Source: Natrinema longum
GTDB lineage: Archaea; Halobacteriota; Halobacteria; Halobacteriales; Natrialbaceae
Assembly (NCBI RefSeq): GCF_017352095.1
Contig: NZ_CP071463.1
Span: forward strand, 2,480,001 to 2,544,000
Length of the DNA stretch: 64,000 nucleotides
Reading direction: 5' to 3'
Part shown: positions 1-64,000 of the stretch, one piece after another
Numbering within the stretch: the first letter of the stretch is position 1
Layout: each line of letters starts with the position of its first letter
Translations under genes and position numbers: made by a program
Notes under the pieces: model-generated
The model's database searches: none
What the model saw: only the letters and a program-made list of their open reading frames with translations
Told to the model about the DNA's origin: nothing

Positions 1-1222
1 ACGCCTCGTCGTCGGGCTCGAGTCGTCGTTCGATGCCGGGTCCGAACACCCAGCCGTTACTTCGGCCGCCCGTTTCGCTGCCCTGCCGTCGCACCGCGAG
101 GACGCTCACGGTCCCCGTCGATGGGGGATCCTCGAGGTCGGCGCTCTCGTCGGCTGCGTCGCTCGTTCCGACGGTAATCCGGCGAACGGCGTATCCCTCG
201 CGTTTGACCAGCGCGAACGCTTCGAACTCGCGGCTCGTGCCACGAGAGCGTACGACGAGTCGCGGCGAGTCGGCCTCGAGGACGGCTTTCACGTCCCGCC
301 GGGCGACGGAGACCGTGACTCGCCCCGGGCCGCCGGCCGTCGCTGCGGTCGGTTTCGCCGTGTGGATCTCGGATTCGACGTCGGCACCGCCATCGGTGGC
401 CAACTCCGCTGGCGGATCGTCGGGAACGGGAGCCCGAGCGTGTTCGTCGTCGATATCGGTCCGCGCACTCACCACCGTCCCGGCGATCGAGCGCTCGCCG
501 GTGCGAACGGTAACCTCGTCGCCGCGACCGAGGCCGGTCGGGACGAGCGTGGCGATCGAGACCGCCCGCTGGCCCGCCGCGACCCGCCTCGAGAGGCTGC
601 CGGAGGGCGGTGCGGCCGTGATCGTCGCCCGCCCCTGTTCGTCGATCGCGACGTCGACGTCGGCGAGGTCGTGGTCCGTTCGCAGTCGCTCCTCGAGGCG
701 GGACTCGAGTTCCGAGAGCGGGAGATCGGCGGGGAGCCGCCAGGAGCCGCTCTTGAGGGTCTGTCGGAGGGTGGCCGAGAGCGGGGGGTAGCCCTCCATG
801 TTCCGGATTTCGCCGGTCGGGCGGACGGTGACCTGACCGACCGACCCGACGAGTTCGACGACGTCGGCGGAGAGGGTTCGCTGTCGGAGGCGGGTAAAGG
901 AGAGTCGGCGGGGGAGTTCGGCCCCGAGTTTGTCGCCCTGGTTGTGGGCATAGAGCGCGAGCATGAGGACGACCAGGACGGCGACCAGCAGCCGCGGCGA
1001 CTGGGCGATCGTGGGTTCGACGAGGCCGAGCAATCCGCCCTGGACGCTGGCAATCGACAGCGCGAGGACGACGACACCGAACCCGGGCAGCGTGACGCCG
1101 GTGAAATACCGCACGAGAAATCCCAGCGAGCCGGCCACGAACGCCGGGACGATCCCGGTTAGCAAACCGAGATAGAGGCCGAGAAGCACCTCGATCAGCA
1201 AGTCGACCGGAAGCGATTGCAT
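1..1222 (-). CDS. TrkA-C-type membrane protein (3' end outside window)
   Basis: An open frame starts with ATG at 1222 and runs without a stop to base 1, giving 407 residues before the window ends; it is cut at its C-terminus. The first ~90 residues form three or so hydrophobic segments, followed by a long soluble acidic part with repeated short beta-rich stretches. A segment reading GLGRGDEVTVRTGERSIAG and a later one around VKAVLEADSPRLVVRS resemble RCK-C/TrkA-C ligand-binding repeats. It is divergent from a potassium channel gene at 1387, a pairing that fits K+ homeostasis. The family assignment rests on general resemblance and context only. A role as a regulatory partner of the channel is inference. 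Confidence 0.6.
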   Translation of the reverse strand, partial: MQSLPVDLLIEVLLGLYLGLLTGIVPAFVAGSLGFLVRYFTGVTLPGFGVVVLALSIASVQGGLLGLVEPTIAQSPRLLVAVLVVLMLALYAHNQGDKLGAELPRRLSFTRLRQRTLSADVVELVGSVGQVTVRPTGEIRNMEGYPPLSATLRQTLKSGSWRLPADLPLSELESRLEERLRTDHDLADVDVAIDEQGRATITAAPPSGSLSRRVAAGQRAVSIATLVPTGLGRGDEVTVRTGERSIAGTVVSARTDIDDEHARAPVPDDPPAELATDGGADVESEIHTAKPTAATAGGPGRVTVSVARRDVKAVLEADSPRLVVRSRGTSREFEAFALVKREGYAVRRITVGTSDAADESADLEDPPSTGTVSVLAVRRQGSETGGRSNGWVFGPGIERRLEPDDEA

Positions 1223-1386
1223 TGTGGGTCAGTGGGAGGGAATCGTTAAATTTGCACCGACACGCCCACCGTTCCGGCGGCAGCAATCGTCGGTCTCACG
1301 TCGATCGAGAGCCGACGCGACGGTTCGCTCGGTCCGGATCGGTACAGACGGAGACGTTTAACTAACACCACCGCCCAGCGGTGTGT

Positions 1387-2574
1387 ATGGTCGAGGACCC
1401 GTCGCTTCGAGCGCGATTGCCGGAGAACTGGCAGCGGGTGTTCACGACGCGGATCGCCATCGTCCTCGTTCTGCTCGTTGCCTTGCTTTCGGTCGCCACT
1501 GCGGTCATCAATATCGGGACCGAGACCGTCTACGGGCCACTTGCGGAGTACATCCCCGAGGCCGTCCAGGACGCTGCCGGCTTCACCGGCGCACTCACCG
1601 GATTCCTGATGGTCGGCAGTGCGCTCGCACTCCGGCGCGGACTCAGAGCCGGCTGGTGGGCAACGCTCTTTCTCTTGCCCCTGACCGCAGCGCAGGGACT
1701 GCTCCAGACCAGCCAGTACTCGGTCCCGCTGGTCGTCGTCTCACTGCTCGCGATTCCGCTCCTCCTGCTTACGCGCAAGCGATTCGACAAACCCCTCTCG
1801 CTTACGACGACGCAGATCGCGGCCGGCTCCGCACTCGTCGGCGTGCAACTCTACGGGACCATCGGCGGCTACGCCCTCAGGGAGCACTTCGACGGGATCA
1901 ACAACATCCTCGACGCCTTCTACTTCACGCTGATTACCTCGAGTACGGTGGGATACGGCGACGTGACGCCGAACGCGGAGTCGGTCCAGGGGATGTTGTT
2001 TACGATGTCCGTGCTCATCCTGGGCGTCGCCAGTTTCGGTATCGCGATCGGGGCGCTCGTCGGACCGGTAATCCAGGACCGCATCTCGAAAACACTCGGA
2101 AAAATGACTGAATCACAGCTCCAACTCTTGGACGAGCACATCCTCGTGCTCGGCTACGGCGAACTGACGGAACCGATCGTCGACGAACTCGCGGACAACG
2201 GCCGGGAGTTCGTCGTCGTCACCAGCGATCGCGAAGCCACGACGGAGCTCACCGAACGCGGCATCTCGGTCGTCGCCGGCGATCCCAGCGACGAGGAGCC
2301 GCTTCGCCGCGCGAAGATCGATCGTGCGGCCGCGATCCTCGTCGCGACGAACCACGACGCACAGGACGCCCTTACCATCCTCACTGCTCGCCAGCTCGCG
2401 CCGACCACTCGCATCGTCGCGGGTGCGACCGACCGGGAGAACACCAGGAAACTCGAGCGCGCCGGCGCGAACTCGGTTATCAGTCCCGCACAGCTCGGTG
2501 GCCATCTGCTGGTTCGCTCGGCGCTGGGCAGCGACGAGAGCGATCTGATCGATCGGATCCTCGAACGGGAGTAG
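1387..2574 (+). CDS. Two-domain K+ channel with TrkA-N (RCK) NAD-binding domain
   Basis: A 395-residue protein. The N-terminal ~220 residues hold several membrane segments; the last pair brackets a pore loop with the K+ selectivity filter TVGYGD. The C-terminal half begins with a Rossmann-type strand and loop (HILVLGYGELTEPIVDEL) and continues as a TrkA-N domain (VVVTSD, VVAGDPSDEEPLRRAKID), so nucleotide or ligand binding probably gates the pore. An in-frame GTG lies six bases upstream at 1381; the ATG at 1387 fits the channel's cytoplasmic start better. It is divergent from the TrkA-C-type gene and convergent with the HPP-Usp gene. The K+ channel call is secure; the in vivo ligand is not shown. 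Confidence 0.9.
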   Translation: MVEDPSLRARLPENWQRVFTTRIAIVLVLLVALLSVATAVINIGTETVYGPLAEYIPEAVQDAAGFTGALTGFLMVGSALALRRGLRAGWWATLFLLPLTAAQGLLQTSQYSVPLVVVSLLAIPLLLLTRKRFDKPLSLTTTQIAAGSALVGVQLYGTIGGYALREHFDGINNILDAFYFTLITSSTVGYGDVTPNAESVQGMLFTMSVLILGVASFGIAIGALVGPVIQDRISKTLGKMTESQLQLLDEHILVLGYGELTEPIVDELADNGREFVVVTSDREATTELTERGISVVAGDPSDEEPLRRAKIDRAAAILVATNHDAQDALTILTARQLAPTTRIVAGATDRENTRKLERAGANSVISPAQLGGHLLVRSALGSDESDLIDRILERE

Positions 2575-2578
2575 CAGG

Positions 2579-4006
2579 CTATCGATGCCGACCCCGATGG
2601 ACGATCGCGACGTCGGCCTCGAGATCGCTGAGTTTCCGGAACGTCGGCGGGGAGACGAATCGGGAGGCGGCCGACCGGTCCGTACTCGAGCCGACGAAAC
2701 AGACGTCGTACCGTGGTGCGGTCCGCGAGAGGTAGGATTCGACCGACGCGGTGGCGACGTGGGTCTCGAAGCGGCCAGGGAACGCATCGACGAGGTCCGC
2801 AAGCGTACTCTCGGCCGTGCGGCGGCGCGATTCGCTGTCGATACAGGTACAGACGCTGACCGTCCGGCCGGTGTCGGTCACCCGGATCGCGAAGTCGAGC
2901 ATCGCGCGGGCAGTGTCGCCGGCACCCCGGACTGCGACGAGGCTGTTCCGCCATCGTCGCCGGCGAGTGCCGTTCGACCGGAAGGCGATCACGTCGATCT
3001 CGCTGTCGAATAACCCGTTGATGAACGTCGAGAGACCGCCGCTCTCGCGTTCGGCGTACGGTGTGACGATGAGATCACAGCGCAGTTCTCGCGCGGTCCG
3101 GAGGACGAGTCCGGCCGAGCGTCCGTGGTCACCCGCGATGACGACCTCACAGGGAACGTCGTATGCAGTCTCGAGATCGGCCGCGAGCGACTCGAGGTGA
3201 CGAGCGGCGTCGGTGGCCGCCTGTTCGGCTGGATCCGTTTCGCCTCGTCGCTCGTCCTCGTGGGCGTCGGGACGCCGCTGCTCGGCGTCGGTCTCGTCGA
3301 CGATATCCAGGAGAACGACCTTTCCAGCGTCGTGTGCGCCGGCGATCGATGCGGCGAAGCGAGCGACGGTCTCGTCGCCGTCGTCCATCGGGACGAGGAC
3401 GTGATCGTCCCCGCCCATCGTCCCGTAGAGATAGCGGGCACGCTGTTCGTAGAAGCGATCCCGCCAGACGACGAAAGCGGCCGCGACGAACGCACTCGAG
3501 ACGACGATCCCGAGGACGTAGGCTACCTGCGCGTTCCCGGTCACGAGCACGAGCAGCGCGGTCGAAAACGCCGTCGGCTCCTCGAGGTCGAGCGCCCAGG
3601 TACAGCCACCGGTGAAGAAGACCCCGACGGCGGCACCGGCTGCGCTGACGCCGCCGCCGTCGAGACCGGCGGCGGCCGACAGCGCCAGCGCGAGCCAGCC
3701 ACAGCACGCTCCGGCCGTCATCCCGCCGACGAACTTCCAGGGCGTCGAATACTTTCCCTCGGGATCGGAAAAGAGCGTGTACGTTCCGGATGCGAGCGGC
3801 GGGAACACCAGAAACGAGATCGCGGCGCTCGCGTTCGCCAGCCAGGTCACCGCCGCGATCAACAGCGGGACGAAGACGAGCACCGAGAGGTGGAGGAGGT
3901 TTCCGGTGTGCTCGAGCCACCGACGGAAGGAATCGAGTTCCCGTCGCTCGAGCCGTCGGAGCCGTCTCGCGACCCCGCGAAGCCACGCTCGCGCTCCCTC
4001 GAGCAT
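2579..4006 (-). CDS. HPP family membrane protein with C-terminal universal stress (Usp) domains
   Basis: A 475-residue protein. Residues ~35-190 form four to five hydrophobic helices with the HPP-family features FPPLASGTY and PWKFVGGMTAGACCGWLAL. The remainder is cytoplasmic: a first UspA-like domain starts at HVLVPMDDGDETVARFAAS, and a second divergent one follows from about residue 335. HPP domains in other lineages are linked to nitrite or small-anion transport, while Usp domains bind nucleotides; the fusion is common in haloarchaea and its substrate is unknown. It is convergent with the K+ channel, the stops lying 4 nt apart. Its location between K+ channel genes hints at ion or osmotic stress, which is inference. 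Confidence 0.8.
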   Translation of the reverse strand: MLEGARAWLRGVARRLRRLERRELDSFRRWLEHTGNLLHLSVLVFVPLLIAAVTWLANASAAISFLVFPPLASGTYTLFSDPEGKYSTPWKFVGGMTAGACCGWLALALSAAAGLDGGGVSAAGAAVGVFFTGGCTWALDLEEPTAFSTALLVLVTGNAQVAYVLGIVVSSAFVAAAFVVWRDRFYEQRARYLYGTMGGDDHVLVPMDDGDETVARFAASIAGAHDAGKVVLLDIVDETDAEQRRPDAHEDERRGETDPAEQAATDAARHLESLAADLETAYDVPCEVVIAGDHGRSAGLVLRTARELRCDLIVTPYAERESGGLSTFINGLFDSEIDVIAFRSNGTRRRRWRNSLVAVRGAGDTARAMLDFAIRVTDTGRTVSVCTCIDSESRRRTAESTLADLVDAFPGRFETHVATASVESYLSRTAPRYDVCFVGSSTDRSAASRFVSPPTFRKLSDLEADVAIVHRGRHR

Positions 4007-4095
4007 AGCCGTTCGTTGCCCCCGGCGCGATCAAAACCCTTTGGCTTGGGTCGGGCCGCGTGCCGTGTCGGTCGGCGGTCCGATCGCTCCCGCCG

Positions 4096-4773
4096 TTATT
4101 CCGGTGCACCCTCGAGGATCGCCACGCCGCTCGAGGCACCGATCCGGTCGGCACCGGCCTCGAGCATGGCCATGGCGTCGTCGTAGCTCCCGATGCCGCC
4201 GCTGGCCTTGACGGGGAGGTACTCGGCCATGAGTGCGACGTCCGCGACGGTCGCGCCGGCGCTCGCGGCTTCGCCGTTCGCACGTTGGGCTTCCGATGGA
4301 ACGCTGGCGAAGCCGGTCGAGGTCTTGACCATCGCCGCGTCGGCGGCCTGGGCGGCCTCGCAGGCCCGTCGTTTCTCGGCGTCGGTCAGGAGCGCGGTTT
4401 CGACGATCACCTTGACCGGGATCGGGACCGCGGCGACCAGTTCCGCGAGTTCCTCCCTGACCGCGGCGGTATCGCCCGCTTTCAGCCGGCCCACGTTGAT
4501 GACCACGTCGAGTTCGTCCGCGCCCGCTTGCCAGGCCGTGACCCCCTCCCTGCGTTTCACCCCGGGAGCGTGCTGGCCGTGCGGGAAGCCGATCACCGTC
4601 GCCAGGGTCACGTCGGGGGCGTACTCGGTCGCGAGTTCGACTGCGTACGGAGGGATACAGGCGTTCATGCCGTAGTTCGTTGCTTCCTCAAGGGCGCTCC
4701 GAACGTCGGCGGGGGTCGTCTCGGGGCCCAGAACGGTGTGGTCGATCCGGGGAGCGAGTTCGCTGCGATCCAT
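4096..4773 (-). CDS. deoC: Deoxyribose-phosphate aldolase
   Basis: A 225-residue protein matching the usual length of short archaeal/bacterial DeoC. It cleaves 2-deoxy-D-ribose 5-phosphate to acetaldehyde and glyceraldehyde 3-phosphate in the cytoplasm. Conserved landmarks are IDHTVL at the N-terminus, the GFPHG loop, Asp89 in ELDVVIN, the Schiff-base Lys150 in MVKTSTGF, and Lys189 in VKASGGIG. It lies close to genes for a PfkB sugar kinase and a nucleoside phosphorylase, so it fits deoxynucleoside salvage. The gene is transcribed away from that pair and has its own promoter region. Confidence 0.95.
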
Positions 4774-5182
4774 ATACGAGCGGACTCACTGGACACGCAA
4801 AAAGCCGACCGGTCGCGGATATCCGAGTCACGCGATCGTGGCCTTTCAGCGAGGTGGATCCCGAATCGGTTCTTCTCGCCCGGAGGAGGAGCCGACACGC
4901 GTCTCGAGGGCCCGGGTGTCGGCGAACGCCATCGGGGCGGTCGTTACCGGGCGGAGGACGTTCCCATCGAACGATATCGTGACAGCAGTTCGATACTATC
5001 GGCCGTTACGTGATAGTTGCTCGAGGCGTATGCGGTGGATCGATCACCGGATTCGTTCGAACTGGCGCGGCTAATTCTCGATCGAACGCGTCGCCCTCCC
5101 TCCTTCTCGTAGCAAGAGGTATCAGTAAAATAATCGGACAATAACCGGAAAGTGTTAGTTCCTGGTGTGTCCCATATCAGCT
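4774..5182. other. Intergenic region between divergent deoC and DUF63 genes
   Basis: No convincing gene is seen in these 409 bases. Short frames on both strands lack a recognisable family and have no haloarchaeal third-position pattern. An AT-rich patch at about 5115-5160 precedes the DUF63 gene and probably holds its promoter. Confidence 0.6.
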
Positions 5183-6004
5183 ATGGTATTACCCGAGGGG
5201 TTCGTCGTCCCGCCGTGGTACCTCCTGGTTCCGGTCATCGTGGTTCTCGCCGGTGTCATCTCGCTGCTGTGGACGCTCGAGCCGCCGGTGACCGACCGGA
5301 CGGTTATCGCGTTCGCACCGTGGATGATGTTCGGCGCGACGCTGCACGTCCTCTACAAGATGGCCGCGTTCCCGGCGAGTATCGAGCCACTGTTTACCGC
5401 ACCGATGGTCTACGCCGTCACGGCGGTCCTCGCCGGACTCGTCTGGATCGTCGCCGTGTTCCTCCACGTCGGCGGACTCCAGCGAACGACCCACCGGTTC
5501 GTCGGCATCGCCGGAACGGCGTTTTTCTCGGTCTTCGCGATGCTCGCACTGATTCGCAGCTTCGAAAGCGGGACCTTCGAGCCGTTCTGGCCGGTTATCT
5601 CCGTCGTCGTCGCCGGTATCGTCACCGCGATCACCTGGGTCGCAGTGAGCCTCTGGTTTACCGATATCGCCGCGACCACGAGCGCGACGGGCGCGCTCGT
5701 CGTCTTCGGGCATACCCTCGATGGGGTCACGACCGCGGTCGGCTACGACGTCCTCGCGGCCGGCGAGACCGTTCCGGTCTCGCTGTTGCTCCTCGAGGCC
5801 GGCGCGGCCCTGCCGACTGCCGAATACGTCGGGGCCGGCTGGCTGTTCGTCTTCGTCAAGGTCGTCCTCGCAGTGGTCATCCTCGGGCTGTTCCGGGAGT
5901 ACGTCGACGAACAGCCACGGCAGGCCCGAACGATACTCGCGCTCGTCGCCGCTGTCGGGCTCGGGCCGGCCGTTCACAACGTCCTGTTGTTCACTGTGGC
6001 CTGA
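5183..6004 (+). CDS. DUF63 family integral membrane protein
   Basis: A 273-residue protein made of about seven to eight hydrophobic helices with short loops. The segment VVFGHTLDGVTTAVGYDVL and the end LGPAVHNVLLF are typical of the archaeal DUF63 family. The ATG at 5183 was chosen because it leads straight into the first membrane helix; an in-frame GTG lies 18 bases upstream. No biochemical function is known for DUF63. It lies 142 bases before the PfkB kinase on the same strand, but nothing shows a functional tie. Confidence 0.85.
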   Translation: MVLPEGFVVPPWYLLVPVIVVLAGVISLLWTLEPPVTDRTVIAFAPWMMFGATLHVLYKMAAFPASIEPLFTAPMVYAVTAVLAGLVWIVAVFLHVGGLQRTTHRFVGIAGTAFFSVFAMLALIRSFESGTFEPFWPVISVVVAGIVTAITWVAVSLWFTDIAATTSATGALVVFGHTLDGVTTAVGYDVLAAGETVPVSLLLLEAGAALPTAEYVGAGWLFVFVKVVLAVVILGLFREYVDEQPRQARTILALVAAVGLGPAVHNVLLFTVA

Positions 6005-6146
6005 TGCGGTCCGTCCGGATCACGGCGTGATCGAGCGCTGGCACCGCCCGTTCCCGGGAGTGGCGTGGCCGGGCACGACTGACTCCGGCTGACCGGGAGT
6101 CCACCCACATTTTTGCCCGCCGGGGCCGTCCCCGAACTCGTAGCCG

Positions 6147-7028
6147 ATGAATCAGGTCACGGTACTTACTGCCGGCCACGTCAACTGGGACGTGACCCTT
6201 CGCGTCGATCGGCTCCCGGAACCCGACGGCGAAGCGTCGATCCGCTCACAACGCGGGTCCGGGGGTGGCAGCGCCGCCAACGTCGCCGCCGCACTCGCCG
6301 GCCTCGAGGTCGAGACCGGGCTGATCGGCAGCGTCGGTGACGACGACAACGGCCTGCTCGCCCGCCGAGAACTCGAGGGTGCGGGGGTCTCCCTCGGGGG
6401 GCTCCGCGTGGTCGAGGGAGCCGAAACGGTAGTCAAGTACCTGCTCGTCGACGAGACGGGGTCGGTCGCGGTGCTCGGCAACGACGGCGTCAACGAAGCC
6501 GTCACCCCTGGGGACCTCGAGCCGGCTCGGATTCGAGCGGCCGACCACGTCCACCTCACGGGGCAACGCCCCGACACCGCCGCTGCGATCGCCCAGGTCG
6601 CGAGCGAGGCCGGAATCACCGTCAGTTTCGATCCCGGCCGCCGGCTCGGGGACCGAGACTACGGCGACGCGCTCGCACTCGCCGACGTCGTCTTCGTGAC
6701 CGATCGGGAAGCCACGGCGCTCCTGGAGACCGATCCGATAGGCGGGGGCGTCGACGACCGGGTCGTCGTCGTCACGTGCGGTGCCGATGGCGCGGAAGCG
6801 TACACGCCGGACGGTGCCGTCGTCCACGCGGGATTCGACGTCGAGCCGGTCGATACGGCCGGTGCGGGCGACGCCTTCGCCGCGGGGTTTCTCGCGACGT
6901 GGCTCGAGGACGGGGATATCGACCGTGCACTCGCGTACGGGAACGCCTGTGGTGCGCTGACCGCGAGCCGTGCCGGTGCGCGGAGCAGGCTGACGGCCAC
7001 GGCGGTCGAGCGCGTTTTCACGGATTGA
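6147..7028 (+). CDS. PfkB-family sugar/nucleoside kinase
   Basis: A 293-residue protein of the ribokinase/PfkB fold. The N-terminal signature GSGGGSAANVAAALAGL (residues 37-53) and the C-terminal ATP/anion-hole motif DTAGAGDAF (residues 236-244, catalytic Asp242) are intact. It phosphorylates a sugar or nucleoside with ATP or ADP; the substrate cannot be read from the sequence. A nucleoside phosphorylase gene follows 565 bases later on the same strand. That pairing suggests ribose 1-phosphate, ribose or a nucleoside as substrate, as in the pentose bisphosphate route described in haloarchaea. Ribokinase is the main alternative. Confidence 0.85.
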   Translation: MNQVTVLTAGHVNWDVTLRVDRLPEPDGEASIRSQRGSGGGSAANVAAALAGLEVETGLIGSVGDDDNGLLARRELEGAGVSLGGLRVVEGAETVVKYLLVDETGSVAVLGNDGVNEAVTPGDLEPARIRAADHVHLTGQRPDTAAAIAQVASEAGITVSFDPGRRLGDRDYGDALALADVVFVTDREATALLETDPIGGGVDDRVVVVTCGADGAEAYTPDGAVVHAGFDVEPVDTAGAGDAFAAGFLATWLEDGDIDRALAYGNACGALTASRAGARSRLTATAVERVFTD

Positions 7029-7148
7029 TCCCGACCGCACCCTTCTTGTACTCCACGTGACTTCCGGAAACCATCGCTGTCGTGTGGTTCTCACCGGGTG
7101 CTGTCTGACGGTAGTTATATTGGCGGGGCCGTTGGCCACTCGAGTGAA

Positions 7149-7168
7149 CAGTCACGATCCCGTGACTG
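7149..7168. promoter_or_regulatory. 8-bp inverted repeat before the HalOD1 gene
   Basis: CAGTCACG and CGTGACTG are perfect complementary arms separated by ATCC. The element ends 6 nt before the ATG at 7175, and a TATA-like run (gttatat) lies near 7114. It would sit at or just after the transcription start, so it could be an operator or a 5' hairpin. Confidence 0.45.
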
Positions 7169-7174
7169 AGAGAC

Positions 7175-7477
7175 ATGACGGAAGGAAGGGTAACTCACTC
7201 CCACGGATGTGGCCACGGACGGCCCGTCCGATACGAGCGACGATCGGACGAATCGCCGAGTATCGCCGCTGCAACCGCACTGGCTCAGTATTACGGCGAC
7301 GACGTTACTGCGGCCAGTACGCAGTTGTACGACTACATCGACCCCGATGCACTCGACAGCCTCTTCGCCGAGACGAACCGCGGTCGGTCCAGATCGACGG
7401 GGATCGTCGAGTTCGAGATCGACGACGCGACGGTCACGGTCCGACCCGATCGCGTCGAGGTGTGTCCGGTCCAGTGA
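7175..7477 (+). CDS. HalOD1 output-domain small protein
   Basis: A 100-residue soluble protein. Residues ~30-98 match the HalOD1 pattern: a helix (AAATALAQYYG), the phrase LYDYIDPDALDSLF, and a C-terminal strand pair (TGIVEFEIDDATVTVRPDRVEV). HalOD1 domains occur in haloarchaea alone or fused to sensors and receivers and are thought to be signalling outputs; no reaction is known. The N-terminus has a short His/Cys stretch (HSHGCGHG), which is unusual and could bind metal, but this is speculative. It sits between the kinase and nucleoside phosphorylase genes on the same strand and has an inverted repeat just before its start. Confidence 0.8.
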   Translation: MTEGRVTHSHGCGHGRPVRYERRSDESPSIAAATALAQYYGDDVTAASTQLYDYIDPDALDSLFAETNRGRSRSTGIVEFEIDDATVTVRPDRVEVCPVQ

Positions 7478-7593
7478 CCGACGATCGGGCCGTCGACCGC
7501 CGGTCGGACGCGGCGGTCGGGTGGTATCGAGGATCGGTCGCCTCGTAGCGCTTCCTCGAACCTTTTTTCTCGCCGCCCGCGGAACGCGACGGT

Positions 7594-8322
7594 ATGGCGA
7601 CCCAACCACACCTGCTGGTCGACGACGGCGATCTGACGGATATCGCGCTCATTCCGGGCGATCCGGGACGGGTCGATCGCATCGCCGACCACTGCGACGA
7701 GTCGACGACGATCGCACAGAACCGCGAATACAAGGTCGTCAACGCCACCTACGGGGGCCGAGAGCTGACCATCTGTTCGACGGGGATCGGCTGTCCCTCC
7801 GCGGCGATCGCGATCGAAGAACTGGCCGCCGTCGGCGTCGAGACGTTCGTTCGCGTCGGAACGACCGGGGCACTCCAGTCGGAGATCGAGATCGGCGACA
7901 TGATCGTCGCGACCGGCGCGGCGAAAAACGAGGGGACGAGCAAGCGCTACGAAGCCGCCGAGTACCCCGCGGTGCCGGACTACGACGTGTTGTCGGCGCT
8001 CGTCGACGCCGCCGAAGCGAACGACGAAGACGTCCACGTCGGGCCGATCGCGTCCGACGACGCTTACTACGCCGAGACTGACGACGCCGTCGACGACTGG
8101 GAAGCCGCCGGTATGCTGTCGGTCGAGATGGAAGCCGCCGCGGTCTTCTCGCTGGCCCGGCGCAAGGGGTTGCGCGCCGGCGCGATCTGTACCGTCGACG
8201 GCAACCTCGTCGAAGGCACGCAGAAGGGTACCGACACGGAAGACGACGAACTCCCCGAGAAAGCGAAGAACAACGTCGGCCGCGCGATCGATCTCTCGCT
8301 CGAGGCCGCGACCGAACTCTGA
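7594..8322 (+). CDS. udp: Nucleoside phosphorylase (uridine phosphorylase family)
   Basis: A 242-residue protein of the PNP/UDP phosphorylase fold, close to the usual 250. It catalyses phosphorolysis of a nucleoside to base and (deoxy)ribose 1-phosphate. Visible landmarks are the phosphate loop IPGDPGRVDRIA near residue 20, STGIGCPSAAIAIEEL, RVGTTGALQ, and LSVEMEAAAVFSLA, the metal/ribose-binding signature. The upstream PfkB kinase and deoC nearby suggest that the sugar phosphates are used further. Base specificity (uridine, guanosine or adenosine) cannot be told here, so the symbol is provisional. It is convergent with the permease gene 24 bases away. Confidence 0.88.
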   Translation: MATQPHLLVDDGDLTDIALIPGDPGRVDRIADHCDESTTIAQNREYKVVNATYGGRELTICSTGIGCPSAAIAIEELAAVGVETFVRVGTTGALQSEIEIGDMIVATGAAKNEGTSKRYEAAEYPAVPDYDVLSALVDAAEANDEDVHVGPIASDDAYYAETDDAVDDWEAAGMLSVEMEAAAVFSLARRKGLRAGAICTVDGNLVEGTQKGTDTEDDELPEKAKNNVGRAIDLSLEAATEL

Positions 8323-8346
8323 CGGCTCCGAACCGAACGCCAGTTT

Positions 8347-10644
8347 TCACTCCTCGGAGCGCCCGAACAGTCGTTCGCGCAGCGACCGTTCGGTCGGGCG
8401 CTCGGCGAGCACAACGGAACACTCGAGGTCGTCGACGATGTCGAAGACGAGCGAGCCGCGGACGAGTCTGGAGAGCAAGCCGCGTTCGGTCGCACCGATG
8501 ATCACGAGCGTTTCGTCGGTGGCTTCTCGAGCGATCGCACCCTCGACGTCACCAGAGGTGTCGATCGTCAGCACGGCGTCGCCGATGTCGTGGTCGGCCG
8601 CCCACTCCGTCAGGAACGCCTCGCCGGCCTCGCGCTCGCCCTCGTCGTCGACGACGTGGAGCAGGTCGATCGTGGCCCCCGTGGCGGAACGCAGCGTCCG
8701 TGCGACTTCCGCGCTGAGATCGGAGTCCGGGCCGCCGGCGGTTGGCAAGAGGATCCGGCTGAACTCGTCGCCGCGGTCTTTCAACACGAGGACGTCACAC
8801 GGGAGGTCGTGACCGAGTTCGTCGAGCGGTTGCTCGGCGCGCCCGGCGGTCCACGGCCGGTTCTCGCCCCACCCCATCACCACCTGGTCGGCGTCGTGCT
8901 CGCGGGCGGCGTCGAACACCTCCTCGAACGAGCGATGGGAGACGATCGTCGTCGTCTCGATCGCCGCGTCGTGTTCCCCAGCGTGTTCGCGGGCCCGCTC
9001 GAGCAGTTTCGCCGACTCGGCGTCGATCCGGTCGATGTGCTCGGCACCGCGATCGAGGGGGGTCTGGTCGGGAACCTGCACGATGTGAACTGCGTGGACG
9101 ACGCCGTCGCGTTCGGCGGCGAGCGTACTGGCGAACTCGATCAGGTGTCGTTCGGTACGGGGGTTGGCCAGCGGTACCAGCACGCGGTACTCGCTCGACC
9201 CGTCGGGTCTCGCTGCACTGGCCGCCGAAACCGCGACGTCGGGCATCTCCTCGGCGCGGTCGAGAATGTACTGGCCGAGGACGCCCTGCCGTGGCGTCCG
9301 CGAGCGGGCGTACAGCGCGTACCACAGCACCGCGACGGCGACGAAGGCGAGACCCAACCCGATCTCGATTGGATCCATGAAGCCGATGAGTCCGAAGGAG
9401 AACACCGCGCCGAGGATCGGCGTCACCGGGTAGAACGGCACCCGGAAGTCCGGCTCGTACTCGGGAACGTCGGCCTGCCGGAACGCGATCAGTGCGAGGT
9501 TCATCAGACCGTAGACGATCAGGTGGAGCACGCTCGCGGCCTTGGCCAGGACCTTGAGATCCTGTCCGAGCGCGGCGATGAACACGATGATGACGCCGCC
9601 GGTCAGCAGGATCGAGCGATATGGGGTCGCGTACTTGGGGTGGATTTCGTTGAGCGTATCCGTGACGATCTTGTCCCGTCCCATCGCGAAGTTGATGCGG
9701 GCCGAGGAAAGGATCGAGGCGTTCGCGCTCGAGGCCGTCGCCAGCATCGCCGCCAGCGAGATGAGCGTTACGCCGACGACGTCGAGGAGGGGGAGACCGG
9801 CGAACGTGATTTCGGCGACCTGCGAGACGGGAACGTTGTCGTCGAGCGAGTGCCAGGGGACGATCCCGACCATCGTGCCGACGAGGATCGCGTAGATCGT
9901 CGTCACGACGGCGACGCTGCCGATGACGGCGATTGGTAGGTTCCGACCGGGATCTTTCAACTCCTCGGCGACGGTCGCGATCTTCGCGTAGCCGAGGAAG
10001 GAGACGAAGACGAGGGCGGTGCCGGGCAGAATCGCGCCGTACCCTCGGTCGGTCGGCGCGAACCCGTCGGTCGTCAGTGTCCCCCAGTCGAAGTGCAGGA
10101 AGCCGGTGGCGGCGAAGACGGTGAGAATGCCCAGCAGGACCGTGACGATCACCGTCTGGACGCCGCCGGTCTCCTTCGCGCCGATGTAATTGACGCCGAC
10201 GAACAACAGCCCGGCGAGCAGGGCCCCCAGTTGAACGTCCGAGAGCGCGAACAGGCCGAACTCGAGCGTCGGCAAGGCGAGCACCGTCCCGGCCAGCAGG
10301 TCGGTGAGATAGCCCCCGAAGCCGATGCAGTAAAACGCCGAGGCGAAGGCAAGCCCCATCCAGTCGCCCATCCCGGATATCGAGCCGAACAGCGGGCCGA
10401 GGCCCCGATTGACGTAGTAGTAGCCGCCGCCGGCTTTCGGCATCGCCGTCCCGAGTTCGCTCACCGCCAGAGCGTTGACCATCGCGATCGAGCCGCCGAT
10501 GACGAACGAGACAACGACGATCGGGCCGGCCTCCTGAGCAGCAGCGCCGGGGAGGACGAAGATGCCGGCACCGATCATCGTGCCCATTCCGATCGCGAGC
10601 GCGGAGAGGAGCCCGAGGTCCTTGGCGAGTTCGTCGTCACTCAT
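8347..10644 (-). CDS. APC-family amino-acid permease with two C-terminal Usp domains
   Basis: A 765-residue protein. Residues 1-~450 form about twelve membrane helices of the APC superfamily, with the substrate-binding signature GMGTMIGAGIFVLPGAAA in helix 1. Two universal stress domains follow: ~480-625 (starting YRVLVPLANPRTERHLIEFAS) and ~630-750 (starting SRILLPTAGGPDSDLSAEVA, with a terminal GATERGLLSRLVRGS nucleotide-site motif). It imports an amino acid or related cation; the Usp pair probably senses nucleotides. The start overlaps the end of the upstream Usp gene by 8 bases, indicating translational coupling. A divergent Lrp-TrkA-C gene next door is the likely regulator. Transported substrate unknown. 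Confidence 0.9.
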   Translation of the reverse strand: MSDDELAKDLGLLSALAIGMGTMIGAGIFVLPGAAAQEAGPIVVVSFVIGGSIAMVNALAVSELGTAMPKAGGGYYYVNRGLGPLFGSISGMGDWMGLAFASAFYCIGFGGYLTDLLAGTVLALPTLEFGLFALSDVQLGALLAGLLFVGVNYIGAKETGGVQTVIVTVLLGILTVFAATGFLHFDWGTLTTDGFAPTDRGYGAILPGTALVFVSFLGYAKIATVAEELKDPGRNLPIAVIGSVAVVTTIYAILVGTMVGIVPWHSLDDNVPVSQVAEITFAGLPLLDVVGVTLISLAAMLATASSANASILSSARINFAMGRDKIVTDTLNEIHPKYATPYRSILLTGGVIIVFIAALGQDLKVLAKAASVLHLIVYGLMNLALIAFRQADVPEYEPDFRVPFYPVTPILGAVFSFGLIGFMDPIEIGLGLAFVAVAVLWYALYARSRTPRQGVLGQYILDRAEEMPDVAVSAASAARPDGSSEYRVLVPLANPRTERHLIEFASTLAAERDGVVHAVHIVQVPDQTPLDRGAEHIDRIDAESAKLLERAREHAGEHDAAIETTTIVSHRSFEEVFDAAREHDADQVVMGWGENRPWTAGRAEQPLDELGHDLPCDVLVLKDRGDEFSRILLPTAGGPDSDLSAEVARTLRSATGATIDLLHVVDDEGEREAGEAFLTEWAADHDIGDAVLTIDTSGDVEGAIAREATDETLVIIGATERGLLSRLVRGSLVFDIVDDLECSVVLAERPTERSLRERLFGRSEE

Positions 10645-11077
10645 GGCTCTCTGCCCGCGGAAGGACTATCAGCGGCCGATCGGTGTTCGAGAGTAACTTC
10701 TGTGCGACGTCACCGGAAAGCAGCTTCATCCAGCGATTCGCCCCGCGGGGAGTGAAGACGATCGATGTCGCGTCGAGTCGTCGCCCGTGCTCGAGAATCG
10801 CCGCCGCTACGTCGGTTCCGTACAGGATCTCGGTCTCGAGTGAGACGGCTTCGTCGGCCAGTTGCGTCTCGACGCGTTCGAAGATGCGTGCAGCACGCTC
10901 TCGTCGCTGTTCGACGCCGGCTTTGTCGGGCGCACCGCCGGCTTTCTCGATTACGTGGACGACGTGAACGGTCGGTCGGTCGTCGTGAATCTCTCGCAAA
11001 ATAGCCCGACACGTCTCATCGGCGTCTTGCTCGTTGGCGATCGGGACGAGAGCGGTCCCGAAGAGGGATCTAGCCAT
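10637..11077 (-). CDS. Universal stress protein UspA family
   Basis: A 146-residue single Usp domain. It begins SLFGTALVPIANEQDADETC and ends with GANRWMKLLSGDVAQKLLSNTDRPLIVLP. The glycine-rich ATP-binding signature is only partly kept, as the usual G-x2-G-x9-GS spacing is altered. The ATG at 11077 was chosen because the 29 codons upstream are basic and out of character. The 3' end overlaps the permease start by 8 bases, so the two form an operon. It probably works with the permease's own Usp domains, which is inference. Confidence 0.85.
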   Translation of the reverse strand: MARSLFGTALVPIANEQDADETCRAILREIHDDRPTVHVVHVIEKAGGAPDKAGVEQRRERAARIFERVETQLADEAVSLETEILYGTDVAAAILEHGRRLDATSIVFTPRGANRWMKLLSGDVAQKLLSNTDRPLIVLPRAESHE

Positions 11078-11219
11078 CGACTCGTCCTCCGTTCCGGTCG
11101 ATCTCGATCGGGTTCGTTCCCTGTTCCAGCGCCGCCCTGTTCGAAACCGGCGTCCGCTGGTCACGCTCGTTCTCGGCCATCAGTCCGGATTTTATCTCGA
11201 GCAGATCATAAAGTTCTCG

Positions 11220-11283
11220 ATAATATTATTGATACCTTAGTTTTAGGCGCATATATTGACGATCACTCAAAATAGTATACTAT
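11220..11283. promoter_or_regulatory. AT-rich divergent promoter with two palindromes
   Basis: The space between the Usp-permease operon and the Lrp gene is strongly AT-rich. It holds ATAATATTAT at 11220-11229 and the perfect 12-bp palindrome ATAGTATACTAT at 11272-11283. The latter overlaps a TATA-like run about 30 nt before an ATG at 11312. These are plausible sites for the Lrp protein or for TATA-binding proteins in both directions. Confidence 0.5.
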
Positions 11284-11338
11284 ACAACATTAATTGGAAT
11301 TGGGTGAGCATATGATGGAGGACGGAGTAGGACTCGGT

Positions 11339-12097
11339 ATGGATACCCGGCTCGACGAGATCGATCGTCGAATCATTCACGCGTTGATGGACGATGCGCG
11401 GACGATCTCTGCCCCGACGATCGCGGAGGAAGTGAACGTCTCTCCCGGAACGATCCGTAACCGCATCGACCAACTCGAGGACAACGGCGTGATCACCGGG
11501 TATCACGCGAGCATCGATTTCGAGCGCGCGGAGGGGCATCTAACGAACCTCTTCATGTGTAATGCCCCCGTCTCCGAGCGCGAATCGGTCGCCAAACAGG
11601 CCCAGATAATCCCCGGCGTCATCAACGTCAGAGAGCTGCTGACCGGCCGCCGGAACCTGCACGTGCTCGCGGTCGGAAACGACACTGCTGACCTCCGCCG
11701 GATCGCCCGCTCGCTCTCGGATCTCGGGATCGAGATCGAGGACGAGGTGCTCGTCCAGAACGAGACGACGCAACCCTACTCGCCGTTCGGTCCAGCCGAC
11801 GAGACGAGAGACGCCATGCTCACGGACTTCATCAGTCTCTCGGGCGACGCCGAGGTTGCGGAGGTAACGGTCGACCGAGACGCTCCGATCGCTGGAATGT
11901 GCCTACAGGAAGCAGCCCGCCGCGAAACCTTCCCCGACGATACGCTCGTCATCGCGATCGAACGAGACGATACCGTCCTGACTCCCCACGGCGACACGGA
12001 AATTCGACCGGACGACATCGTCACGGTCTTTTCCCGTAATGGCGTGACCGACGAGACGATCACGAGCTTCCGCTCGAGTGCGAGCGCCAGTTCCTGA
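11339..12097 (+). CDS. Lrp/AsnC-family regulator fused to a TrkA-C (RCK-C) domain
   Basis: A 252-residue protein. Residues 1-~50 form an AsnC-type helix-turn-helix (LDEIDRRIIHALMDDAR, then VSPGTIRNRIDQLEDNGVI). The middle ~55-150 is an Lrp-like ligand/dimer domain. Residues ~165-245 are a TrkA-C domain (VTVDRDAPIAGMCLQEAA ... TEIRPDDIVTVFSRNG). In-frame ATGs at 11312 and 11315 are alternatives, and would suit a leaderless message from the TATA at about 11278. It is divergent from the permease-Usp operon, so it likely controls that operon and itself in response to an amino acid or a nucleotide-type ligand. The target is inferred from position only. Confidence 0.88.
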   Translation: MDTRLDEIDRRIIHALMDDARTISAPTIAEEVNVSPGTIRNRIDQLEDNGVITGYHASIDFERAEGHLTNLFMCNAPVSERESVAKQAQIIPGVINVRELLTGRRNLHVLAVGNDTADLRRIARSLSDLGIEIEDEVLVQNETTQPYSPFGPADETRDAMLTDFISLSGDAEVAEVTVDRDAPIAGMCLQEAARRETFPDDTLVIAIERDDTVLTPHGDTEIRPDDIVTVFSRNGVTDETITSFRSSASASS

Positions 12098-12138
12098 AAG
12101 CGCCACGCACTCGCCGGCTGGTTCCCGATCCGTCCCGG

Positions 12139-12972
12139 TTATCCGGCCGTGAGCCGTTCCGCCAGCGTCGTCGTCCGATCGGTCAGCGTCTCGGTCGTTT
12201 CGGTCGCCTCCTGGAGGCCATCGTTGATCGCCGCGAACAACCGGTCGAACGCGAGGGGACCGTCGTCGCTCCGCCAGGTCTCCGTCTCGCGGGCCGCGAG
12301 CCCGCAGGTCTCACAGGTCTCCCCCTCGAGGGGGTCGAAACAGCCGTGACAGCGCTCGAGGCCGGTCGCGACCGTTTCACACAGCGTGACGACCTCACGG
12401 AGGGTCGACTGGAGCGCGGCCGCGGTTTCGGAAAACTCCTCGAGTGCGCTCCGAACGTCGGACGCGTCCGCGCCGTCCTCGAGCGTGGCGAGTCGCTCGA
12501 GGCGGGCGTCGACGACGTCGATGGCCAGCAAGAGGTCGCGGCGGGTCCGGCGGTACTCGGCTACCGATTCCTCGACGTCGGTGTTGGAGTCCTCCTCGAG
12601 GGCCGACTCGAGCGTTTCTGGGAACGACGTCGCCAGGGACGCGAAGGCGGCCACCTCCGAGATGGTCGTCCCCTGGAGCCGGGTGGTTTCCCGGACGAGT
12701 TGAAACAGTTCGTCGCTGTCGATCGGCTCGGCCGACGGTTCGGCGTCGAGGGTCGTGAAACACTCCCCACAGACGGTGACGAGCCCACTCTCGTGGACGT
12801 CGCCCTCGAGTGGAACGTCGCCGACGGGGACGACCCGGAGCGTCGCCGGTTCGTCGTCGCCGCCGACGGTTCCGCAGTGGCGACACGTGGATGCGTCGCG
12901 GTCGAATACGGCGGCTCGGTCGGCGCGCCAGTCGCGTGCAGTCACGGCCGAGGCAAGACAGTGTGGCGACAA
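12139..12972 (-). CDS. Degenerate HNH-like zinc protein with coiled coil
   Basis: A 277-residue protein. The N-terminus (residues 14-72) has the layout of haloarchaeal HNH nucleases: RDWRADRAAVFDRDASTC, zinc cysteines C30/C33 and C68/C71. The catalytic His pair expected between them is replaced by VVPVG, and the closing His is absent, so nuclease activity is doubtful. The middle is acidic and helical (~85-200). A second zinc knuckle (C208/C211, C220/C223) follows, then a C-terminal helix. It is convergent with the Lrp gene and divergent from the amphi-Trp gene. A zinc-stabilised binding protein is the most that can be said. Confidence 0.65.
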   Translation of the reverse strand: MSPHCLASAVTARDWRADRAAVFDRDASTCRHCGTVGGDDEPATLRVVPVGDVPLEGDVHESGLVTVCGECFTTLDAEPSAEPIDSDELFQLVRETTRLQGTTISEVAAFASLATSFPETLESALEEDSNTDVEESVAEYRRTRRDLLLAIDVVDARLERLATLEDGADASDVRSALEEFSETAAALQSTLREVVTLCETVATGLERCHGCFDPLEGETCETCGLAARETETWRSDDGPLAFDRLFAAINDGLQEATETTETLTDRTTTLAERLTAG

Positions 12973-13059
12973 AAACGCTCCGACAGTCCGCCGATAGACG
13001 AGGGGCAGGTCGGGCGGCTGGCACGAAACACTAACTCACAGCCGCCCATACACTCTCGC

Positions 13060-13773
13060 ATGGACGACACACCGGACGACGCGGAGCGGGCGGCGGAATC
13101 CGATGGGAATCGAGCGGCGGAATCGGACACGGCGGCGTTCAGCCTCGAGCGAGGGTACGATCGCGACGACCTCGCCGCCGTCTTCCGGGAGTTCGCGACC
13201 GCCTTCGAGAGCGGCCGCCCGGTCCGGGTCCGCGGCGACGAACGGACGGCCACCGTCGAGGTCCCCCAGCGGGTCGTCGCCGAGTTCGAAGCCGGGCACG
13301 ATACCGCCGTCGAACCGTCGGTCAGTGAACTGGAACTGGAACTCGAGTGGGACGACCCGGAGGGCTCGAGCGTGCGGCTCACCGACCGCGACGACGAGGC
13401 GGTCCAGGGACGCGAGGGGGCCGACGCCGCGGAGGCCGATCCCGAAATGGCGGTGCTGCCACTCGAGGGACTCGCCGACCGCGGGTCCGCTGCTGCCATC
13501 GACGTGGACGGGACGGCGGACGGCCCCGCCGAGACGGAGCGCGATACGGACACCGAATCAGCTGGCGAAGAGCAACCGAGCGACGCCGGTCGAACCAGCC
13601 GCTTCGAGGTCTACGAGGACAGGGGAGGACAGTGGCGCTGGCGGCTCGTCCACTGGAACGGCAACATCGTCGCCGACAGCGGCGAGGGGTACGCGTCCCG
13701 ATCGAACGCCGAACGCGCGGCTCGGAGCGTGATGCGCACCGCACCGGCGGCGTCGATTCAGCGCCTCGAGTAG
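13060..13773 (+). CDS. amphi-Trp domain protein with C-terminal HVO_2922/DUF1508-like domain
   Basis: A 237-residue acidic protein. Residues ~25-110 match the amphi-Trp domain (LERGYDRDDLAAVFREFA, then VRVRGDERTATVEVPQRVV). A low-complexity acidic linker follows, and residues ~185-237 match the small DUF1508/HVO_2922 fold (RFEVYEDRGGQWRWRLVHW, EGYASRSNAERAARSV). Neither domain has a known reaction. The frame stays open far upstream to 12346, but the ATG at 13060 is where protein-like sequence begins, and the neighbouring HNH-like gene occupies the opposite strand there. Confidence 0.85.
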   Translation: MDDTPDDAERAAESDGNRAAESDTAAFSLERGYDRDDLAAVFREFATAFESGRPVRVRGDERTATVEVPQRVVAEFEAGHDTAVEPSVSELELELEWDDPEGSSVRLTDRDDEAVQGREGADAAEADPEMAVLPLEGLADRGSAAAIDVDGTADGPAETERDTDTESAGEEQPSDAGRTSRFEVYEDRGGQWRWRLVHWNGNIVADSGEGYASRSNAERAARSVMRTAPAASIQRLE

Positions 13774-13883
13774 CGGCCCCGGCAGCGGTCACCGAACGCG
13801 CTCTCGGTCCCCACACTCGCCGAAGAATCACGATGCGCGTCCGAGTGGAACGATCCGTTTCGTGCCGGGTGAACGACGCGGGG

Positions 13884-14318
13884 CTACTCGGTGACGACGA
13901 TCTCGCCGACCATCTCGGCACCCTCGTGGGGAATACAGAAGTACTCGTAGGTCCCTGGCACCTCGAAGGTGTGTTCGAACGTTTGGCGCGATCCCAGTCG
14001 GCCGCCGCGGTCCTCCCAGGCGTCGTATGCGGCTTCTTGGCTCTCGTAGCCCCCCGACGCGAAGTACTCGGCCTCGTCGGGAATCAGTCCGTCGTAGGCC
14101 GTGACGGTGTGGTCTGCCTCGCTCGTGTTCTTCCAGATGACCGTGTCGCCGACGGCCACCTCGTAGGACTCGGGGAGGAACTCGGTGCGATTCATCCCGA
14201 TGTGGCACTCGTCTCCGCTGCAGGGATCGTCCTCGAGAACGCTGAGCGCGGACGAACAGCCGGCCAGACCGGCCGAGGCTGCGGTTCCGACGGCGGCGAG
14301 ATAGACGCGCCGGTGCAT
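13884..14318 (-). CDS. Halocyanin-type blue copper lipoprotein
   Basis: A 144-residue secreted protein. The signal peptide ends in the lipobox LAGC with Cys21 as the lipid-anchored residue. The plastocyanin-like domain carries the type 1 copper ligands His70, Cys128, His131 and Met136 (in DHTVTA and YFCIPHEGAEM). It would carry electrons on the outer face of the membrane between respiratory complexes. It stands alone, divergent from the archaetidylserine synthase gene with a ~108-base shared promoter region. Confidence 0.93.
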   Translation of the reverse strand: MHRRVYLAAVGTAASAGLAGCSSALSVLEDDPCSGDECHIGMNRTEFLPESYEVAVGDTVIWKNTSEADHTVTAYDGLIPDEAEYFASGGYESQEAAYDAWEDRGGRLGSRQTFEHTFEVPGTYEYFCIPHEGAEMVGEIVVTE

Positions 14319-14426
14319 GGAAGGCTCTTGGAAGAGTGATGGTATAATCGCCCCGGTTCACTCTTCGAAACTGGGAACGCTCCGAAAACGAAAACACGTA
14401 AGGTAGCTCCCCGTCGAATCCGCGAT

Positions 14427-15152
14427 ATGCTCCCCCGGTTCGTCGGTCGGCTCGGGGTCGCCGACGCGGTGACGATCGCCAACGCCGCGCTGGGATTCGT
14501 CGCCGTCGTCATCGCGACCGTCGACATCGAACTCGCCGCCCGGCTGATCCTCCTGGCGGCGATCGCGGACGGCCTCGACGGGATCCTCGCGCGCCGCTAC
14601 GGCGGTACCGACGCCGGCCCCTATCTCGATTCGCTCGCGGACGTGGCGTCGTTCGCCGTCGCCCCCGCAGCCCTCTCGTTCGTCGTCGTCACCGACGGCC
14701 TCGGGGTTCGGTTCGACACACTCACGCCCGAACTACTGCTCGCCACCGCGGTCTGTGCGCTGTTCGTCGCCATGGCCGTCACCCGTCTGGGAATGTACAC
14801 CGCCTACGACATCTCGGGCAGTTACACCGAGGGCGTCCAGACGACGCTCGCTGCCACGATCCTCGGTGCGGCGATCCTCGCCGGCGAGACCCAGCCGTGG
14901 CTCGTGCTCGCGGTCACCGGCGCGTTCTGCTATCTGATGGTCTCGCGGATCCAGTATCCCGATCTGCTGGCTCGAGACGCCGGGATCATGGGCGTCATCC
15001 ACGCGCTCGCGATCCTCGTGCCGAATTTCGCCGGTCGGACGTTTCCCTACGCCCTCCTGACGCTCGGACTGGCGTACATGACGCTCAGCCCCTGGCTCTA
15101 CTGGGGCCACCGGGAGCGGCCGTCGGAGGTCGACGTGCATGGAAACGCTTAG
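14427..15152 (+). CDS. pssA: CDP-alcohol phosphatidyltransferase, archaetidylserine synthase type
   Basis: A 241-residue membrane protein with about six to seven helices. The CDP-alcohol phosphotransferase signature is complete: Asp48, Asp51-Gly52, Ala55-Arg56, then Gly, Asp68 and Asp72 (DGLDGILARRYGG, DAGPYLDSLAD). It transfers a CDP-archaeol head group, most likely to L-serine, giving archaetidylserine. In haloarchaea this enzyme supports phosphatidylethanolamine-type lipid synthesis and archaeosortase-dependent C-terminal protein anchoring. The alcohol acceptor is assigned by family resemblance; glycerol or inositol phosphate versions are the alternatives. The HEAT-repeat gene follows 66 bases later on the same strand. 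Confidence 0.8.
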   Translation: MLPRFVGRLGVADAVTIANAALGFVAVVIATVDIELAARLILLAAIADGLDGILARRYGGTDAGPYLDSLADVASFAVAPAALSFVVVTDGLGVRFDTLTPELLLATAVCALFVAMAVTRLGMYTAYDISGSYTEGVQTTLAATILGAAILAGETQPWLVLAVTGAFCYLMVSRIQYPDLLARDAGIMGVIHALAILVPNFAGRTFPYALLTLGLAYMTLSPWLYWGHRERPSEVDVHGNA

Positions 15153-15218
15153 GGCCGTGCTGACACGAGAGTAGCGTATGTACACTGTCACGCGTCGGCG
15201 TCGTCCCCGGGTGGTACG

Positions 15219-16559
15219 ATGAGCGAGGACGAAACGAACGGTGACGACGTGGCCGCCGAGGAGGACACGGAGAACCAGCCCGTCGACCTCGAGGCCATCC
15301 GCGAACGCCTCGCGGCGCTTGCCGACGATCTCGAGGGGCTCGACTCGACCCTCGAGGCCGCCGAGACCGAGGACGACCTCGACGTCGTCGAGGCCGACCT
15401 CGAGTCGTTCCGCGCCGACCTCGAGCGCGTCGAGGTGCCGGAGCCGCCGGAAACCGACGAGGACGAGGAGGAAGACGAGGAACCCACACCGGAAGAAGAA
15501 CTCCAGGACGAGTACGACGAGATCGAGAGCGACCTCTCGGATCTCGAATCCGACCTCGAGGACCAGCGCGGTCCCTACGGCGAGGACGTGGTGAGCGAGA
15601 TAAACGGCGTCAGCGGGACGATCACGGACACCCGCTGGACCGAGGAGGGCAACGCCGAACTGATCGAGGCGGTCGAGAACTTCCTCGACGAGCTCAACGA
15701 CCTGCTGGGGAGCTCCGTCGCGCTGGTCGACGAGGGCGAGACGGTGTCCGACCAGCTCGAGGCGACCCTCGACAACGCGGCCGATGCCGTCGAGGACGCC
15801 GCGCTGGACGCGGACGACGACGCCGAGACGATCGCCGGCTTGCTCGAGGCGACCGACGACCTCGAGTCCGACGTCGACGACGCGACCGAGTGGACCGACC
15901 TCGAGATCCGCGAACAGCTCCGCCGCGAGGGCTACTACGACGTGCTCGACCACGTCAAGGACTTCCCGCCGGAGTGGCACGCGCTCAAGGTCCACGAGAA
16001 GCAGGGCAACGTCGACATGATCCTCCTCGCACTGGAGACGTTCGATTCCGACTTCATGGAGGACCACTGCATGGAGGCCTTAGAGCGGATGGGGCCCGCG
16101 GAAGCCATCGACCCGATGCTCCAGAAGGCTAACCGCCGCGACCAGGCCGCGATGCGAATCCTCGGAAAGATCGGCGTCGACGACGAGGAGGTCGTCGACA
16201 CGCTCGTCGACTACGTCGACTCCAACCCGAACCTCCAGCGGCCCGCGTTCCGCGCACTCGGCGAGATCGGTGCCGAAGACGCGGTCGAGCCGATCGCCCA
16301 GCAGCTCGTCGCTGACGAGGCCGATGTCCGGAGCTGGGCCGCCCGCGCGCTCGGCCTGATCGGGGACACCCGCGCCGTCGACCCCCTCGCCGACGTCCTC
16401 GCGGACGACGAGTCCGACCGCGTCCGGGCCAGCGCCGCGTGGGCGCTCAACCGCATCGGTACCCAGGACGCCCTCGAGATCGTCGCCGACTACGACGACG
16501 ACCGCGCCTACCTCGTGCAGGCCGAAGCCCAGAGCGTCGACCTCGAGCCCGCGGCCTGA
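15219..16559 (+). CDS. HEAT-repeat protein with acidic coiled-coil N-terminus
   Basis: A 446-residue soluble protein. Residues 1-~235 are extremely acidic and helical, with Asp/Glu runs around residues 78-95. Residues ~240-440 are HEAT/PBS-lyase-like repeats, clearest at AIDPMLQKANRRDQAAMRIL, LQRPAFRALGEIGAEDAVEP, VRSWAARALGLIGDTRAVDP and VRASAAWALNRIGTQDALEI. Such repeats form protein-binding solenoids. No catalytic residues are apparent and no partner is indicated by the neighbours. Confidence 0.82.
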   Translation: MSEDETNGDDVAAEEDTENQPVDLEAIRERLAALADDLEGLDSTLEAAETEDDLDVVEADLESFRADLERVEVPEPPETDEDEEEDEEPTPEEELQDEYDEIESDLSDLESDLEDQRGPYGEDVVSEINGVSGTITDTRWTEEGNAELIEAVENFLDELNDLLGSSVALVDEGETVSDQLEATLDNAADAVEDAALDADDDAETIAGLLEATDDLESDVDDATEWTDLEIREQLRREGYYDVLDHVKDFPPEWHALKVHEKQGNVDMILLALETFDSDFMEDHCMEALERMGPAEAIDPMLQKANRRDQAAMRILGKIGVDDEEVVDTLVDYVDSNPNLQRPAFRALGEIGAEDAVEPIAQQLVADEADVRSWAARALGLIGDTRAVDPLADVLADDESDRVRASAAWALNRIGTQDALEIVADYDDDRAYLVQAEAQSVDLEPAA

Positions 16560-16690
16560 CGGTCGGCTCGGAGCGACCCGTTCGGCTGACTAGTTTCGAC
16601 TGGACGACGGTAGGGGAGCCGATACGAGCGGTATCGACGCCACCGTCGCTCCAGAATGACACCGCCATCTGCGGTGGCGCGCGCTGTGGC

Positions 16691-16713
16691 GCGGTTCGCC
16701 ATCGGCGAACCGC
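16691..16713. repeat. Perfect 10-bp inverted repeat with 3-nt loop
   Basis: GCGGTTCGCC and GGCGAACCGC are perfect complements around ATC. There is no T-tract after it on either side, so it does not look like a simple terminator. Confidence 0.6.
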
Positions 16714-16930
16714 GGAACGAATCTGTGCGAGGTTTTCGCGAACTCTGCGACCGGGTCCAAAGCATCCGTGAGGAGAAATCGGCTGGGGAGGGCGTGGCGA
16801 TTCCGTGGTGTCAGTACGGGCGGGACGCCGTTTGCATCGTTCTCGAGCGTTCCAAGGTTTCGGGCTTTCCGTATCGATCCCGAAGGGATCGACCCACGGC
16901 TGTGCCGCCACGACGGACTGGGCCCGATAT

Positions 16931-16938
16931 TTTAAGTA
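16931..16938 (+). promoter_or_regulatory. TATA element of the PLD gene
   Basis: TTTAAGTA lies 24-31 nt before the ATG at 16962, the spacing expected of a haloarchaeal leaderless promoter. This also supports the choice of that start over the longer open frame from 16656. Confidence 0.5.
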
Positions 16939-16961
16939 CTGAAAGGCGGCCAGCGGGAGCG

Positions 16962-18752
16962 ATGGATCACCGACGGGTCGCCCTCGTTGCCGTCCTTATC
17001 TGTCTCGTCAGCAGTACCACGATACTCGCGGGGTTTGCAGTCGCCACCGGCACCTCGGTCACGGAACAGTCCAGCGCTCGAGCCACCCCGAGTGGCGACC
17101 CGAACGCGACCGCCCTCGCCTGTCCGCCCCAAGCGAGCCACACGGACCAGACAACCACTGACACACCGCAGAACCCGCGGATCGTCGGTCTCGCCCCGAA
17201 TCCGCCGACCGAGGAAAACGCCGGCGAGTTCGTCGTCCTCGAGACCCCACCCGACACCCGAATCGAGAACTGGACGCTGACGGACGGCCACACGACGGCA
17301 CGGCTCCCGAACGAGACGGTCTCCGGCCGTACCGCGCTGAGTACGTCCCCGAACGCCACGGAACGGCTGACCGACACGCCGGTTCTCGGGCTCGAGGGGC
17401 ACCTGCAACTCGCGAACGGCGGCGACGATCTCCGGCTCCGAAACGCGACGACCGCGATCGATTCGGTCTCCTACGACCGCGCGCCACCAGCGGAGCGATG
17501 GTATCGGACGGAGACTCCGACCGCCGGGGTGAACGGCACCACCAGCGGCCAGTGGTGGCCCGGCGACGCGACCTGTCTCCCCGTCTCGAGCGCCGCCGTC
17601 GACGAGGCGACGGCGTTCGTCCTTCCGGACACGCCGCGAGTCCCCCGAGAAACGATCCAAAACGCCGACGAGCGACTCCTGCTCGCGGGCTACACCGTCA
17701 CCTCCGAGCCGATCGCCGCCGACCTCGTGGACGCGGCCGAGCGCGGCGTCGACGTCGCGGTCCTCTTCGAGGCGAGCCCGGTCGGCGGCACGCCGGCACC
17801 GACCGCGGCCGTCATCGAGACGCTCGTGGAGGGAGGTGTCGACGTTCGGGTGATCGGCGGCGAGGACGCGCGTTACCGGTACCATCATCCCAAATACGCC
17901 GTCGCCGACGACCGCGTCCTGGTCACCAGCGAGAACTGGAAGCCGGCGGGCGTCGGCGGCGAGAGTAGCCGGGGGTGGGGTGTCCGACTCGAGGACGAGG
18001 CGCTCGCGAGCGATCTCGGGAGCGTCTTCCGAGCCGACTTCGAGGGGCGGGACACGACGACAGGGACGGCCTATCGCGGGAACGCCTCGTTCGTCGACGG
18101 CGAGCCGGACTTCTTGTCGTCCGATGCCGAAACCGAGTACCCCACGACCCACGAACCGGCGACGGTCCCCGTCGACTCGGCCGAACTGCTGTTCGCACCG
18201 GACAACGCCGATCAGCGGCTCCAGCAGCTGCTGGCCGACGCCGACGACGAAATCCTCGTTATCCAGCCGAGCATCGCCGCCGACGTATCGCTGCTCGAGG
18301 CGACCGTCGAGGCGGCCCGCCGGGGCGTCGACGTTCGGATCCTGCTCGGATCGACGGAGTACAACGCCGACGAGAACGAGGCCCTGGCCGCCGACCTCGA
18401 GCGGACGGCCGAGCGAGAATCGCTCCCGCTCGAGGTCCGCCTCGTCGAGGACACCGACCGCTTCGAGAAGATCCACGCCAAAGGGATCGTGATCGATCGG
18501 GAGACGGCGATCGTCGGCAGTGCGAACTGGAACTCGAACTCGCTCGAGAACAACCGCGAGGTGCTCCTCGCGCTCCACGGCGAGGAGATCGCGACCTACT
18601 ACGCCGACGTGTTCGAGGCCGACTGGTCGGGCGACTCCTGGTCGGTCCCGATCGGGTTCGGCGTCGCCGTCGTCGTCGCCCTCGCGGGGGCTGCGGTCGT
18701 CGGCCGACGGTACGTTCGATTCGGTGACGGGGACCCAGCAGACCACACCTGA
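16962..18752 (+). CDS. Secreted phospholipase D-like protein with lamin-tail-like domain
   Basis: A 596-residue protein. A signal peptide covers residues ~1-35 and a membrane helix ~568-588 near the C-terminus. Residues ~65-190 look like a lamin-tail (LTD) beta domain (NAGEFVVLETPPDTRIENWTL split by short gaps). Two HKD half-sites follow: HPKYAVADD at about residue 309 and IHAKGIVID at about residue 503, each followed by a strand ending SENWK or SANWN. That makes a complete PLD active site on the cell surface. Substrate could be phospholipid or nucleic acid; LTD-PLD pairings are often found in extracellular nucleases. The gene stands alone. Confidence 0.85.
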   Translation: MDHRRVALVAVLICLVSSTTILAGFAVATGTSVTEQSSARATPSGDPNATALACPPQASHTDQTTTDTPQNPRIVGLAPNPPTEENAGEFVVLETPPDTRIENWTLTDGHTTARLPNETVSGRTALSTSPNATERLTDTPVLGLEGHLQLANGGDDLRLRNATTAIDSVSYDRAPPAERWYRTETPTAGVNGTTSGQWWPGDATCLPVSSAAVDEATAFVLPDTPRVPRETIQNADERLLLAGYTVTSEPIAADLVDAAERGVDVAVLFEASPVGGTPAPTAAVIETLVEGGVDVRVIGGEDARYRYHHPKYAVADDRVLVTSENWKPAGVGGESSRGWGVRLEDEALASDLGSVFRADFEGRDTTTGTAYRGNASFVDGEPDFLSSDAETEYPTTHEPATVPVDSAELLFAPDNADQRLQQLLADADDEILVIQPSIAADVSLLEATVEAARRGVDVRILLGSTEYNADENEALAADLERTAERESLPLEVRLVEDTDRFEKIHAKGIVIDRETAIVGSANWNSNSLENNREVLLALHGEEIATYYADVFEADWSGDSWSVPIGFGVAVVVALAGAAVVGRRYVRFGDGDPADHT

Positions 18753-19011
18753 ACGAGCCTGCCGGTGTTCTGCACGGACGGGCAGTAATCCGATTACACG
18801 TGGCGGTACAGCGCACATAGGGTGCGTATCGGTCGTTCTTCTCGTGTTCCTCCACGAAATGGTCCCGCAGTAGCTGCTCGAGCGGGCGGTGAGTAGAACG
18901 ACGGACGGGAACGCCGGGTTTCTGTTCGAAGCGTTCGTCGGCCGCCGGACAGGGAGCGACTCGCTCGAGTGTATAGGTACGGCTAAACGTCTCCCGGCCT
19001 TCGTCTCGGCC

Positions 19012-19350
19012 ATGAAACAGGCCATCGTCGCTCGAACGGACATCGGCATGGGACAGGGAAAACTCGCCGCACAGGTCGCCCACGCGTCGCTGTCGGCCTA
19101 CGAGAAGGCGGACAGGCAGCTGCAAGACCAGTGGAAAAGCGGCGGTCAGAAAAAGGTCGTTCTGAAAGGGGAGAGCGAACGTCAACTGTACGAACTCTCC
19201 GAAATCGCCGACCGGGAGGGGATCCCCAACGCCGTTATTCGGGACGCCGGCCACACGCAACTCGAGCCCGGGACCGTCACCGCGCTTGCCGTCGGGCCGG
19301 CGGCCGACGACCGGGTCGACAGCGTGACGGGCGACCTCTCGCTGTTCTAG
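19012..19350 (+). CDS. pth2: Peptidyl-tRNA hydrolase, archaeal/eukaryotic type (Pth2)
   Basis: A 112-residue protein, the normal length for Pth2. It hydrolyses the ester bond of peptidyl-tRNA to recycle tRNA from stalled ribosomes. The N-terminus [20 protein letters not shown], the AHASLSAY helix and the C-terminal [18 protein letters not shown] match the family throughout. The ATG at 19012 begins exactly where the family begins; the 41 upstream codons do not resemble protein. No operon partner is apparent. Confidence 0.95.
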
Positions 19351-19416
19351 CTGTTCGAAACCGGAGGTCGCGGGAACGTCGAGACCGACGGGATGTGAGT
19401 GGAGGCGGTGAACGTT

Positions 19417-20397
19417 CTAGTCCGAGCGGTAGCCGCGGGGTTCCTCTCTGACGGCCGATTCCTCCTCGGAGAGGGAGAGGTCGGTCGGAACCGCCGGGAG
19501 CCGCGAACGGATGTCGATCGATTTGCTCCCCAGTACGGCGAAGCCGGCGAAGATCGTCAGGAAGCCGACGATCGCAACGCCGCCGATCGTCTCGTCGAGC
19601 AGCGCCCAGCCGCCAAGCGTCGAGACGACGGGGACGACGTAGAAGATCAGGTTCGCGCGGATCGCGCCGGCCGTGTCGAGCAGGCTGAAGTAGGCGATGT
19701 ACGCGAAGACGCCGGCGAAGATGCTGACGTAGGTCAACGCCAGGACTGCTTCGGAGGTCCACGTGATCGCGGCCATCGATTCGCCGCCCGACCAGGCCAG
19801 CAGGTGACACAGCGCCGCGCCGAATGGCAGGCCCCAGGCGACGCGAACCGTACTCGAGAGATCGCTGTCGGCCCGCCGGATCAATACTGCCCCGAGTGCG
19901 GCGGTGACTGCGCCGGTAAAGAGGATCCCCTTGCCGAGGGCACCGCCGAGTAGGTTCGCCGGATCGGGGCTGACCACGAGGCCGACACCGAGCAGGCCCA
20001 GGCCCATCCCGGCCGCGCCCCGTGGAGAGAGGCGCTCGTCGGAGAGCAAGAGCGCGGCGAACACCGGCGTCATGATCGGGTTGAGGCTGTAGACGATCGA
20101 AGCGACGGCGCTCGAGACGTACTGCTGGCCGACGAACAGCAGGGCGTTGGTGAGACCGATCGCGAGCACGCCGGTTGCGAGGATGCCCGCAACGTCGCCG
20201 CGAGTCCGCGGGAGCAGGTCCGACCGCGACGATGTCAACCCGACGTACGTCAGCATGACGACGGCGGCAACGTCGAACCGGAAGGCAACGAATAGCAAGG
20301 GTGGGAAGTAGGCCAATCCGGCCTTCGTGGCGACGAACGTGCCACCGAAGAGGAGACTCGAGAGAGCGAAGAAAACGGTACTGCGACGGGAGAGCAT
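19417..20397 (-). CDS. EamA/DMT-family transporter
   Basis: A 326-residue protein with ten predicted membrane helices arranged as two EamA repeats (first from FALSSLLFGGTFVATKAGL, second from LGAVLIRRADSDLSSTVRVA). Members export amino acids, nucleotides or drugs; the substrate here is unknown. The final ~35 residues are hydrophilic and acidic. It is divergent from a helix-turn-helix regulator at 20654, and the shared 256-base region contains repeated TTTC/GAAA motifs, so it is a plausible regulatory target. Confidence 0.85.
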   Translation of the reverse strand: MLSRRSTVFFALSSLLFGGTFVATKAGLAYFPPLLFVAFRFDVAAVVMLTYVGLTSSRSDLLPRTRGDVAGILATGVLAIGLTNALLFVGQQYVSSAVASIVYSLNPIMTPVFAALLLSDERLSPRGAAGMGLGLLGVGLVVSPDPANLLGGALGKGILFTGAVTAALGAVLIRRADSDLSSTVRVAWGLPFGAALCHLLAWSGGESMAAITWTSEAVLALTYVSIFAGVFAYIAYFSLLDTAGAIRANLIFYVVPVVSTLGGWALLDETIGGVAIVGFLTIFAGFAVLGSKSIDIRSRLPAVPTDLSLSEEESAVREEPRGYRSD

Positions 20398-20501
20398 CTA
20401 TGCCGTTACCCCCGTCAGAATCGTGTGCGCCGAGCCGAGATCGGCCGACGCGCGAATAGCGGAAAGCATCGTACTCCATCGGAGGTGCTGCAGGGTTATA
20501 G

Positions 20502-20622
20502 TTTCGTTCAGAAAATATTTCACAGCAAGAAAGTGAGACGAACCGGGAAACCGTCGCGAGTCGGGAAAGTCCGACGAGCCACGAGGCTGCTGCAGGCTAT
20601 GAAAGAGTTTCACGCTACGAAA
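20502..20622. promoter_or_regulatory. Repeated TTTC-GAAA operator-like motifs
   Basis: Two inverted motifs of the same spacing, TTTC-N7-GAAA, lie at 20518-20532 (TTTCACAGCAAGAAA) and 20608-20622 (TTTCACGCTACGAAA). A third with a 5-nt spacer lies at 20502-20514. The second overlaps the BRE/TATA (CGAAAACGGTTTA) that sits ~25 nt before the HTH start codon at 20654. They are good candidates for the binding sites of that regulator. Confidence 0.5.
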
Positions 20623-20653
20623 ACGGTTTACCGCGGCGGCGACGACTGGCCGT

Positions 20654-21448
20654 ATGGAATCGGCACTCGAGGAGATCGAGTTTCTCGCACTCTCGTCGAA
20701 CCGCGTCGAGGTGCTGCGACTCCTCTCGGAGGGACGGTACACGCGCAACGAGTTGGCAGCGGCGACAGGTGCTTCGCAGGCGACCCTGGGTCGGATCCTC
20801 GGCGATTTCGAGGAGCGATCGTGGATCCGCCACGACGGCAGCGAGTACGTCGCGACCGCGACCGGCCGGTTGGTCGCAACGGGGTTTACCGACCTCCAGG
20901 AGATCCTCGAGACCGAGGCGAAACTCCGCGATATCGTCGACTACCTGCCGACCCACGCGATGGACTTCGATCTGCGGCGGCTCTCGGACGCGACGATCAC
21001 GGTTCCCAGCGCGACGCGACCGAACGCACCGCTGGGACGACTGCTCGATTTCCTGCGGGATGGCGTCGATGTCCGAACGTTCTCGCATACGTTCAACGAA
21101 CAGACGCTGCGCGTCGTCCGGGAGCGCGTGACTGCCGGCGACCAGCGGTTCACGGGCGTTTTCGGTCGCAGCGCCATCGACGCGCTCGCGGACGAATCGG
21201 GGCTCCGAGGCCAACTCGAGGCGTTGCTCGACGCCGCCGACGCCGAGATCAGGGTCCGCGAGGAGGGCGTCCCGATCGCGATCATGATCGTCGACGAGGT
21301 CGTCTATCTCCTCTTGCGCGACGAGAACGGCATCTTGCGGGCCTCGGTCGACACCACCGACGACGCGGTCAGATCGTGGGCCGAGGACTCGCTCGATCAC
21401 TACTGGCGGACCGCGACGCCGCTCGAGGCCGAGACGCTCTCCGAGTGA
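20654..21448 (+). CDS. Winged-helix regulator with FilR1-like sensor domain
   Basis: A 264-residue protein. Residues ~1-65 form a winged helix-turn-helix (ALSSNRVEVLRLLSEGRYTR, then GASQATLGRILGDFEERSWI). Residues ~110-255 form the haloarchaeal/methanogen sensor domain seen in FilR1-type regulators (ITVPSATRPNAPLGRLLDFL, then a C-terminal part with VPIAIMIVDEVVYLLL). The ligand is unknown. It lies divergent to the EamA exporter with repeated TTTC/GAAA sites between them, suggesting autoregulation and control of export. Confidence 0.82.
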   Translation: MESALEEIEFLALSSNRVEVLRLLSEGRYTRNELAAATGASQATLGRILGDFEERSWIRHDGSEYVATATGRLVATGFTDLQEILETEAKLRDIVDYLPTHAMDFDLRRLSDATITVPSATRPNAPLGRLLDFLRDGVDVRTFSHTFNEQTLRVVRERVTAGDQRFTGVFGRSAIDALADESGLRGQLEALLDAADAEIRVREEGVPIAIMIVDEVVYLLLRDENGILRASVDTTDDAVRSWAEDSLDHYWRTATPLEAETLSE

Positions 21449-21478
21449 GAGTCGATCGGGCAGGGGCCACTCGACGCG

Positions 21479-23146
21479 TCAGATCGCCACCGGATCGGAC
21501 GGTACCGGTGTCGCAGTGACCGCCTCGAGTGCGGGTGTCGGGCGGACGACGGCGGGTAACTCCCGTTCGATCGTGATCGACGCTGGTTCGGGCTGGGTTT
21601 CCTCCTCCCCCGTTTGCTCGATGACGTACTTCTGGCCGATCGTCGACGCCTGCAGGTTTTCGACCGGCGCGTGGTCTTCGGTCAGTACTGGAACGTCGTC
21701 GGTGGTGGGCTCGCTCAACGTGGTGTCGATCTCGTCGCTCAGATCGATCCCCAGGTCCCGGTTCTCGTTTCGCTCGGCGAGTTCGGCTTCGGTGAAGTCG
21801 GTGTCGGCTTTCGTGGCGACGACTTCGATGTTCTGGACCGAATTCCAGTTCGACGTTCGGTAACTGTAGGTCGATGGGAACGCCTCGTCGATGGTCTTGT
21901 ACTGTGCCCGATAGAAATCCGAGCCCGCACCGCTGGGTGCGGAGATCACGTTCGCGAGGAACACGCCGTCGTCGGTCAGGCGTTGTTCGGCCAGTTCCAT
22001 GAACTCGAGTTGGGTCAGATGGATCGGCACCTGATCCTTCTGGTAGGCGTCGAGGACGATCACGTCGTAGGTCCGGTCGGTATCCCGGAGGAACCGCCTG
22101 CCGTCTTCCGTGTGGACGGTCAGGTTCTCGCTTTCCTCGAGCCGGAAGTGGTCCTTGGCAGCCCTGGTCACCTCGGGGTCGAGTTCGGCGACGTCGACGT
22201 TGACGTCGTACTTGCGTTCGTAATCCTTCGGCCCGGTGTAGCCGCCCCCGCCGATGAACAGGACGTTCTCTACCTCGGCGGGATCCTCGACCATCAACAT
22301 GGGGATGTGGAAGTACCGCGTGTACTCGAAGACGTGCCGGTCGGGCTCCTCGAGGTCCATCGCGCTGTGGCGAGCGCCGTCGAGATACAGCGTCCGTTCG
22401 TCCCCGTCGTCGATGACCTCGAGTTCCTGATAGGCCGTCTGCGTCTGGTAGACGACGTCGCCGCGATGGTCGAACGCGACCGGGCCGATGCCGGCCGCGA
22501 CGACGAGCAACAGTGCGATGGCGACGCTGGCCGCCGCCGGTTGCGGCATGAGGGTCGGAAGCGTGAGCGCGAACGCGGTCCCGACGAGGATGAACCCGAA
22601 CAGGAGACCGATCATGTCGATCCCCAGCGTCGGGATGAGGAAGTACGTGGTCGCACCGGCACCGACGATACTGCCGATCGTGCCGAGCGCGTAGACGTGA
22701 CCCGAGGCCTCGCCGATCCCCTCTTTCTGAGAGAGTTCGGCCGCGTACGGACTGATGAACCCCAGCAGGTAGGTCGGCGGGCCAAAGAGGACGAGAACCG
22801 CGGGTAGCGAGGCGTACCGGGCCGGTAACGGCATCGCCGACGCCGAGAGCAGCAGTTGGTCGCTCGCGTAGATCACGATCGCGACGTAGCCCGCCGTTCC
22901 CAGCATGATCCAACTCATTCGTCGATTCGATGCCGTCTCGGCCCGTTTGCCACCTTGCCAGTAGCCCAGGCTCAGCGCAGCGAGAAAGACCGTGATGATG
23001 CTGCCCCAGGTGTAGATGCTGCTGCCGAACTGAGGGGCGATGATCCGGCCCGCGAGAATCTCCAGGCCCATACTGGTGACGCCGGAGACGAACACCGCAC
23101 CCTCGGGTTTGGTCGGCCGGTAGGCAGTCAACTGCCGCATGCTCAT
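21479..23146 (-). CDS. Fused spermidine synthase-like protein with N-terminal membrane domain
   Basis: A 555-residue protein. Residues ~10-215 contain six to seven membrane helices of the kind fused to spermidine synthases (VSGVTSMGLEILAGRIIAPQ). Residues ~230-470 are a SpeE-like Rossmann domain with VLFIGGGGYTGPKDYE, DVAELDPEVTRAA and DVIVLDAYQ. The aminopropyl-transfer gatekeeper Asp usually found in a DAY/DSSDP motif is represented by LDAYQ. The C-terminal ~75 residues are a hydrophilic tail. ATGs at 23146 and 23140 both fit; the open frame continues upstream but is not protein-like. Whether it makes polyamines is unproven. Confidence 0.8.
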   Translation of the reverse strand: MSMRQLTAYRPTKPEGAVFVSGVTSMGLEILAGRIIAPQFGSSIYTWGSIITVFLAALSLGYWQGGKRAETASNRRMSWIMLGTAGYVAIVIYASDQLLLSASAMPLPARYASLPAVLVLFGPPTYLLGFISPYAAELSQKEGIGEASGHVYALGTIGSIVGAGATTYFLIPTLGIDMIGLLFGFILVGTAFALTLPTLMPQPAAASVAIALLLVVAAGIGPVAFDHRGDVVYQTQTAYQELEVIDDGDERTLYLDGARHSAMDLEEPDRHVFEYTRYFHIPMLMVEDPAEVENVLFIGGGGYTGPKDYERKYDVNVDVAELDPEVTRAAKDHFRLEESENLTVHTEDGRRFLRDTDRTYDVIVLDAYQKDQVPIHLTQLEFMELAEQRLTDDGVFLANVISAPSGAGSDFYRAQYKTIDEAFPSTYSYRTSNWNSVQNIEVVATKADTDFTEAELAERNENRDLGIDLSDEIDTTLSEPTTDDVPVLTEDHAPVENLQASTIGQKYVIEQTGEEETQPEPASITIERELPAVVRPTPALEAVTATPVPSDPVAI

Positions 23147-23381
23147 TACGTGGACAAAGCGAGCCCGCGATGAGAACTTGTCGCCTCCCGGCCCCCGTTT
23201 CCGGTTCGGGGACGCTCGTCGTCGACCGGTACTGGAAGCGGTCACATCGACAGTGAGACGTTCGATACCGAGTGACCGGCGGAGGACCGAGTTCGCCCCC
23301 TCGAGTAACCCGAGCCGAGAAGTTACCAAAATAGAATGTAATGAAAACCTACTTGTATTGTTGGGAAGAAATGCGACCTGT

Positions 23382-25337
23382 ATGCCACAGTGTCCCCGCC
23401 GTACCCTCCTTGGGAGCATCGGCACGACGATGACGATCGCGCTGGCAGGACGTACCGTCGGCGCGACGCAGACGGACGACCAGTCAGATGGCGGCTCCGA
23501 GTCGCCGGCGCTCGATACCCTCCTCGAGTACCTGCCGGCCTCGATCGACTCGGACTCCCTCGCGGTGACGACGATGGACTTCGAGGAACGACGAGTGGCC
23601 AACGAACCCTACGAGCCCCGTCCCAACACCGGCGGGTTCGGGATCGACCGCGAATCCGTCTCGAAGCAGGCCCTCGTCTACAGTACCGGCGACGACTATT
23701 CGACATCGATCACCGTCCTCGCCGGCGATTTCGACCTCGAGAGCGAGGGAGAGACCCGCGAGACCGACGGCGGCGTCGAGTACGAACGCCACGAGAACGA
23801 TCGGGAGCAGATCGCCGCCGTTACCGACGACATCGTCGTTCTCGCCGAGGACGACGAGACGCTCACCGATGCGTTCGCTGCAAGTGCGGGCGATTCCGAA
23901 CGCCTGCTCGAGGCCAAACCCGTCCTCGACGAGGGCTTTTCCGTCTTCGACGACGCCGATGCCGGCTACAGCGTCAACATCGGCGACGACTTCCACCTGC
24001 CAAGTACCGACGAGGACGTCGCCGTCGAGTACGCGGTCCGGGCGATGAGCGTGCTCGGTCCGGATACGATGGAGATGAAACTCGCGATTTCGTTCGAGGA
24101 CGAGTCCGTCGTCACCGACGAACTGGTCGAGTCCCTCACCGGCGAACTGTCGTACATGGCGACGGACGACCCCACGGTCGAGGTCGACGGTGAACTCGTG
24201 ACGGTCGTTACCGAGCGCGACCTCGCGGCCGAGCGGGCCGTCCGCGAACACGAGAGTCCGGGTAGTCTCCGGGTCGAGCGGGACGTCGACCTCGACGACG
24301 ACGTCCTCGAGATCGAGGTCGGACGCGGCGACCCGACCCCGATCGAGGATCTCACCCTCAAAGTCGACGACGAAGAGTACGACCGCGAGGTCTGGACCAA
24401 CGGTCACGGAACGCTCGAGGAAGGCGATACCATCGTCATCGACATGGACGACGTCGAGCCGAACCTGTCGATTACCCTCGAGCACGATCACGAACTCGGC
24501 TCGAGTTCGAGTGGGACCCGGATCCTCCACAACTTCGAGTTCGAGTTCGACTACGACGTCGACGCCGGCACCCTCGCCGTCGAATACGCCGACGACTTCC
24601 CCCTCGATGGGGACGAGGTCTCGATCGCGGTGTACGACGAGCGACCGGCCTACCGTCACGACGAGGAGGGTCCCGAACCACGGACGACCGTACAGCCGTG
24701 GACGGGCGAGACCATGAGCACGGGCGACGAGGCGACCGTCGACGACGTCCAGCCCGGCGATATCGTCCTCGTCTGTTGGGACGGGACGACCCACCAGGAC
24801 AGCATCGGATACTTCCGTGCCCGGCCACCGGGCGACGTTCGCTTCGACTACGAGTTCGAGAGCAAGACGCTCTCGGCGACCCTCGAGTTCGAGGACGACG
24901 CCGAACGCCCGGCCGACGAGTACGAACTGTTGATCGACGAGGAACCGGCGGACACGCAGTGGGCCGACGAGAGCGACACGGTCTCCTCGGGATCGACGAT
25001 CGAGATCGACGACGTCCAGGTCGGGACAGACGTAACCGTCGTCTGGGGCGACGACGACGTTCGCGTGGGCTGGACGAGCCCCCGACCACAGATCGAACTC
25101 GAACTCGTCGAGGACGGCACCGCGGTCGAACACGTCGGCGGTGATTCGTTGCCCGCCTCGGAACTCACGCTCCACGTCCGTGCGGAAGACGATTTCGACG
25201 AGATCGACGTCGACGAGAAGATCGACGGCGAGTTCGAAGACGGCGATACCATCTCCGTCGACGTGGACGACATCCAGAATGCCACGCTCCAGTACGGCGA
25301 CACCCGATCGATCGGCTACGTTCATTCACGGAACTAA
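23382..25337 (+). CDS. Secreted protein with four tandem pilin-like beta domains
   Basis: A 651-residue, very acidic protein. The N-terminus CPRRTLLGSIGTTMTIALAG is a signal peptide with a twin-arginine-like pair. Residues ~45-290 form a unique domain around STGDDYSTSITVLAGDFD. From ~300 to the end there are four copies of a ~85-residue unit. Each starts with an F/L-x-Y/E strand pair (e.g. NFEFEFDYDVDAGTLAVEY and DVRFDYEFESKTLSATLEF), continues through a G-D/S-x-I/A-x-I/V-DD-V/I turn, and ends near VVWGDDDVRVGW. The unit resembles the beta-sandwich of haloarchaeal type IV pilins. It has no obvious C-terminal anchor. A surface structural or binding role is inferred. Confidence 0.75.
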   Translation: MPQCPRRTLLGSIGTTMTIALAGRTVGATQTDDQSDGGSESPALDTLLEYLPASIDSDSLAVTTMDFEERRVANEPYEPRPNTGGFGIDRESVSKQALVYSTGDDYSTSITVLAGDFDLESEGETRETDGGVEYERHENDREQIAAVTDDIVVLAEDDETLTDAFAASAGDSERLLEAKPVLDEGFSVFDDADAGYSVNIGDDFHLPSTDEDVAVEYAVRAMSVLGPDTMEMKLAISFEDESVVTDELVESLTGELSYMATDDPTVEVDGELVTVVTERDLAAERAVREHESPGSLRVERDVDLDDDVLEIEVGRGDPTPIEDLTLKVDDEEYDREVWTNGHGTLEEGDTIVIDMDDVEPNLSITLEHDHELGSSSSGTRILHNFEFEFDYDVDAGTLAVEYADDFPLDGDEVSIAVYDERPAYRHDEEGPEPRTTVQPWTGETMSTGDEATVDDVQPGDIVLVCWDGTTHQDSIGYFRARPPGDVRFDYEFESKTLSATLEFEDDAERPADEYELLIDEEPADTQWADESDTVSSGSTIEIDDVQVGTDVTVVWGDDDVRVGWTSPRPQIELELVEDGTAVEHVGGDSLPASELTLHVRAEDDFDEIDVDEKIDGEFEDGDTISVDVDDIQNATLQYGDTRSIGYVHSRN

Positions 25338-25460
25338 CGAGCGCTCGACTCGATCGCCCTCGTGACGCGATCGTGACGGTCTCCGGCGGGCGGCGACGCC
25401 ACGCCGGCCCCGAATCACCCTCCGCGTCGGTTGCCGCCGGTACTCCCGGTTTCGGTTTCG

Positions 25461-26660
25461 TCAGTTCGTCGTGATGACTTCGATCACGTCTCGAGACTCG
25501 ACTTCGTAGTCCTTGCCCAGTTGGCGGTTCGTCCGACAGTCGATCGCGTGGAGGAAACCGTCGCCGATATCGGAGTGGAGGCTATAGGCGAACTCCTCCG
25601 CGGTCGAGTTCGGCGGGATCAGGTAGCAATCGGGCAAGACCTCGCCGCGTTCGTTCCCCAGTCCGTTCGCGCCGCCGGGGAACACGGGCGTGACGCCGAG
25701 GACGTCGAAGAGGGCGGTCTCGAGGGCCGCCTGTACGCCCGTCGCGCCGAACTCCTCGAGGAAGTCCCGGATCTGCTCTAAGCCCTGTTCTTGCTCGCCG
25801 GAGACGTCTCCCGTGATCTCGAACTCCCCGTCGCCCGGCCGGTAGTCGACGACGCCGGCCTTGTCGGCCGACTTCAGGGCCTTCTCGGCGTGGGCGCTGC
25901 AGGGAACGATCGTCAGGTGGTCGTAGTCGGGATCGTCGGTGATCTCCTCGTAGTTCGCTTGCGCCTCGGGGGTGTCCATCTTGTTCGCCGCGATGACCAT
26001 CGGCTTGGTCTCCTTGCGAATCTCGCGGGCGAGCTCGAGTTGGTCGGCCTCGTCCCACGCCGCGGGGTCGAAGCCGACGTCGACGCGTCGAATGAGACGC
26101 TTGATCTCGTCTTCGCTGGTCTTGAACGCGCTCATCTGTTCGGCGAGTTCTTCCTCGATGGCGTCGTCTTCGGTCGTGTAGCCCGTCTCGTAGCGTTCGA
26201 TCCCCTTCTCGAGAACGCCCAGATACCACTGGTCGAGTTCCTCCTCCAGGAACGCGATATCGTCCCGCGGGTCGTGGCCCTCGGTGGGTTCGCCCTCGGC
26301 GTCCGTTTTCCCCGAGAAGTCGACGACGTGGACGAGCACGTCGGTCTCGTTGAGGTCGGAGAGAAACTGGTTGCCCAGCCCGTTGCCCTCGTGTGCGCCG
26401 GGGATCAGCCCGGCCACGTCGACGAGTTTCGTCGGGACGAAGCGGGTCCCGTGGTCGCAGTAGCCAACCGACGGTGTGCACTCCTCGTCGAATTCGGGTG
26501 CCGCACAGTCGACGCGAGCGTAGGCCTCGCCCACGCTCGGGTCGATCGTCGTGAACGGGTAGGCCCCCTCGGGTACGTCGTTCATCGTCGCTGCGTTGAA
26601 AAAGGAGGACTTGCCGACGGAGGGTTTGCCGACGAGTCCGATCCGGTAACTCGTACTCAT
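25461..26660 (-). CDS. ychF: YchF/OLA1-type translation-associated ATPase
   Basis: A 399-residue P-loop protein of the Obg-related YchF family. G1 is GKPSVGKSSFFNA (residues ~10-22), G3 is VDVAGLIPGAHEGNGLG, and the specificity loop reads NKMD. The C-terminal ~80 residues form the TGS domain ending LGKDYEVESRDVIEV. The family binds ribosomes and hydrolyses ATP or GTP, with roles in stress and translation control. The ATG at 26660 was chosen because it leads directly into the first strand (YRIGLVGKP). Confidence 0.93.
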   Translation of the reverse strand: MSTSYRIGLVGKPSVGKSSFFNAATMNDVPEGAYPFTTIDPSVGEAYARVDCAAPEFDEECTPSVGYCDHGTRFVPTKLVDVAGLIPGAHEGNGLGNQFLSDLNETDVLVHVVDFSGKTDAEGEPTEGHDPRDDIAFLEEELDQWYLGVLEKGIERYETGYTTEDDAIEEELAEQMSAFKTSEDEIKRLIRRVDVGFDPAAWDEADQLELAREIRKETKPMVIAANKMDTPEAQANYEEITDDPDYDHLTIVPCSAHAEKALKSADKAGVVDYRPGDGEFEITGDVSGEQEQGLEQIRDFLEEFGATGVQAALETALFDVLGVTPVFPGGANGLGNERGEVLPDCYLIPPNSTAEEFAYSLHSDIGDGFLHAIDCRTNRQLGKDYEVESRDVIEVITTN

Positions 26661-26805
26661 TATCGAGTCCTCGTGTGGCCCGCCTAAACGGGTTTCTGTC
26701 CGCTGCTGTAGTGGTATGCGTGGGCGTAGCAAGTCCGTGTGGCCGACTCGAGCGCGTCGACGCGGACCGTCGAATCGCACTCGAGTCCCACAGCCGCTGT
26801 CCCAG

Positions 26806-27780
26806 TTAGACGTGCGTCGGCGGCTCGGCCGCCGTTTCGATGTCGAGTTCGTCTGCGACGTCGGCCAGGAGGTCGCCCTTGACCTCCGCACTCCGCCAGC
26901 CGATTTCGGCGACCAGCGGTGGGTCGAACTCGGAGCGAATCGTCTCGAGACGTTCCGCTTCCGTCTCGACGCGCTCGCGGAGGTAGCGTGCGCCGCGGCC
27001 GTCCTCGTCGGGGTCGGGCGACGGCGTGAGTTTGTTGGCGACGAGACCCCGCACCGTGAGATCTTTCTCTCGGAGGGTGGCAATCGCGCGTTCGGTCTCG
27101 TTCAGCGAGAGTTCGTCCGGGTTCAAGACGAGGAAGAAGGCGGCGTCGTCGTGCAGCGCCGAGTCGGCGAACTCGAAGAACGCCTTGCGCTGCTGGAGTC
27201 GGGCGAGGACGGGATCGCCCTCCATCACGCGGCGCGGTTCGTTGTTTCCGACGGCGGCCTTCTCGAAGAGGTCGATGCTCGTCCGTCGCTTGTGCATCAG
27301 CCGGTCGATCCAGCTCTCCAGCAGATCGGGGAGGCCGAGGAGCCGGAGCGTGCTCCCCGTCGGCGAGGTATCGAAGACGACGCGGTCGTAGGGGTCCGCG
27401 TTCCGCATCACGTCGACGAAGCGGTCGAACAGCGCCGATTCGTACGCACCGGGGGTTCCGTGTGCCATCTCGAGTTGGCGGTTGATCTCGTTGACCATCG
27501 ACGCCGACACCTGCTCGGAGAGATCCTGTCGGATCTCGTCTAAGTGACGGGTCACCTCCTCGTCGGGATCGATCTGCATGGCGTCGAGGCCGTCGATCCC
27601 CTCGACCGATTGCGGAGCGTCGTCGAACGGCTGGTCGAACACGTCGGTGACCGAGTGGGCCGGGTCGGTCGAGACGACGAGCGTCCGCTGGCCGTCCCGC
27701 GCACACCGGAGCGCGTACGCACACGAGACGGTCGTTTTCCCGACGCCGCCCTTGCCGCCGAAGAAGACGAACGGCTCCAT
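26806..27780 (-). CDS. ArsA/Get3-family ATPase
   Basis: A 324-residue P-loop ATPase. The deviant Walker A GGKGGVGKTT sits at residues ~8-17, followed by STDPAHS (switch I) and FDTSPTGSTLRLL (switch II). This matches Get3/TRC40 and ArsA half-molecules. It has no second ATPase repeat and no arsenite-binding Cys cluster, so targeting of tail-anchored membrane proteins is more likely than arsenite export. The start codon overlaps the stop of the upstream 98-residue gene as TGATG, so the two are translationally coupled. Confidence 0.88.
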   Translation of the reverse strand: MEPFVFFGGKGGVGKTTVSCAYALRCARDGQRTLVVSTDPAHSVTDVFDQPFDDAPQSVEGIDGLDAMQIDPDEEVTRHLDEIRQDLSEQVSASMVNEINRQLEMAHGTPGAYESALFDRFVDVMRNADPYDRVVFDTSPTGSTLRLLGLPDLLESWIDRLMHKRRTSIDLFEKAAVGNNEPRRVMEGDPVLARLQQRKAFFEFADSALHDDAAFFLVLNPDELSLNETERAIATLREKDLTVRGLVANKLTPSPDPDEDGRGARYLRERVETEAERLETIRSEFDPPLVAEIGWRSAEVKGDLLADVADELDIETAAEPPTHV

Positions 27781-28076
27781 CAGAAGTGGTACTGCTGTCC
27801 CTTGCGCTCGAGGTACGTGCCGCGGTCCCACAGCCGCCGCTCCCACGATTCGAACTCGTCTTCGAGGTAGGGCAGCAGTTCGGCGGTGTAGTAGGAAACC
27901 GGCGACGGGATGCCGAAGGCGTCCGGGAAACACGCCAGGATGAACGCGTCTTCGGTGTCCTCGGCTTCCTTCTCGATCTTCTCGTAGGCCGGATGCGAGA
28001 TCATGCCGTGGTAGAGGCCCCGCAGCCACTCCTCGAGTATCTGGCGGAACGCGTCGATCCGATCGGCCAGGTCCAT
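27780..28076 (-). CDS. Small conserved protein coupled to the Get3-type ATPase
   Basis: A 98-residue soluble protein rich in aromatic residues: IEEWLRG-like helix near residue 15, ILACFPDAFGIPSPVSYYTAELLPYLEDE in pieces from residue 45, and a WERRLWDRGTYLERKG end. I do not recognise a named domain. It is directly upstream of the ATPase with a one-base overlap (TGATG), a strong sign of joint production and perhaps of a shared complex. Confidence 0.75.
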   Translation of the reverse strand: MDLADRIDAFRQILEEWLRGLYHGMISHPAYEKIEKEAEDTEDAFILACFPDAFGIPSPVSYYTAELLPYLEDEFESWERRLWDRGTYLERKGQQYHF

Positions 28077-28150
28077 GCCAGTATCTGTGTATCGAACGCT
28101 AAAAACCCTCGTGGCTCGCTTTCAAGGCGCTCCGATCCCAGTGTTGGGGT

Positions 28151-29395
28151 ATGATGACGGACACGGACGGGGAGATTCCGGTGACGATCATCTCGGGGAG
28201 CCTGGGTGCCGGCAAGACGACGCTGCTCAATCACCTACTCTCGAGTGCCGACCGGACGCTGGCGGTGCTGGTCAACGACATGGGCGAGGTCAACGTCGAC
28301 GCCGAACTCGTCGCCGAGGGGTCGGAGCTCGACGTCGACGATGGCGTCGCGGAGCTCTCGAACGGCTGTATCTGCTGTGAACTCCAGGACGACCTCGAGA
28401 CCGCCGTGGTCAGGCTGGCCCGCGATCGGTCGTTCGATCACCTCGTCGTCGAGTCCTCGGGAATCTCCGAACCCGCCCCCGTCGCGCGGCTGTTCACCAC
28501 GGAATCCCGCGTCGCGGCGCTCTACGACGTCGACACGCTCGTGACCGTCCTCGACACGCCCGCGTTCCTCGAGGCCTTCAGCGGCGAGGGCACACCGGAA
28601 CGGCGGGGAGACGAAGACGAGCGGCCGCTTTCGGACCTGCTCGTCGAACAGGTCGAAGTCTCGAACCTCGTCTTACTCAACAAGGCCGATCTGTGTTCGG
28701 ACGCGGCGCTCACGGAGGCCGAGGAGCTCGTCCGTGCGCTCCAGCCGGAGGCCGAGACGATTCCGACGGAGTTCTCGGCGGTCGATCCCGATCGGCTACT
28801 CGCCGCTGGCCTGTTCGATCCCGGCCGTGTGAACGACCTACCGGGCTGGAAACGGGCGCTCGAGTCGGCCGACGACGATCACGGCCACGACGCCGAGGAG
28901 GGCCACGGCGAGCACGGACACGACGAGGACGGCGACCGTCACGGCCACCACCATCCCGACGAGGTGTACGGCGTCACCTCGTTCGTCTACCGGTCTCGCC
29001 GGCCGTTCCACCCCGAGCGGTTCGCGACGTTCCTCCGAAACCTCCCGCGGGCGATCGTCCGCGCGAAGGGGACCGCTTGGATCGCGGACACCGAGATGCG
29101 AGTCTCGATCGCGCAGGCCGGGCCGTCGGTCAGGGCCACCGCACAGGGGCCCTGGATCGCGAGCCTCCCCGAGGTCGAGCGCGACATGTATCGGTCGAAC
29201 CGACCGGACCTCGAGTGGGACGAGGACCACGGCGATCGCCGGACCGAACTCGTCTTTATCGGGACTGACTACGACGAGGCGGCGCTCCGGGCGACGCTCG
29301 AGGACGCGCTCGTCACCGACGAGGAGCGGGAAACGGCGTTCGACGGCCCCTTCCCTACCGAACAGGGCGAGGAGGTCGTCATCCGGGAGCCCTGA
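28151..29395 (+). CDS. CobW/COG0523-family metallochaperone GTPase
   Basis: A 414-residue protein. The Walker A motif GSLGAGKTT is near residue 16, the family's metal site is NGCICC near residue 74, followed by ESSGISEPAP and the specificity loop NKAD. A His/Asp-rich linker (residues ~245-275, e.g. HGHDAEEGHGEHGHDED) precedes the C-terminal CobW domain (YGVTSFVYRSRRPFHPERF). Such proteins hydrolyse GTP to insert Zn, Co or other metals into clients; the His-rich loop suggests Zn, Co or Ni. The next ATG (28154) is an equally possible start. It is end-to-end convergent with a small zinc-ribbon gene. Confidence 0.9.
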   Translation: MMTDTDGEIPVTIISGSLGAGKTTLLNHLLSSADRTLAVLVNDMGEVNVDAELVAEGSELDVDDGVAELSNGCICCELQDDLETAVVRLARDRSFDHLVVESSGISEPAPVARLFTTESRVAALYDVDTLVTVLDTPAFLEAFSGEGTPERRGDEDERPLSDLLVEQVEVSNLVLLNKADLCSDAALTEAEELVRALQPEAETIPTEFSAVDPDRLLAAGLFDPGRVNDLPGWKRALESADDDHGHDAEEGHGEHGHDEDGDRHGHHHPDEVYGVTSFVYRSRRPFHPERFATFLRNLPRAIVRAKGTAWIADTEMRVSIAQAGPSVRATAQGPWIASLPEVERDMYRSNRPDLEWDEDHGDRRTELVFIGTDYDEAALRATLEDALVTDEERETAFDGPFPTEQGEEVVIREP

Positions 29396-29599
29396 TCAAC
29401 ACGCGCAGTCGCGGCCCGTCGAGCGCTCGAAGCGCATCTCGGTGCCACAGTCCGGACAGACCGGTTCGCCCTCGAGTTCGACGTCCCTGATCCGGACGGC
29501 GCAGTCGTCACACCAGTAGGCGCCCTCGGAGCCGTCGTCGGGCCGGCTCTTCGGCGCGGGTGCGGAGAGGGCTGCCTTCATCGAATCGACGAGTCCCAT
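29396..29599 (-). CDS. Small zinc-ribbon protein
   Basis: A 67-residue protein. Two CxxC knuckles (CDDC near residue 30 and CPDC near residue 48) form a zinc ribbon, and the tail ends with CAC. Small zinc-finger proteins like this are abundant in haloarchaea and mostly uncharacterised. Its stop abuts the stop of the CobW metallochaperone gene. Confidence 0.75.
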   Translation of the reverse strand: MGLVDSMKAALSAPAPKSRPDDGSEGAYWCDDCAVRIRDVELEGEPVCPDCGTEMRFERSTGRDCAC

Positions 29600-29686
29600 G
29601 ATCGATCGTTCGTCGGTGACAGTATTAATAGTGTGTGACCGTGTCGCACAACCACGAACCGATCGGCCAGTACCGCACGGAGGGTC

Positions 29687-30007
29687 CTATCCCAGAACTA
29701 ACGGCACGGCGAGTCCGAGGATGAGCGCCGTGAGTATCGGGATGAGATAAAACAGCCGTTCCGCACGGGCGGTCGACGGGACGGCTCCGGTCGTCTCCGG
29801 ACGGAACGTCCACACCTGTCGATAGAACGCGAGGACGGCTGCGACCGCGAACAACCCGGCGGACGCACCGATCGCCGTCTCGAGTGGCAGGCCGAGGGCC
29901 CGTCCGTACAGGGGGCCAAACGACAACAGGAGCATGAAGCTGAGACCGACGACCACGAGAAACGGGACGGGATCGACGTGGGTGCCGTGGCGGTTTCGAA
30001 GTCCCAT
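29687..30007 (-). CDS. Small membrane protein, unknown function
   Basis: A 106-residue protein with three predicted membrane helices (from VPFLVVVGLSFMLLL, AIGASAGLFAVAAVLAFY and LFYLIPILTALILGLAVPL). I recognise no motif. Third-position GC bias and helix spacing support a real gene. It is divergent from the 74-residue membrane protein gene at 30067 with a 59-base gap. Confidence 0.65.
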   Translation of the reverse strand: MGLRNRHGTHVDPVPFLVVVGLSFMLLLSFGPLYGRALGLPLETAIGASAGLFAVAAVLAFYRQVWTFRPETTGAVPSTARAERLFYLIPILTALILGLAVPLVLG

Positions 30008-30066
30008 AGTCGGCAGTCGCTCTCGAGCGGTAAAGAGCTAAGTGGCGGTGCCGTCGTTCCCCCTGT

Positions 30067-30291
30067 ATGAGCGATGGCGATTCGGAACGCGACGGGTTCG
30101 AGGCGGGTGTCTCGTCGTCGCAGGGCGATCCCCGCGTCCTGCTCGCGATGAACGCCGTGCTGTCGACGCTGTTCGCCTGGACGATCGTCTGGGGATTGTC
30201 GTATCTGGGGGCTATCGAGTTCGGACTCGTCAACGTCGCGACGGCTGCGATCGTTCTCTTCGCGATGACGTATCTCGTGACGATGTCGTGA
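30067..30291 (+). CDS. Small two-helix membrane protein
   Basis: A 74-residue protein. A hydrophilic acidic N-terminus of ~25 residues is followed by two hydrophobic helices (LAMNAVLSTLFAWTIVWGL and VNVATAAIVLFAMTYLVTM). Function unknown. The arrangement is typical of small conserved haloarchaeal membrane proteins. Confidence 0.65.
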   Translation: MSDGDSERDGFEAGVSSSQGDPRVLLAMNAVLSTLFAWTIVWGLSYLGAIEFGLVNVATAAIVLFAMTYLVTMS

Positions 30292-30332
30292 TGGCGGCAC
30301 CACGAACGGTCGACTGCAGGCGTGGACCGCCA

Positions 30333-30563
30333 CTAGCGGCGATAGATGAGCCGCTGGCCGACGTCGTCGAGATACTCGGTAACGCGTCCGGCCCACGCGC
30401 CCGGCGAGACCCGCCGGAGCGTCTCGTCGTCGACCTCGATGGCGGCCTCGCCGAACGGATCCCGGCTCTCGTCGCCATCGCCCGCCTCGTCCGACGACGA
30501 GGCGACGTCGACGACCGTCGACATGGAACACCGACCGCAGGTTTCGGTTTCTCTTCCTCCCAT
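30333..30563 (-). CDS. Small acidic hypothetical protein
   Basis: A protein of 76 residues from the ATG at 30563, or 63 from the ATG at 30524. The C-terminal half (IEVDDETLRRVSPGAWAGRV, YLDDVGQRLIYR) looks like a conserved folded segment. If the longer start is used, the N-terminus carries a single CGRC pair. No family recognised. It is convergent with the two-helix membrane protein gene. Confidence 0.5.
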   Translation of the reverse strand: MGGRETETCGRCSMSTVVDVASSSDEAGDGDESRDPFGEAAIEVDDETLRRVSPGAWAGRVTEYLDDVGQRLIYRR

Positions 30564-30770
30564 GTGTGTGATCTACACGCTAGTTCGTCTCCGACGGCTA
30601 AAACCTACCGACCGACTCGACGAGTTACGACGCGCTCGGCCCGCCCCGGTCCACCGACGATTATTTGACACCCCGACGGTAATCGATGGTATGAGAGAAC
30701 GGGTCACGGGGCCGGCCCGACCGGAACCCAGACGGAACTGCGAACGACGAGTACGGGTCGACAACACAGG

Positions 30771-31379
30771 ATGAGCGACAAAGTGACGCCGGCGGAGCTT
30801 CCGGCAGAAATCCGCGAGGCGGTCCCCGATTGGGACGACGAGTACCTCGACCGGGTCTCCGATCGACTGATGTACAACTACGACCTCGAGAAGGACCGCC
30901 GCGTCGACGGCGAGCGGTGGGACCTCTACGGGGAGATGCGCGTGCGCAGCCAGAAGCAGTTCTTCCATCCCGCGTTGAGTTACGCCGATCACGAGGCCGA
31001 AGAGTACCTCTTCGCCCGGCGCGAGTCGCGTCCGACGGTCGCGCAACTCGAGGAATTCGTCGAGTACGGTCACGAACTCGCCGACGAGCGCGTCGTCCCC
31101 GACGAGGAACACTTCGGGACGGATTTCACGTTCGTGCTCGTCACAGAGGAGCTACCGGCTGCGGTCCGGGAGTTCGTGTCCGGCTTCCGCGATCGAACGT
31201 TGCTGAAGTTCGGCTATCACGGTCACTACGAGGTGAATCTGGTCGTCGTCGTTCCAGAGCGCCAGGAGCGAGTCGCGAGCGAGGCCGCCACCGTCGCCGA
31301 GGCGTTTACCCTCTGGGACGACGTGACGACCCCCGAGGAGGGTCTCATCTCGCGGTTCGCAAAGCGGTTTTGGCGATAA
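30771..31379 (+). CDS. Conserved hypothetical soluble protein
   Basis: A 202-residue acidic protein. The N-terminal part is helical (IREAVPDWDDEYLDRVSDRL), a middle stretch reads SQKQFFHPALSYADHEAEEY, and the C-terminal half alternates strands (DFTFVLVTEELPAAVREFV, HYEVNLVVVVPE). No signal peptide or membrane helix. I do not recognise the family. It precedes the suf operon on the same strand but is separated by ~440 bases. Confidence 0.65.
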   Translation: MSDKVTPAELPAEIREAVPDWDDEYLDRVSDRLMYNYDLEKDRRVDGERWDLYGEMRVRSQKQFFHPALSYADHEAEEYLFARRESRPTVAQLEEFVEYGHELADERVVPDEEHFGTDFTFVLVTEELPAAVREFVSGFRDRTLLKFGYHGHYEVNLVVVVPERQERVASEAATVAEAFTLWDDVTTPEEGLISRFAKRFWR

Positions 31380-31820
31380 CCGACAGCCCGGTGATCGTCG
31401 ACGGTACTGCCGATGTCGGTTCGAGCCTGCAGACAGTTGCAGGGAGGGGGAGGACGCGCGTGCGTCACCGTGCAGAGGGGGAAGGGGTGTGTGCGTCACC
31501 GCGAATGGCCGACTCCACACGACACTGTCCAACAGCCGAGAGGACGATGTGACCCTTTGGAGAGAGTACCTGCTCCGATGGGGCAATCCCGGTGTTGATC
31601 GTTCGTTACGATTCGAGATTGAATCCTGTCGATCCGTCGCATAGCTCCCGACTTTTCGGACGAACAGTCGCCGAGTACGACGGCTGTCGGAGAAATGGCT
31701 TTCGGGCGTGCGGGTCAGAGTTTCCGGTACAAAAAATTATTTTTGCTATAGGAGACCGTATCCAATTGGATACGAAACCGTTATCAGTCATACGACCCAC
31801 TGTCCAGACGACAGAACACT
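31380..31820. other. Intergenic region holding the suf promoter
   Basis: No gene is supported in these 441 bases. The last ~100 bases are AT-rich (acaaaaaattatttttgct near 31730-31747) and carry an 18-bp perfect palindrome at 31757-31774, followed by CGAAACCGTTAT, a BRE/TATA-like run at 31773-31784. A direct repeat of GTGCGTCACCG occurs near 31460 and 31490. Confidence 0.6.
31757..31774. promoter_or_regulatory. 18-bp perfect palindrome in the suf promoter
   Basis: CGTATCCAATTGGATACG is a perfect inverted repeat 46 bases before the sufC ATG. It lies between an AT-rich block and a BRE/TATA-like run that it partly overlaps, a position suited to a repressor or activator. The DtxR-like regulator encoded beyond sufD is an obvious candidate binder. 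Confidence 0.65.
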
Positions 31821-32726
31821 ATGGCACGCCTCGAACTCAACAATCTGCATGCGGAAGTGGCGGAGGGCGACGAGACAATTCTCGAGGGCGTCGATCTCGA
31901 GGTCCAGTCGGGCGAGATCCACGCGCTGATGGGACCGAACGGCTCCGGGAAGTCGACGACTGCGAAAGTCATCGCCGGCCACCCGGCCTACGAGGTAACC
32001 GAGGGCGAGGTCCTGCTCCACCTCGAGGACGAGGAGTTCGGCGCGGACATCGAGATCGACGAGGACCAGCGCACCTGGAACCTGCTCGACCTCGAGCCCA
32101 ACGAGCGCGCCGCACTCGGCATCTTCCTTGGCTTCCAGTACCCGGCCGAGATCGAAGGCGTCACGATGACGAACTTCCTCCGAACGGCGCTGAACGCCAA
32201 AATCGAGGAGCGCGAGGAGCTCTTCGAGGACGAGGACGTCGAGGAAGACGACGACGACGAGGGCTTCGAGTCCTCGCCGATGGAAGGCCCCGCGGACGAG
32301 GGCGAAATCGGCGTCGCCGAATTCCAGGGGATCCTTCAGGAGAAGATGGAGCAACTGGAGATGGACGAGAAGTTCGCCCAGCGCTACCTCAACGCCGGCT
32401 TCTCCGGCGGGGAGAAGAAACAGAACGAAGTGCTGCAGGCCGCCATCCTCGAGCCCTCGATCGCCGTCCTCGACGAGATCGACTCCGGGCTCGACATCGA
32501 CCGACTGCAGGACGTGTCCAACGGGATCAACGCCCTTCGCGACGAGCAAGGCACCGGGATCCTCCAGATCACCCACTACCAGCGCATCCTCGACTACGTC
32601 GAGCCCGATCACGTCCACGTGATGCTCGACGGCCAGATCGCGAAAAGCGGCGGTCCCGAACTCGCCGAGAAGCTCGAGGACAAGGGGTACGACTGGGTCC
32701 GCGAAGAGGTCTACGGCACCGCGTAA
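31821..32726 (+). CDS. sufC: Fe-S cluster assembly ATPase SufC
   Basis: A 301-residue ABC-type ATPase, longer than the usual ~250. Walker A is GPNGSGKST near residue 36, the signature is FSGGEKKQNE, and Walker B is IAVLDEIDSGLDID. An extra acidic insertion (about residues 128-160, with runs of Glu and Asp) accounts for the added length and is typical of salt adaptation. SufC powers the SufBCD scaffold that builds Fe-S clusters in the cytoplasm. It is the first gene of sufCBD. Confidence 0.95.
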   Translation: MARLELNNLHAEVAEGDETILEGVDLEVQSGEIHALMGPNGSGKSTTAKVIAGHPAYEVTEGEVLLHLEDEEFGADIEIDEDQRTWNLLDLEPNERAALGIFLGFQYPAEIEGVTMTNFLRTALNAKIEEREELFEDEDVEEDDDDEGFESSPMEGPADEGEIGVAEFQGILQEKMEQLEMDEKFAQRYLNAGFSGGEKKQNEVLQAAILEPSIAVLDEIDSGLDIDRLQDVSNGINALRDEQGTGILQITHYQRILDYVEPDHVHVMLDGQIAKSGGPELAEKLEDKGYDWVREEVYGTA

Positions 32727-32784
32727 CCGGATTCGACTAGAACAACCGTAATAACGCTACAGCCGTAAACACAACCACATCAAT

Positions 32785-34215
32785 ATGAGTTCCGATCAAG
32801 ATCACCTGAAAGAGACAGACACTGAGGCCCGGTTCGAGTTCAAGAAGGAGGAGAACGCCGCGGTCCGATCCGGCAAAGGCCTGACCGAGGAGGTCATTCG
32901 TATGATCTCCGAGGACAAGGACGAGCCCGACTGGATGCTCGAGCGACGCCTCCGCGCCCTCAAGCAGTATCACAACATGCCGATGCCGTCCGACTGGCCC
33001 GGCATGCCCGATCTCTCCGAGCTGGACGTCGAAGAGATCATTCCCTACATCCGCCCGGACGTCGACAAGCGCGAAGGCGTCGACGACTGGACGGAGCTGC
33101 CCGACGAGATCAAGGACACGTTCGACAAGCTCGGCATTCCGGAAGCGGAGAAGAACGCCCTCTCGGGCGTCGGTGCCCAGTACGAGTCCGAGGTCGTCTA
33201 CCAGAACATGCAAGAGCAGTGGGAGGAGAAAGGCGTCATCTTCTGTAACATGGACGAGGCCGTCCGGGAGCATCCCGAGCTCGTCAAAGAGCACTTCATG
33301 ACGACCTGCGTGCCGCCGAGCGACAACAAGTTCGCCGCGCTGCACGGGGCCGTCTGGTCCGGTGGGTCGTTCGTCTACGTTCCGGAAGACGTCACCGTCG
33401 AAATGCCCGTTCAGGCTTACTTCCGAATGAACTCGGAGGGGATGGGCCAGTTCGAGCACACGCTCATCATCGCCGAGGAAGGGTCGGAAGTCCACTACAT
33501 CGAGGGCTGTTCCGCACCCAAGTACGGCACTCACAACCTGCACTCGGGCGGCGTCGAAGTCTTCGTCGGCGAGGACGCTCACGTGCAGTACTCGACCGTG
33601 CAGAACTGGTCGAAGAACACCTTCAACCTGAACACCAAACGCGCCATCTGCGAGGAGAACGGCACGATGGAGTGGGTCTCGGGCAGCATGGGATCGAAAG
33701 TGACCATGCTCTACCCGTGTACGATCCTCAAGGGTCGCGGCTCGACCGACACTCACATCACCATCGCCCTGGCGGGCGAAGGGCAGGACATCGACACTGG
33801 CGCGAAGGTCTACCACAACGCGCCCGAGACGAGTTCGACCATCGAGTCCAAGTCGATCTCCAAGGACGGCGGCCGCACCAACTACCGCGGCCTCGTCCAC
33901 ATCGCCGACGGTGCCGAGAACGCGAGCACCGCCGTCGAGTGTGACGCGCTGATGTTCGACAACGACTCGACCTCGGACACCATGCCGTACATGGAGATCG
34001 AGGAGTCGAAGGTCGACGTCGCTCACGAGGCGACCGTCGGCAAGATCGGCGACGAGGACATCTTCTACCTCCAGTCGCGTGGACTGGACGACGACGACGC
34101 CAAGAAGATGATCGTCGCCGGCTTCATCGAGCCGATCACGGAAGAACTGCCGATCGAGTACGCGGTCGAACTCAATCGCCTCATCGAACTCGAGATGGAG
34201 GGGAGCCTCGGATAA
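32785..34215 (+). CDS. sufB: Fe-S cluster scaffold protein SufB
   Basis: A 476-residue protein, normal for SufB. It contains the right-handed beta-helix core (SGGSFVYVPEDVTVEMPVQA, EGSEVHYIEGCSAPKYGTHN in parts) and the conserved end LPIEYAVELNRLIELEMEG. Several Cys are kept, including in EGCSAP and LYPCTILKGRG. SufB receives persulfide sulfur and iron to form nascent clusters with SufC and SufD. It follows sufC by 58 bases; sufD starts one base after its stop. Confidence 0.95.
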   Translation: MSSDQDHLKETDTEARFEFKKEENAAVRSGKGLTEEVIRMISEDKDEPDWMLERRLRALKQYHNMPMPSDWPGMPDLSELDVEEIIPYIRPDVDKREGVDDWTELPDEIKDTFDKLGIPEAEKNALSGVGAQYESEVVYQNMQEQWEEKGVIFCNMDEAVREHPELVKEHFMTTCVPPSDNKFAALHGAVWSGGSFVYVPEDVTVEMPVQAYFRMNSEGMGQFEHTLIIAEEGSEVHYIEGCSAPKYGTHNLHSGGVEVFVGEDAHVQYSTVQNWSKNTFNLNTKRAICEENGTMEWVSGSMGSKVTMLYPCTILKGRGSTDTHITIALAGEGQDIDTGAKVYHNAPETSSTIESKSISKDGGRTNYRGLVHIADGAENASTAVECDALMFDNDSTSDTMPYMEIEESKVDVAHEATVGKIGDEDIFYLQSRGLDDDDAKKMIVAGFIEPITEELPIEYAVELNRLIELEMEGSLG

Positions 34216-34216
34216 T

Positions 34217-35437
34217 ATGAGCGCAGGAACACAGGTACACGCCAATCTGACGGAGGAACAAGTACGCGAGATCAGCGACGGACTCGACGAGCCCGACTGG
34301 CTCACGGAGACCCGTCTCGAGGCCCTCGAAGCCCTCGAGGACCTCGACATGCCAGACGTCATCCGGACGCCGGGTCGTGACTGGACGAACCTCCACGATC
34401 TGGACTTCGAATCCCTCGTCGATCCGCTGAACGCGGCCGAAAACAAAGACCAGGTCGGTCCCGACGAGGCCGAGGTTCTGTCCTGGAGCGACGCCGTCGC
34501 CGAGCACGAGACACTCCTGAAGGAGCACTTCGGCACCGTCGTCGATCCCCAGGAGAACTACCTGACGGCGCTCTCGACGGCTCTGTTCAGTACCGGAACG
34601 GTCATTTACGTCCCCGAAGGCGTCGACGCCGAGGACGTCGCCATCCGAACCGAGCAGAACTCCCGCTCGCTGTTCAACTACACGCTCGTCGTCACCGAGG
34701 AGTCGTCCTCGGTCACGATCCTCGAGCGTCAGTCGACGGGTGCAGAGCAGGACGAACAATACTACAGCGGCGTCGTCGAAGTCGCCGCCGGCGAGAACAG
34801 CTACGTCCAGTACGGCAGCCTCCAGAACCTCTCGGAGGAGGCCTACAACTTCACCGTCAAGCGCGGGGTCGCCGACACCTACGCCACGATCGACTGGATC
34901 GAGGGCAACCTCGGGACCCAACTCACGAAGACCGAGGTCTCGACGACTCTCAGCGGCGATAGTTCCGAGACGCAGATCGTCGGTGCCTTCTACGGCCACA
35001 ACGATCAGCACTTCGACCTCGACGCGAAGGTCTGGCACCGTGCCGAACACACGACCGCCGACCTCGTCACCCGCGGCGTCACCGACGACGTCGCCCGCTC
35101 GGTCTACGAGGGGGTTCAAGACGTCGGCACCGACGCCTGGGACACCAGCTCCTACCAGCGCGAGAACACGCTGATGCTCAGCGACGAGAGCGAGGCCGAC
35201 GCCTCCCCGAAGCTGATCATCAACAACCACGACACCGAGGCCAGCCACTCCGCCACGGTCGGCCAGGTCGACAAGGAGGACCTGCTGTACATGACCTCCC
35301 GCGGTATCGACCCGCGCTCTGCCCGCAACATGCTCGTCGAGGGCTTCTTCGTGCCCGTCCTCGAGGAGATCGACGTCGACGAACTCCGTGAGGACCTCGA
35401 AGCACTGATCGGCGCGCGGCTTCGCCAGCGCGACTAA
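34217..35437 (+). CDS. sufD: Fe-S cluster assembly protein SufD
   Basis: A 406-residue SufB paralogue with the same beta-helix layout (STGTVIYVPEGVDAEDVAI, EDLLYMTSRGIDPRSARNMLVEGF in parts) and the usual shorter length. It pairs with SufB on the SufC dimer and is needed for iron entry. The start is one base after the sufB stop, so translation is coupled. Confidence 0.95.
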   Translation: MSAGTQVHANLTEEQVREISDGLDEPDWLTETRLEALEALEDLDMPDVIRTPGRDWTNLHDLDFESLVDPLNAAENKDQVGPDEAEVLSWSDAVAEHETLLKEHFGTVVDPQENYLTALSTALFSTGTVIYVPEGVDAEDVAIRTEQNSRSLFNYTLVVTEESSSVTILERQSTGAEQDEQYYSGVVEVAAGENSYVQYGSLQNLSEEAYNFTVKRGVADTYATIDWIEGNLGTQLTKTEVSTTLSGDSSETQIVGAFYGHNDQHFDLDAKVWHRAEHTTADLVTRGVTDDVARSVYEGVQDVGTDAWDTSSYQRENTLMLSDESEADASPKLIINNHDTEASHSATVGQVDKEDLLYMTSRGIDPRSARNMLVEGFFVPVLEEIDVDELREDLEALIGARLRQRD

Positions 35438-35531
35438 CGCGGGTTCGATTCGCCGTCGCTCCGTTTCGACTGCTCGTTTTCGCCGTCGGTGCTCCGAGAC
35501 GACTAAGTAACAGCGGCTCTCTTGTCGAGAC

Positions 35532-36026
35532 ATGAGTCTGGGACAGCGTGTCTCGAGCGACCACCAGCTGACCCGATTGCTGCAGATCGGGGTCGTGCTG
35601 GAGGAACTCGTCGAGTCACGCGCCGCCCACCACATCGAGTCCTTACCGCCCGAAGAGCGGGCGGACTTCGATGCGGAGGTCGAAGAGTTGCTCGCGGAGG
35701 CCGCCGCGGAGTCGGCCGATCACCGCGAGCGACTCGAGGCGCTGATCGACGATCTCGAGGCGGAGACCGTCGGATACGAGGAGATAAATGCCCTGGTCGA
35801 CGCCCAGTATGGCCCGCCGGAGGATACGGACGGCGTCCTCTACGATCAGTTGGCAAACGAGGAGACGGCCTACAAGTTCTACGACGATTTGATCGAAGCG
35901 ATCGAGGCCTCCGACGCCGAGTTCGCGGTCGACCGTGACCGACTCCTCGAGACGCTGACGGCCATCCGTGAGGAAGAAAAGGAGGGGGTCGAGGAAGTGA
36001 CCGAGATCATGGAGCACAGAGCATGA
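35532..36026 (+). CDS. Ferritin-like four-helix protein
   Basis: A 164-residue helical protein. The first helix (LLQIGVVLEELVESRAAHHIE) and second helix (LLAEAAAESADHRERLEALI) carry an E...ExxH arrangement like ferritin/rubrerythrin diiron sites. A third (LANEETAYKFYDDLIEAI) and fourth (REEEKEGVEEVTEIMEH) follow. The second ExxH is less clear, so iron binding is likely but not certain. It lies between sufD and a DtxR-like regulator on the same strand, which places it in iron or Fe-S housekeeping. Confidence 0.75.
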   Translation: MSLGQRVSSDHQLTRLLQIGVVLEELVESRAAHHIESLPPEERADFDAEVEELLAEAAAESADHRERLEALIDDLEAETVGYEEINALVDAQYGPPEDTDGVLYDQLANEETAYKFYDDLIEAIEASDAEFAVDRDRLLETLTAIREEEKEGVEEVTEIMEHRA

Positions 36027-36146
36027 GTCGAGTAATCGCAACGTCGGCGGCCGTCCGGGGCGGGAAGCGGCCGTCCGAGACGCGTATCGACCCCCGGGTT
36101 CGGGGACACCGGCGAGGGACCGTCGTAGGACGAAGCGACACCGATG

Positions 36147-36151
36147 GAGGG
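36147..36151 (+). promoter_or_regulatory. Shine-Dalgarno before the DtxR-like gene
   Basis: GGAGG lies 5 nt before the ATG at 36157. Strong SD sites are less common than leaderless starts here, and it supports both this start and transcription from upstream. Confidence 0.5.
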
Positions 36152-36156
36152 ATCCG

Positions 36157-36591
36157 ATGAACACTGCAGATCAATATCTCAAGGCGATCTACCTGGCACA
36201 GCGCATCGAGGACGGCCCCGCATCGACCGGCACGCTCGCGGACTTACTCGAGGTGAGTCCGGCCAGTGTCAACGAGATGATCGGAAAACTCGAGGACCGC
36301 GAACTCGTCGACCACGAGAAGTATCAGGGAGCCAGCCTGACCGACGAGGGGCTCGAGCGCGCTCACAACGCCCTCCAGACCTACTGCATCATCGAGCGGT
36401 TCCTCGCGAACGTCCTCGAGGTCCAGGAGTTTCGCGACGAGGCTCGTGCCCTCGAGAGCGTCATCGACGACACCGTCGCGGAGCGACTCGATACGATCAT
36501 CGACCGGCCCGACCAGTGTCCCGACTGCTTCGACGCCGAGCGGGACTGCTGTGAACTGCTCGAGGTCGAGGCCAGCGGACGGGCGGACTGA
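36157..36591 (+). CDS. DtxR/SirR-family regulator lacking canonical metal ligands, Cys-rich
   Basis: A 144-residue protein with the DtxR layout: N-terminal winged helix (LKAIYLAQRIEDGP, then VSPASVNEMIGKLEDRELVD) and dimer domain (ERFLANVLEVQEFRDEARAL). Lined up with Corynebacterium DtxR, most metal ligands are changed: Met10 to Gln6, His79 to Tyr76, His98 to Arg93, Cys102 to Arg97, His106 to Ser101; Glu83 and Glu105 remain as Glu80 and Glu100. Five cysteines appear instead (77, 121, 124, 131, 132), four of them in the tail CPDCFDAERDCC. It lacks the SH3-like third domain. Located after suf and a ferritin-like gene, it may sense Fe-S or redox state rather than free Fe/Mn; that is inference. 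Confidence 0.8.
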   Translation: MNTADQYLKAIYLAQRIEDGPASTGTLADLLEVSPASVNEMIGKLEDRELVDHEKYQGASLTDEGLERAHNALQTYCIIERFLANVLEVQEFRDEARALESVIDDTVAERLDTIIDRPDQCPDCFDAERDCCELLEVEASGRAD

Positions 36592-36941
36592 GTTCTCGGT
36601 TGGCGCGTCCCCTCGACGCGCGATGATCTCGATGAGCCGGACCGCTCGCCGGATCCGCGTACCGGAGGTGTTTTGTAGCGATACGAGAAAGGACGAAGAG
36701 ACGGCACGGTCAGACAGCTACCTTTCAGCGCACGTGGTTTCCACGCGCGTTCACCTGACTGACCTACCCCGTCTCTCAAATATCCACGAGCGGCTGCTAT
36801 TTGGGTAGTTGAGAGACGTCGTCATCCGTCGTGAGAGACGTGTGAACGGTCCGCCCGTGAGCGAACCGGTCTCCGCGAAACCGCTCGTTGTTCAGCCCCG
36901 CCTCAATCGGAGCAAGGGAGGGGGCGTTTCGCTCATCCGTG
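36592..36941. other. Intergenic region with a nested inverted repeat
   Basis: No gene is supported in these 350 bases. The notable structure is an inverted repeat at 36771-36817, listed separately. Confidence 0.5.
36771..36817. repeat. Nested inverted repeat (9-bp and 6-bp arms)
   Basis: Outer arms GTCTCTCAA (36771-36779) and TTGAGAGAC (36809-36817) are perfect complements; inner arms CAAATA (36777-36782) and TATTTG (36798-36803) pair as well. The 47-base element lies downstream of the DtxR-like gene. It could be a terminator hairpin or a short remnant of a mobile repeat. Confidence 0.5.
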
Positions 36942-37388
36942 CTAGGCATCACCGCGGGTGTCGAACTCGTCGGTGTCGAGTTCGCTGCCGTCGACTCCGA
37001 CGCGGCCCTCCTGAATTTCGATCGTGACTTCCTCCACCTCGTCGCTCGTCCCGAGGAACTGTGTCGTCGCCGACTCGAGTTCGTCGTTGACCGACCAGAC
37101 GAATCGCAACACCGACTCGAGTTCGGTGCCGGCCTCGCGGACGCCCCGCCGGGGTGAGAGGTCGCCCAGGCTTCGTGCCCCTTCCGGATGGAGGTACTGG
37201 ATCGGGTGGTCGGTCGGTACGTCTCGGAGGTCGACGTCGAACGACCAGAGATAGGGCAGCAACTGGATGGCGTACCCCTGGGGTTTCGGTGCTCGTCGGC
37301 CGGCGGCGGTCAGGGCGACGTTGATCGCCGTCGACTCCGCGTCGGTATCGAAGTAGACGCCCGGTGCGCCCGGAATGGAGAGTCGCAT
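36942..37388 (-). CDS. Conserved hypothetical protein
   Basis: A 148-residue soluble protein, probably haloarchaea-specific. It begins RLSIPGAPGVYFDTDAES, has a middle segment YAIQLLPYLWSFDVDLRDV and an acidic C-terminus ending EFDTRGDA. No domain recognised. The ATG at 37388 was chosen because the open frame upstream is basic and unlike protein. Confidence 0.6.
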   Translation of the reverse strand: MRLSIPGAPGVYFDTDAESTAINVALTAAGRRAPKPQGYAIQLLPYLWSFDVDLRDVPTDHPIQYLHPEGARSLGDLSPRRGVREAGTELESVLRFVWSVNDELESATTQFLGTSDEVEEVTIEIQEGRVGVDGSELDTDEFDTRGDA

Positions 37389-37560
37389 ACTCGAAGGGAG
37401 GGGGCCAGGAGCGGAAGCGTCCGTACCCGGCACACCAACCCCCGTTTTATACGCCCCGCGATCGATCGCTCCTGCTGTCATACCGACTCCCGTCCGCCAG
37501 TGACGGCGCACCCGCGAACCGCCCTGGGGTCCCACCGGGAGATCGGGACAGCAGCCCGTC

Positions 37561-38304
37561 TCAGTGGAAGGTGTCGGCGAACTTGTCCCGGCGATTGATG
37601 TCGAGTTCGCTCACGCTCGAGCCCTCCCGACTCGCGGCGAATCGGATCGCTTCGGCGACTTCGGCGGGGTCGCTGGCCTCGTCTTCGTCGAAGCGCTCGG
37701 CGAAGGACTCACCCGTTGCCGCTCCGAACTCCGAGCGGACCTCGGCGGGGTTGACGATGGTGAATCCGACATCGTCGTCGCCGATCTGGGCTGCGAGGCT
37801 CTTGGCAAAGCCCCGTACCCACCACTTCGTTGCAGCGTAGACGGGGTTGGCCGGTCGTGGGTGCTGGCCGGCGAAGCTGGCGACGAAAATCAGGTGCCCG
37901 TCCCGCTCGCGGACGTGTGGGATCGCCGCCCGCGTCGCGTAGAAGACGCCGTCGACGTTGGTCTCCTGCATCGTCTCGTAGTCGTCGGTCGAGAGCGACT
38001 CGACCTCGCTCCCGCGGGCCAGTCCCGCGTTGTTCACCAGCACGTCGAGGCCGCCGAAGGCGTCGACCGTGTCGTCGATGAGCGCGTCGACGGCGTCTTC
38101 CTCGCGGACGTTCGTCGGCACGACCAGCGTCTCGACGCCGTGGGTCGTCTCGAGGTCGTCCGCCAGCTCCGTCAACCTGTCCTCGCTGCGGGCCGCGAGG
38201 ACGACGTTCGCGCCCGCAGCCGCGAGTTCGCGGCAGGTCGCTGCGCCGATGCCGGAGCTCGCACCCGTTACGACTGCCGTTCCCTGTTCGAGTGTCTCGG
38301 ACAT
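37561..38304 (-). CDS. SDR-family NAD(P)-dependent oxidoreductase
   Basis: A 247-residue classical short-chain dehydrogenase. The cofactor motif is TGASSGIGAATCRELA (near residue 14), followed by NNAGLARG, the active-site Ser in VASFAGQHP and the YxxxK pair in YAATKWW. Arg at the end of the second strand (LAARSEDRL) hints at NADP(H). Substrate unknown; the family oxidises or reduces alcohols, sugars and ketones. Confidence 0.9.
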   Translation of the reverse strand: MSETLEQGTAVVTGASSGIGAATCRELAAAGANVVLAARSEDRLTELADDLETTHGVETLVVPTNVREEDAVDALIDDTVDAFGGLDVLVNNAGLARGSEVESLSTDDYETMQETNVDGVFYATRAAIPHVRERDGHLIFVASFAGQHPRPANPVYAATKWWVRGFAKSLAAQIGDDDVGFTIVNPAEVRSEFGAATGESFAERFDEDEASDPAEVAEAIRFAASREGSSVSELDINRRDKFADTFH

Positions 38305-38470
38305 CGTTCGACGAGTAGGCGAGCACCGCTCCTAAAAACGAGGGTCGCGGAACGACAGGCTCCGAAAGCGGGCAACAGCCGGTGGGCAGCGACGCGTCAT
38401 GCGGTCCCCCTGTCCCGAGTGGTCCGGAGCCGTCCGTAAGCTCGCCGGCGCTGACTGACAGCGGTCCGTC

Positions 38471-40003
38471 TCAGTACTCCTCGAGTTCGTACAGGTCGCC
38501 GTACTTCGACGTGACGTACTCGAGGAAAGAGTCCGCAGTCAGCCCCTCGCCGGTGGCCTGCTCGATCAGGTCGGGCGTGACGTAGCGTTTGCCGTGCTGG
38601 TGGACGTTCTCGCGGAGCCAGCCGTTGAGTTCGCCGAACTCGCCCTCGCGAATCTGCTCGTCGAACTCGCCGAGATCGGATTCCGCGGCGGCGTAGAGCT
38701 GTGCTGCGAGCACCGATCCAAGCGAGTAGGTCGAGAAGTAGCCGAAGTCGCCGTGGGACCAGTGGATGTCCTGCAGGCAGCCCGCCGCGTCCGTCTCCGG
38801 TCGCACGCCCAGATAGTCCTCGTACTTGTCGTTCCAGACTTCGGGGATTTCGGAGACCTCGAGGTCGCCCCGGATCAGATCGCGTTCGATCTCGAAGCGG
38901 ACCACGATGTGGAGGTGGTAGGTGAGTTCGTCCGCCTCGACGCGGATGAGGTTATCGTCGTGGACCTGGTTGGCCGCCTCGTAGGCCTCCTCGGGTGTGA
39001 CGTCCGCGAGTTCGGGGAAGCGATCGCGGGCGATCGGCAGGAAGTGCTTCCAGAAGGCGCGAGAACGGCCGACGTGGTTCTCCCAGAGGCGGGACTGGGA
39101 CTCGTGGACGGAGAGGTCCCGCGCCTCGCCCAGCGGCGTCCCGTAGCCGTCGTCCGGAAGTCCGAGGGTGTAGTTCGCGTGGCCGAACTCGTGGATCGTC
39201 GACGTGATCGAGCCCAGGAGGTCGTCCTCCTCGAATCGGGTCGTCACGCGGGCGTCGAACTGCGTGCCCGACGAGAACGGATGTGGCGCAGTATCGAGTC
39301 GGCCACGGTCCCAGTCGTAGCCCAGCGAGTCCAGCACGTCGCGTGCGAGCGCTTCCTGATCGTCGTCGTCGAACTCCCCCGCGAAGGCGTCCGTGGCGAG
39401 GTCGGCGTCGCTGTCGTCGATCGCATCGATCAGCGGGACGAGTTCCTCGCGGAGTCGTTCGAGGACCCGCTCTGCGGTCTCGAGGTCGATGTAGGGCTCG
39501 TAGTCCGCGAAGAGCACGGCGTAGGGGTCGGCGTCGGGATCGATGTGCTCCGCGTACTCCCGCTTGAGATCGACCAGTTTCTCGAGGGTCGGCGCGAAGT
39601 GGTCGAAGTCGTCGTCCTCTTTCGCCTGCTTCCACTTGGGGTGGGCGTTCGACGCCGTCGCCGATATCTCCTCGACGAGTTCCTGTGGGACGCTCGTCTC
39701 GCGGTCGTACCGCCGGCGGATCTCGCGGACGACGGCGGCCTGCTCGTCCTCGAGGTCGCTCCCTTCGAGTTCCTCGAGCAGTTCGCCCGTCTCGTCGGCG
39801 GTCAGGAGTTCGTGACTGATCGAGGACAGCGTCGAGAGCTGTTGTGCTCGGGCAGGGGTCCCCTCGTCGGGCATCACGACTTCCTGGTCCCATCGGAGGA
39901 TGCCGGCGGCGTTCCCGACGTTCGAGATGCGTCGCACTCGCTCTTCGAACTGGTCGTAGGTGTCGCCCTCGCTCGCGTCGCTTTGGGCCTGATCGGTCGC
40001 CAT
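38471..40003 (-). CDS. M32-family carboxypeptidase
   Basis: A 510-residue zinc metallocarboxypeptidase of the Taq/Pfu type. The active site is HEFGH at residues 271-275, with the downstream Glu in the SVHESQSRLWENHVGRS region. Length and the C-terminal FSTYSLGSVLAAQLYAA fit the family. It removes C-terminal residues from peptides in the cytoplasm. It stands alone on its strand. Confidence 0.93.
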   Translation of the reverse strand: MATDQAQSDASEGDTYDQFEERVRRISNVGNAAGILRWDQEVVMPDEGTPARAQQLSTLSSISHELLTADETGELLEELEGSDLEDEQAAVVREIRRRYDRETSVPQELVEEISATASNAHPKWKQAKEDDDFDHFAPTLEKLVDLKREYAEHIDPDADPYAVLFADYEPYIDLETAERVLERLREELVPLIDAIDDSDADLATDAFAGEFDDDDQEALARDVLDSLGYDWDRGRLDTAPHPFSSGTQFDARVTTRFEEDDLLGSITSTIHEFGHANYTLGLPDDGYGTPLGEARDLSVHESQSRLWENHVGRSRAFWKHFLPIARDRFPELADVTPEEAYEAANQVHDDNLIRVEADELTYHLHIVVRFEIERDLIRGDLEVSEIPEVWNDKYEDYLGVRPETDAAGCLQDIHWSHGDFGYFSTYSLGSVLAAQLYAAAESDLGEFDEQIREGEFGELNGWLRENVHQHGKRYVTPDLIEQATGEGLTADSFLEYVTSKYGDLYELEEY

Positions 40004-40247
40004 AGCCGTACCCTTTGCTCGGAAGTGCTATCAACGTCGTGGTTCCGGGTACTTCGTTCGCGACCGATCGGGAACGACGGTCCGGCGACCGGACTCGATC
40101 GGCGGACGTATCGACCGACGAGACGATCACGACGTCGTGATAACGACCTCGTGTGGCGCTATTCCGCTTCCCTCGGAAGCCAATGAGAGACATGCGGAAC
40201 GTGCAAGCACCGGACTGTTCCACCGATCCGACGTACGTCGTCTCGCT

Positions 40248-40616
40248 ATGGCCCTCGCTTCACCAGTCGCGTCAGTAATCGTGTTCGTCGTGAGCCTCCT
40301 GATCGGCGCGGTCGGCATCTACGCGGGTGCTCGAGTCATCGTCGGTCGCGCGGACTACGATCACGCCATCGTGACCGCCCTGATCGGCGCGATCGTCTGG
40401 GCGATCGTCGGCTTCGTCGTCGGCTGGATCCCGCTCGTGGGGCCGTTGCTCGCCCTCATCGCCTACGTCGCGGTCATCAACTGGCGGTATCCCGGCGACT
40501 GGACCGCCGCGGCGATGATCGGTCTCGTCGCCTGGATCACCGTGTTGATCGTCCTCTATGCCCTCGCCGCACTCGGCGTGACGGGCTTCGATGCAGTCGG
40601 CGTTCCGGGTCTCTGA
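40248..40616 (+). CDS. Small multi-pass membrane protein
   Basis: A 122-residue protein with four hydrophobic helices (starting at VIVFVVSLLIGAVGIYAGA, AIVTALIGAIVWAIVGFVVG, PLLALIAYVAVI and MIGLVAWITVLIVLYALAAL). The residues VIVGRADYDHA between helices 1 and 2 look conserved. No known function. It is divergent from the M32 carboxypeptidase and convergent with the M20 peptidase gene. Confidence 0.72.
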   Translation: MALASPVASVIVFVVSLLIGAVGIYAGARVIVGRADYDHAIVTALIGAIVWAIVGFVVGWIPLVGPLLALIAYVAVINWRYPGDWTAAAMIGLVAWITVLIVLYALAALGVTGFDAVGVPGL

Positions 40617-40657
40617 GGCCCGCCCACCGATCGATCAGCGGGTCACGCCGGGTGCAC

Positions 40658-41800
40658 TCACCGGGCCGTCAGCCACCGCCGTGCGACCCGCCGGTAGGTC
40701 TCTCGACATCGCTCGAGGACCTCGATCGAGACGCTCTCGTCGTCGGTGTGGGCTTCGCCGGGTTCGGACGGCCCGTAGATCACGCACTCGGTGCCGGCCC
40801 GTGAGAGCCAACCCGCGTCGGTCGCGTGGGGTTTCGTCACGAGTTCGGGAGCCCCCGCCTGCGACGCGGCGGCGGCCTCGAGAACGCACTCGGCGAAGGC
40901 CTCGTCCGTACAGCGCATCGGTGGCAGGTCCTGATCGACCGTCCACTCGATGCCCGCGGGTTCTGTGACCCGCTCGAGGGCGGCCCGTTCGCCGGGGACC
41001 GTCCGCTCGTCGACCGTGAACTCACAGCGGGCGGGAACGACGTTCATCGCCGAGCCGCCATCGATCTCGGTGACCGTGAGCCGTCCCTCGAGTGTCTCGC
41101 CGGCCACGTCGACCGACGGAGGCTGGAGGCTGCGGACGCCATCGATGGCCTCGGTAGCGCGATAGATCGCGTTCTCGCCGGTATCGGCCTCGCTGGCGTG
41201 TGCCGCGGTTCCGTGCGCGGTGATCGTGCTCCCGCGGCGACCCTTGTGGGCGATGGCCACGTCGGTGACGTCCGGCCCGGAGTAGTCGGTCGACCCTTCG
41301 CCGACGACGGCGTAGTCGGGTGCGAATCCGGTCTCGAGCGCGTGCTGTGCGCCGACCCCGCCGACCTCCTCACCGACGAAGCTCGCGACGACGAGTTCGC
41401 CGGCGGAGTCGGCGTCGCCGGACTGCGTCCGACCGCTCGAGGGCGTTCGCACCTCGCTGTCCCGAAACGCGAGCAGGGCGGCTGCGAGCGCCCCTTTCAT
41501 GTCGGCCGTTCCGCGACCGTAGAGACGGCCGTCGCGTTCCTCGACGACGTACTCGTTCGGGTCGTCTCCGTCCGCGTTCGCGACCTGTGCCCCGGTCGGC
41601 TCGACGACGTCGTGATGACCGACGAACGCGAGGGTCTCCGGACCGCTTCCCTTCCGGGCGATCACGTTTCCGACAGCGTCTCGAGTCACGGTAGCGTCGG
41701 TCTCGCGGCGCAGCCAGTCCTCGAGGAAGTCGCCGGCAGCGGTCTCGTCTTCGTGGCTCGGGATCGCGACGAGGTCGCGGGTCAGATCGACGACGCTCAT
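40658..41800 (-). CDS. M20-family metallopeptidase (ArgE/DapE type)
   Basis: A 380-residue two-zinc hydrolase. Zinc ligands and catalytic residues are visible in FVGHHDVVEP, the bridging Asp in RGTADMKGALAA, and the Glu pair in VGEEVGGVGAQHALE. The dimerisation insert lies at ~180-290. Members hydrolyse N-acyl amino acids or dipeptides (acetylornithine, succinyl-diaminopimelate). The specific substrate is not identifiable, as no Arg or Lys biosynthesis genes are adjacent. Confidence 0.88.
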   Translation of the reverse strand: MSVVDLTRDLVAIPSHEDETAAGDFLEDWLRRETDATVTRDAVGNVIARKGSGPETLAFVGHHDVVEPTGAQVANADGDDPNEYVVEERDGRLYGRGTADMKGALAAALLAFRDSEVRTPSSGRTQSGDADSAGELVVASFVGEEVGGVGAQHALETGFAPDYAVVGEGSTDYSGPDVTDVAIAHKGRRGSTITAHGTAAHASEADTGENAIYRATEAIDGVRSLQPPSVDVAGETLEGRLTVTEIDGGSAMNVVPARCEFTVDERTVPGERAALERVTEPAGIEWTVDQDLPPMRCTDEAFAECVLEAAAASQAGAPELVTKPHATDAGWLSRAGTECVIYGPSEPGEAHTDDESVSIEVLERCRETYRRVARRWLTAR

Positions 41801-41958
41801 GCCGGGCGTATCGATAGCTGTCGTGTTCAGTGCTCCGAAACCGGTTGTGCCCGATCGGCCGATCGTACCTCGCGTTTGGACTCCTCAGACGGTCTCCTGT
41901 CCGTCAGTGCCGGTGGGACTGGGACCGCCCTGCGGTTCCACCGGGACAGCAACCCGTC

Positions 41959-43605
41959 TCAGTCGATCCGTTCGTACGCCGGTGGCTCGACCCCTGGGTC
42001 GTCGTCGGTGAGCCGCGTGACGGAGTCGTGGACCTCGCGAAGACTCGCCGTCTGCTGTTGGCTCGCCGCCGCCATCGATTCCGCAGCGCTCGCGACCTTG
42101 TCGGCCGAATCCGAGAGCCCTTCGAGCGTTTCGGCCGTCGCCTCGACGCCGTGTGCTTGCTGGTCGGCCGCAGCCGCCACGTCTTCCATCCCCGCCGCGG
42201 TCCCCTCTGCGGCGTCGTGGATCTCCTCGAGCGAGTCGACCGTCTTCCGGACGCGGTCCGTCCCGGTATCGACGCGGGCGACCGTTTCCTCGGTCGTTTC
42301 GACCGTGGCTGCGGCGTCCTCGCGGACGGCCTCGACGGCGCTTTCGATCTCCGCGAGATCGGATTTCGTCTGCTCGGCGAACGAGCGTACTTCGCTGGCG
42401 ATCACTCCCATCGTCTCACCGCCGCCGCTGTCCGCTCGAGAGGATTCGATCTTCGCGTTCGCCGCCAGCACCGTCGTCCGCTCGGCGAGATCGTCGAGGC
42501 GCTCGACGATGGCGTCGATCTCGTCGGTCCGCTCGGCCAGGGAATCGGCGGCATCGGCGACGCGGTCGGTCGCGGTTTCGATCGCCTCGAGTTCGTCCAG
42601 CGCCTCGTCGGCCGCGTCGACGCCCGCCGCCGCGAGTTGCTCGGTTCGTTCGCTTTCCGTTCGAACCTCGTCCGCGACGCTCGCGACCTCTTCGACGGCA
42701 GCGCTCACCTCGTTGAGTTCGCCCGCAGCCGTGGTGATGCTGTTCGCCTGTGACTCGGTGTGGGTGCTGATCGCCTCGGCGCGTCGTGCGACGACCTCGC
42801 TCGCTTCGTGGAGTTCGGTGATCGGCGTCTGTACGTCCTCTTCGACCTCGCGAGCGAGCCGTCTGCGTCGTTCGATCGACTCCTCGAGTCGCTGGGCGTA
42901 GGAGTCGACGTACGTTTCGGTCGCGACCTGCATGTCGAGATTGATGATCCGCAACAAGGAGAGGACGTCCATCATGCCGTCGTCGATTGCGTCCCTGACG
43001 GCGGCTTCGAACGACTCCTCGAGGCCGTCGGGGATCTCCTCGTCCCCGCCGCCCAGTCCCAGTGCGCCGACGAACCGACCGAGTCCGCCCTCGTCTCCGT
43101 CGGTATCGCGTTCCGCTGCCCACTCCTCGATGGCGTCGACGACCTGTCGCTGCATCCGCTCGTTCAACCGCGAGAGGATGAGATCGTAGTAGACGCCGTA
43201 CTGCCCGATGTACTGTTTCAGGGGCATATCGAGCATTTCGTGGAGTTTCCCGATTCGTGTCCGGTTCTGGAAGTACGACTGATCGTAGGAACCGCTCGCC
43301 AGCGAGACGAGATACGCCTGCTGGGTCTGTTTGAGCGCGTCGACGTCTTTCGGTGATCGGTCGACGATCGCTCGCGTCTGCTCGTAGTGCAACACGTTTT
43401 CGTAGAAGTCGTCGGCGATCTCCTCGCGGTTGTCCCGCATCATCGACTCGAGATCCGCCAGCCGTCGTTCGTCGTCCTCGTCGAAGCCGATGAACTCCTT
43501 TCGCCAGGCGATCTCGTCCTCATCGAGCCCGATCCGATCGATGAGATCGTCGACGTCGAGAAAGCCGTTGAGTCCACCCCGACCGAACGTCTGCTCCGGT
43601 TGCAT
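41959..43605 (-). CDS. HemAT-type globin-coupled transducer
   Basis: A 548-residue soluble chemotaxis transducer without membrane helices. Residues ~15-180 form a globin sensor; the proximal haem His is His122 in RTRIGKLHEMLDMP, as in HemAT. Residues ~245-540 are a long coiled-coil signalling domain whose hairpin tip reads AERTTVLAANAKIESSRAD and MGVIASEVRSFAEQTK, matching the CheA/CheW contact region. It would sense oxygen and steer swimming. The ATG at 43605 was chosen; the frame continues upstream without domain homology. A light/oxygen link with the nearby rhodopsin module is only suggestive. Confidence 0.9.
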   Translation of the reverse strand: MQPEQTFGRGGLNGFLDVDDLIDRIGLDEDEIAWRKEFIGFDEDDERRLADLESMMRDNREEIADDFYENVLHYEQTRAIVDRSPKDVDALKQTQQAYLVSLASGSYDQSYFQNRTRIGKLHEMLDMPLKQYIGQYGVYYDLILSRLNERMQRQVVDAIEEWAAERDTDGDEGGLGRFVGALGLGGGDEEIPDGLEESFEAAVRDAIDDGMMDVLSLLRIINLDMQVATETYVDSYAQRLEESIERRRRLAREVEEDVQTPITELHEASEVVARRAEAISTHTESQANSITTAAGELNEVSAAVEEVASVADEVRTESERTEQLAAAGVDAADEALDELEAIETATDRVADAADSLAERTDEIDAIVERLDDLAERTTVLAANAKIESSRADSGGGETMGVIASEVRSFAEQTKSDLAEIESAVEAVREDAAATVETTEETVARVDTGTDRVRKTVDSLEEIHDAAEGTAAGMEDVAAAADQQAHGVEATAETLEGLSDSADKVASAAESMAAASQQQTASLREVHDSVTRLTDDDPGVEPPAYERID

Positions 43606-43760
43606 ACGACAAACGTGTTCGGGGTTTCGGTTAAGTTTATTTGTATGTTCCCGCGGGATAGGAACACGTGTCGGCACCACACGGACGGTTGCGTGTGAAT
43701 AGAACCCATGTTCGGATCCGTTGTGGACACCCTTATACGCGTACGTCGACCAGTTTAGGT

Positions 43761-45638
43761 ATGAACGTCGTGCCGGATACGAGCGTGGTCATCGACGGCC
43801 GCGTCTCGGCGACAATCGAAGACGGGCAGTTCGAGGGAGCGACGATCTGCGTCCCCGAGGCGGTCGTCGCGGAACTCGAGGCGCAGGCAAACGACGGGAT
43901 CGACAGCGGCTGGGACGGCCTCGAGGAACTCCAGCGGCTGGCCGAGCTGGCCGACGACGGCGTCGTCGACCTCGAGTACGTCGGCGAGCGACCCAACGCC
44001 ATCGAGCGAGGTCACGCCTCGGAGGGGGAGATCGACGCCCTGATTCGCGATCTCGCGGAGGACCTCGATGCGACCTTCATCACCAGCGACGTCGTCCAGG
44101 CCGAGGTCGCACGGGCGAAAGGACTCGACGTCGAACGCGTCTCCCCCGAAGTCCGCGAGGTCGGAACGCTGGCCGTCGAGGAGTTCTTCGACGAGAAGAC
44201 GATGAGCGTCCATCTCAAGACCGACGCCGTCCCGAAGGCCAAACGCGGCGAACTCGGCGAAATGCGTTACGAGGCGATCGCCGACGACTCCCTCGACGAG
44301 GCGACGATGGACGAGTACGCCCGCGAGGTCGTCGACGGCGCGAAGGAAGCCTCCGACGGCTTCATCGAACTGTCGGAACCGGGCATGAAGATCGTCCAGT
44401 TCCGGGACTACCGGATCGCGATCGGCCGTCCACCCTTCTCCGACGGGATCGAGATCACCGCCGTCCGCCCGATCGCCCAGACCGACATCGAGGACTACGA
44501 ACACGCCGACGAGCTGAAAGAGCGGCTGCTCGAGCGCCAGCGTGGCGTCCTCATTTCGGGTGCACCCGGAGCGGGGAAGTCGACGTTCGCCCAAGCGGTC
44601 GCCCGCTACATCGCGGATCACGATTACTCCGTCAAGACGATGGAGAAACCACGGGACCTGCAGGTCGGCCCCGACATCACCCAGTACACGGAACTGGGTG
44701 GCGAGATGGCAAAGACCGCCGACGCCCTGTTGATGGTTCGGCCGGACTACACGATCTACGACGAGGTCCGCAAGACCAACGACTTCGAGGTCTTCGCGGA
44801 CATGCGGCTCGCGGGCGTCGGAATGATCGGCGTCGTCCACGCGACGCGACCGATCGACTCGCTCCAGCGACTGGTCGGACGGGTCGAACTCGGGATGATC
44901 CCCCAGGTCGTCGACACCGTCGTCTACATCGAGGCCGGCGAGGTCGAAACGGTCTACGACGTCAGGACCGAAGTCAAGGTCCCCGCCGGACTCACCGAGG
45001 AGGACCTCGCCCGCCCCGTCATCCAGGTCACGAACTTCCAGACCGGCGAGCCGGAGTACGAGATCTACACCTTCAACCGCCAGGTCGTCACCGTCCCGCT
45101 GAAAGACGAGGACGGCGGCCCGGCCAACGAGTCCGGCGTCGACCGCATCGCCAAACAGGAGATCGAACGGGAGATCCGCTCGATCGCCCGCGGCTACGTC
45201 GACGTCGAACTCAAGAGTCAGGACACGGCCGTCGTCTACGTCGAGGAAGACGACATCTCGAGCGTCATCGGCAAGGGCGGTGGTCGGATCACCGACGTCG
45301 AGAACCGACTGGGCATCGACATCGACGTCCGGACCCACGACGAGAACCCCAACTACGGCGCGGGCGGCGGTGGCGGCGGTGCCAGCGCCAACGGCGGCGG
45401 TGGCGGCGGATCACAGGCCGGCCAGATGGTCCAGCCCGAGATCACCTCCCGGCACATCGTCATCCCCGTCGACGGCAACCACGGCGAGACCGTCGAGATT
45501 CAGGCCGCCGGCGAGTACCTCTTTACCGCGACGGTGAGTCGCGGCGGCGAGATTCAGGTTTCGCGGGGCAGCGCGATCGCGGAGGAACTCGAGCGGGCGA
45601 TCGACCGGAAGGACCCGGTGACGGTCGTCCCGTCGTAG
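43761..45638 (+). CDS. PINc-domain ATPase with KH domain
   Basis: A 625-residue protein. Residues 1-~130 are a PIN nuclease-like domain (PDTSVVIDGRV with Asp6 and Asp12, and FITSDVVQAEVAR). Residues ~240-480 are a secretion-type AAA ATPase (ISGAPGAGKSTFAQA; MRLAGVGMIGVVHATRPID). A KH-like RNA-binding motif follows (SSVIGKGGGRITDVENRLG), then a Gly-rich linker (residues ~534-555) and a C-terminal beta domain. This architecture is widespread in archaea; an RNA-processing role is inferred. A decayed copy of the last ~65 bases of this gene lies at 50464-50529. Confidence 0.92.
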   Translation: MNVVPDTSVVIDGRVSATIEDGQFEGATICVPEAVVAELEAQANDGIDSGWDGLEELQRLAELADDGVVDLEYVGERPNAIERGHASEGEIDALIRDLAEDLDATFITSDVVQAEVARAKGLDVERVSPEVREVGTLAVEEFFDEKTMSVHLKTDAVPKAKRGELGEMRYEAIADDSLDEATMDEYAREVVDGAKEASDGFIELSEPGMKIVQFRDYRIAIGRPPFSDGIEITAVRPIAQTDIEDYEHADELKERLLERQRGVLISGAPGAGKSTFAQAVARYIADHDYSVKTMEKPRDLQVGPDITQYTELGGEMAKTADALLMVRPDYTIYDEVRKTNDFEVFADMRLAGVGMIGVVHATRPIDSLQRLVGRVELGMIPQVVDTVVYIEAGEVETVYDVRTEVKVPAGLTEEDLARPVIQVTNFQTGEPEYEIYTFNRQVVTVPLKDEDGGPANESGVDRIAKQEIEREIRSIARGYVDVELKSQDTAVVYVEEDDISSVIGKGGGRITDVENRLGIDIDVRTHDENPNYGAGGGGGGASANGGGGGGSQAGQMVQPEITSRHIVIPVDGNHGETVEIQAAGEYLFTATVSRGGEIQVSRGSAIAEELERAIDRKDPVTVVPS

Positions 45639-45640
45639 GG
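45575..45640 (+). repeat. 3' end of PINc-ATPase gene, intact copy of a dispersed repeat
   Basis: This stretch, covering the last ~20 codons and stop, aligns with 50464-50529 in the same orientation at roughly 55 of 62 aligned positions plus three short gaps. It is the functional member of the pair. Confidence 0.7.
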
Positions 45641-45767
45641 TTCGGGTATTGGATCGCGCGTGACCGGACGCGGCGCGAGACCTCGCGTCGAGACGAGGGG
45701 TACCGCCAGCGAGTCAGGGATCGAGCGGATTTTCGGCATCGTCGCGAGTGAACCGAGCGAAGAGCCA

Positions 45768-45786
45768 GCGAGAGCGGAGCTCTCGC
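45768..45786. repeat. 8-bp inverted repeat between convergent genes
   Basis: GCGAGAGC and GCTCTCGC are perfect complements around GGA, between the stop of the PINc-ATPase gene and the stop of blh. It could act as a two-way transcription stop, though no T-tract follows. Confidence 0.4.
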
Positions 45787-45820
45787 AGGGGGCGACGTGT
45801 GCGAGTAGCCAACAGCCCAC

Positions 45821-46882
45821 TCAGGGGGACCAGATTCCTTCTTCCCGGTCGAGCAACGAGACCACGACGACGTGCGGAAGCGTCAGCACGGCGATGCCGA
45901 CCAGGTAGACCGCGAGGACGTCGGGGACGGTCGCGGGCGTCCGCGGGACGACGAGCCAGATACCGACGAGGACGGCCAGCGCGGCGACGGTCAGCGGTGT
46001 CGCGTCACGGGCGAAGCGGCGAAACGCGGCCCGAATCGCCCCGCGCTCGAGGGCCGCGCTGGCGACGGGATCCACGAGCATCGTTCTGAGGACGTGTCGG
46101 AGCGAGTGCCAGAAACAGAAATACAGGCCGATCGCGAGGATCGGCGGGACGGTGGCGAAGTAGCCGACGAGACCCAGCGTCTCCGCGGCGTCGGCGAGCC
46201 ACGGCCGCCGCTCGCCGGGGCTCGTTCGGCAGAACCCGAGGGCGAGCGAGAGTGCGATCAGGGATCCGAATCCGACCGCCACGGCCGCCCGAACCGCCGG
46301 TTCGAAGAGGGGCTCGAGCGCGGTCGCAGCGCCCGGATCGAACAGTTCGACGATCGTCTCGGCGACGAACGCGTACTGCGCCGGAAAGGCGACCAGCGGG
46401 ACGAGCATCGGGAGGCCGCCCCTGACGAGGAGGGTGAGCAGCCGGCTGGCCCGCGTCTCGAGGTGGTCGGCGCCGACGAACTCGAGGAGCGCATAGACGT
46501 CACCCTGCCCCCAGTGGACGAGCGTGACGAGGATGAACAGGACGAACGCGGCGACGGGTGCGAGAACCCAGACGAGGGCGTAGGCGGATCCGAGGAGCAG
46601 GTAGAGGACGCCGACGAACGCGAGCGATCGCGGCGTTACCGGGTCGTCTCGGGCCCGCGGTACCACGAGGTGGTCGACGGCGCCGTGGGGAAGGCCGAGA
46701 ACGAGGACGCTGAGCGCCAGCGGCACGTACTGGTAGACGAGCGGCGGCGCTCCGAACGCGATCGTCGCGACGGCAGCGACGGCGAGCGGCGAACCGAACC
46801 AGAGGGTTAGCCGAGCGGCTCGCGATCGGCCTTCGACGCTCGCTCGCACGTCGGTGCGCCGATCGATCGCGTCACCGGTCAT
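45821..46882 (-). CDS. blh: Brp/Blh beta-carotene 15,15'-dioxygenase
   Basis: A 353-residue membrane protein with about eight to ten helices. It cleaves beta-carotene to two molecules of retinal, the chromophore of the rhodopsins encoded upstream. Iron-binding histidines appear in GLPHGAVDH, LVHWGQGD, FWHSLRH and LPHVVVVS, the family's hallmark. Its start overlaps the end of crtY by 11 bases, so the two are co-transcribed and coupled. Confidence 0.93.
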   Translation of the reverse strand: MTGDAIDRRTDVRASVEGRSRAARLTLWFGSPLAVAAVATIAFGAPPLVYQYVPLALSVLVLGLPHGAVDHLVVPRARDDPVTPRSLAFVGVLYLLLGSAYALVWVLAPVAAFVLFILVTLVHWGQGDVYALLEFVGADHLETRASRLLTLLVRGGLPMLVPLVAFPAQYAFVAETIVELFDPGAATALEPLFEPAVRAAVAVGFGSLIALSLALGFCRTSPGERRPWLADAAETLGLVGYFATVPPILAIGLYFCFWHSLRHVLRTMLVDPVASAALERGAIRAAFRRFARDATPLTVAALAVLVGIWLVVPRTPATVPDVLAVYLVGIAVLTLPHVVVVSLLDREEGIWSP

Positions 46883-47654
46883 CGGAACTCGTCGGAAGCC
46901 GCGGCGATGCGTTCGTCCACGCCGAAACGCCGCCGATTCGATCGAGTACCCAGACGTACATGGTGATCCCCTGAACGACGAAGAGATTGGTCACGAGGAA
47001 GAACAGCGCCTCTTCGATCGGGAGTCCGAGGAGCGCGTACCCGGTAGTGTGCGCATCGGAGATGACCCAGACACCGAGTTCGATCGCGATCCGGTCGACG
47101 AGCCAGAGGTACAGCGTCGGGACGGCGATCGCGACCAGCAGCGGCCGGCGGACGTTCCACAGGTACGTCGACCCGAACCCCCACTGGAGAGCGAGGACCG
47201 GCCCAGCCCAGAGGAGCAGCCAGCCCAGATAGTACGTCGGGGTGTTGTCGAGAAGTGCCCAGCCGATAACGGCGATCGCCAGCCCGCCGGCGACGCCGAG
47301 CAGTCGATGCGTGCGAGGAATCGCCAGCGACCGATCGGCGGTCGGTCTCACCTGAAACAGCCAGAGCGCGGTCAGTATCGGTTGGAGGACGAAGAAGAGG
47401 TACTCCTCGATCGGCGTGTACCAGACGGTCGCGAGGACGGCACCCTCTCCGTACCACCAGACGCCGACGGGGATGAGGCGGTTGGTAAAGGGCGTCGTGT
47501 AGACGATGGCGAGGGCGATCATGATGCCGAGTCCCGAGAGGGGGCGAACCCCCCACCAGGCACGGTCGCGCCGGATCGCGAGCCACCCCAGAATCAGGAT
47601 TGGCGGCAGCAGGAACGCGAAGTGGATTCCGAAGTACGTGAACTGGGTGGTCAT
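46872..47654 (-). CDS. crtY: Lycopene beta-cyclase, archaeal two-domain type
   Basis: A 260-residue membrane protein with seven helices arranged as two lycopene cyclase domains, each with a PxE(E) motif: YTPIEEYLFFVLQP in the first and GLPIEEALFFLVTN in the second. It makes beta-carotene from lycopene, feeding blh. The ATG at 47654 was chosen as it leads directly into helix 1; upstream codons, including an ATG at 47735, look unlike protein. It overlaps blh by 11 bases. Confidence 0.93.
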   Translation of the reverse strand: MTTQFTYFGIHFAFLLPPILILGWLAIRRDRAWWGVRPLSGLGIMIALAIVYTTPFTNRLIPVGVWWYGEGAVLATVWYTPIEEYLFFVLQPILTALWLFQVRPTADRSLAIPRTHRLLGVAGGLAIAVIGWALLDNTPTYYLGWLLLWAGPVLALQWGFGSTYLWNVRRPLLVAIAVPTLYLWLVDRIAIELGVWVISDAHTTGYALLGLPIEEALFFLVTNLFVVQGITMYVWVLDRIGGVSAWTNASPRLPTSSDDR

Positions 47655-47850
47655 GGGTGAGTCGACGGCGCAGCGGTAGGAGCCGAAATCCCCGTAGGCG
47701 GGGTACGAACGGGAGCCCAATAGCGCCGTGTCCATACTGGTTAGGGACGGTCGTGGACGTTCGATCGAAATCGATCGGGAAGACGTACCCGGAACGGAAA
47801 CACCGTCGGCGGTCACGGATCGATTGCGGGGCGGACGGAATTCGGTTCGA

Positions 47851-48726
47851 TCAGTCGTCGCCCGGGTCGAGTCCGGGCATGCTGGTGCCGTAGTCCGCCC
47901 CGCCGGTGATCGCGTCGGGTTCGTCGACGATGTAGAGCATGGCGACGAAGGTCACGACGTACTTCGTGATCACGTCGAGGATGCTGTACCCCCAGGAGGT
48001 GACGGTGACGTCCAGCACGGCGAATCCCTCGACGCCGAGCGCCCAGAGGATCGGATAGCCGAACCAGCCGACGACGGTGAGGAGTTTCAGCGTCCGGAAC
48101 AGATCGGCCGTTCCCGTCGCCGACGCCTCGGCGGTCCAGTCGACGAGAATGATGGAGACGATCACGAGGAAGAAAATCGTTGACAGGACGAACCACCACC
48201 AGCGAAGCACCAGCGAGGACGTGGTCAACGCGGCGGCGAGGCCAGTGACACACATCGTGATCGTAAACGCACAGGCCGTGAGGATCTTCGTCCAGTCCGA
48301 CCCGGCGATCATCCCGAGTGCGATCAGGATGAACGGGGTCGAGAACGTCCACGTGAGGTATCGACCCCACATCGTCAGGACGCCGTCCTGACCGGCCGTC
48401 GTCGCACCCGCGGCCGGATGGCCCGGCGGCATCTCGACGACGCCCAGCGTCAGCCCCGACGTGAGCCCGGTGTAACTCGAGATCGAAACGATCGAGATCA
48501 GCATCAGTGCCGTCGCGATCGCCTTCGAACGGGGGTCCGTCAGGTGCCGTCCGAGGTAGGCGATCGCGAGGATGGTGATCCCCGCGAGGGCGATATTGAG
48601 GACGAACGACAGCGCGAGCAAGGTGTTGTCACCGCCGAAGACGTACTCGAATAGTTCCCGGTCCGCCGCGCCGTTTTGCAGGACGGCGCGCTGGGCGCGA
48701 AAACCGAGGTCGTGGACTGACTGCAT
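47851..48726 (-). CDS. hop: Halorhodopsin (light-driven chloride pump)
   Basis: A 291-residue seven-helix retinal protein. Helix C reads WGRYLTWTFSTPFILIALG: Arg122, and Thr125, Ser129 and Ala136 at the positions of Asp85, Thr89 and Asp96 of bacteriorhodopsin. This TSA triad defines chloride pumps. The retinal Schiff-base Lys255 and Asp251 are in LDVITKYVV. SYTGLTSGLTLGVVEMP in helix B is halorhodopsin-like. It pumps chloride inwards in light. The gene lies between bop and crtY on the same strand and has its own promoter with a striking palindrome. Confidence 0.97.
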   Translation of the reverse strand: MQSVHDLGFRAQRAVLQNGAADRELFEYVFGGDNTLLALSFVLNIALAGITILAIAYLGRHLTDPRSKAIATALMLISIVSISSYTGLTSGLTLGVVEMPPGHPAAGATTAGQDGVLTMWGRYLTWTFSTPFILIALGMIAGSDWTKILTACAFTITMCVTGLAAALTTSSLVLRWWWFVLSTIFFLVIVSIILVDWTAEASATGTADLFRTLKLLTVVGWFGYPILWALGVEGFAVLDVTVTSWGYSILDVITKYVVTFVAMLYIVDEPDAITGGADYGTSMPGLDPGDD

Positions 48727-48754
48727 GAACGGAGATCACTTCACCGGCGCGACA

Positions 48755-48760
48755 CATAAA
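48755..48760 (-). promoter_or_regulatory. TATA element of hop
   Basis: On the minus strand TTTATG lies ~29-34 nt before the hop ATG at 48726, the spacing of a leaderless or very short-leader promoter. It is separated by one base from the palindrome at 48762-48787. Confidence 0.55.
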
Positions 48761-48761
48761 C

Positions 48762-48787
48762 GAGTGTCCGTCTCGAGTCGGACACTC
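48762..48787. promoter_or_regulatory. Near-perfect 26-bp palindrome upstream of hop
   Basis: Arms GAGTGTCCG (48762-48770) and CGGACACTC (48779-48787) are perfect complements; the centre tCTCGAGt is also palindromic, leaving only one mismatched pair in 13. It sits directly upstream of the hop TATA box, where haloarchaeal activator sites lie. A terminator for bop (which ends 156 bases upstream) is less likely as no T-tract follows. Confidence 0.65.
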
Positions 48788-48942
48788 ACGAGCAGTAACT
48801 GGAAGGCGGGCGGGGACTCCGCTATCGCGTCGGTTCGGGTGCCGACGGTCGGTACTCACGTTCGAACCGGCAAAGGAAATCGGTCGCGGGTCGGCTGCGA
48901 GACGAGCGTCGCGAAGCCGACTGCGGAAGTCGATGTGCGTTT

Positions 48943-49668
48943 TCAGGCCGGTGCGGCCGTCGGCGTCGTGACTCGCTCCAGGACGGAGCGACTCCGGAGC
49001 AGGACCACTCCGAATCCGACCTTCGCCGAGAGATCGAGTACCATGAACGCGGCGGTTTCCCAGTACAGTGGAAGGATGCCGAACGTCCCCTCCGTGCCGA
49101 GGATCCAGACCACCGGGTAGAGGAACCACAGCACGATAACCAGGTTGCGGAGTCGCCCGAACAGCGATGCGACCTCCGGGGACTGACTGCGCGCGTTCTC
49201 GGAGAGCGTCCCGACGAGGACGTACAGCAGGGCGAGCAGAGCGCCGGTGCTGATCGCCCACCAGGCGATCCGGGTACCCGGGGTGGACGCGAACGCCGCG
49301 ATCATACCGGTCCCGATCATGAAGACGTCGAGTCCGATCAGCGTCGCGATCGTGTTTCGGTTCGCCCCGGCCAGCAGCGAGAGGTCGAGCAGCAACAGCG
49401 GCGTCGTGAACAGCCAGTCGGCGTAGCGCGCCCAGTAGATCGTGAGCGCTTCGTCGCCGACCATGACTTCGGTGACGCCGAAGCCGGTCGCCATCGCGAA
49501 GTACATCGCAGCGGCGATGGTCGTAATGAAGATCGTGATGATGTAGAACTCCTGCATCTTTCGGTCGCGAACGCCGCGTCCACGCCCGACGAAATACAGG
49601 GTTCCGAGGGTCATTCCGATCGTGCCGATCCACAGCCAAATGGATTCTGGGCCAACTGTTGCGGCCAT
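48943..49668 (-). CDS. bop: Bacteriorhodopsin (light-driven proton pump)
   Basis: A 241-residue seven-helix retinal protein. Helix C reads WARYADWLFTTPLLLLDL: Arg81, Asp84, Thr88 and Asp95 are the equivalents of Arg82, Asp85, Thr89 and Asp96 of the H. salinarum pump. Helix G holds Asp212 and the retinal Lys216 in LDLSAKVGFG. The complete proton path makes outward proton pumping secure. The ATG at 49668 matches a TATATA centred ~26 nt upstream, giving an essentially leaderless message as for known bop genes. The usual bat, brz and brb regulators are not in the window. Confidence 0.97.
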   Translation of the reverse strand: MAATVGPESIWLWIGTIGMTLGTLYFVGRGRGVRDRKMQEFYIITIFITTIAAAMYFAMATGFGVTEVMVGDEALTIYWARYADWLFTTPLLLLDLSLLAGANRNTIATLIGLDVFMIGTGMIAAFASTPGTRIAWWAISTGALLALLYVLVGTLSENARSQSPEVASLFGRLRNLVIVLWFLYPVVWILGTEGTFGILPLYWETAAFMVLDLSAKVGFGVVLLRSRSVLERVTTPTAAPA

Positions 49669-49690
49669 GGTGGTTGCTAGGAAGGACCAA

Positions 49691-49711
49691 TATATACCGG
49701 TTGAGCCTAAC
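49691..49711 (-). promoter_or_regulatory. bop promoter: TATATA plus upstream GTTAGGCTCAAC element
   Basis: On the minus strand the 12-base element GTTAGGCTCAAC (49711-49700) is followed by CGG and TATATA (49696-49691), then the ATG at 49668. The element sits where the bop upstream activator sequence lies in H. salinarum but differs in sequence. It recurs with one change in the promoter of the winged-helix gene at 52069-52365. Confidence 0.65.
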
Positions 49712-49834
49712 GAAAATAACACTCATTGTAGCGTGTATGTCCAGAAATGTGACGTTGCGAGTGAAATCGCAGCGTATTTTGAGGCGTTCTGTGTTCAGTC
49801 GCATGACCCGATCGCGAAACGCCCTCCACAACAG

Positions 49835-50437
49835 ATGACTTCGACTGATCCGAACGATCCGATCGCGGACGCACTCCTCGGCGACTCGACGTACGAACGA
49901 CTCAGAGTAGAGCGATACGCGCTGATCAAGCGCCGCATTCCCCAAAAGCTCGTCTACCAGAGCGGCCTGCTGTTCGCGCTCGCGCTCGTCGTTCCGATCG
50001 TCGCCACCTATCCGTCGGCGGTGCAAGCGGCGTTCCCGGGCGGTGATCCGCTGTGGTCGTCGCCGCTGGTCCTCTGGGTCGGGGTCTACGCCGGCGGCAT
50101 CGAGCTGGGGACTGCGACCTGTCTCGTCGCGGTGGCGATCGCGCGCCGGCGGTACGAACCCCACCTATCGGAGTCGCAGGTACACGCGCTACTGAACGTC
50201 GAGGACGTCGCGTCGATGTTCGGACTGGCGACCGGCGGCTTCGCGATCCTGATTACCGTCGGGTTCTTCCTGCTCGGCCACGCCGGCATCGAGACCGTCA
50301 CCGCCGTCGTCGAATCCGCGCCGCGAGATCCCTACGGACGGACCGGCGTCCCGGTACCCGTGATCGCCGTCGGTGCCGCGGCAGCGATCAGTTCCTGCGT
50401 CGTCTACGCCGCCGGCCGATACCTCTCCTCGAAGTAA
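49835..50437 (+). CDS. Four-helix membrane protein divergent from bop
   Basis: A 200-residue protein with four hydrophobic helices (SGLLFALALVVPIVATY, LWVGVYAGGIELGTATCLV, ATGGFAILITVGFFLLGHAG, VIAVGAAAAISSCVVYAA) and a short cytoplasmic N-terminus. No family recognised. It is divergent from bop and 167 bases away from it; AACGAAAATAAC at 49709-49720 may serve as its TATA region. Given its position it could assist opsin folding or act as an accessory to the retinal module, but nothing in the sequence proves this. Confidence 0.7.
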   Translation: MTSTDPNDPIADALLGDSTYERLRVERYALIKRRIPQKLVYQSGLLFALALVVPIVATYPSAVQAAFPGGDPLWSSPLVLWVGVYAGGIELGTATCLVAVAIARRRYEPHLSESQVHALLNVEDVASMFGLATGGFAILITVGFFLLGHAGIETVTAVVESAPRDPYGRTGVPVPVIAVGAAAAISSCVVYAAGRYLSSK

Positions 50438-50463
50438 ACGACGATCCGGGGACCTCCCTCACG

Positions 50464-50529
50464 GATCCTCGCGGCGGAACTCGAGCGAGCGACCGGAAGA
50501 ACCCGGTGACGATCGATCCCGCCGACGGG
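50464..50529 (+). pseudogene. Decayed copy of the PINc-ATPase 3' end
   Basis: This non-coding stretch matches the 3' end of the PINc-ATPase gene at 45575-45640 in the same orientation. Shared blocks include GGAACTCGAGCG, ACCGGAAG and ACCCGGTGACG. A 4-base deletion and other gaps destroy the frame, giving an early TGA. It lies just after the four-helix membrane protein gene, so the two copies flank the retinal module. Confidence 0.7.
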
Positions 50530-50713
50530 AAGACTGCAAACGTACGGAAGGGCGGCCTTCGAGGCAAGGAAGTGGATGCATAATCACCAAATCCCCCAGA
50601 TTCTGGACCGTGTGTGTCTTCAACACGGGTACAGCAACTAGGTGTTTAAGGATTATCTTCATATACGAGACAAACGTTCGGATCTCACGTGAACAACGGA
50701 GTGATTCCAGCGC

Positions 50714-51589
50714 ATGAGCGTAGATAGGACGACGTTCGTCTTCTCGGACGTGGAGCGTACGAACGGGGCGTTCGTCACGGATCGCCGCTCGCTCGAGGTC
50801 GTCCGCGAGCGGATCGTGGACGCGATTCGGACAAGCGTCGCCGACGCCGGCGCGGACGGCGTCGTCGTGGCGATGAGCGGCGGCCTCGACTCGACGCTGA
50901 CGGCGGCGCTCGCGGTCGAAGCCGTGGGCAACGAGAACGTGCTCGGACTGGGGCTGCCCTGTCACAAGACGGACGGGACCCACGTCAGCGACGCCCGGAC
51001 GCTCGCCGAGGGACTGGGGATCGATTACGAAGAGATTCAGTTGCGACCGCTCCTCGAGGCCTTCGAGGGAACGGTCGCGACCGAACTCGAGCCGGAATCG
51101 GACGAGCGCGGGCGGCCCGACGACCGCACTCAGGAGGTCGGTAACGCCGTCGCGCGGCTGCGGATGGTCACCGCCTACTACGCGGCGAATCGCCAGTCAC
51201 GGCTCGTCCTCGGCACTGCGAACCGTTCCGAGCGGTTGCTGGGCTACTTCACGAAGTATGGAGACGGTGGAGCCGACGCCTATCCGATCGGCGACTGCTA
51301 CAAGACGGAGGTCCGCGCACTCGCGAAGCACGTCGGGCTCCCGCGGCGGATCATCTCCAAGGAGCCGACGGCTGGGTTCTGGGCCACGCAGACCGACGCC
51401 GGCGAACTCGGCGCGCGATACGAGGTCATCGATCCGCTACTGTACCGGCTCGTCGACGCGGAGCACTCGCTCGAGGAGGCGATCGCGGATCTGCGGATCG
51501 ACCGCGAGACGGCTCGCGAGATCGCGTCGTTGCACGCCGACAGCGAACACAAACGGACCACGCCGCCGACGCCGGGGATCGATCGCTGA
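50714..51589 (+). CDS. nadE: NAD+ synthetase, ammonia-dependent
   Basis: A 291-residue enzyme of the N-type ATP pyrophosphatase fold. It amidates nicotinic acid adenine dinucleotide to NAD+. The P-loop is MSGGLDSTLT near residue 55; LGTANRSERLLGYFTKYGDGG and EPTAGFWATQTDAGELG are characteristic. There is no glutaminase domain, so ammonia is the nitrogen donor. A TATA-like GTTTAAGGATTAT lies at about 50643-50655. Confidence 0.95.
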   Translation: MSVDRTTFVFSDVERTNGAFVTDRRSLEVVRERIVDAIRTSVADAGADGVVVAMSGGLDSTLTAALAVEAVGNENVLGLGLPCHKTDGTHVSDARTLAEGLGIDYEEIQLRPLLEAFEGTVATELEPESDERGRPDDRTQEVGNAVARLRMVTAYYAANRQSRLVLGTANRSERLLGYFTKYGDGGADAYPIGDCYKTEVRALAKHVGLPRRIISKEPTAGFWATQTDAGELGARYEVIDPLLYRLVDAEHSLEEAIADLRIDRETAREIASLHADSEHKRTTPPTPGIDR

Positions 51590-51609
51590 CGGGCGGGACA
51601 CGTAGTGGT

Positions 51610-52023
51610 TCACCGCGCGGATTCGTCGGCGTAGACGTCGGGGTTGCGCCACCAGAACAGCCCCCACGACATGAGGAATCCGGCACCCATCGCGAGAACT
51701 TCACGGAGGAAGGCGGGAATCCCGAAATCGATGATCGCAACGAGCACGATCGCCGATCCCAGGGCAGCCCCCGTCACGACGAACAGGACGTCGCCGGCGA
51801 TATGCGCCCCCGATTGCTCCCAGTAGTGCTGTCGGTGCTCGTCGTACCAGACGCCGACGTAGATCAACACCGGCGACATCGTCGTGATGACCGTGACCGC
51901 CCGGTATTCCTCGGGGAACACCGTCGGCACGAGTACGAATAGGTTGAGCAGATTTGCGACCAGTGCCGCGACGAACAGGCCGGCCAGCAGCCACCCCCAT
52001 CGCGGTAACCGCTCTTTGTCCAT
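51610..52023 (-). CDS. Small four-helix membrane protein
   Basis: A 137-residue protein with four predicted helices (WLLAGLFVAALVANLLNLFVL, TVITTMSPVLIYVGVWY, AGDVLFVVTGAALGSAIVLV, EVLAMGAGFLMSWGLFWW in part). Aromatic/charged loop DEHRQHYWEQSGAH between helices 2 and 3. Function unknown. A GTG at 52038 is an alternative start; ATG 52023 leads into a short cytoplasmic tail. A TATA-like AATAATAC lies ~25-30 nt upstream on its strand. Confidence 0.7.
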   Translation of the reverse strand: MDKERLPRWGWLLAGLFVAALVANLLNLFVLVPTVFPEEYRAVTVITTMSPVLIYVGVWYDEHRQHYWEQSGAHIAGDVLFVVTGAALGSAIVLVAIIDFGIPAFLREVLAMGAGFLMSWGLFWWRNPDVYADESAR

Positions 52024-52068
52024 ATCGAGGACGGTCACCGCTGGAAAATAATACTGCCGCTTGCCCCG

Positions 52069-52365
52069 TTATTCCGCGCAGCAGGCGTCCTTTTTCGGGG
52101 ACTCGTCGACGCCGCCGTTCCCGTCGGCTGCGACCGGTTCCTCGAGCCGGTAGAGGCTCTGTCGAGCGTCAGCAAAGTAGATGTCCTCGTCGACGATCCC
52201 GATCTCTTCGAGCCGCTCGAGCGCGTATCGTACCGTCCGGGCCGAGAGCATCGATTCTTCGACGATCTGTTTTTGCGTCAGCGGCCCGTCGTACTCGAGG
52301 ACCTTGAAGACGAGTTTCGCACTCGGTGGCAAGTCTTCGATTTCCTCCCCGTCGGTCTCTGCCAT
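52069..52365 (-). CDS. Small winged-helix regulator with C-terminal Cys pair
   Basis: A 98-residue protein. Residues ~10-75 form a winged helix (LPPSAKLVFKVLEYDGPLTQ, then SMLSARTVRYALERLEEIGI, then wing DEDIYFADARQSLYRLE). The tail ends KKDACCAE, with two adjacent cysteines that could respond to redox or metal. The start at 52365 is ~26 nt downstream of a TATAAAA box. Its promoter contains the same 12-base element as bop at nearly the same distance from the ATG. It is therefore either co-regulated with bop or controls both; this is inference. It resembles TrmB/MarR-type small HTH proteins. Confidence 0.8.
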   Translation of the reverse strand: MAETDGEEIEDLPPSAKLVFKVLEYDGPLTQKQIVEESMLSARTVRYALERLEEIGIVDEDIYFADARQSLYRLEEPVAADGNGGVDESPKKDACCAE

Positions 52366-52390
52366 ATTACGATTCGAAACGCCCCAGAAG

Positions 52391-52409
52391 TATAAAAGTT
52401 GAGCCTTAC
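52391..52409 (-). promoter_or_regulatory. Winged-helix gene promoter with bop-type element
   Basis: On the minus strand GTAAGGCTCAAC (52409-52398) is followed directly by TTTTATA (52397-52391), and the ATG lies at 52365. Eleven of twelve bases match the element before bop, and the element starts 33 nt from the ATG compared with 32 nt at bop. Confidence 0.65.
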
Positions 52410-52607
52410 TGGGATCGAGAGTGTGGTAGATTACGATACTGTTACGCCAGTAAAGTGATCGTTGAGATGTCGAGGAACCGAATCTGGGTGTTGTGACCGA
52501 TCCGAAGCAACCGGTCGAACGCACCGAGAGTCAGTCGGACGTATCCATCCGTCTCCGTGAGTTCGATCCGTGGCGGAAAAACCGGCTCTCGTACGGTTCG
52601 GGAGGGA

Positions 52608-54218
52608 CTATCCCTCGCCGATCATCCGGTCTTCGTCGGCCCACTCCTCCTGGCGCAGTTCGTACTTCTGGGTCTTCCCGGTCGCGGTCTTGGGGAGTTC
52701 CGCGACGTATTCGATCCGGCGAACGACCTTGTAACTCGCCAGTTGTTCGCGAGTGAACTCGGTCAGTTCGTCGGCCGACACCGGCGGATCGGTCGGATCG
52801 CCGTTCGACGGCACGACGAAGGCCTTCGGCGTCTCGCCCCACTGCTCGCTCGGGGCCGGAATCACTGCCGCATCCGCCACCGCCTCGTGGTCGAACAAGG
52901 TGTCCTCGAGTTCGATGCTCGAGATGTTCTCCCCGCCAGAAATGATGATGTCTTTCTTGCGGTCCCGGATCGCGATCATGCCGTTCTCGTCGACGGTCGC
53001 GAGATCGCCGGTGTGGTAATAGCCCTCGACGCGATCGTTGAACGCCTCTTCGGTCGCTTCGGGCTTGTTCCAGTAGCGATCCATGATCTGGTTGCCACGG
53101 ACGACGACTTCGCCCAGCGTCGCATCGTCGCGTGGAACGTCCTCGCCGTCCTCGTCGACGACGCGGACGTCGGTGCCGAGGACGCCCATCCCTTGGCGCT
53201 TCTTGATCTCGAAGCGGTTGTCGTCGGTCATGAGCCGCTTCGCGTCGGAGATCGTGATCAGCGGACCCGTTTCCGTCGCCCCGTAGAGGTGTTTCAGATA
53301 CCAGCCGAACCGATCCTCGACGGCCCGGATGGTCGCCTCCGGCGGCGCGCTGCCGGCGGTCGTCACGCGAACTTGCTTCTCGCCCATCATCGCGGGCTCG
53401 CCCTCGTCCTCGTAGTAGTCGATCAGTTGATTGAGCACTGCCGGAGCCGCACAGAGGAACGACACGTCCTCCTCGCGGATCGACGAGACGACCTCGTCGG
53501 CGTTGACCCCGCGCGTGCAGACGTGAGTCGCCCCCATCCCGGTCACTGCGTAGATGTGTCCCCAGCCGTTGACGTGGAACATCGGCAGCGTCCACAGGTA
53601 GGTGTCGTCGTCGGTGATCTCGTGGTAGATCGACATCAGGTACGCATGGAGCGTCTCGGTCCGATGCGTACGACAGACCCCTTTCGGATCGCCCGTCGTC
53701 CCCGAAGTGTAGTTGATCGTGATGATCTCGTCCTCGCTCATCTCGGGGCGGTCGAACTCAGTGCCGGCAGCCGAAACGAGTGCATCGAACTCCTCCCACT
53801 CGCCCTCGACAGCGTCGGCATCGTTCGTTACGAACGTCTCCGTCGGCACGTCGTCGCGGATCGCTTCGATCTTCGCTGCGTACTCGTAGTCGGCGAAAAC
53901 CACGTCGACGCCCGCGTCCGACAGGATGTACTCGTAGTCGTCCGGTTCGAGTCGGTAGTTCAACGGCGTGTGGACCGCCCCGAGTTGCATCGCGCCAAAC
54001 GCCGCCTCGAGGTGGTAGTGCGTGTTCGGATCGAGAACGGCGACCCGATCGCCCTTCTCGATCCCACGCTCCTGTAGCGCCGCTGCGAAGCGGTCGACCC
54101 GGTCGCCGAACTCCGCGTAGGTGAACCGGTCGCCGTCGGTCCCCACGATCGCTTCCTCGTCCCCGTAATGAGCCCGTGCCTGCTCGAGGAAATCCGTGAC
54201 AATGAGTGGCGTCTCCAT
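52608..54218 (-). CDS. Acyl-CoA synthetase (AMP-forming)
   Basis: A 536-residue adenylate-forming enzyme. The AMP-binding P-loop is INYTSGTTGDPKGVCRTH, the aromatic/adenine region GATETGPLITI, the hinge YYHTGDLATVDENGMIAIRDRKKDI in part, and the catalytic Lys near the end in LPKTATGKTQKYELR. It activates a fatty or other carboxylic acid with ATP and CoA. The best family fit is medium/long-chain acyl-CoA synthetase. A TATA-like CCTATAC lies about 25-30 nt before the ATG. Confidence 0.93.
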   Translation of the reverse strand: METPLIVTDFLEQARAHYGDEEAIVGTDGDRFTYAEFGDRVDRFAAALQERGIEKGDRVAVLDPNTHYHLEAAFGAMQLGAVHTPLNYRLEPDDYEYILSDAGVDVVFADYEYAAKIEAIRDDVPTETFVTNDADAVEGEWEEFDALVSAAGTEFDRPEMSEDEIITINYTSGTTGDPKGVCRTHRTETLHAYLMSIYHEITDDDTYLWTLPMFHVNGWGHIYAVTGMGATHVCTRGVNADEVVSSIREEDVSFLCAAPAVLNQLIDYYEDEGEPAMMGEKQVRVTTAGSAPPEATIRAVEDRFGWYLKHLYGATETGPLITISDAKRLMTDDNRFEIKKRQGMGVLGTDVRVVDEDGEDVPRDDATLGEVVVRGNQIMDRYWNKPEATEEAFNDRVEGYYHTGDLATVDENGMIAIRDRKKDIIISGGENISSIELEDTLFDHEAVADAAVIPAPSEQWGETPKAFVVPSNGDPTDPPVSADELTEFTREQLASYKVVRRIEYVAELPKTATGKTQKYELRQEEWADEDRMIGEG

Positions 54219-54368
54219 ACACCGAAATTTTTGCAGATCGATCGTATAGGGATTTCGTTTATGATCAATCAGGCAAGAAGCGTGTTTGAAATATTATAAT
54301 TAATACTGTCTAATTTCGCAGACACGGATGCCCCACGAGCAGTGGTGACGTCATCGAGATCCCACCCG

Positions 54369-55553
54369 CTACAGCTGTTCCCAGACTTCCTCGTCGTCTT
54401 CGAAGCCGTCGGGATCGTCGGCGTCCGCGAATTCGTCGATTCCGTCGAGTTCGGAGACATCACCGGTCGGGAGTTCTCCGTCGGCGTCGACGACGGCCGA
54501 CTGGTCCTGGAGGTCCATCTCCGGCCACGCGGTCTCCTCCCAGAGGCCGCGGTCGCTGTAGTAGTAGACGACCCCGTCGCTGACGACCGCGAACAGCCCC
54601 CGCTGGTGGTCGTGGACGACGCGCTCGTTGGTATCGATGGCGACGTCGACGACGTCCTCGAGCGTATCCAGCGAGACGTGATAGTCGCCGATCCACATCG
54701 GGATCGATCCCCGCGAGATCCACTCGGCGTAGCGCTGTTCGTGCACTGCACGTCGCGCGGCTTCGATATCGGTTGGCGACCGGCGAGCGACGATCGCCCC
54801 AGCGACCAACGAGAGCGTCCCGAGCACCGATAGCCCGCCGATCAGCGCCGGACTGCGGGACTCGGTCGTCCGGATCGTGCCGCTCCGATGGCTGTGGGAC
54901 GCGGAGTCCGAGAGGGATTCTTCCAGCCAATAGGCGTCCTCGGTAATCGCTACCGGCGTCGTGGTCGTCAGCGTCCCCTGGTGGCGTCCCGTGTCGTACT
55001 CGACACGGAGTTCCAACGTCAGTTCGACCGTCCCGACGCCGCTGACCTCCCGCTGGAGCTGGCGCTGTCGCTGCCGGTAGGACTCGATATCGAGCGTCGT
55101 CTCCGACGTTGCGACCCCGTTTTCGACCGACGGCGACTCACGGAGCAGTTGGTGGCTCTCGTTCCAGAACACCGCCCCATCGCGAACCGCATCGAAACGC
55201 AGGGTGAGTTCGTGGGTGACGTTCGCATCCTCGATCGCGGCCCCACCAGTTTCGTTTCGCAGCGTCGTCTCGGGCTCGACCGTCAGTTCCGGCGTCGTGT
55301 TCAAGAAGTAGACCGAGCTGTCGGTGAGTTCGTCACCGTCGGACCAGAGCGGTCCATCCTGGACGACGATCGCGCTGGTTTGTCCCTCGGTCGAGACGCG
55401 TTCCTCGTCGAACTGGGGGGTCGTCGTCGTTTCCGGGTTCGCGACGGCCCAGCCGGTCGCTCCGATCGCCAGGATGCCGACGACGACCAACGCGATCGCG
55501 ATCGCCCGTCCCTGTTTGGCGAGTAGCAACTCGAGGCGGGGATTATCGATCAT
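54369..55553 (-). CDS. DUF5305 family membrane protein
   Basis: A 394-residue protein. An N-terminal helix (~15-40) and a second helix (~232-255) bracket an extracellular beta-rich domain (~45-225, e.g. VTHELTLRFDAVRDGAVFWN). The C-terminal ~135 residues are cytoplasmic (YAEWISRGSIPMWIGDYHV, then an acidic tail). The family is repeatedly found beside SipW-type signal peptidases in haloarchaea. It is downstream of the sipW gene on the same strand (141-base gap). Role unknown; assembly or anchoring of SipW substrates is a reasonable guess. Confidence 0.8.
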   Translation of the reverse strand: MIDNPRLELLLAKQGRAIAIALVVVGILAIGATGWAVANPETTTTPQFDEERVSTEGQTSAIVVQDGPLWSDGDELTDSSVYFLNTTPELTVEPETTLRNETGGAAIEDANVTHELTLRFDAVRDGAVFWNESHQLLRESPSVENGVATSETTLDIESYRQRQRQLQREVSGVGTVELTLELRVEYDTGRHQGTLTTTTPVAITEDAYWLEESLSDSASHSHRSGTIRTTESRSPALIGGLSVLGTLSLVAGAIVARRSPTDIEAARRAVHEQRYAEWISRGSIPMWIGDYHVSLDTLEDVVDVAIDTNERVVHDHQRGLFAVVSDGVVYYYSDRGLWEETAWPEMDLQDQSAVVDADGELPTGDVSELDGIDEFADADDPDGFEDDEEVWEQL

Positions 55554-55694
55554 CCGTGTTCATCCCCCACGGGAAACCTCCCGACCGACCACACCGGTTA
55601 GCCAACCCGTTCGCTTCCGAACTGGTCGGTCGTTGGGACAGTTCATGTCTCAGTGGAAGAAATCGACCGTGATAAGGGTAGTGGCCCCGGCCGG

Positions 55695-56873
55695 CTATTC
55701 CCGGTCCCGGAGCCACTTTCGAAGCTTTCGCTCGAGTCTGGTCGACAGCGGGACGTGACCGCCCGCGGACCGAAACCGAATGTCGCCACTGCCAAACACC
55801 AGGAGGACGATCATGACCGAAACGGCGACGATAACGCCGTTTACCGCCGCGATGGCAGCAAGCGGGTGGACTCCGTGAAGCCAGATCAGGACGGCGGGTG
55901 GCAACACGGCTAGATAGCGATACTCACCGAGGTGACGTGTGTACTGGCCGGTCCGATCAGGGGCGGACAGCGACACCGTCGTTTCTCCACTCCCCCGAAT
56001 ACCGATCGTCTGGTGTGTTGGATCGGCGCTGATCCGACCGCTTTGGGGCTCGTGGACGACGACGACGGGAAGATAGCCGGCGTTGTCGACGGTCCGGGTA
56101 AGCTCCGCGGTTTCGCCGGGTGCGACGATCTGTGGGTTCTCGTCGGGTGACTCGCTGCTCACGAGCTCGTACTCGGTCGTCCCCGACGGGACGACCATCG
56201 CCGCGGTTGCGAACGTGACGAACACGAGCAAGACGAGTCCCAGCGCGGTCCAGAACGCGATCACGTTCTCGCGCGACCGCGAGCGCCGCGTCTCGCGCCG
56301 GTCCGGACCGAGCCGATCGAAGACGGTCCCAAAGCCGAGCAAGGCGACCCCGATCGCGACCATGAGGGCACCAAGTCCGTTCGTCGACATCGTCGCCAGT
56401 CCGAACACCGACGCGACCGTGCCGGCGACCGATGCCGCGACTCCCTGGACACCCATGACGACGGTCCCCAGATACGGGATCGTTACCACGTCTCCGTTCA
56501 CCTGCAAGACTTCGGCGACGACCTGGCCCTCGGTGACGTGGGGTTCGTCGCCGTCCTGATCGGTAAACGGGTTGGCGTCACCTTTCGTCACGTACCCTTC
56601 ATCGGTCTCACCGACGACGCGGTGGGTCGTCAGCCCGCCGTCGTGGAGTTCTCGTGCCTGATAGACGACGACGTCTCCCTCCTCGACGTCGCCGGCAACG
56701 AGACTGGGAATCGCGACGAAGCCGTCGCCGGCGTCCATCGTCGGCTCCATACTGCCGGTCGCGACGTACCCCAGCAGGATGGGCTGCCCGAGCAACTGAC
56801 CGACCACTAACAGGAGGACGGCCAGGACGAGTACGAGTCCGAGGCCCCGCTGTACGAGCGTACCAGCAGCCAT
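55695..56873 (-). CDS. SipW-type signal peptidase I with extra C-terminal domain
   Basis: A 392-residue protein. Residues ~8-30 are a membrane anchor; the catalytic Ser41 lies in TGSMEPTMDAGD, and the archaeal/ER-type His84 in LTTHRVVGE, with Asp99 in TKGDAN. This Ser-His-Asp set distinguishes it from bacterial Ser-Lys enzymes. The peptidase ends near residue 150. More helices (~165-190, ~205-230) follow, then an extracellular beta domain and two C-terminal helices, a longer architecture than typical. It would process the DUF1102-like proteins encoded nearby. A TATAC-type box lies ~65 nt upstream of the start. Confidence 0.9.
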   Translation of the reverse strand: MAAGTLVQRGLGLVLVLAVLLLVVGQLLGQPILLGYVATGSMEPTMDAGDGFVAIPSLVAGDVEEGDVVVYQARELHDGGLTTHRVVGETDEGYVTKGDANPFTDQDGDEPHVTEGQVVAEVLQVNGDVVTIPYLGTVVMGVQGVAASVAGTVASVFGLATMSTNGLGALMVAIGVALLGFGTVFDRLGPDRRETRRSRSRENVIAFWTALGLVLLVFVTFATAAMVVPSGTTEYELVSSESPDENPQIVAPGETAELTRTVDNAGYLPVVVVHEPQSGRISADPTHQTIGIRGSGETTVSLSAPDRTGQYTRHLGEYRYLAVLPPAVLIWLHGVHPLAAIAAVNGVIVAVSVMIVLLVFGSGDIRFRSAGGHVPLSTRLERKLRKWLRDRE

Positions 56874-57023
56874 CAGTCACTACCAGAGAGTGTCATGGTT
56901 CGGTGACGATTCGAGTAGGATACGTTATCCGTCCAGTAGTATAAATGTCGCGAGAGTCGGGAGTCGAGTGGTCTCATACGATGACGGTTTGATCGGGGCG
57001 CGGTGACACCATCGGGTCAGCGA

Positions 57024-58181
57024 CTACAGGAACGCCCACCGGCGGTTGGCGGCGATCGCTAGGAACAACAGCCCCGCCGTCGCGGGGGGTGCAAGCGCCG
57101 CTGCGGTTTCCGGCGAGAGCTCGCGATCTCGAATCGAGAACGCAGCCCGCTCGACGGTTACCGGACCCGCGGTCTCGCCACTGACGGCAGTCTCGTACGT
57201 CCCCGATTCGTCGAACTGCCGCTCGAAGGACACGGTTCGGTTCTCGTTCGCCGGGACCGAAACGGCCCGGGTGTCGACGACGATTCCGTCGATTGCCAAC
57301 TCGAGCGTCCGCGTCACCCGCTCGTTCGTGGGGTTGCTGACAGTCGCCTCGATCGTCGTCGACTCACCGACCGTAATGTCGGGGTCGACGACGGTGGCGT
57401 CGACGACCTCGACCGGCGGCCCCTCGACAGTTACCGACGCGCTTCCAGCACCCTGGATGCCGATATCGTACGCCCCGGTCCACTCCATCGGTCGCTCGAA
57501 CGAGACGGTTCCGGTCTCGCCGGGCGCGATCGTGATCGTCCGCTGGTCGACGACCGTCCCGTCGACGGTCAGACTCGTCGTCATCGATTCGGCGGCGTCG
57601 CCGACGTTCCGATACGTCGCCGTCGCGGTTACCGTCTCTCCGGCCGAAACTGTCGTCGGTGAGACGTTGAAACTCGAGGGCTCGATGGACGCTGCTGTCG
57701 AGGAACCCGATCCGCCTGAGCCACCTGCGGACTGCCCCGATTCGGTTTCGTTGTCCGCGTACTCCACCGTGACCGTGAACGTCTCGGTCCCCGGTTGTGC
57801 GACGTGGGTATCGACCGCGACGCCGATACTCGCGGTGTCTCCGGCCGCGGGCTCGAGGGGACTCGATTCGGAGACCGTTGCTGTCGGTTGGTCTCCCCGG
57901 TAGAACGTGAGTCCGGGCACGTCGTGGTCGATCCAGACCCGTTCGACGGCATCGTCGGTGACGGTGATCGAGAACGCATCGTCCGCACGTGTGACTGCCT
58001 CGTCGTTGAGCTGTTTCAAATCGAGTTCGAGTTCGTTGTCGGCAGTGGCGTACTTGCTCGTCGACTCCAACGAGACGCCGTCACTTGCGTGATCGCCATC
58101 CATCGTGGCTGCACCGGTTGCCATCGTTAAAGAAACTACGAATAAAATCGAAATGATAGATATGGTTTTCGGAGATGGCAT
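57024..58181 (-). CDS. Secreted CARDB-repeat protein with C-terminal anchor
   Basis: A 385-residue surface protein. A signal peptide covers ~1-26. Residues ~30-150 form a beta domain of the DUF1102-neighbourhood type (ELELDLKQLNDEAV, VERVWIDHDVPGLTFY). A Gly/Ser linker (~152-165) leads to two CARDB-like domains (~170-255 and ~258-345; TVSAGETVTATATYRNVG and TVGESTTIEATVSNPTNE). A membrane helix at ~365-380 with a short basic end anchors it. It is transcribed between the DUF1102 gene and sipW on the same strand. Confidence 0.78.
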   Translation of the reverse strand: MPSPKTISIISILFVVSLTMATGAATMDGDHASDGVSLESTSKYATADNELELDLKQLNDEAVTRADDAFSITVTDDAVERVWIDHDVPGLTFYRGDQPTATVSESSPLEPAAGDTASIGVAVDTHVAQPGTETFTVTVEYADNETESGQSAGGSGGSGSSTAASIEPSSFNVSPTTVSAGETVTATATYRNVGDAAESMTTSLTVDGTVVDQRTITIAPGETGTVSFERPMEWTGAYDIGIQGAGSASVTVEGPPVEVVDATVVDPDITVGESTTIEATVSNPTNERVTRTLELAIDGIVVDTRAVSVPANENRTVSFERQFDESGTYETAVSGETAGPVTVERAAFSIRDRELSPETAAALAPPATAGLLFLAIAANRRWAFL

Positions 58182-58241
58182 TTGGTGCGATAGAGCGCTC
58201 CCACCTCAATGGGCAGTGGTTATTGAATCAGTACCGTTCGC

Positions 58242-58826
58242 TTATGCGGTTGTATCGGCAGTAATCGTGATTTCGCTCGCAATATTCTCACCCGAAGTCC
58301 AGTCGCCCTGATCGACTCCGGTCAAATCAACAACAACTGCTACGTCGAGGGAGTTCCCAGCTGCAAGAGAAATACTGGTTCCGGACGTGAGATCTACAGT
58401 AGTACTACTGTTCGTATTTTCGGCATAGAGGTGCAGGTAGCTAGGATTATCACCAGTAACGCTCACGCTAATATCTGCCGGTGAATCACCGTTGTTCGTA
58501 ATGGTGAACGCAGCCGTTGAAACGCCGCCACTGTCACCCGCGCCGATAGACGTCGTTGCGTTATAATTGACGCCGCCAGACCCGCTCGTTTGACCGAAAT
58601 CGGACCCCAGATCTATCTCGAGCGTTCCATTCTCAGCCGATACCGCACCTGTATTGATACTGGTGCCTGGTTCTAACCCGATGAACGCGTTCGCGTCACC
58701 TGCTGTCGTAACCTCGACTGTCCGATTCGCCTCGACGGTTGAAAATGCACCCGTTCCGAGTGCAGCCCCGCCACTTGCGACAATCGCTCCCAGTCCAACT
58801 AACACGTTGCGTCGATTCATTCTCAT
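58242..58826 (-). CDS. DUF1102 protein, SipW-type substrate (TasA-like)
   Basis: A 194-residue secreted protein. The N-terminus has a basic start (MNRRN), a hydrophobic stretch and then GTGAFSTVEANRTVEVTT, the SipW-type signature seen in TasA/camelysin-like proteins. The mature part is a Thr/Ser/Asn-rich beta-sandwich with SLAAGNSLDVAVVVDL and a C-terminal ASEITITAD strand. Codon use is visibly less GC-rich at third positions than in neighbouring genes, which could mean high expression needs or recent acquisition. An ATG at 58820 is an alternative start. It begins the minus-strand series leading to sipW. Confidence 0.85.
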   Translation of the reverse strand: MRMNRRNVLVGLGAIVASGGAALGTGAFSTVEANRTVEVTTAGDANAFIGLEPGTSINTGAVSAENGTLEIDLGSDFGQTSGSGGVNYNATTSIGAGDSGGVSTAAFTITNNGDSPADISVSVTGDNPSYLHLYAENTNSSTTVDLTSGTSISLAAGNSLDVAVVVDLTGVDQGDWTSGENIASEITITADTTA

Positions 58827-59267
58827 GGTTATGGTATGCGTACCGCGCCCAACACCACCGCGGGTGCCAGAACGCAGTTCCTACTCTCACCCACAGACGC
58901 TACCCCCTTTGTATTGAGTGACCAGAACGGGCGAAAGACCGGCCATACGATCGTTCAAGGCCGTCCTGAACGCAGCCACCTGCTACTCGAAGGGCGCAAG
59001 TACCGCCTGAAACAGCACAATCAGTCCCGAATGTGGCGTGGCTAGTCATCGCTCTCGAGGCCCCACGCTCACACTCGGAAGCGTTCGCTTCGCTCGAGTC
59101 TACCGGGAACACGACCCAGAACCGTTCATTTCGGACGTTCGACGACTGATTGATGCCGTCCGACCTCGATCAGGACGTACTTGTAACCCGCTCTCGGGCT
59201 TACGATATGCCAACGACGATGCGTATTTTTATAGTAGAAGGGGCGTAACTGAGTAAGAGACTCAGAA
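58827..59267. other. Divergent intergenic region between surface-protein genes
   Basis: No convincing gene is seen in these 441 bases; short frames on either strand lack recognisable motifs. An imperfect hairpin (GTAACCCG/CGGGCTTAC) lies near 59177. The right end holds the promoter of the 1032-residue protein. Confidence 0.55.
59225..59265 (+). promoter_or_regulatory. Promoter and inverted repeat of the large surface-protein gene
   Basis: A TATA-like TATTTTTATAG (59224-59234) lies ~35 nt before the ATG at 59268. CTGAGT and ACTCAG (59249-59265, 5-nt spacer) form an inverted repeat near the likely transcription start. Confidence 0.45.
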
Positions 59268-62200
59268 ATGGTGGGAGAAAGAAACCCGGATGGTTCCCAG
59301 CGGGTGGGCTCAGGGAACCGTGGCTCGAGTCCGCTTATCGGAATCGTACTGCTGTTTGCGCTCGTGATCATGGGTGCGATGCTCGTCTTCGTCGCCGGCT
59401 CGGCGATGTTCGATGCGATCCAATCGGAAGCTAACAACGAACAGACCCAGCAGTTCGTCAGGGAAACCGATCACAGAATAACGACCGTCGCAACGACGGG
59501 AACGGATCAGCCGCTGCCGATCGACGAGATGCGGGGGAACGAACCGACGATTACGGACGACGGGAATATTACTGTCACGTGGTATAATGCCTCGAGCGGG
59601 AGTCGTAGTTGTGCCCCCGTCGAGGGCGAACTCCGCGCACTCGAGTTCGAACTCGACGATCGGACGATCGCCCATCAGGGTGGTGGCATCTGGGAGCAAA
59701 CCGATCGGGGTGTCAGCACCGTCTCGGAGCCCGAAATCGGCTACGACGGCGATTCGTTACAGCTCCAGATCCTGGAACTCGAGGAGGGTGATTTCGGAGC
59801 GAGCGACACGGTTGCGAAAGCGAATCACAGCCGGTCGTCGGAGCTAACCGAGACGATCGACACTCGTGCCAGAGCCTGCAGTGACGCGACCTCGATCGAG
59901 TTCAGCATCGAAAACAGTACGTACCACGAGGGATGGGCGGCGTATCTCGAGGACGCAGTCGGTGCGGATGAGTACAGCGAGGTGTCCGTAACCCACAAGC
60001 CAGCCACCGAAGACGTCGAAGTGCAAATCGAGAACGTCAGGACGCCGGTCGATAGCGCATCACTGCTGGTGGAGTCCGACAACGGACTCAAACACACGAG
60101 TGGGAACACTCAGCCGGTCGAATTCGGAGACAAGTTGCACTTCCAGGCGACGCTGAACAACACCGGAAGTGAAAGGGTTTCGGCACCAACGATGCGCGTC
60201 GCGGTCGATGGTGGGACAGTCGTCTCGGACAACAGTGCCAGTGGCGGCAGTGGGGCTGTTCCCGGCAACAAAGAGAAAGAGAGGTCGGTCAAAATCGATT
60301 CGAAGGACTACGAGGATGACCTCTCGCCCGGTGAGACGTACCACTACACGATCCAAACACTCGATGAGTCCGGTGATATCGACGATACGCTCGATGATCC
60401 TGGGGAGTTCTACCTCGGTGAATCAGGGTCGAACTTCACTGTCAACGACATCGAAACGACGCCAGCCGACGGCGACAACGCGACTATTAGCGCCGAGATC
60501 ACGAACATCGGCGTCGACGAAGGCGACCGGACCGTGACCATCGACTTCGATGAGTACAACGTCTCTGCAAGCGAGGAGTTGACCCTCGACTACGGGGCGA
60601 CCGGGACGGTCAACTGGACGGTCAACAAAACTGCACTGCCCTACGAGCCAAACGAGTTCGAAGTCGGGACCGGTGACGACACTGCAACCGGGACCATCGT
60701 TGGTGAAGCCACCGGAGAGGCAAAAAACGCGTTCACCGTCGTTGAGGACAACGGCGTCGGGGACGATCAGATCGTCACCGACGAGGAACCGTTCACCGTC
60801 GAAGCCGTCGTCGAAAACACGTACGCCGACGAGCAGTCACGAGACGTCGCGTTGACGATTCCGAACGCCGACGTCACCATGTCCGAGCCGACGACGCTCG
60901 AGAGCGGCGAAAGAGAGACGGTCTCGTTTACCGTCGATCCGACCGAGCACGATCTCGAGGCCGGGACGGTCTACGAGTACAACGTCACGGCCGGCGAGGA
61001 AGGCTTGAGCGAGCCGGGATCGTTCTACGTCGGCAAGCCGGGGACGAACTTCGAGCTGTCGAACGAGAACGTCACGGTCGATGAGAACGTCACCGTCACG
61101 GCCGATCTGGAAAACACCGGCGTCGAGTCCGGCTCACAGACCGTCACGCTCGATCTCGAATATCTCGACGAGATGCCGGCCGAGCTCGAGGACGAAAGTC
61201 CGTACGGACGGATCTTCGAAGGAGCAGTCAACCGGTCGTTCGGCGAGTCGGACACCATCGAGATGGGTTTCAATGGGACCAAACTCCTCGATGGAGAGTA
61301 CCAGGCAACGATTCAGACTGAGGACGGAGTTAAAACGACGAACTTCACCGTTGATGCTGGGATCGATCCCGGCCGGGTCGGTCTGGGTGAGGTCGACGAC
61401 GCGAACGTGAGCGTCGATGTCGTTGGCTCACAGGTCTCCGGTAACACCAGACGCGGGAATCCCTGGTACGGTTACGAGTACGTTCATATACTCTCACCGA
61501 TGACCCTCGACGTGGTCGCGAACGGCGGGACGGAACACTCCTTCGAAAACCCCAGCGGCGGCGATAACATCAATACCGGGCCGACGTGGCAGGACAAGAC
61601 TGGTGACAGTTACACGTACAACTTCACGGTCGAGAGCGAGACGGAACTCACCCTCCGAAATACCAGATACAGGTCGTGCGACGACCGAAGCACGGACCCC
61701 GACGAGTTACCACACTACTCGGATCCCGAGGACCGATCGCTCGAATGGTGTAACAACGTCCCGACGACCTCCGTATTCGGTCCGATCGACGCATCACAGG
61801 GTCAGAACCTGCAGAACGTCCGCGTTCGAAGCGCGGAGAACAATACGATTCCGGCGCTTCCTGCGGGCGCGGACCAACAGATCAGTGCCACCGAGGTCCT
61901 CGAGGAGCGAGGCCTGGTGAAAAACGAGGACGAACTCGATCTCGGACCTGGCGAGTTCGTGTTCCTCTTCGAAAACACGGCCAACTGCGGGCGAGGGTGT
62001 GACGACGATGACATCGACGCGCTCTGGGACGACGCAGTCGAAGCCTACAACGAAAACCCCGATGCAACCAACGACCCGGACTTCAACGATCTGATCGTGT
62101 ACGTGCAGGTCGAACGTGCGGGTGTCGATCCCGGAACGCCCAGTATCACGATCATGCCCGGTGGCGGCGACTCGACCGATGTCGACACTGGTGACGGTAG

Positions 62201-62366
62201 CAAGACAGGCGACGGGCCCGACGAAGTCGATCCGAGCCTCGAGGGAGACGCCGACGAAGGCGCAGGACCCGATGTCGGAACCGGGACGTCCGACAACGAC
62301 GTGACGGGCGGCATGACGGGTGACACCGGCGTCGATGTCGACGCTGATCACATCGTGATCGGCTGA
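59268..62366 (+). CDS. Large surface protein with pilin-like N-terminus and CARDB repeats
   Basis: A 1032-residue protein. Residues 17-50 (NRGSSPLIGIVLLFALVIMG and onward) resemble an archaeal type IV pilin / DUF7289 N-terminal helix without a clear prepilin cleavage site. A beta-rich region follows to ~260. At least three CARDB-like units span ~385-700 (e.g. DGDNATISAEITNIGVDEGD; ENVTVTADLENTGVESGSQT). The ~705-960 region is unique and has several cysteines in paired positions (RSCDDRS, EWCNN, NCGRGC), uncommon in haloarchaea. The last ~70 residues are an acidic low-complexity tail. Many N-x-S/T sequons suggest N-glycosylation. Likely an adhesin or pilus-tip protein; divergent from the DUF1102 gene. 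Confidence 0.75.
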   Translation: MVGERNPDGSQRVGSGNRGSSPLIGIVLLFALVIMGAMLVFVAGSAMFDAIQSEANNEQTQQFVRETDHRITTVATTGTDQPLPIDEMRGNEPTITDDGNITVTWYNASSGSRSCAPVEGELRALEFELDDRTIAHQGGGIWEQTDRGVSTVSEPEIGYDGDSLQLQILELEEGDFGASDTVAKANHSRSSELTETIDTRARACSDATSIEFSIENSTYHEGWAAYLEDAVGADEYSEVSVTHKPATEDVEVQIENVRTPVDSASLLVESDNGLKHTSGNTQPVEFGDKLHFQATLNNTGSERVSAPTMRVAVDGGTVVSDNSASGGSGAVPGNKEKERSVKIDSKDYEDDLSPGETYHYTIQTLDESGDIDDTLDDPGEFYLGESGSNFTVNDIETTPADGDNATISAEITNIGVDEGDRTVTIDFDEYNVSASEELTLDYGATGTVNWTVNKTALPYEPNEFEVGTGDDTATGTIVGEATGEAKNAFTVVEDNGVGDDQIVTDEEPFTVEAVVENTYADEQSRDVALTIPNADVTMSEPTTLESGERETVSFTVDPTEHDLEAGTVYEYNVTAGEEGLSEPGSFYVGKPGTNFELSNENVTVDENVTVTADLENTGVESGSQTVTLDLEYLDEMPAELEDESPYGRIFEGAVNRSFGESDTIEMGFNGTKLLDGEYQATIQTEDGVKTTNFTVDAGIDPGRVGLGEVDDANVSVDVVGSQVSGNTRRGNPWYGYEYVHILSPMTLDVVANGGTEHSFENPSGGDNINTGPTWQDKTGDSYTYNFTVESETELTLRNTRYRSCDDRSTDPDELPHYSDPEDRSLEWCNNVPTTSVFGPIDASQGQNLQNVRVRSAENNTIPALPAGADQQISATEVLEERGLVKNEDELDLGPGEFVFLFENTANCGRGCDDDDIDALWDDAVEAYNENPDATNDPDFNDLIVYVQVERAGVDPGTPSITIMPGGGDSTDVDTGDGSKTGDGPDEVDPSLEGDADEGAGPDVGTGTSDNDVTGGMTGDTGVDVDADHIVIG

Positions 62367-62382
62367 CGGCAGCGTTGTGACC

Positions 62383-62409
62383 GCCCCTCGTCTTCGATTG
62401 AGACGGGGC
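62383..62409. terminator. Possible terminator hairpin
   Basis: GCCCC(TC)GTCT pairs with AGACGGGGC around a 7-nt loop, 17 bases after the stop of the large surface-protein gene. It has a 2-base bulge and no clear T-tract. Confidence 0.3.
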
Positions 62410-62521
62410 CTACCGCTGTGGCTCTGTAGCGACGGGGCTCGATGTATCTAGGACCACCGTCAACGAAACCGAACAGAACCCACCGAAACGGAATCCAAGC
62501 GACTCCAGACCACGATACGTT

Positions 62522-63049
62522 ATGCGATCGCTCACAGCTCTCAGCCTCGGACTGATCATCGTCGGCGGGCTCGTGCTCGCCGCACCGAGCGGCGCATTCG
62601 ACATGACGAGTGCCGACCGCGGGGCCAGCATCGAGACCGCACCTGACGAACATGCACTCGTCGGAATCGAAAACGAACCGATCAGTCTGGTCAAAGAAGA
62701 CGGGAGTCTGGTAGCCGACTGTCTGTTCTGCAATTACGAGTATGAGTATACCGACGTCGAACTCGTCACGATTACCGATCACACACCGTCGTCCGGCCTC
62801 GAGGTGACGGATGCAGGACTCGAGATGTCGGCGGGGGCGACCGACTATCCGTCCCTCGAAGCGTCCGATATTCGGACGAGCAACGACGAATACGTCGTCG
62901 AAGGGACGCTTCGGTGTGACGCAACGGCGGTCGGCTTCTTCCGATTCGATCAGCGAAGTAGCAGTACGGATCTCACGATGGATCTCGAGACCAGCGATGG
63001 ATCGATTACTGTCGAACTCGAGCGGGAGATTCCCGTCCAATGTGAGTGA
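62522..63049 (+). CDS. DUF1102-like secreted protein
   Basis: A 175-residue secreted protein. A signal peptide (LTALSLGLIIVGGLVLAAPS) is followed by GAFDMTSADRGASIET and HALVGIE, the same N-terminal signature as in the DUF1102 protein at 58242-58826. The mature part is beta-rich, with a CLFC pair near residue 61 and single cysteines at ~122 and ~174. It is likely another SipW-type substrate that joins a surface fibre. It lies between the large surface protein and a DUF7344 gene, all on the plus strand. Confidence 0.72.
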   Translation: MRSLTALSLGLIIVGGLVLAAPSGAFDMTSADRGASIETAPDEHALVGIENEPISLVKEDGSLVADCLFCNYEYEYTDVELVTITDHTPSSGLEVTDAGLEMSAGATDYPSLEASDIRTSNDEYVVEGTLRCDATAVGFFRFDQRSSSTDLTMDLETSDGSITVELEREIPVQCE

Positions 63050-63223
63050 CCATCTCGTCGGGGACCCGATTCTCGCTTCGAAAACCGAGCGTGAGCGTTC
63101 CGGAGCCGAGTCGGCCTCTCTCCAGAAGCGGACGCTGATCGTTGTGAACGATGTCCAAATGGGACCCTGGTCGGCAACAAGTGTTATGTATCAACGACAC
63201 CGATATTCACACTGTACAGGGGG

Positions 63224-63796
63224 ATGGCGACAACCAGCGAGAGCAAACCGGCTACAGCGGGGGCGACGGGTCAGGACGATCAGTCGCGGGAAGGCGAAAT
63301 TTTCGACCTGTTGAGCAACCAGCGTCGCCGGTACGCTATCCACTACTGCAAACGCGAGGGTGAACCGGTTCCACTCGGCGATCTCGCCGAACACGTCGCC
63401 GCCTGGGAGCTCGAGAAGGAAGTCGCGGAGATTACGTCCGCCGAGCGAAAGCGCGTCTATACGTCCCTCCAGCAGACACACCTGCCGACGCTCGAGCGAG
63501 CCGACGTGATCGAGTTCGACGACCGGACGATCGAGCTCACCGACGAGGCGGCAGAGCTGGATGTCTACCTCGACATCGTGCCCGGCGATTCGATCCCGTG
63601 GGGCGTTTACTATCTGGGGCTTGCCGCAGTCGGTTCGGTCGTGATGGCGGGGCTGTGGCTCGAGGTGATCCCCACGGAGACGGTTCCGCAATTGGGGTGG
63701 GCGACGGCGGTGTTTGGTCTGTTCGCCGTCTCCGCTGTCGTTCACGTGGTACAGAATCGACGGATGCGACTCGGGGAGATGGAGCGGCCGCCGTAA
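63224..63796 (+). CDS. DUF7344 domain regulator with membrane helices
   Basis: A 190-residue protein. Residues ~22-105 form the winged-helix DUF7344 domain (IFDLLSNQRRRYAIHYCKRE, YTSLQQTHLPTLERADVIEF). Two membrane helices follow (~125-147 and ~153-175). Such membrane-tethered HTH proteins occur beside surface-protein loci in haloarchaea and may regulate them. The next gene starts one base after its stop, so they form an operon. Confidence 0.85.
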   Translation: MATTSESKPATAGATGQDDQSREGEIFDLLSNQRRRYAIHYCKREGEPVPLGDLAEHVAAWELEKEVAEITSAERKRVYTSLQQTHLPTLERADVIEFDDRTIELTDEAAELDVYLDIVPGDSIPWGVYYLGLAAVGSVVMAGLWLEVIPTETVPQLGWATAVFGLFAVSAVVHVVQNRRMRLGEMERPP

Positions 63797-63797
63797 C

Positions 63798-64000
63798 GTG
63801 ACTCGAATCTGGACGCTCGTCGCGGTCGGTTTGATCACTGTTGGAGTGATAACCATGGCCGGTCCGACGTTCGGGTTCTCGTCGCTCGCAGCGGATCGAG
63901 ATGTAACTGTCAACACTGCCAGTGGTACGGACGCCTATGTCGGTCTCGAATCAGTTGGCGAATCTATCGACGGCCGCCAGGATACGGCGACCGTGGCTCG
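63798..64000 (+). CDS. DUF1102-like secreted protein (cut by window end)
   Basis: An open frame from GTG 63798 runs to the window end (67 residues seen). It starts with TRIWTLVAVGLITVGVITMA, a signal peptide, then FGFSSLAADRDVTVNTASGT and AYVGLES, the same signature as in the two other DUF1102-like proteins. An internal ATG at 63855 lies within the signal helix, so GTG is preferred. It starts one base after the DUF7344 stop. Confidence 0.7.
   Translation, partial: MTRIWTLVAVGLITVGVITMAGPTFGFSSLAADRDVTVNTASGTDAYVGLESVGESIDGRQDTATVA

Follow-up and report, generated by a model that had tools for sequence, protein, structure and literature searches.

Organisation of the locus

The window, that is, the whole stretch of 64,000 nucleotides of Natrinema longum DNA that was analysed, contains suf genes, a ferritin-like protein gene and a gene for a DtxR-family regulator, all on one strand (Table 1).

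Table 1. Features of the regulator gene and its surroundings, with positions given within the window.
Feature	Position	Strand	Description
Palindrome GTATCCAATTGGATAC	31758..31773	.	Perfect; at -63 to sufC; abuts a BRE-like CGAAA
sufC	31821..32726	+	ABC_tran match only; named from its position beside sufB/sufD
sufB	32785..34215	+	Profile search
sufD	34217..35437	+	Profile search
Ferritin-like protein gene	35532..36026	+	Most constant troR neighbour; weak Rubrerythrin match in 6/16 members
troR orthologue	36157..36591	+	144 aa; wHTH aa 2-59, dimerisation domain aa 62-123; no SH3/FeoA domain
Gln6 codon	36172..36174	+	DtxR Met10 / MntR Asp8 position; Gln in 134/134
Tyr76 codon	36382..36384	+	DtxR His79 position; Tyr in 134/134
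Cys77 codon	36385..36387	+	Invariant; about one helical turn ahead of Glu80; helix 4
Glu80 codon	36394..36396	+	DtxR Glu83 / MtsR site 1 Glu80 (PMC9253540); Glu in 131/134
Arg93, Arg97, Glu100, Ser101 region	36433..36459	+	DtxR His98, Cys102, Glu105, His106; Glu100 the sole ligand left
Cysteine tail CPDCFDAERDCC	36517..36552	+	Cys121, Cys124, Cys132 invariant; Cys131 variable

The ferritin-like gene lies directly upstream of the regulator gene and on the same strand in at least 138 of 140 orthologue loci, whereas sufB is found nearby in at least 114 of the 140 and sufC in at least 103; the counts are minima, as part of the loci are cut short. The preliminary description had set the regulator beside suf and a ferritin-like gene. 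Both do adjoin it, but suf is the less constant companion, and on these counts suf linkage was rejected as the defining context. For the ferritin-like protein itself, no Pfam match passed the cut-off, and profile searching of the PDB returned no ferritin. Further upstream in the window, an open reading frame at 28151-29395 begins with a P-loop, contains a histidine-rich stretch and by eye resembles COG0523-type metal chaperone GTPases.

The palindrome upstream of sufC, given as 31757-31774, had been put forward for a test of binding by the regulator. The genome holds a single perfect copy; three more sites differ from it at 3 positions, where the control has one such site, and the element occurs in 32 of 37 Natrialbaceae-type sufC upstream regions and in none of 68 others. 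With one perfect copy and a distribution confined to one family, its use as a TroR operator is unsupported, and nothing connects TroR to it. A CGAAA/TTAT element at about 31771-31789, with equivalents elsewhere, is conserved in haloarchaeal sufC upstream regions and resembles a BRE and TATA box.

Identity of the regulator

The regulator gene corresponds by orthology to HVO_0863 of Haloferax volcanii. HVO_0863 is named as TroR of the DtxR family (PMC11349517), and TroR is reported as the primary regulator of iron homeostasis. The gene itself is therefore already known, an orthology that the preliminary description had missed. A published primer pair flanks HVO_0863 with an amplicon of 1767 bp (PMC6801745). 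Exact matches to the forward primer occur in three Haloferacaceae genomes, all of one genus, and in a Haloferax-type genome (G111) its site precedes the troR orthologue by about 560 nt; the reverse primer had no match in the genomes examined, G111 included. An amplicon of this length would take in the DtxR gene together with its ferritin-like neighbour. On the strength of the forward primer site, this length and its being the DtxR gene of that stretch, the DtxR gene was taken as HVO_0863. Orthology of gene and position refers to HVO_0863, and the role of iron regulator is reported for TroR of H. volcanii and Halobacterium salinarum.

A Pfam search of the open reading frame gave PF01325 at 62.5 bits and PF02742 at 45.8 bits, each above its cut-off, and its PDB matches by sequence alignment include ScaR, MntR, DtxR and IdeR. 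In iron sufficiency, TroR reportedly represses iron uptake and induces storage. Matches to the Rrf2 domain PF02082 (16.1 bits against a cut-off of 30) and to the cyanobacterial SufR equivalog TIGR02702 (13.6 bits against 178.8) remained below threshold.

A search of 145 Halobacteria genomes with TroR gave a match in all 145. The best match in three of them (G001, G006 and G020) is a paralogue rather than TroR, and in two others (G015 and G132) the troR gene is split or lies at a contig end. Conservation counts refer to an alignment of 134 distinct TroR orthologues, exclusively from Halobacteria. In a tree, the TroR orthologues form a single clade with support of 88/94.

Loss of the canonical metal ligands

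Proteins of the DtxR family are classic sensors of Fe(II) or Mn(II), and the ligand numbering of DtxR and MntR is established for these families. The primary site is built from Met10, Cys102, Glu105 and His106 in DtxR and from Asp8, Glu11, His77, Glu99, Glu102 and His103 in MntR, and the ancillary site of DtxR from His79, Glu83 and His98. In alignments to PDB sequences, Gln6 of the N. longum protein falls in the column of DtxR Met10 and ScaR Asp7, Tyr76 in that of DtxR His79 and ScaR His76, and Arg93, Arg97, Glu100 and Ser101 in those of DtxR His98, Cys102, Glu105 and His106, with Glu80 at DtxR Glu83 and Cys121 at ScaR/MtsR Cys123. These columns agree with the five substitutions put forward in the preliminary description (Met10, His79, His98, Cys102 and His106 to Gln6, Tyr76, Arg93, Arg97 and Ser101).

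Of the DtxR/MntR ligands, only Glu80 and Glu100 are left. The loss of the primary-site ligands is conserved across the 134 orthologues, and an ordinary Mn/Fe site is found in the sequence of none of them. Glu100 is present in all 134, and the substituted positions vary to some degree (Arg93 in 120, Arg97 in 100, Ser101 in 94). TroR shares both Pfam domains and the predicted fold with DtxR, IdeR and MntR, and differs from them in lacking the canonical ligands and an SH3/FeoA domain. As judged from these alignments, it is a DtxR/MntR family member by fold without the canonical metal activation ligands.

Four invariant cysteines

Cys77, Cys121, Cys124 and Cys132 are each present in 134 of 134 orthologues, and Cys131 is a cysteine in only 46 of the 134. 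Both TGC and TGT are common at every invariant position, and therefore the conservation acts at the level of the protein. The corresponding DNA pattern of the tail, CP[DE]C[FY]D..[DE]..D.C, occurs once per genome in 46 of 59 Halobacteria genomes, at troR, with none in the control. Four of the five cysteines originally singled out are thus conserved in the alignment, whereas the compact C-terminal CPDC...CC cluster of four was an overstatement. With Cys131 so often replaced, the site is better described as a set of four (Cys4) than as a CC cluster, and the fourth partner is Cys77 on helix 4.

The position of these residues can be related to structurally known relatives. In the streptococcal manganese regulators MtsR and SloR, metal site 1 consists of His76, Glu80, Cys123 and His125 and is required for regulation, and site 2 of SloR consists of Asp7, Glu99, Glu102 and His103 (PMC9253540); metal site data are also available for ScaR (PMC4805248). 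Site 1 aligns with Tyr76, Glu80, Cys121 and Asp123 of TroR, so that the glutamate and the cysteine are kept, both histidines are changed, and Cys77 and Cys124 are added nearby. Site 2 is gone save for one glutamate. TroR shares its DtxR fold with these regulators but has three further cysteines and no FeoA-like domain. Because Cys121 and Glu80 align with site 1 of MtsR, SloR and ScaR, Cys4 would represent a remodelling of a known allosteric site. AlphaFold2 models from two runs were good for the wHTH and, outside the tail, matched the MntR, ScaR and DtxR structures, while the C-terminal tail was modelled poorly (pLDDT about 35-60). The four cysteines would meet in space, with Cys77 close to the tail.

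The four cysteines fall within the count of three or four conserved cysteines able to ligate an Fe-S cluster. One full-text search, too wide in scope to establish absence, brought up no report of an Fe-S DtxR-family protein. The combination of Cys4 with lost canonical ligands is described here for TroR from its sequence, and its novelty is not certain.

Paralogues and the order of events

The ligand positions of relatives, read as a row, show how the two sets of residues are distributed. Outgroups of the same phylum have EHEHCEH, a canonical set that is complete or nearly so, with Cys121 mostly present and a downstream CC often found. A haloarchaeal paralogue (L126, L127, L128 and L131-L134) has the full canonical MHEHCEH together with Cys77, Cys121, Cys124 and Cys132 at the same places as in TroR, which itself reads QYERRES with Cys4. 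A third branch (L130) reads RSQRREP with Cys4, so that Cys4 persists where all else changes, and Idr-type paralogues have DHEHDEH without Cys4.

In the tree, which was built on few columns and has moderate support, TroR, L130 and the SirR-like proteins split from the rest at 97/92, and the Cys4 paralogue falls between this group and the outgroups with Idr, at 98/87. Since this paralogue combines the canonical set with Cys4 and is placed between the outgroups and TroR, the cysteines would have come first and the ligand loss later. The order suggested, with moderate support from the tree, is an early Cys121, followed by completion of Cys4 and then loss of the canonical site. The earlier idea that the cysteines were gained as a replacement when the ligands were lost is rejected in view of the paralogue with both sets and of the tree, in which Cys4 predates the loss.

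Several further family members were encountered. A SirR-like DtxR paralogue of 128 aa in the same genome (C1:682142; L003, L249:8137-8523) has neither canonical ligands nor cysteines, and a Dps/ferritin gene (PF00210) adjoins it on the opposite strand. A Cys4 variant in G016 (L247:7961-8380) has Gln80 and no canonical ligands, and is divergent from three adjacent genes of Dps-like appearance (L247:8764-10472), the first of which was confirmed as PF00210. In several lineages (L096, L098, L101, L107, L112, L114, L116 and L119), troR has an Idr-type DtxR gene no more than about 8 kb away.

The three genomes without TroR retain suf, with no ferritin-like or TroR-type gene detected next to it. G001 and G006 (L240, L241, L286, L287) carry the Cys4 paralogue that has kept all canonical ligands, and in G020 the paralogue adjoins a distant ferritin-like homologue. 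COX1 had no match in G001 and G006 and one match in G020, and for this reason any link to anaerobic life is weak.

Possible sensing mechanisms

On balance, TroR probably senses iron at Cys4, where the metal would be bound either in an Fe-S cluster or as Fe(II) held by thiolates. Cysteines would have accumulated at the ancestral Mn/Fe site 1 at a time when the canonical site was still functional, and the canonical site would then have been discarded. The four thiolates would form one site where the dimerisation helix joins the C-terminal tail, and this site, not the lost canonical one, would control DNA binding. With iron plentiful, the site would be filled and DNA binding favoured; a drop in the supply of iron or clusters would empty it and lift repression.

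As to the form of the iron, Cys4 may tentatively be pictured as holding an Fe-S cluster, which would make TroR a RirA/IscR-like iron sensor on a DtxR scaffold, and a mononuclear Fe(II)-thiolate is the less likely form. The likeness proposed to RirA and IscR, Fe-S regulators of the Rrf2 family, and to SufR lies by analogy in the sensing of iron or cluster status through a cysteine-bound Fe-S cluster; TroR belongs to a different protein family, and its Fe-S cofactor is putative. In RirA, a cluster ligated entirely by protein was more stable, and iron sensing was lost (PMC10510648). This loss of sensing with a fourth protein ligand argues against a plain four-cysteine iron sensor in TroR, unless one of the cysteines is not a ligand.

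A further point against the iron reading is that CPxC followed by a further cysteine is a common zinc knuckle. Cys4 could be a structural Zn(Cys)4 that holds the tail on the dimerisation domain, with TroR regulated through another site, a partner protein or its abundance, which seems rather unlikely. The invariance of all four cysteines fits such a structural role, as does the paralogue, in which Cys4 stands beside a canonical site that is still intact. Against zinc stand the reported function of TroR in iron homeostasis, the lack of any other visible conserved metal site, and the placement of Cys121 on a known allosteric site.

Oxidative stress could instead act on the cysteines as a thiol-disulfide switch, with disulfides releasing or tightening DNA binding. 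A thiol-based regulator of the TrmB family acts in the oxidative stress response of H. volcanii (PMC9426492), and Halobacterium troR mutants show growth and stress phenotypes (PMC5605881). Four invariant cysteines exceed the need of a disulfide switch, however, and the Cys4 paralogue is kept in two genomes without a detected heme-copper oxidase, which leaves a redox switch improbable. Least credible is a metal-free, degenerate regulator in which the charges of Arg93 and Arg97, next to Glu80 and Glu100, stand in for that of the metal and lock the active form, leaving the cysteines a minor part: arginine predominates at positions 93 and 97 among the 134 orthologues and the SirR-like paralogue of the same genome lacks both ligand sets, but the four cysteines are strictly conserved while positions 93, 97 and 101 drift.

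Significance

Nearly all haloarchaea possess TroR, an iron regulator with four invariant cysteines and without a recognisable primary site. If iron is indeed sensed through Cys4, sensing would have moved from N/O ligands to thiolates inside one protein family, and the Cys4 paralogue would be a living intermediate that retains both sets. The sensing mechanism of TroR is open to direct test with four point mutations in Haloferax volcanii.
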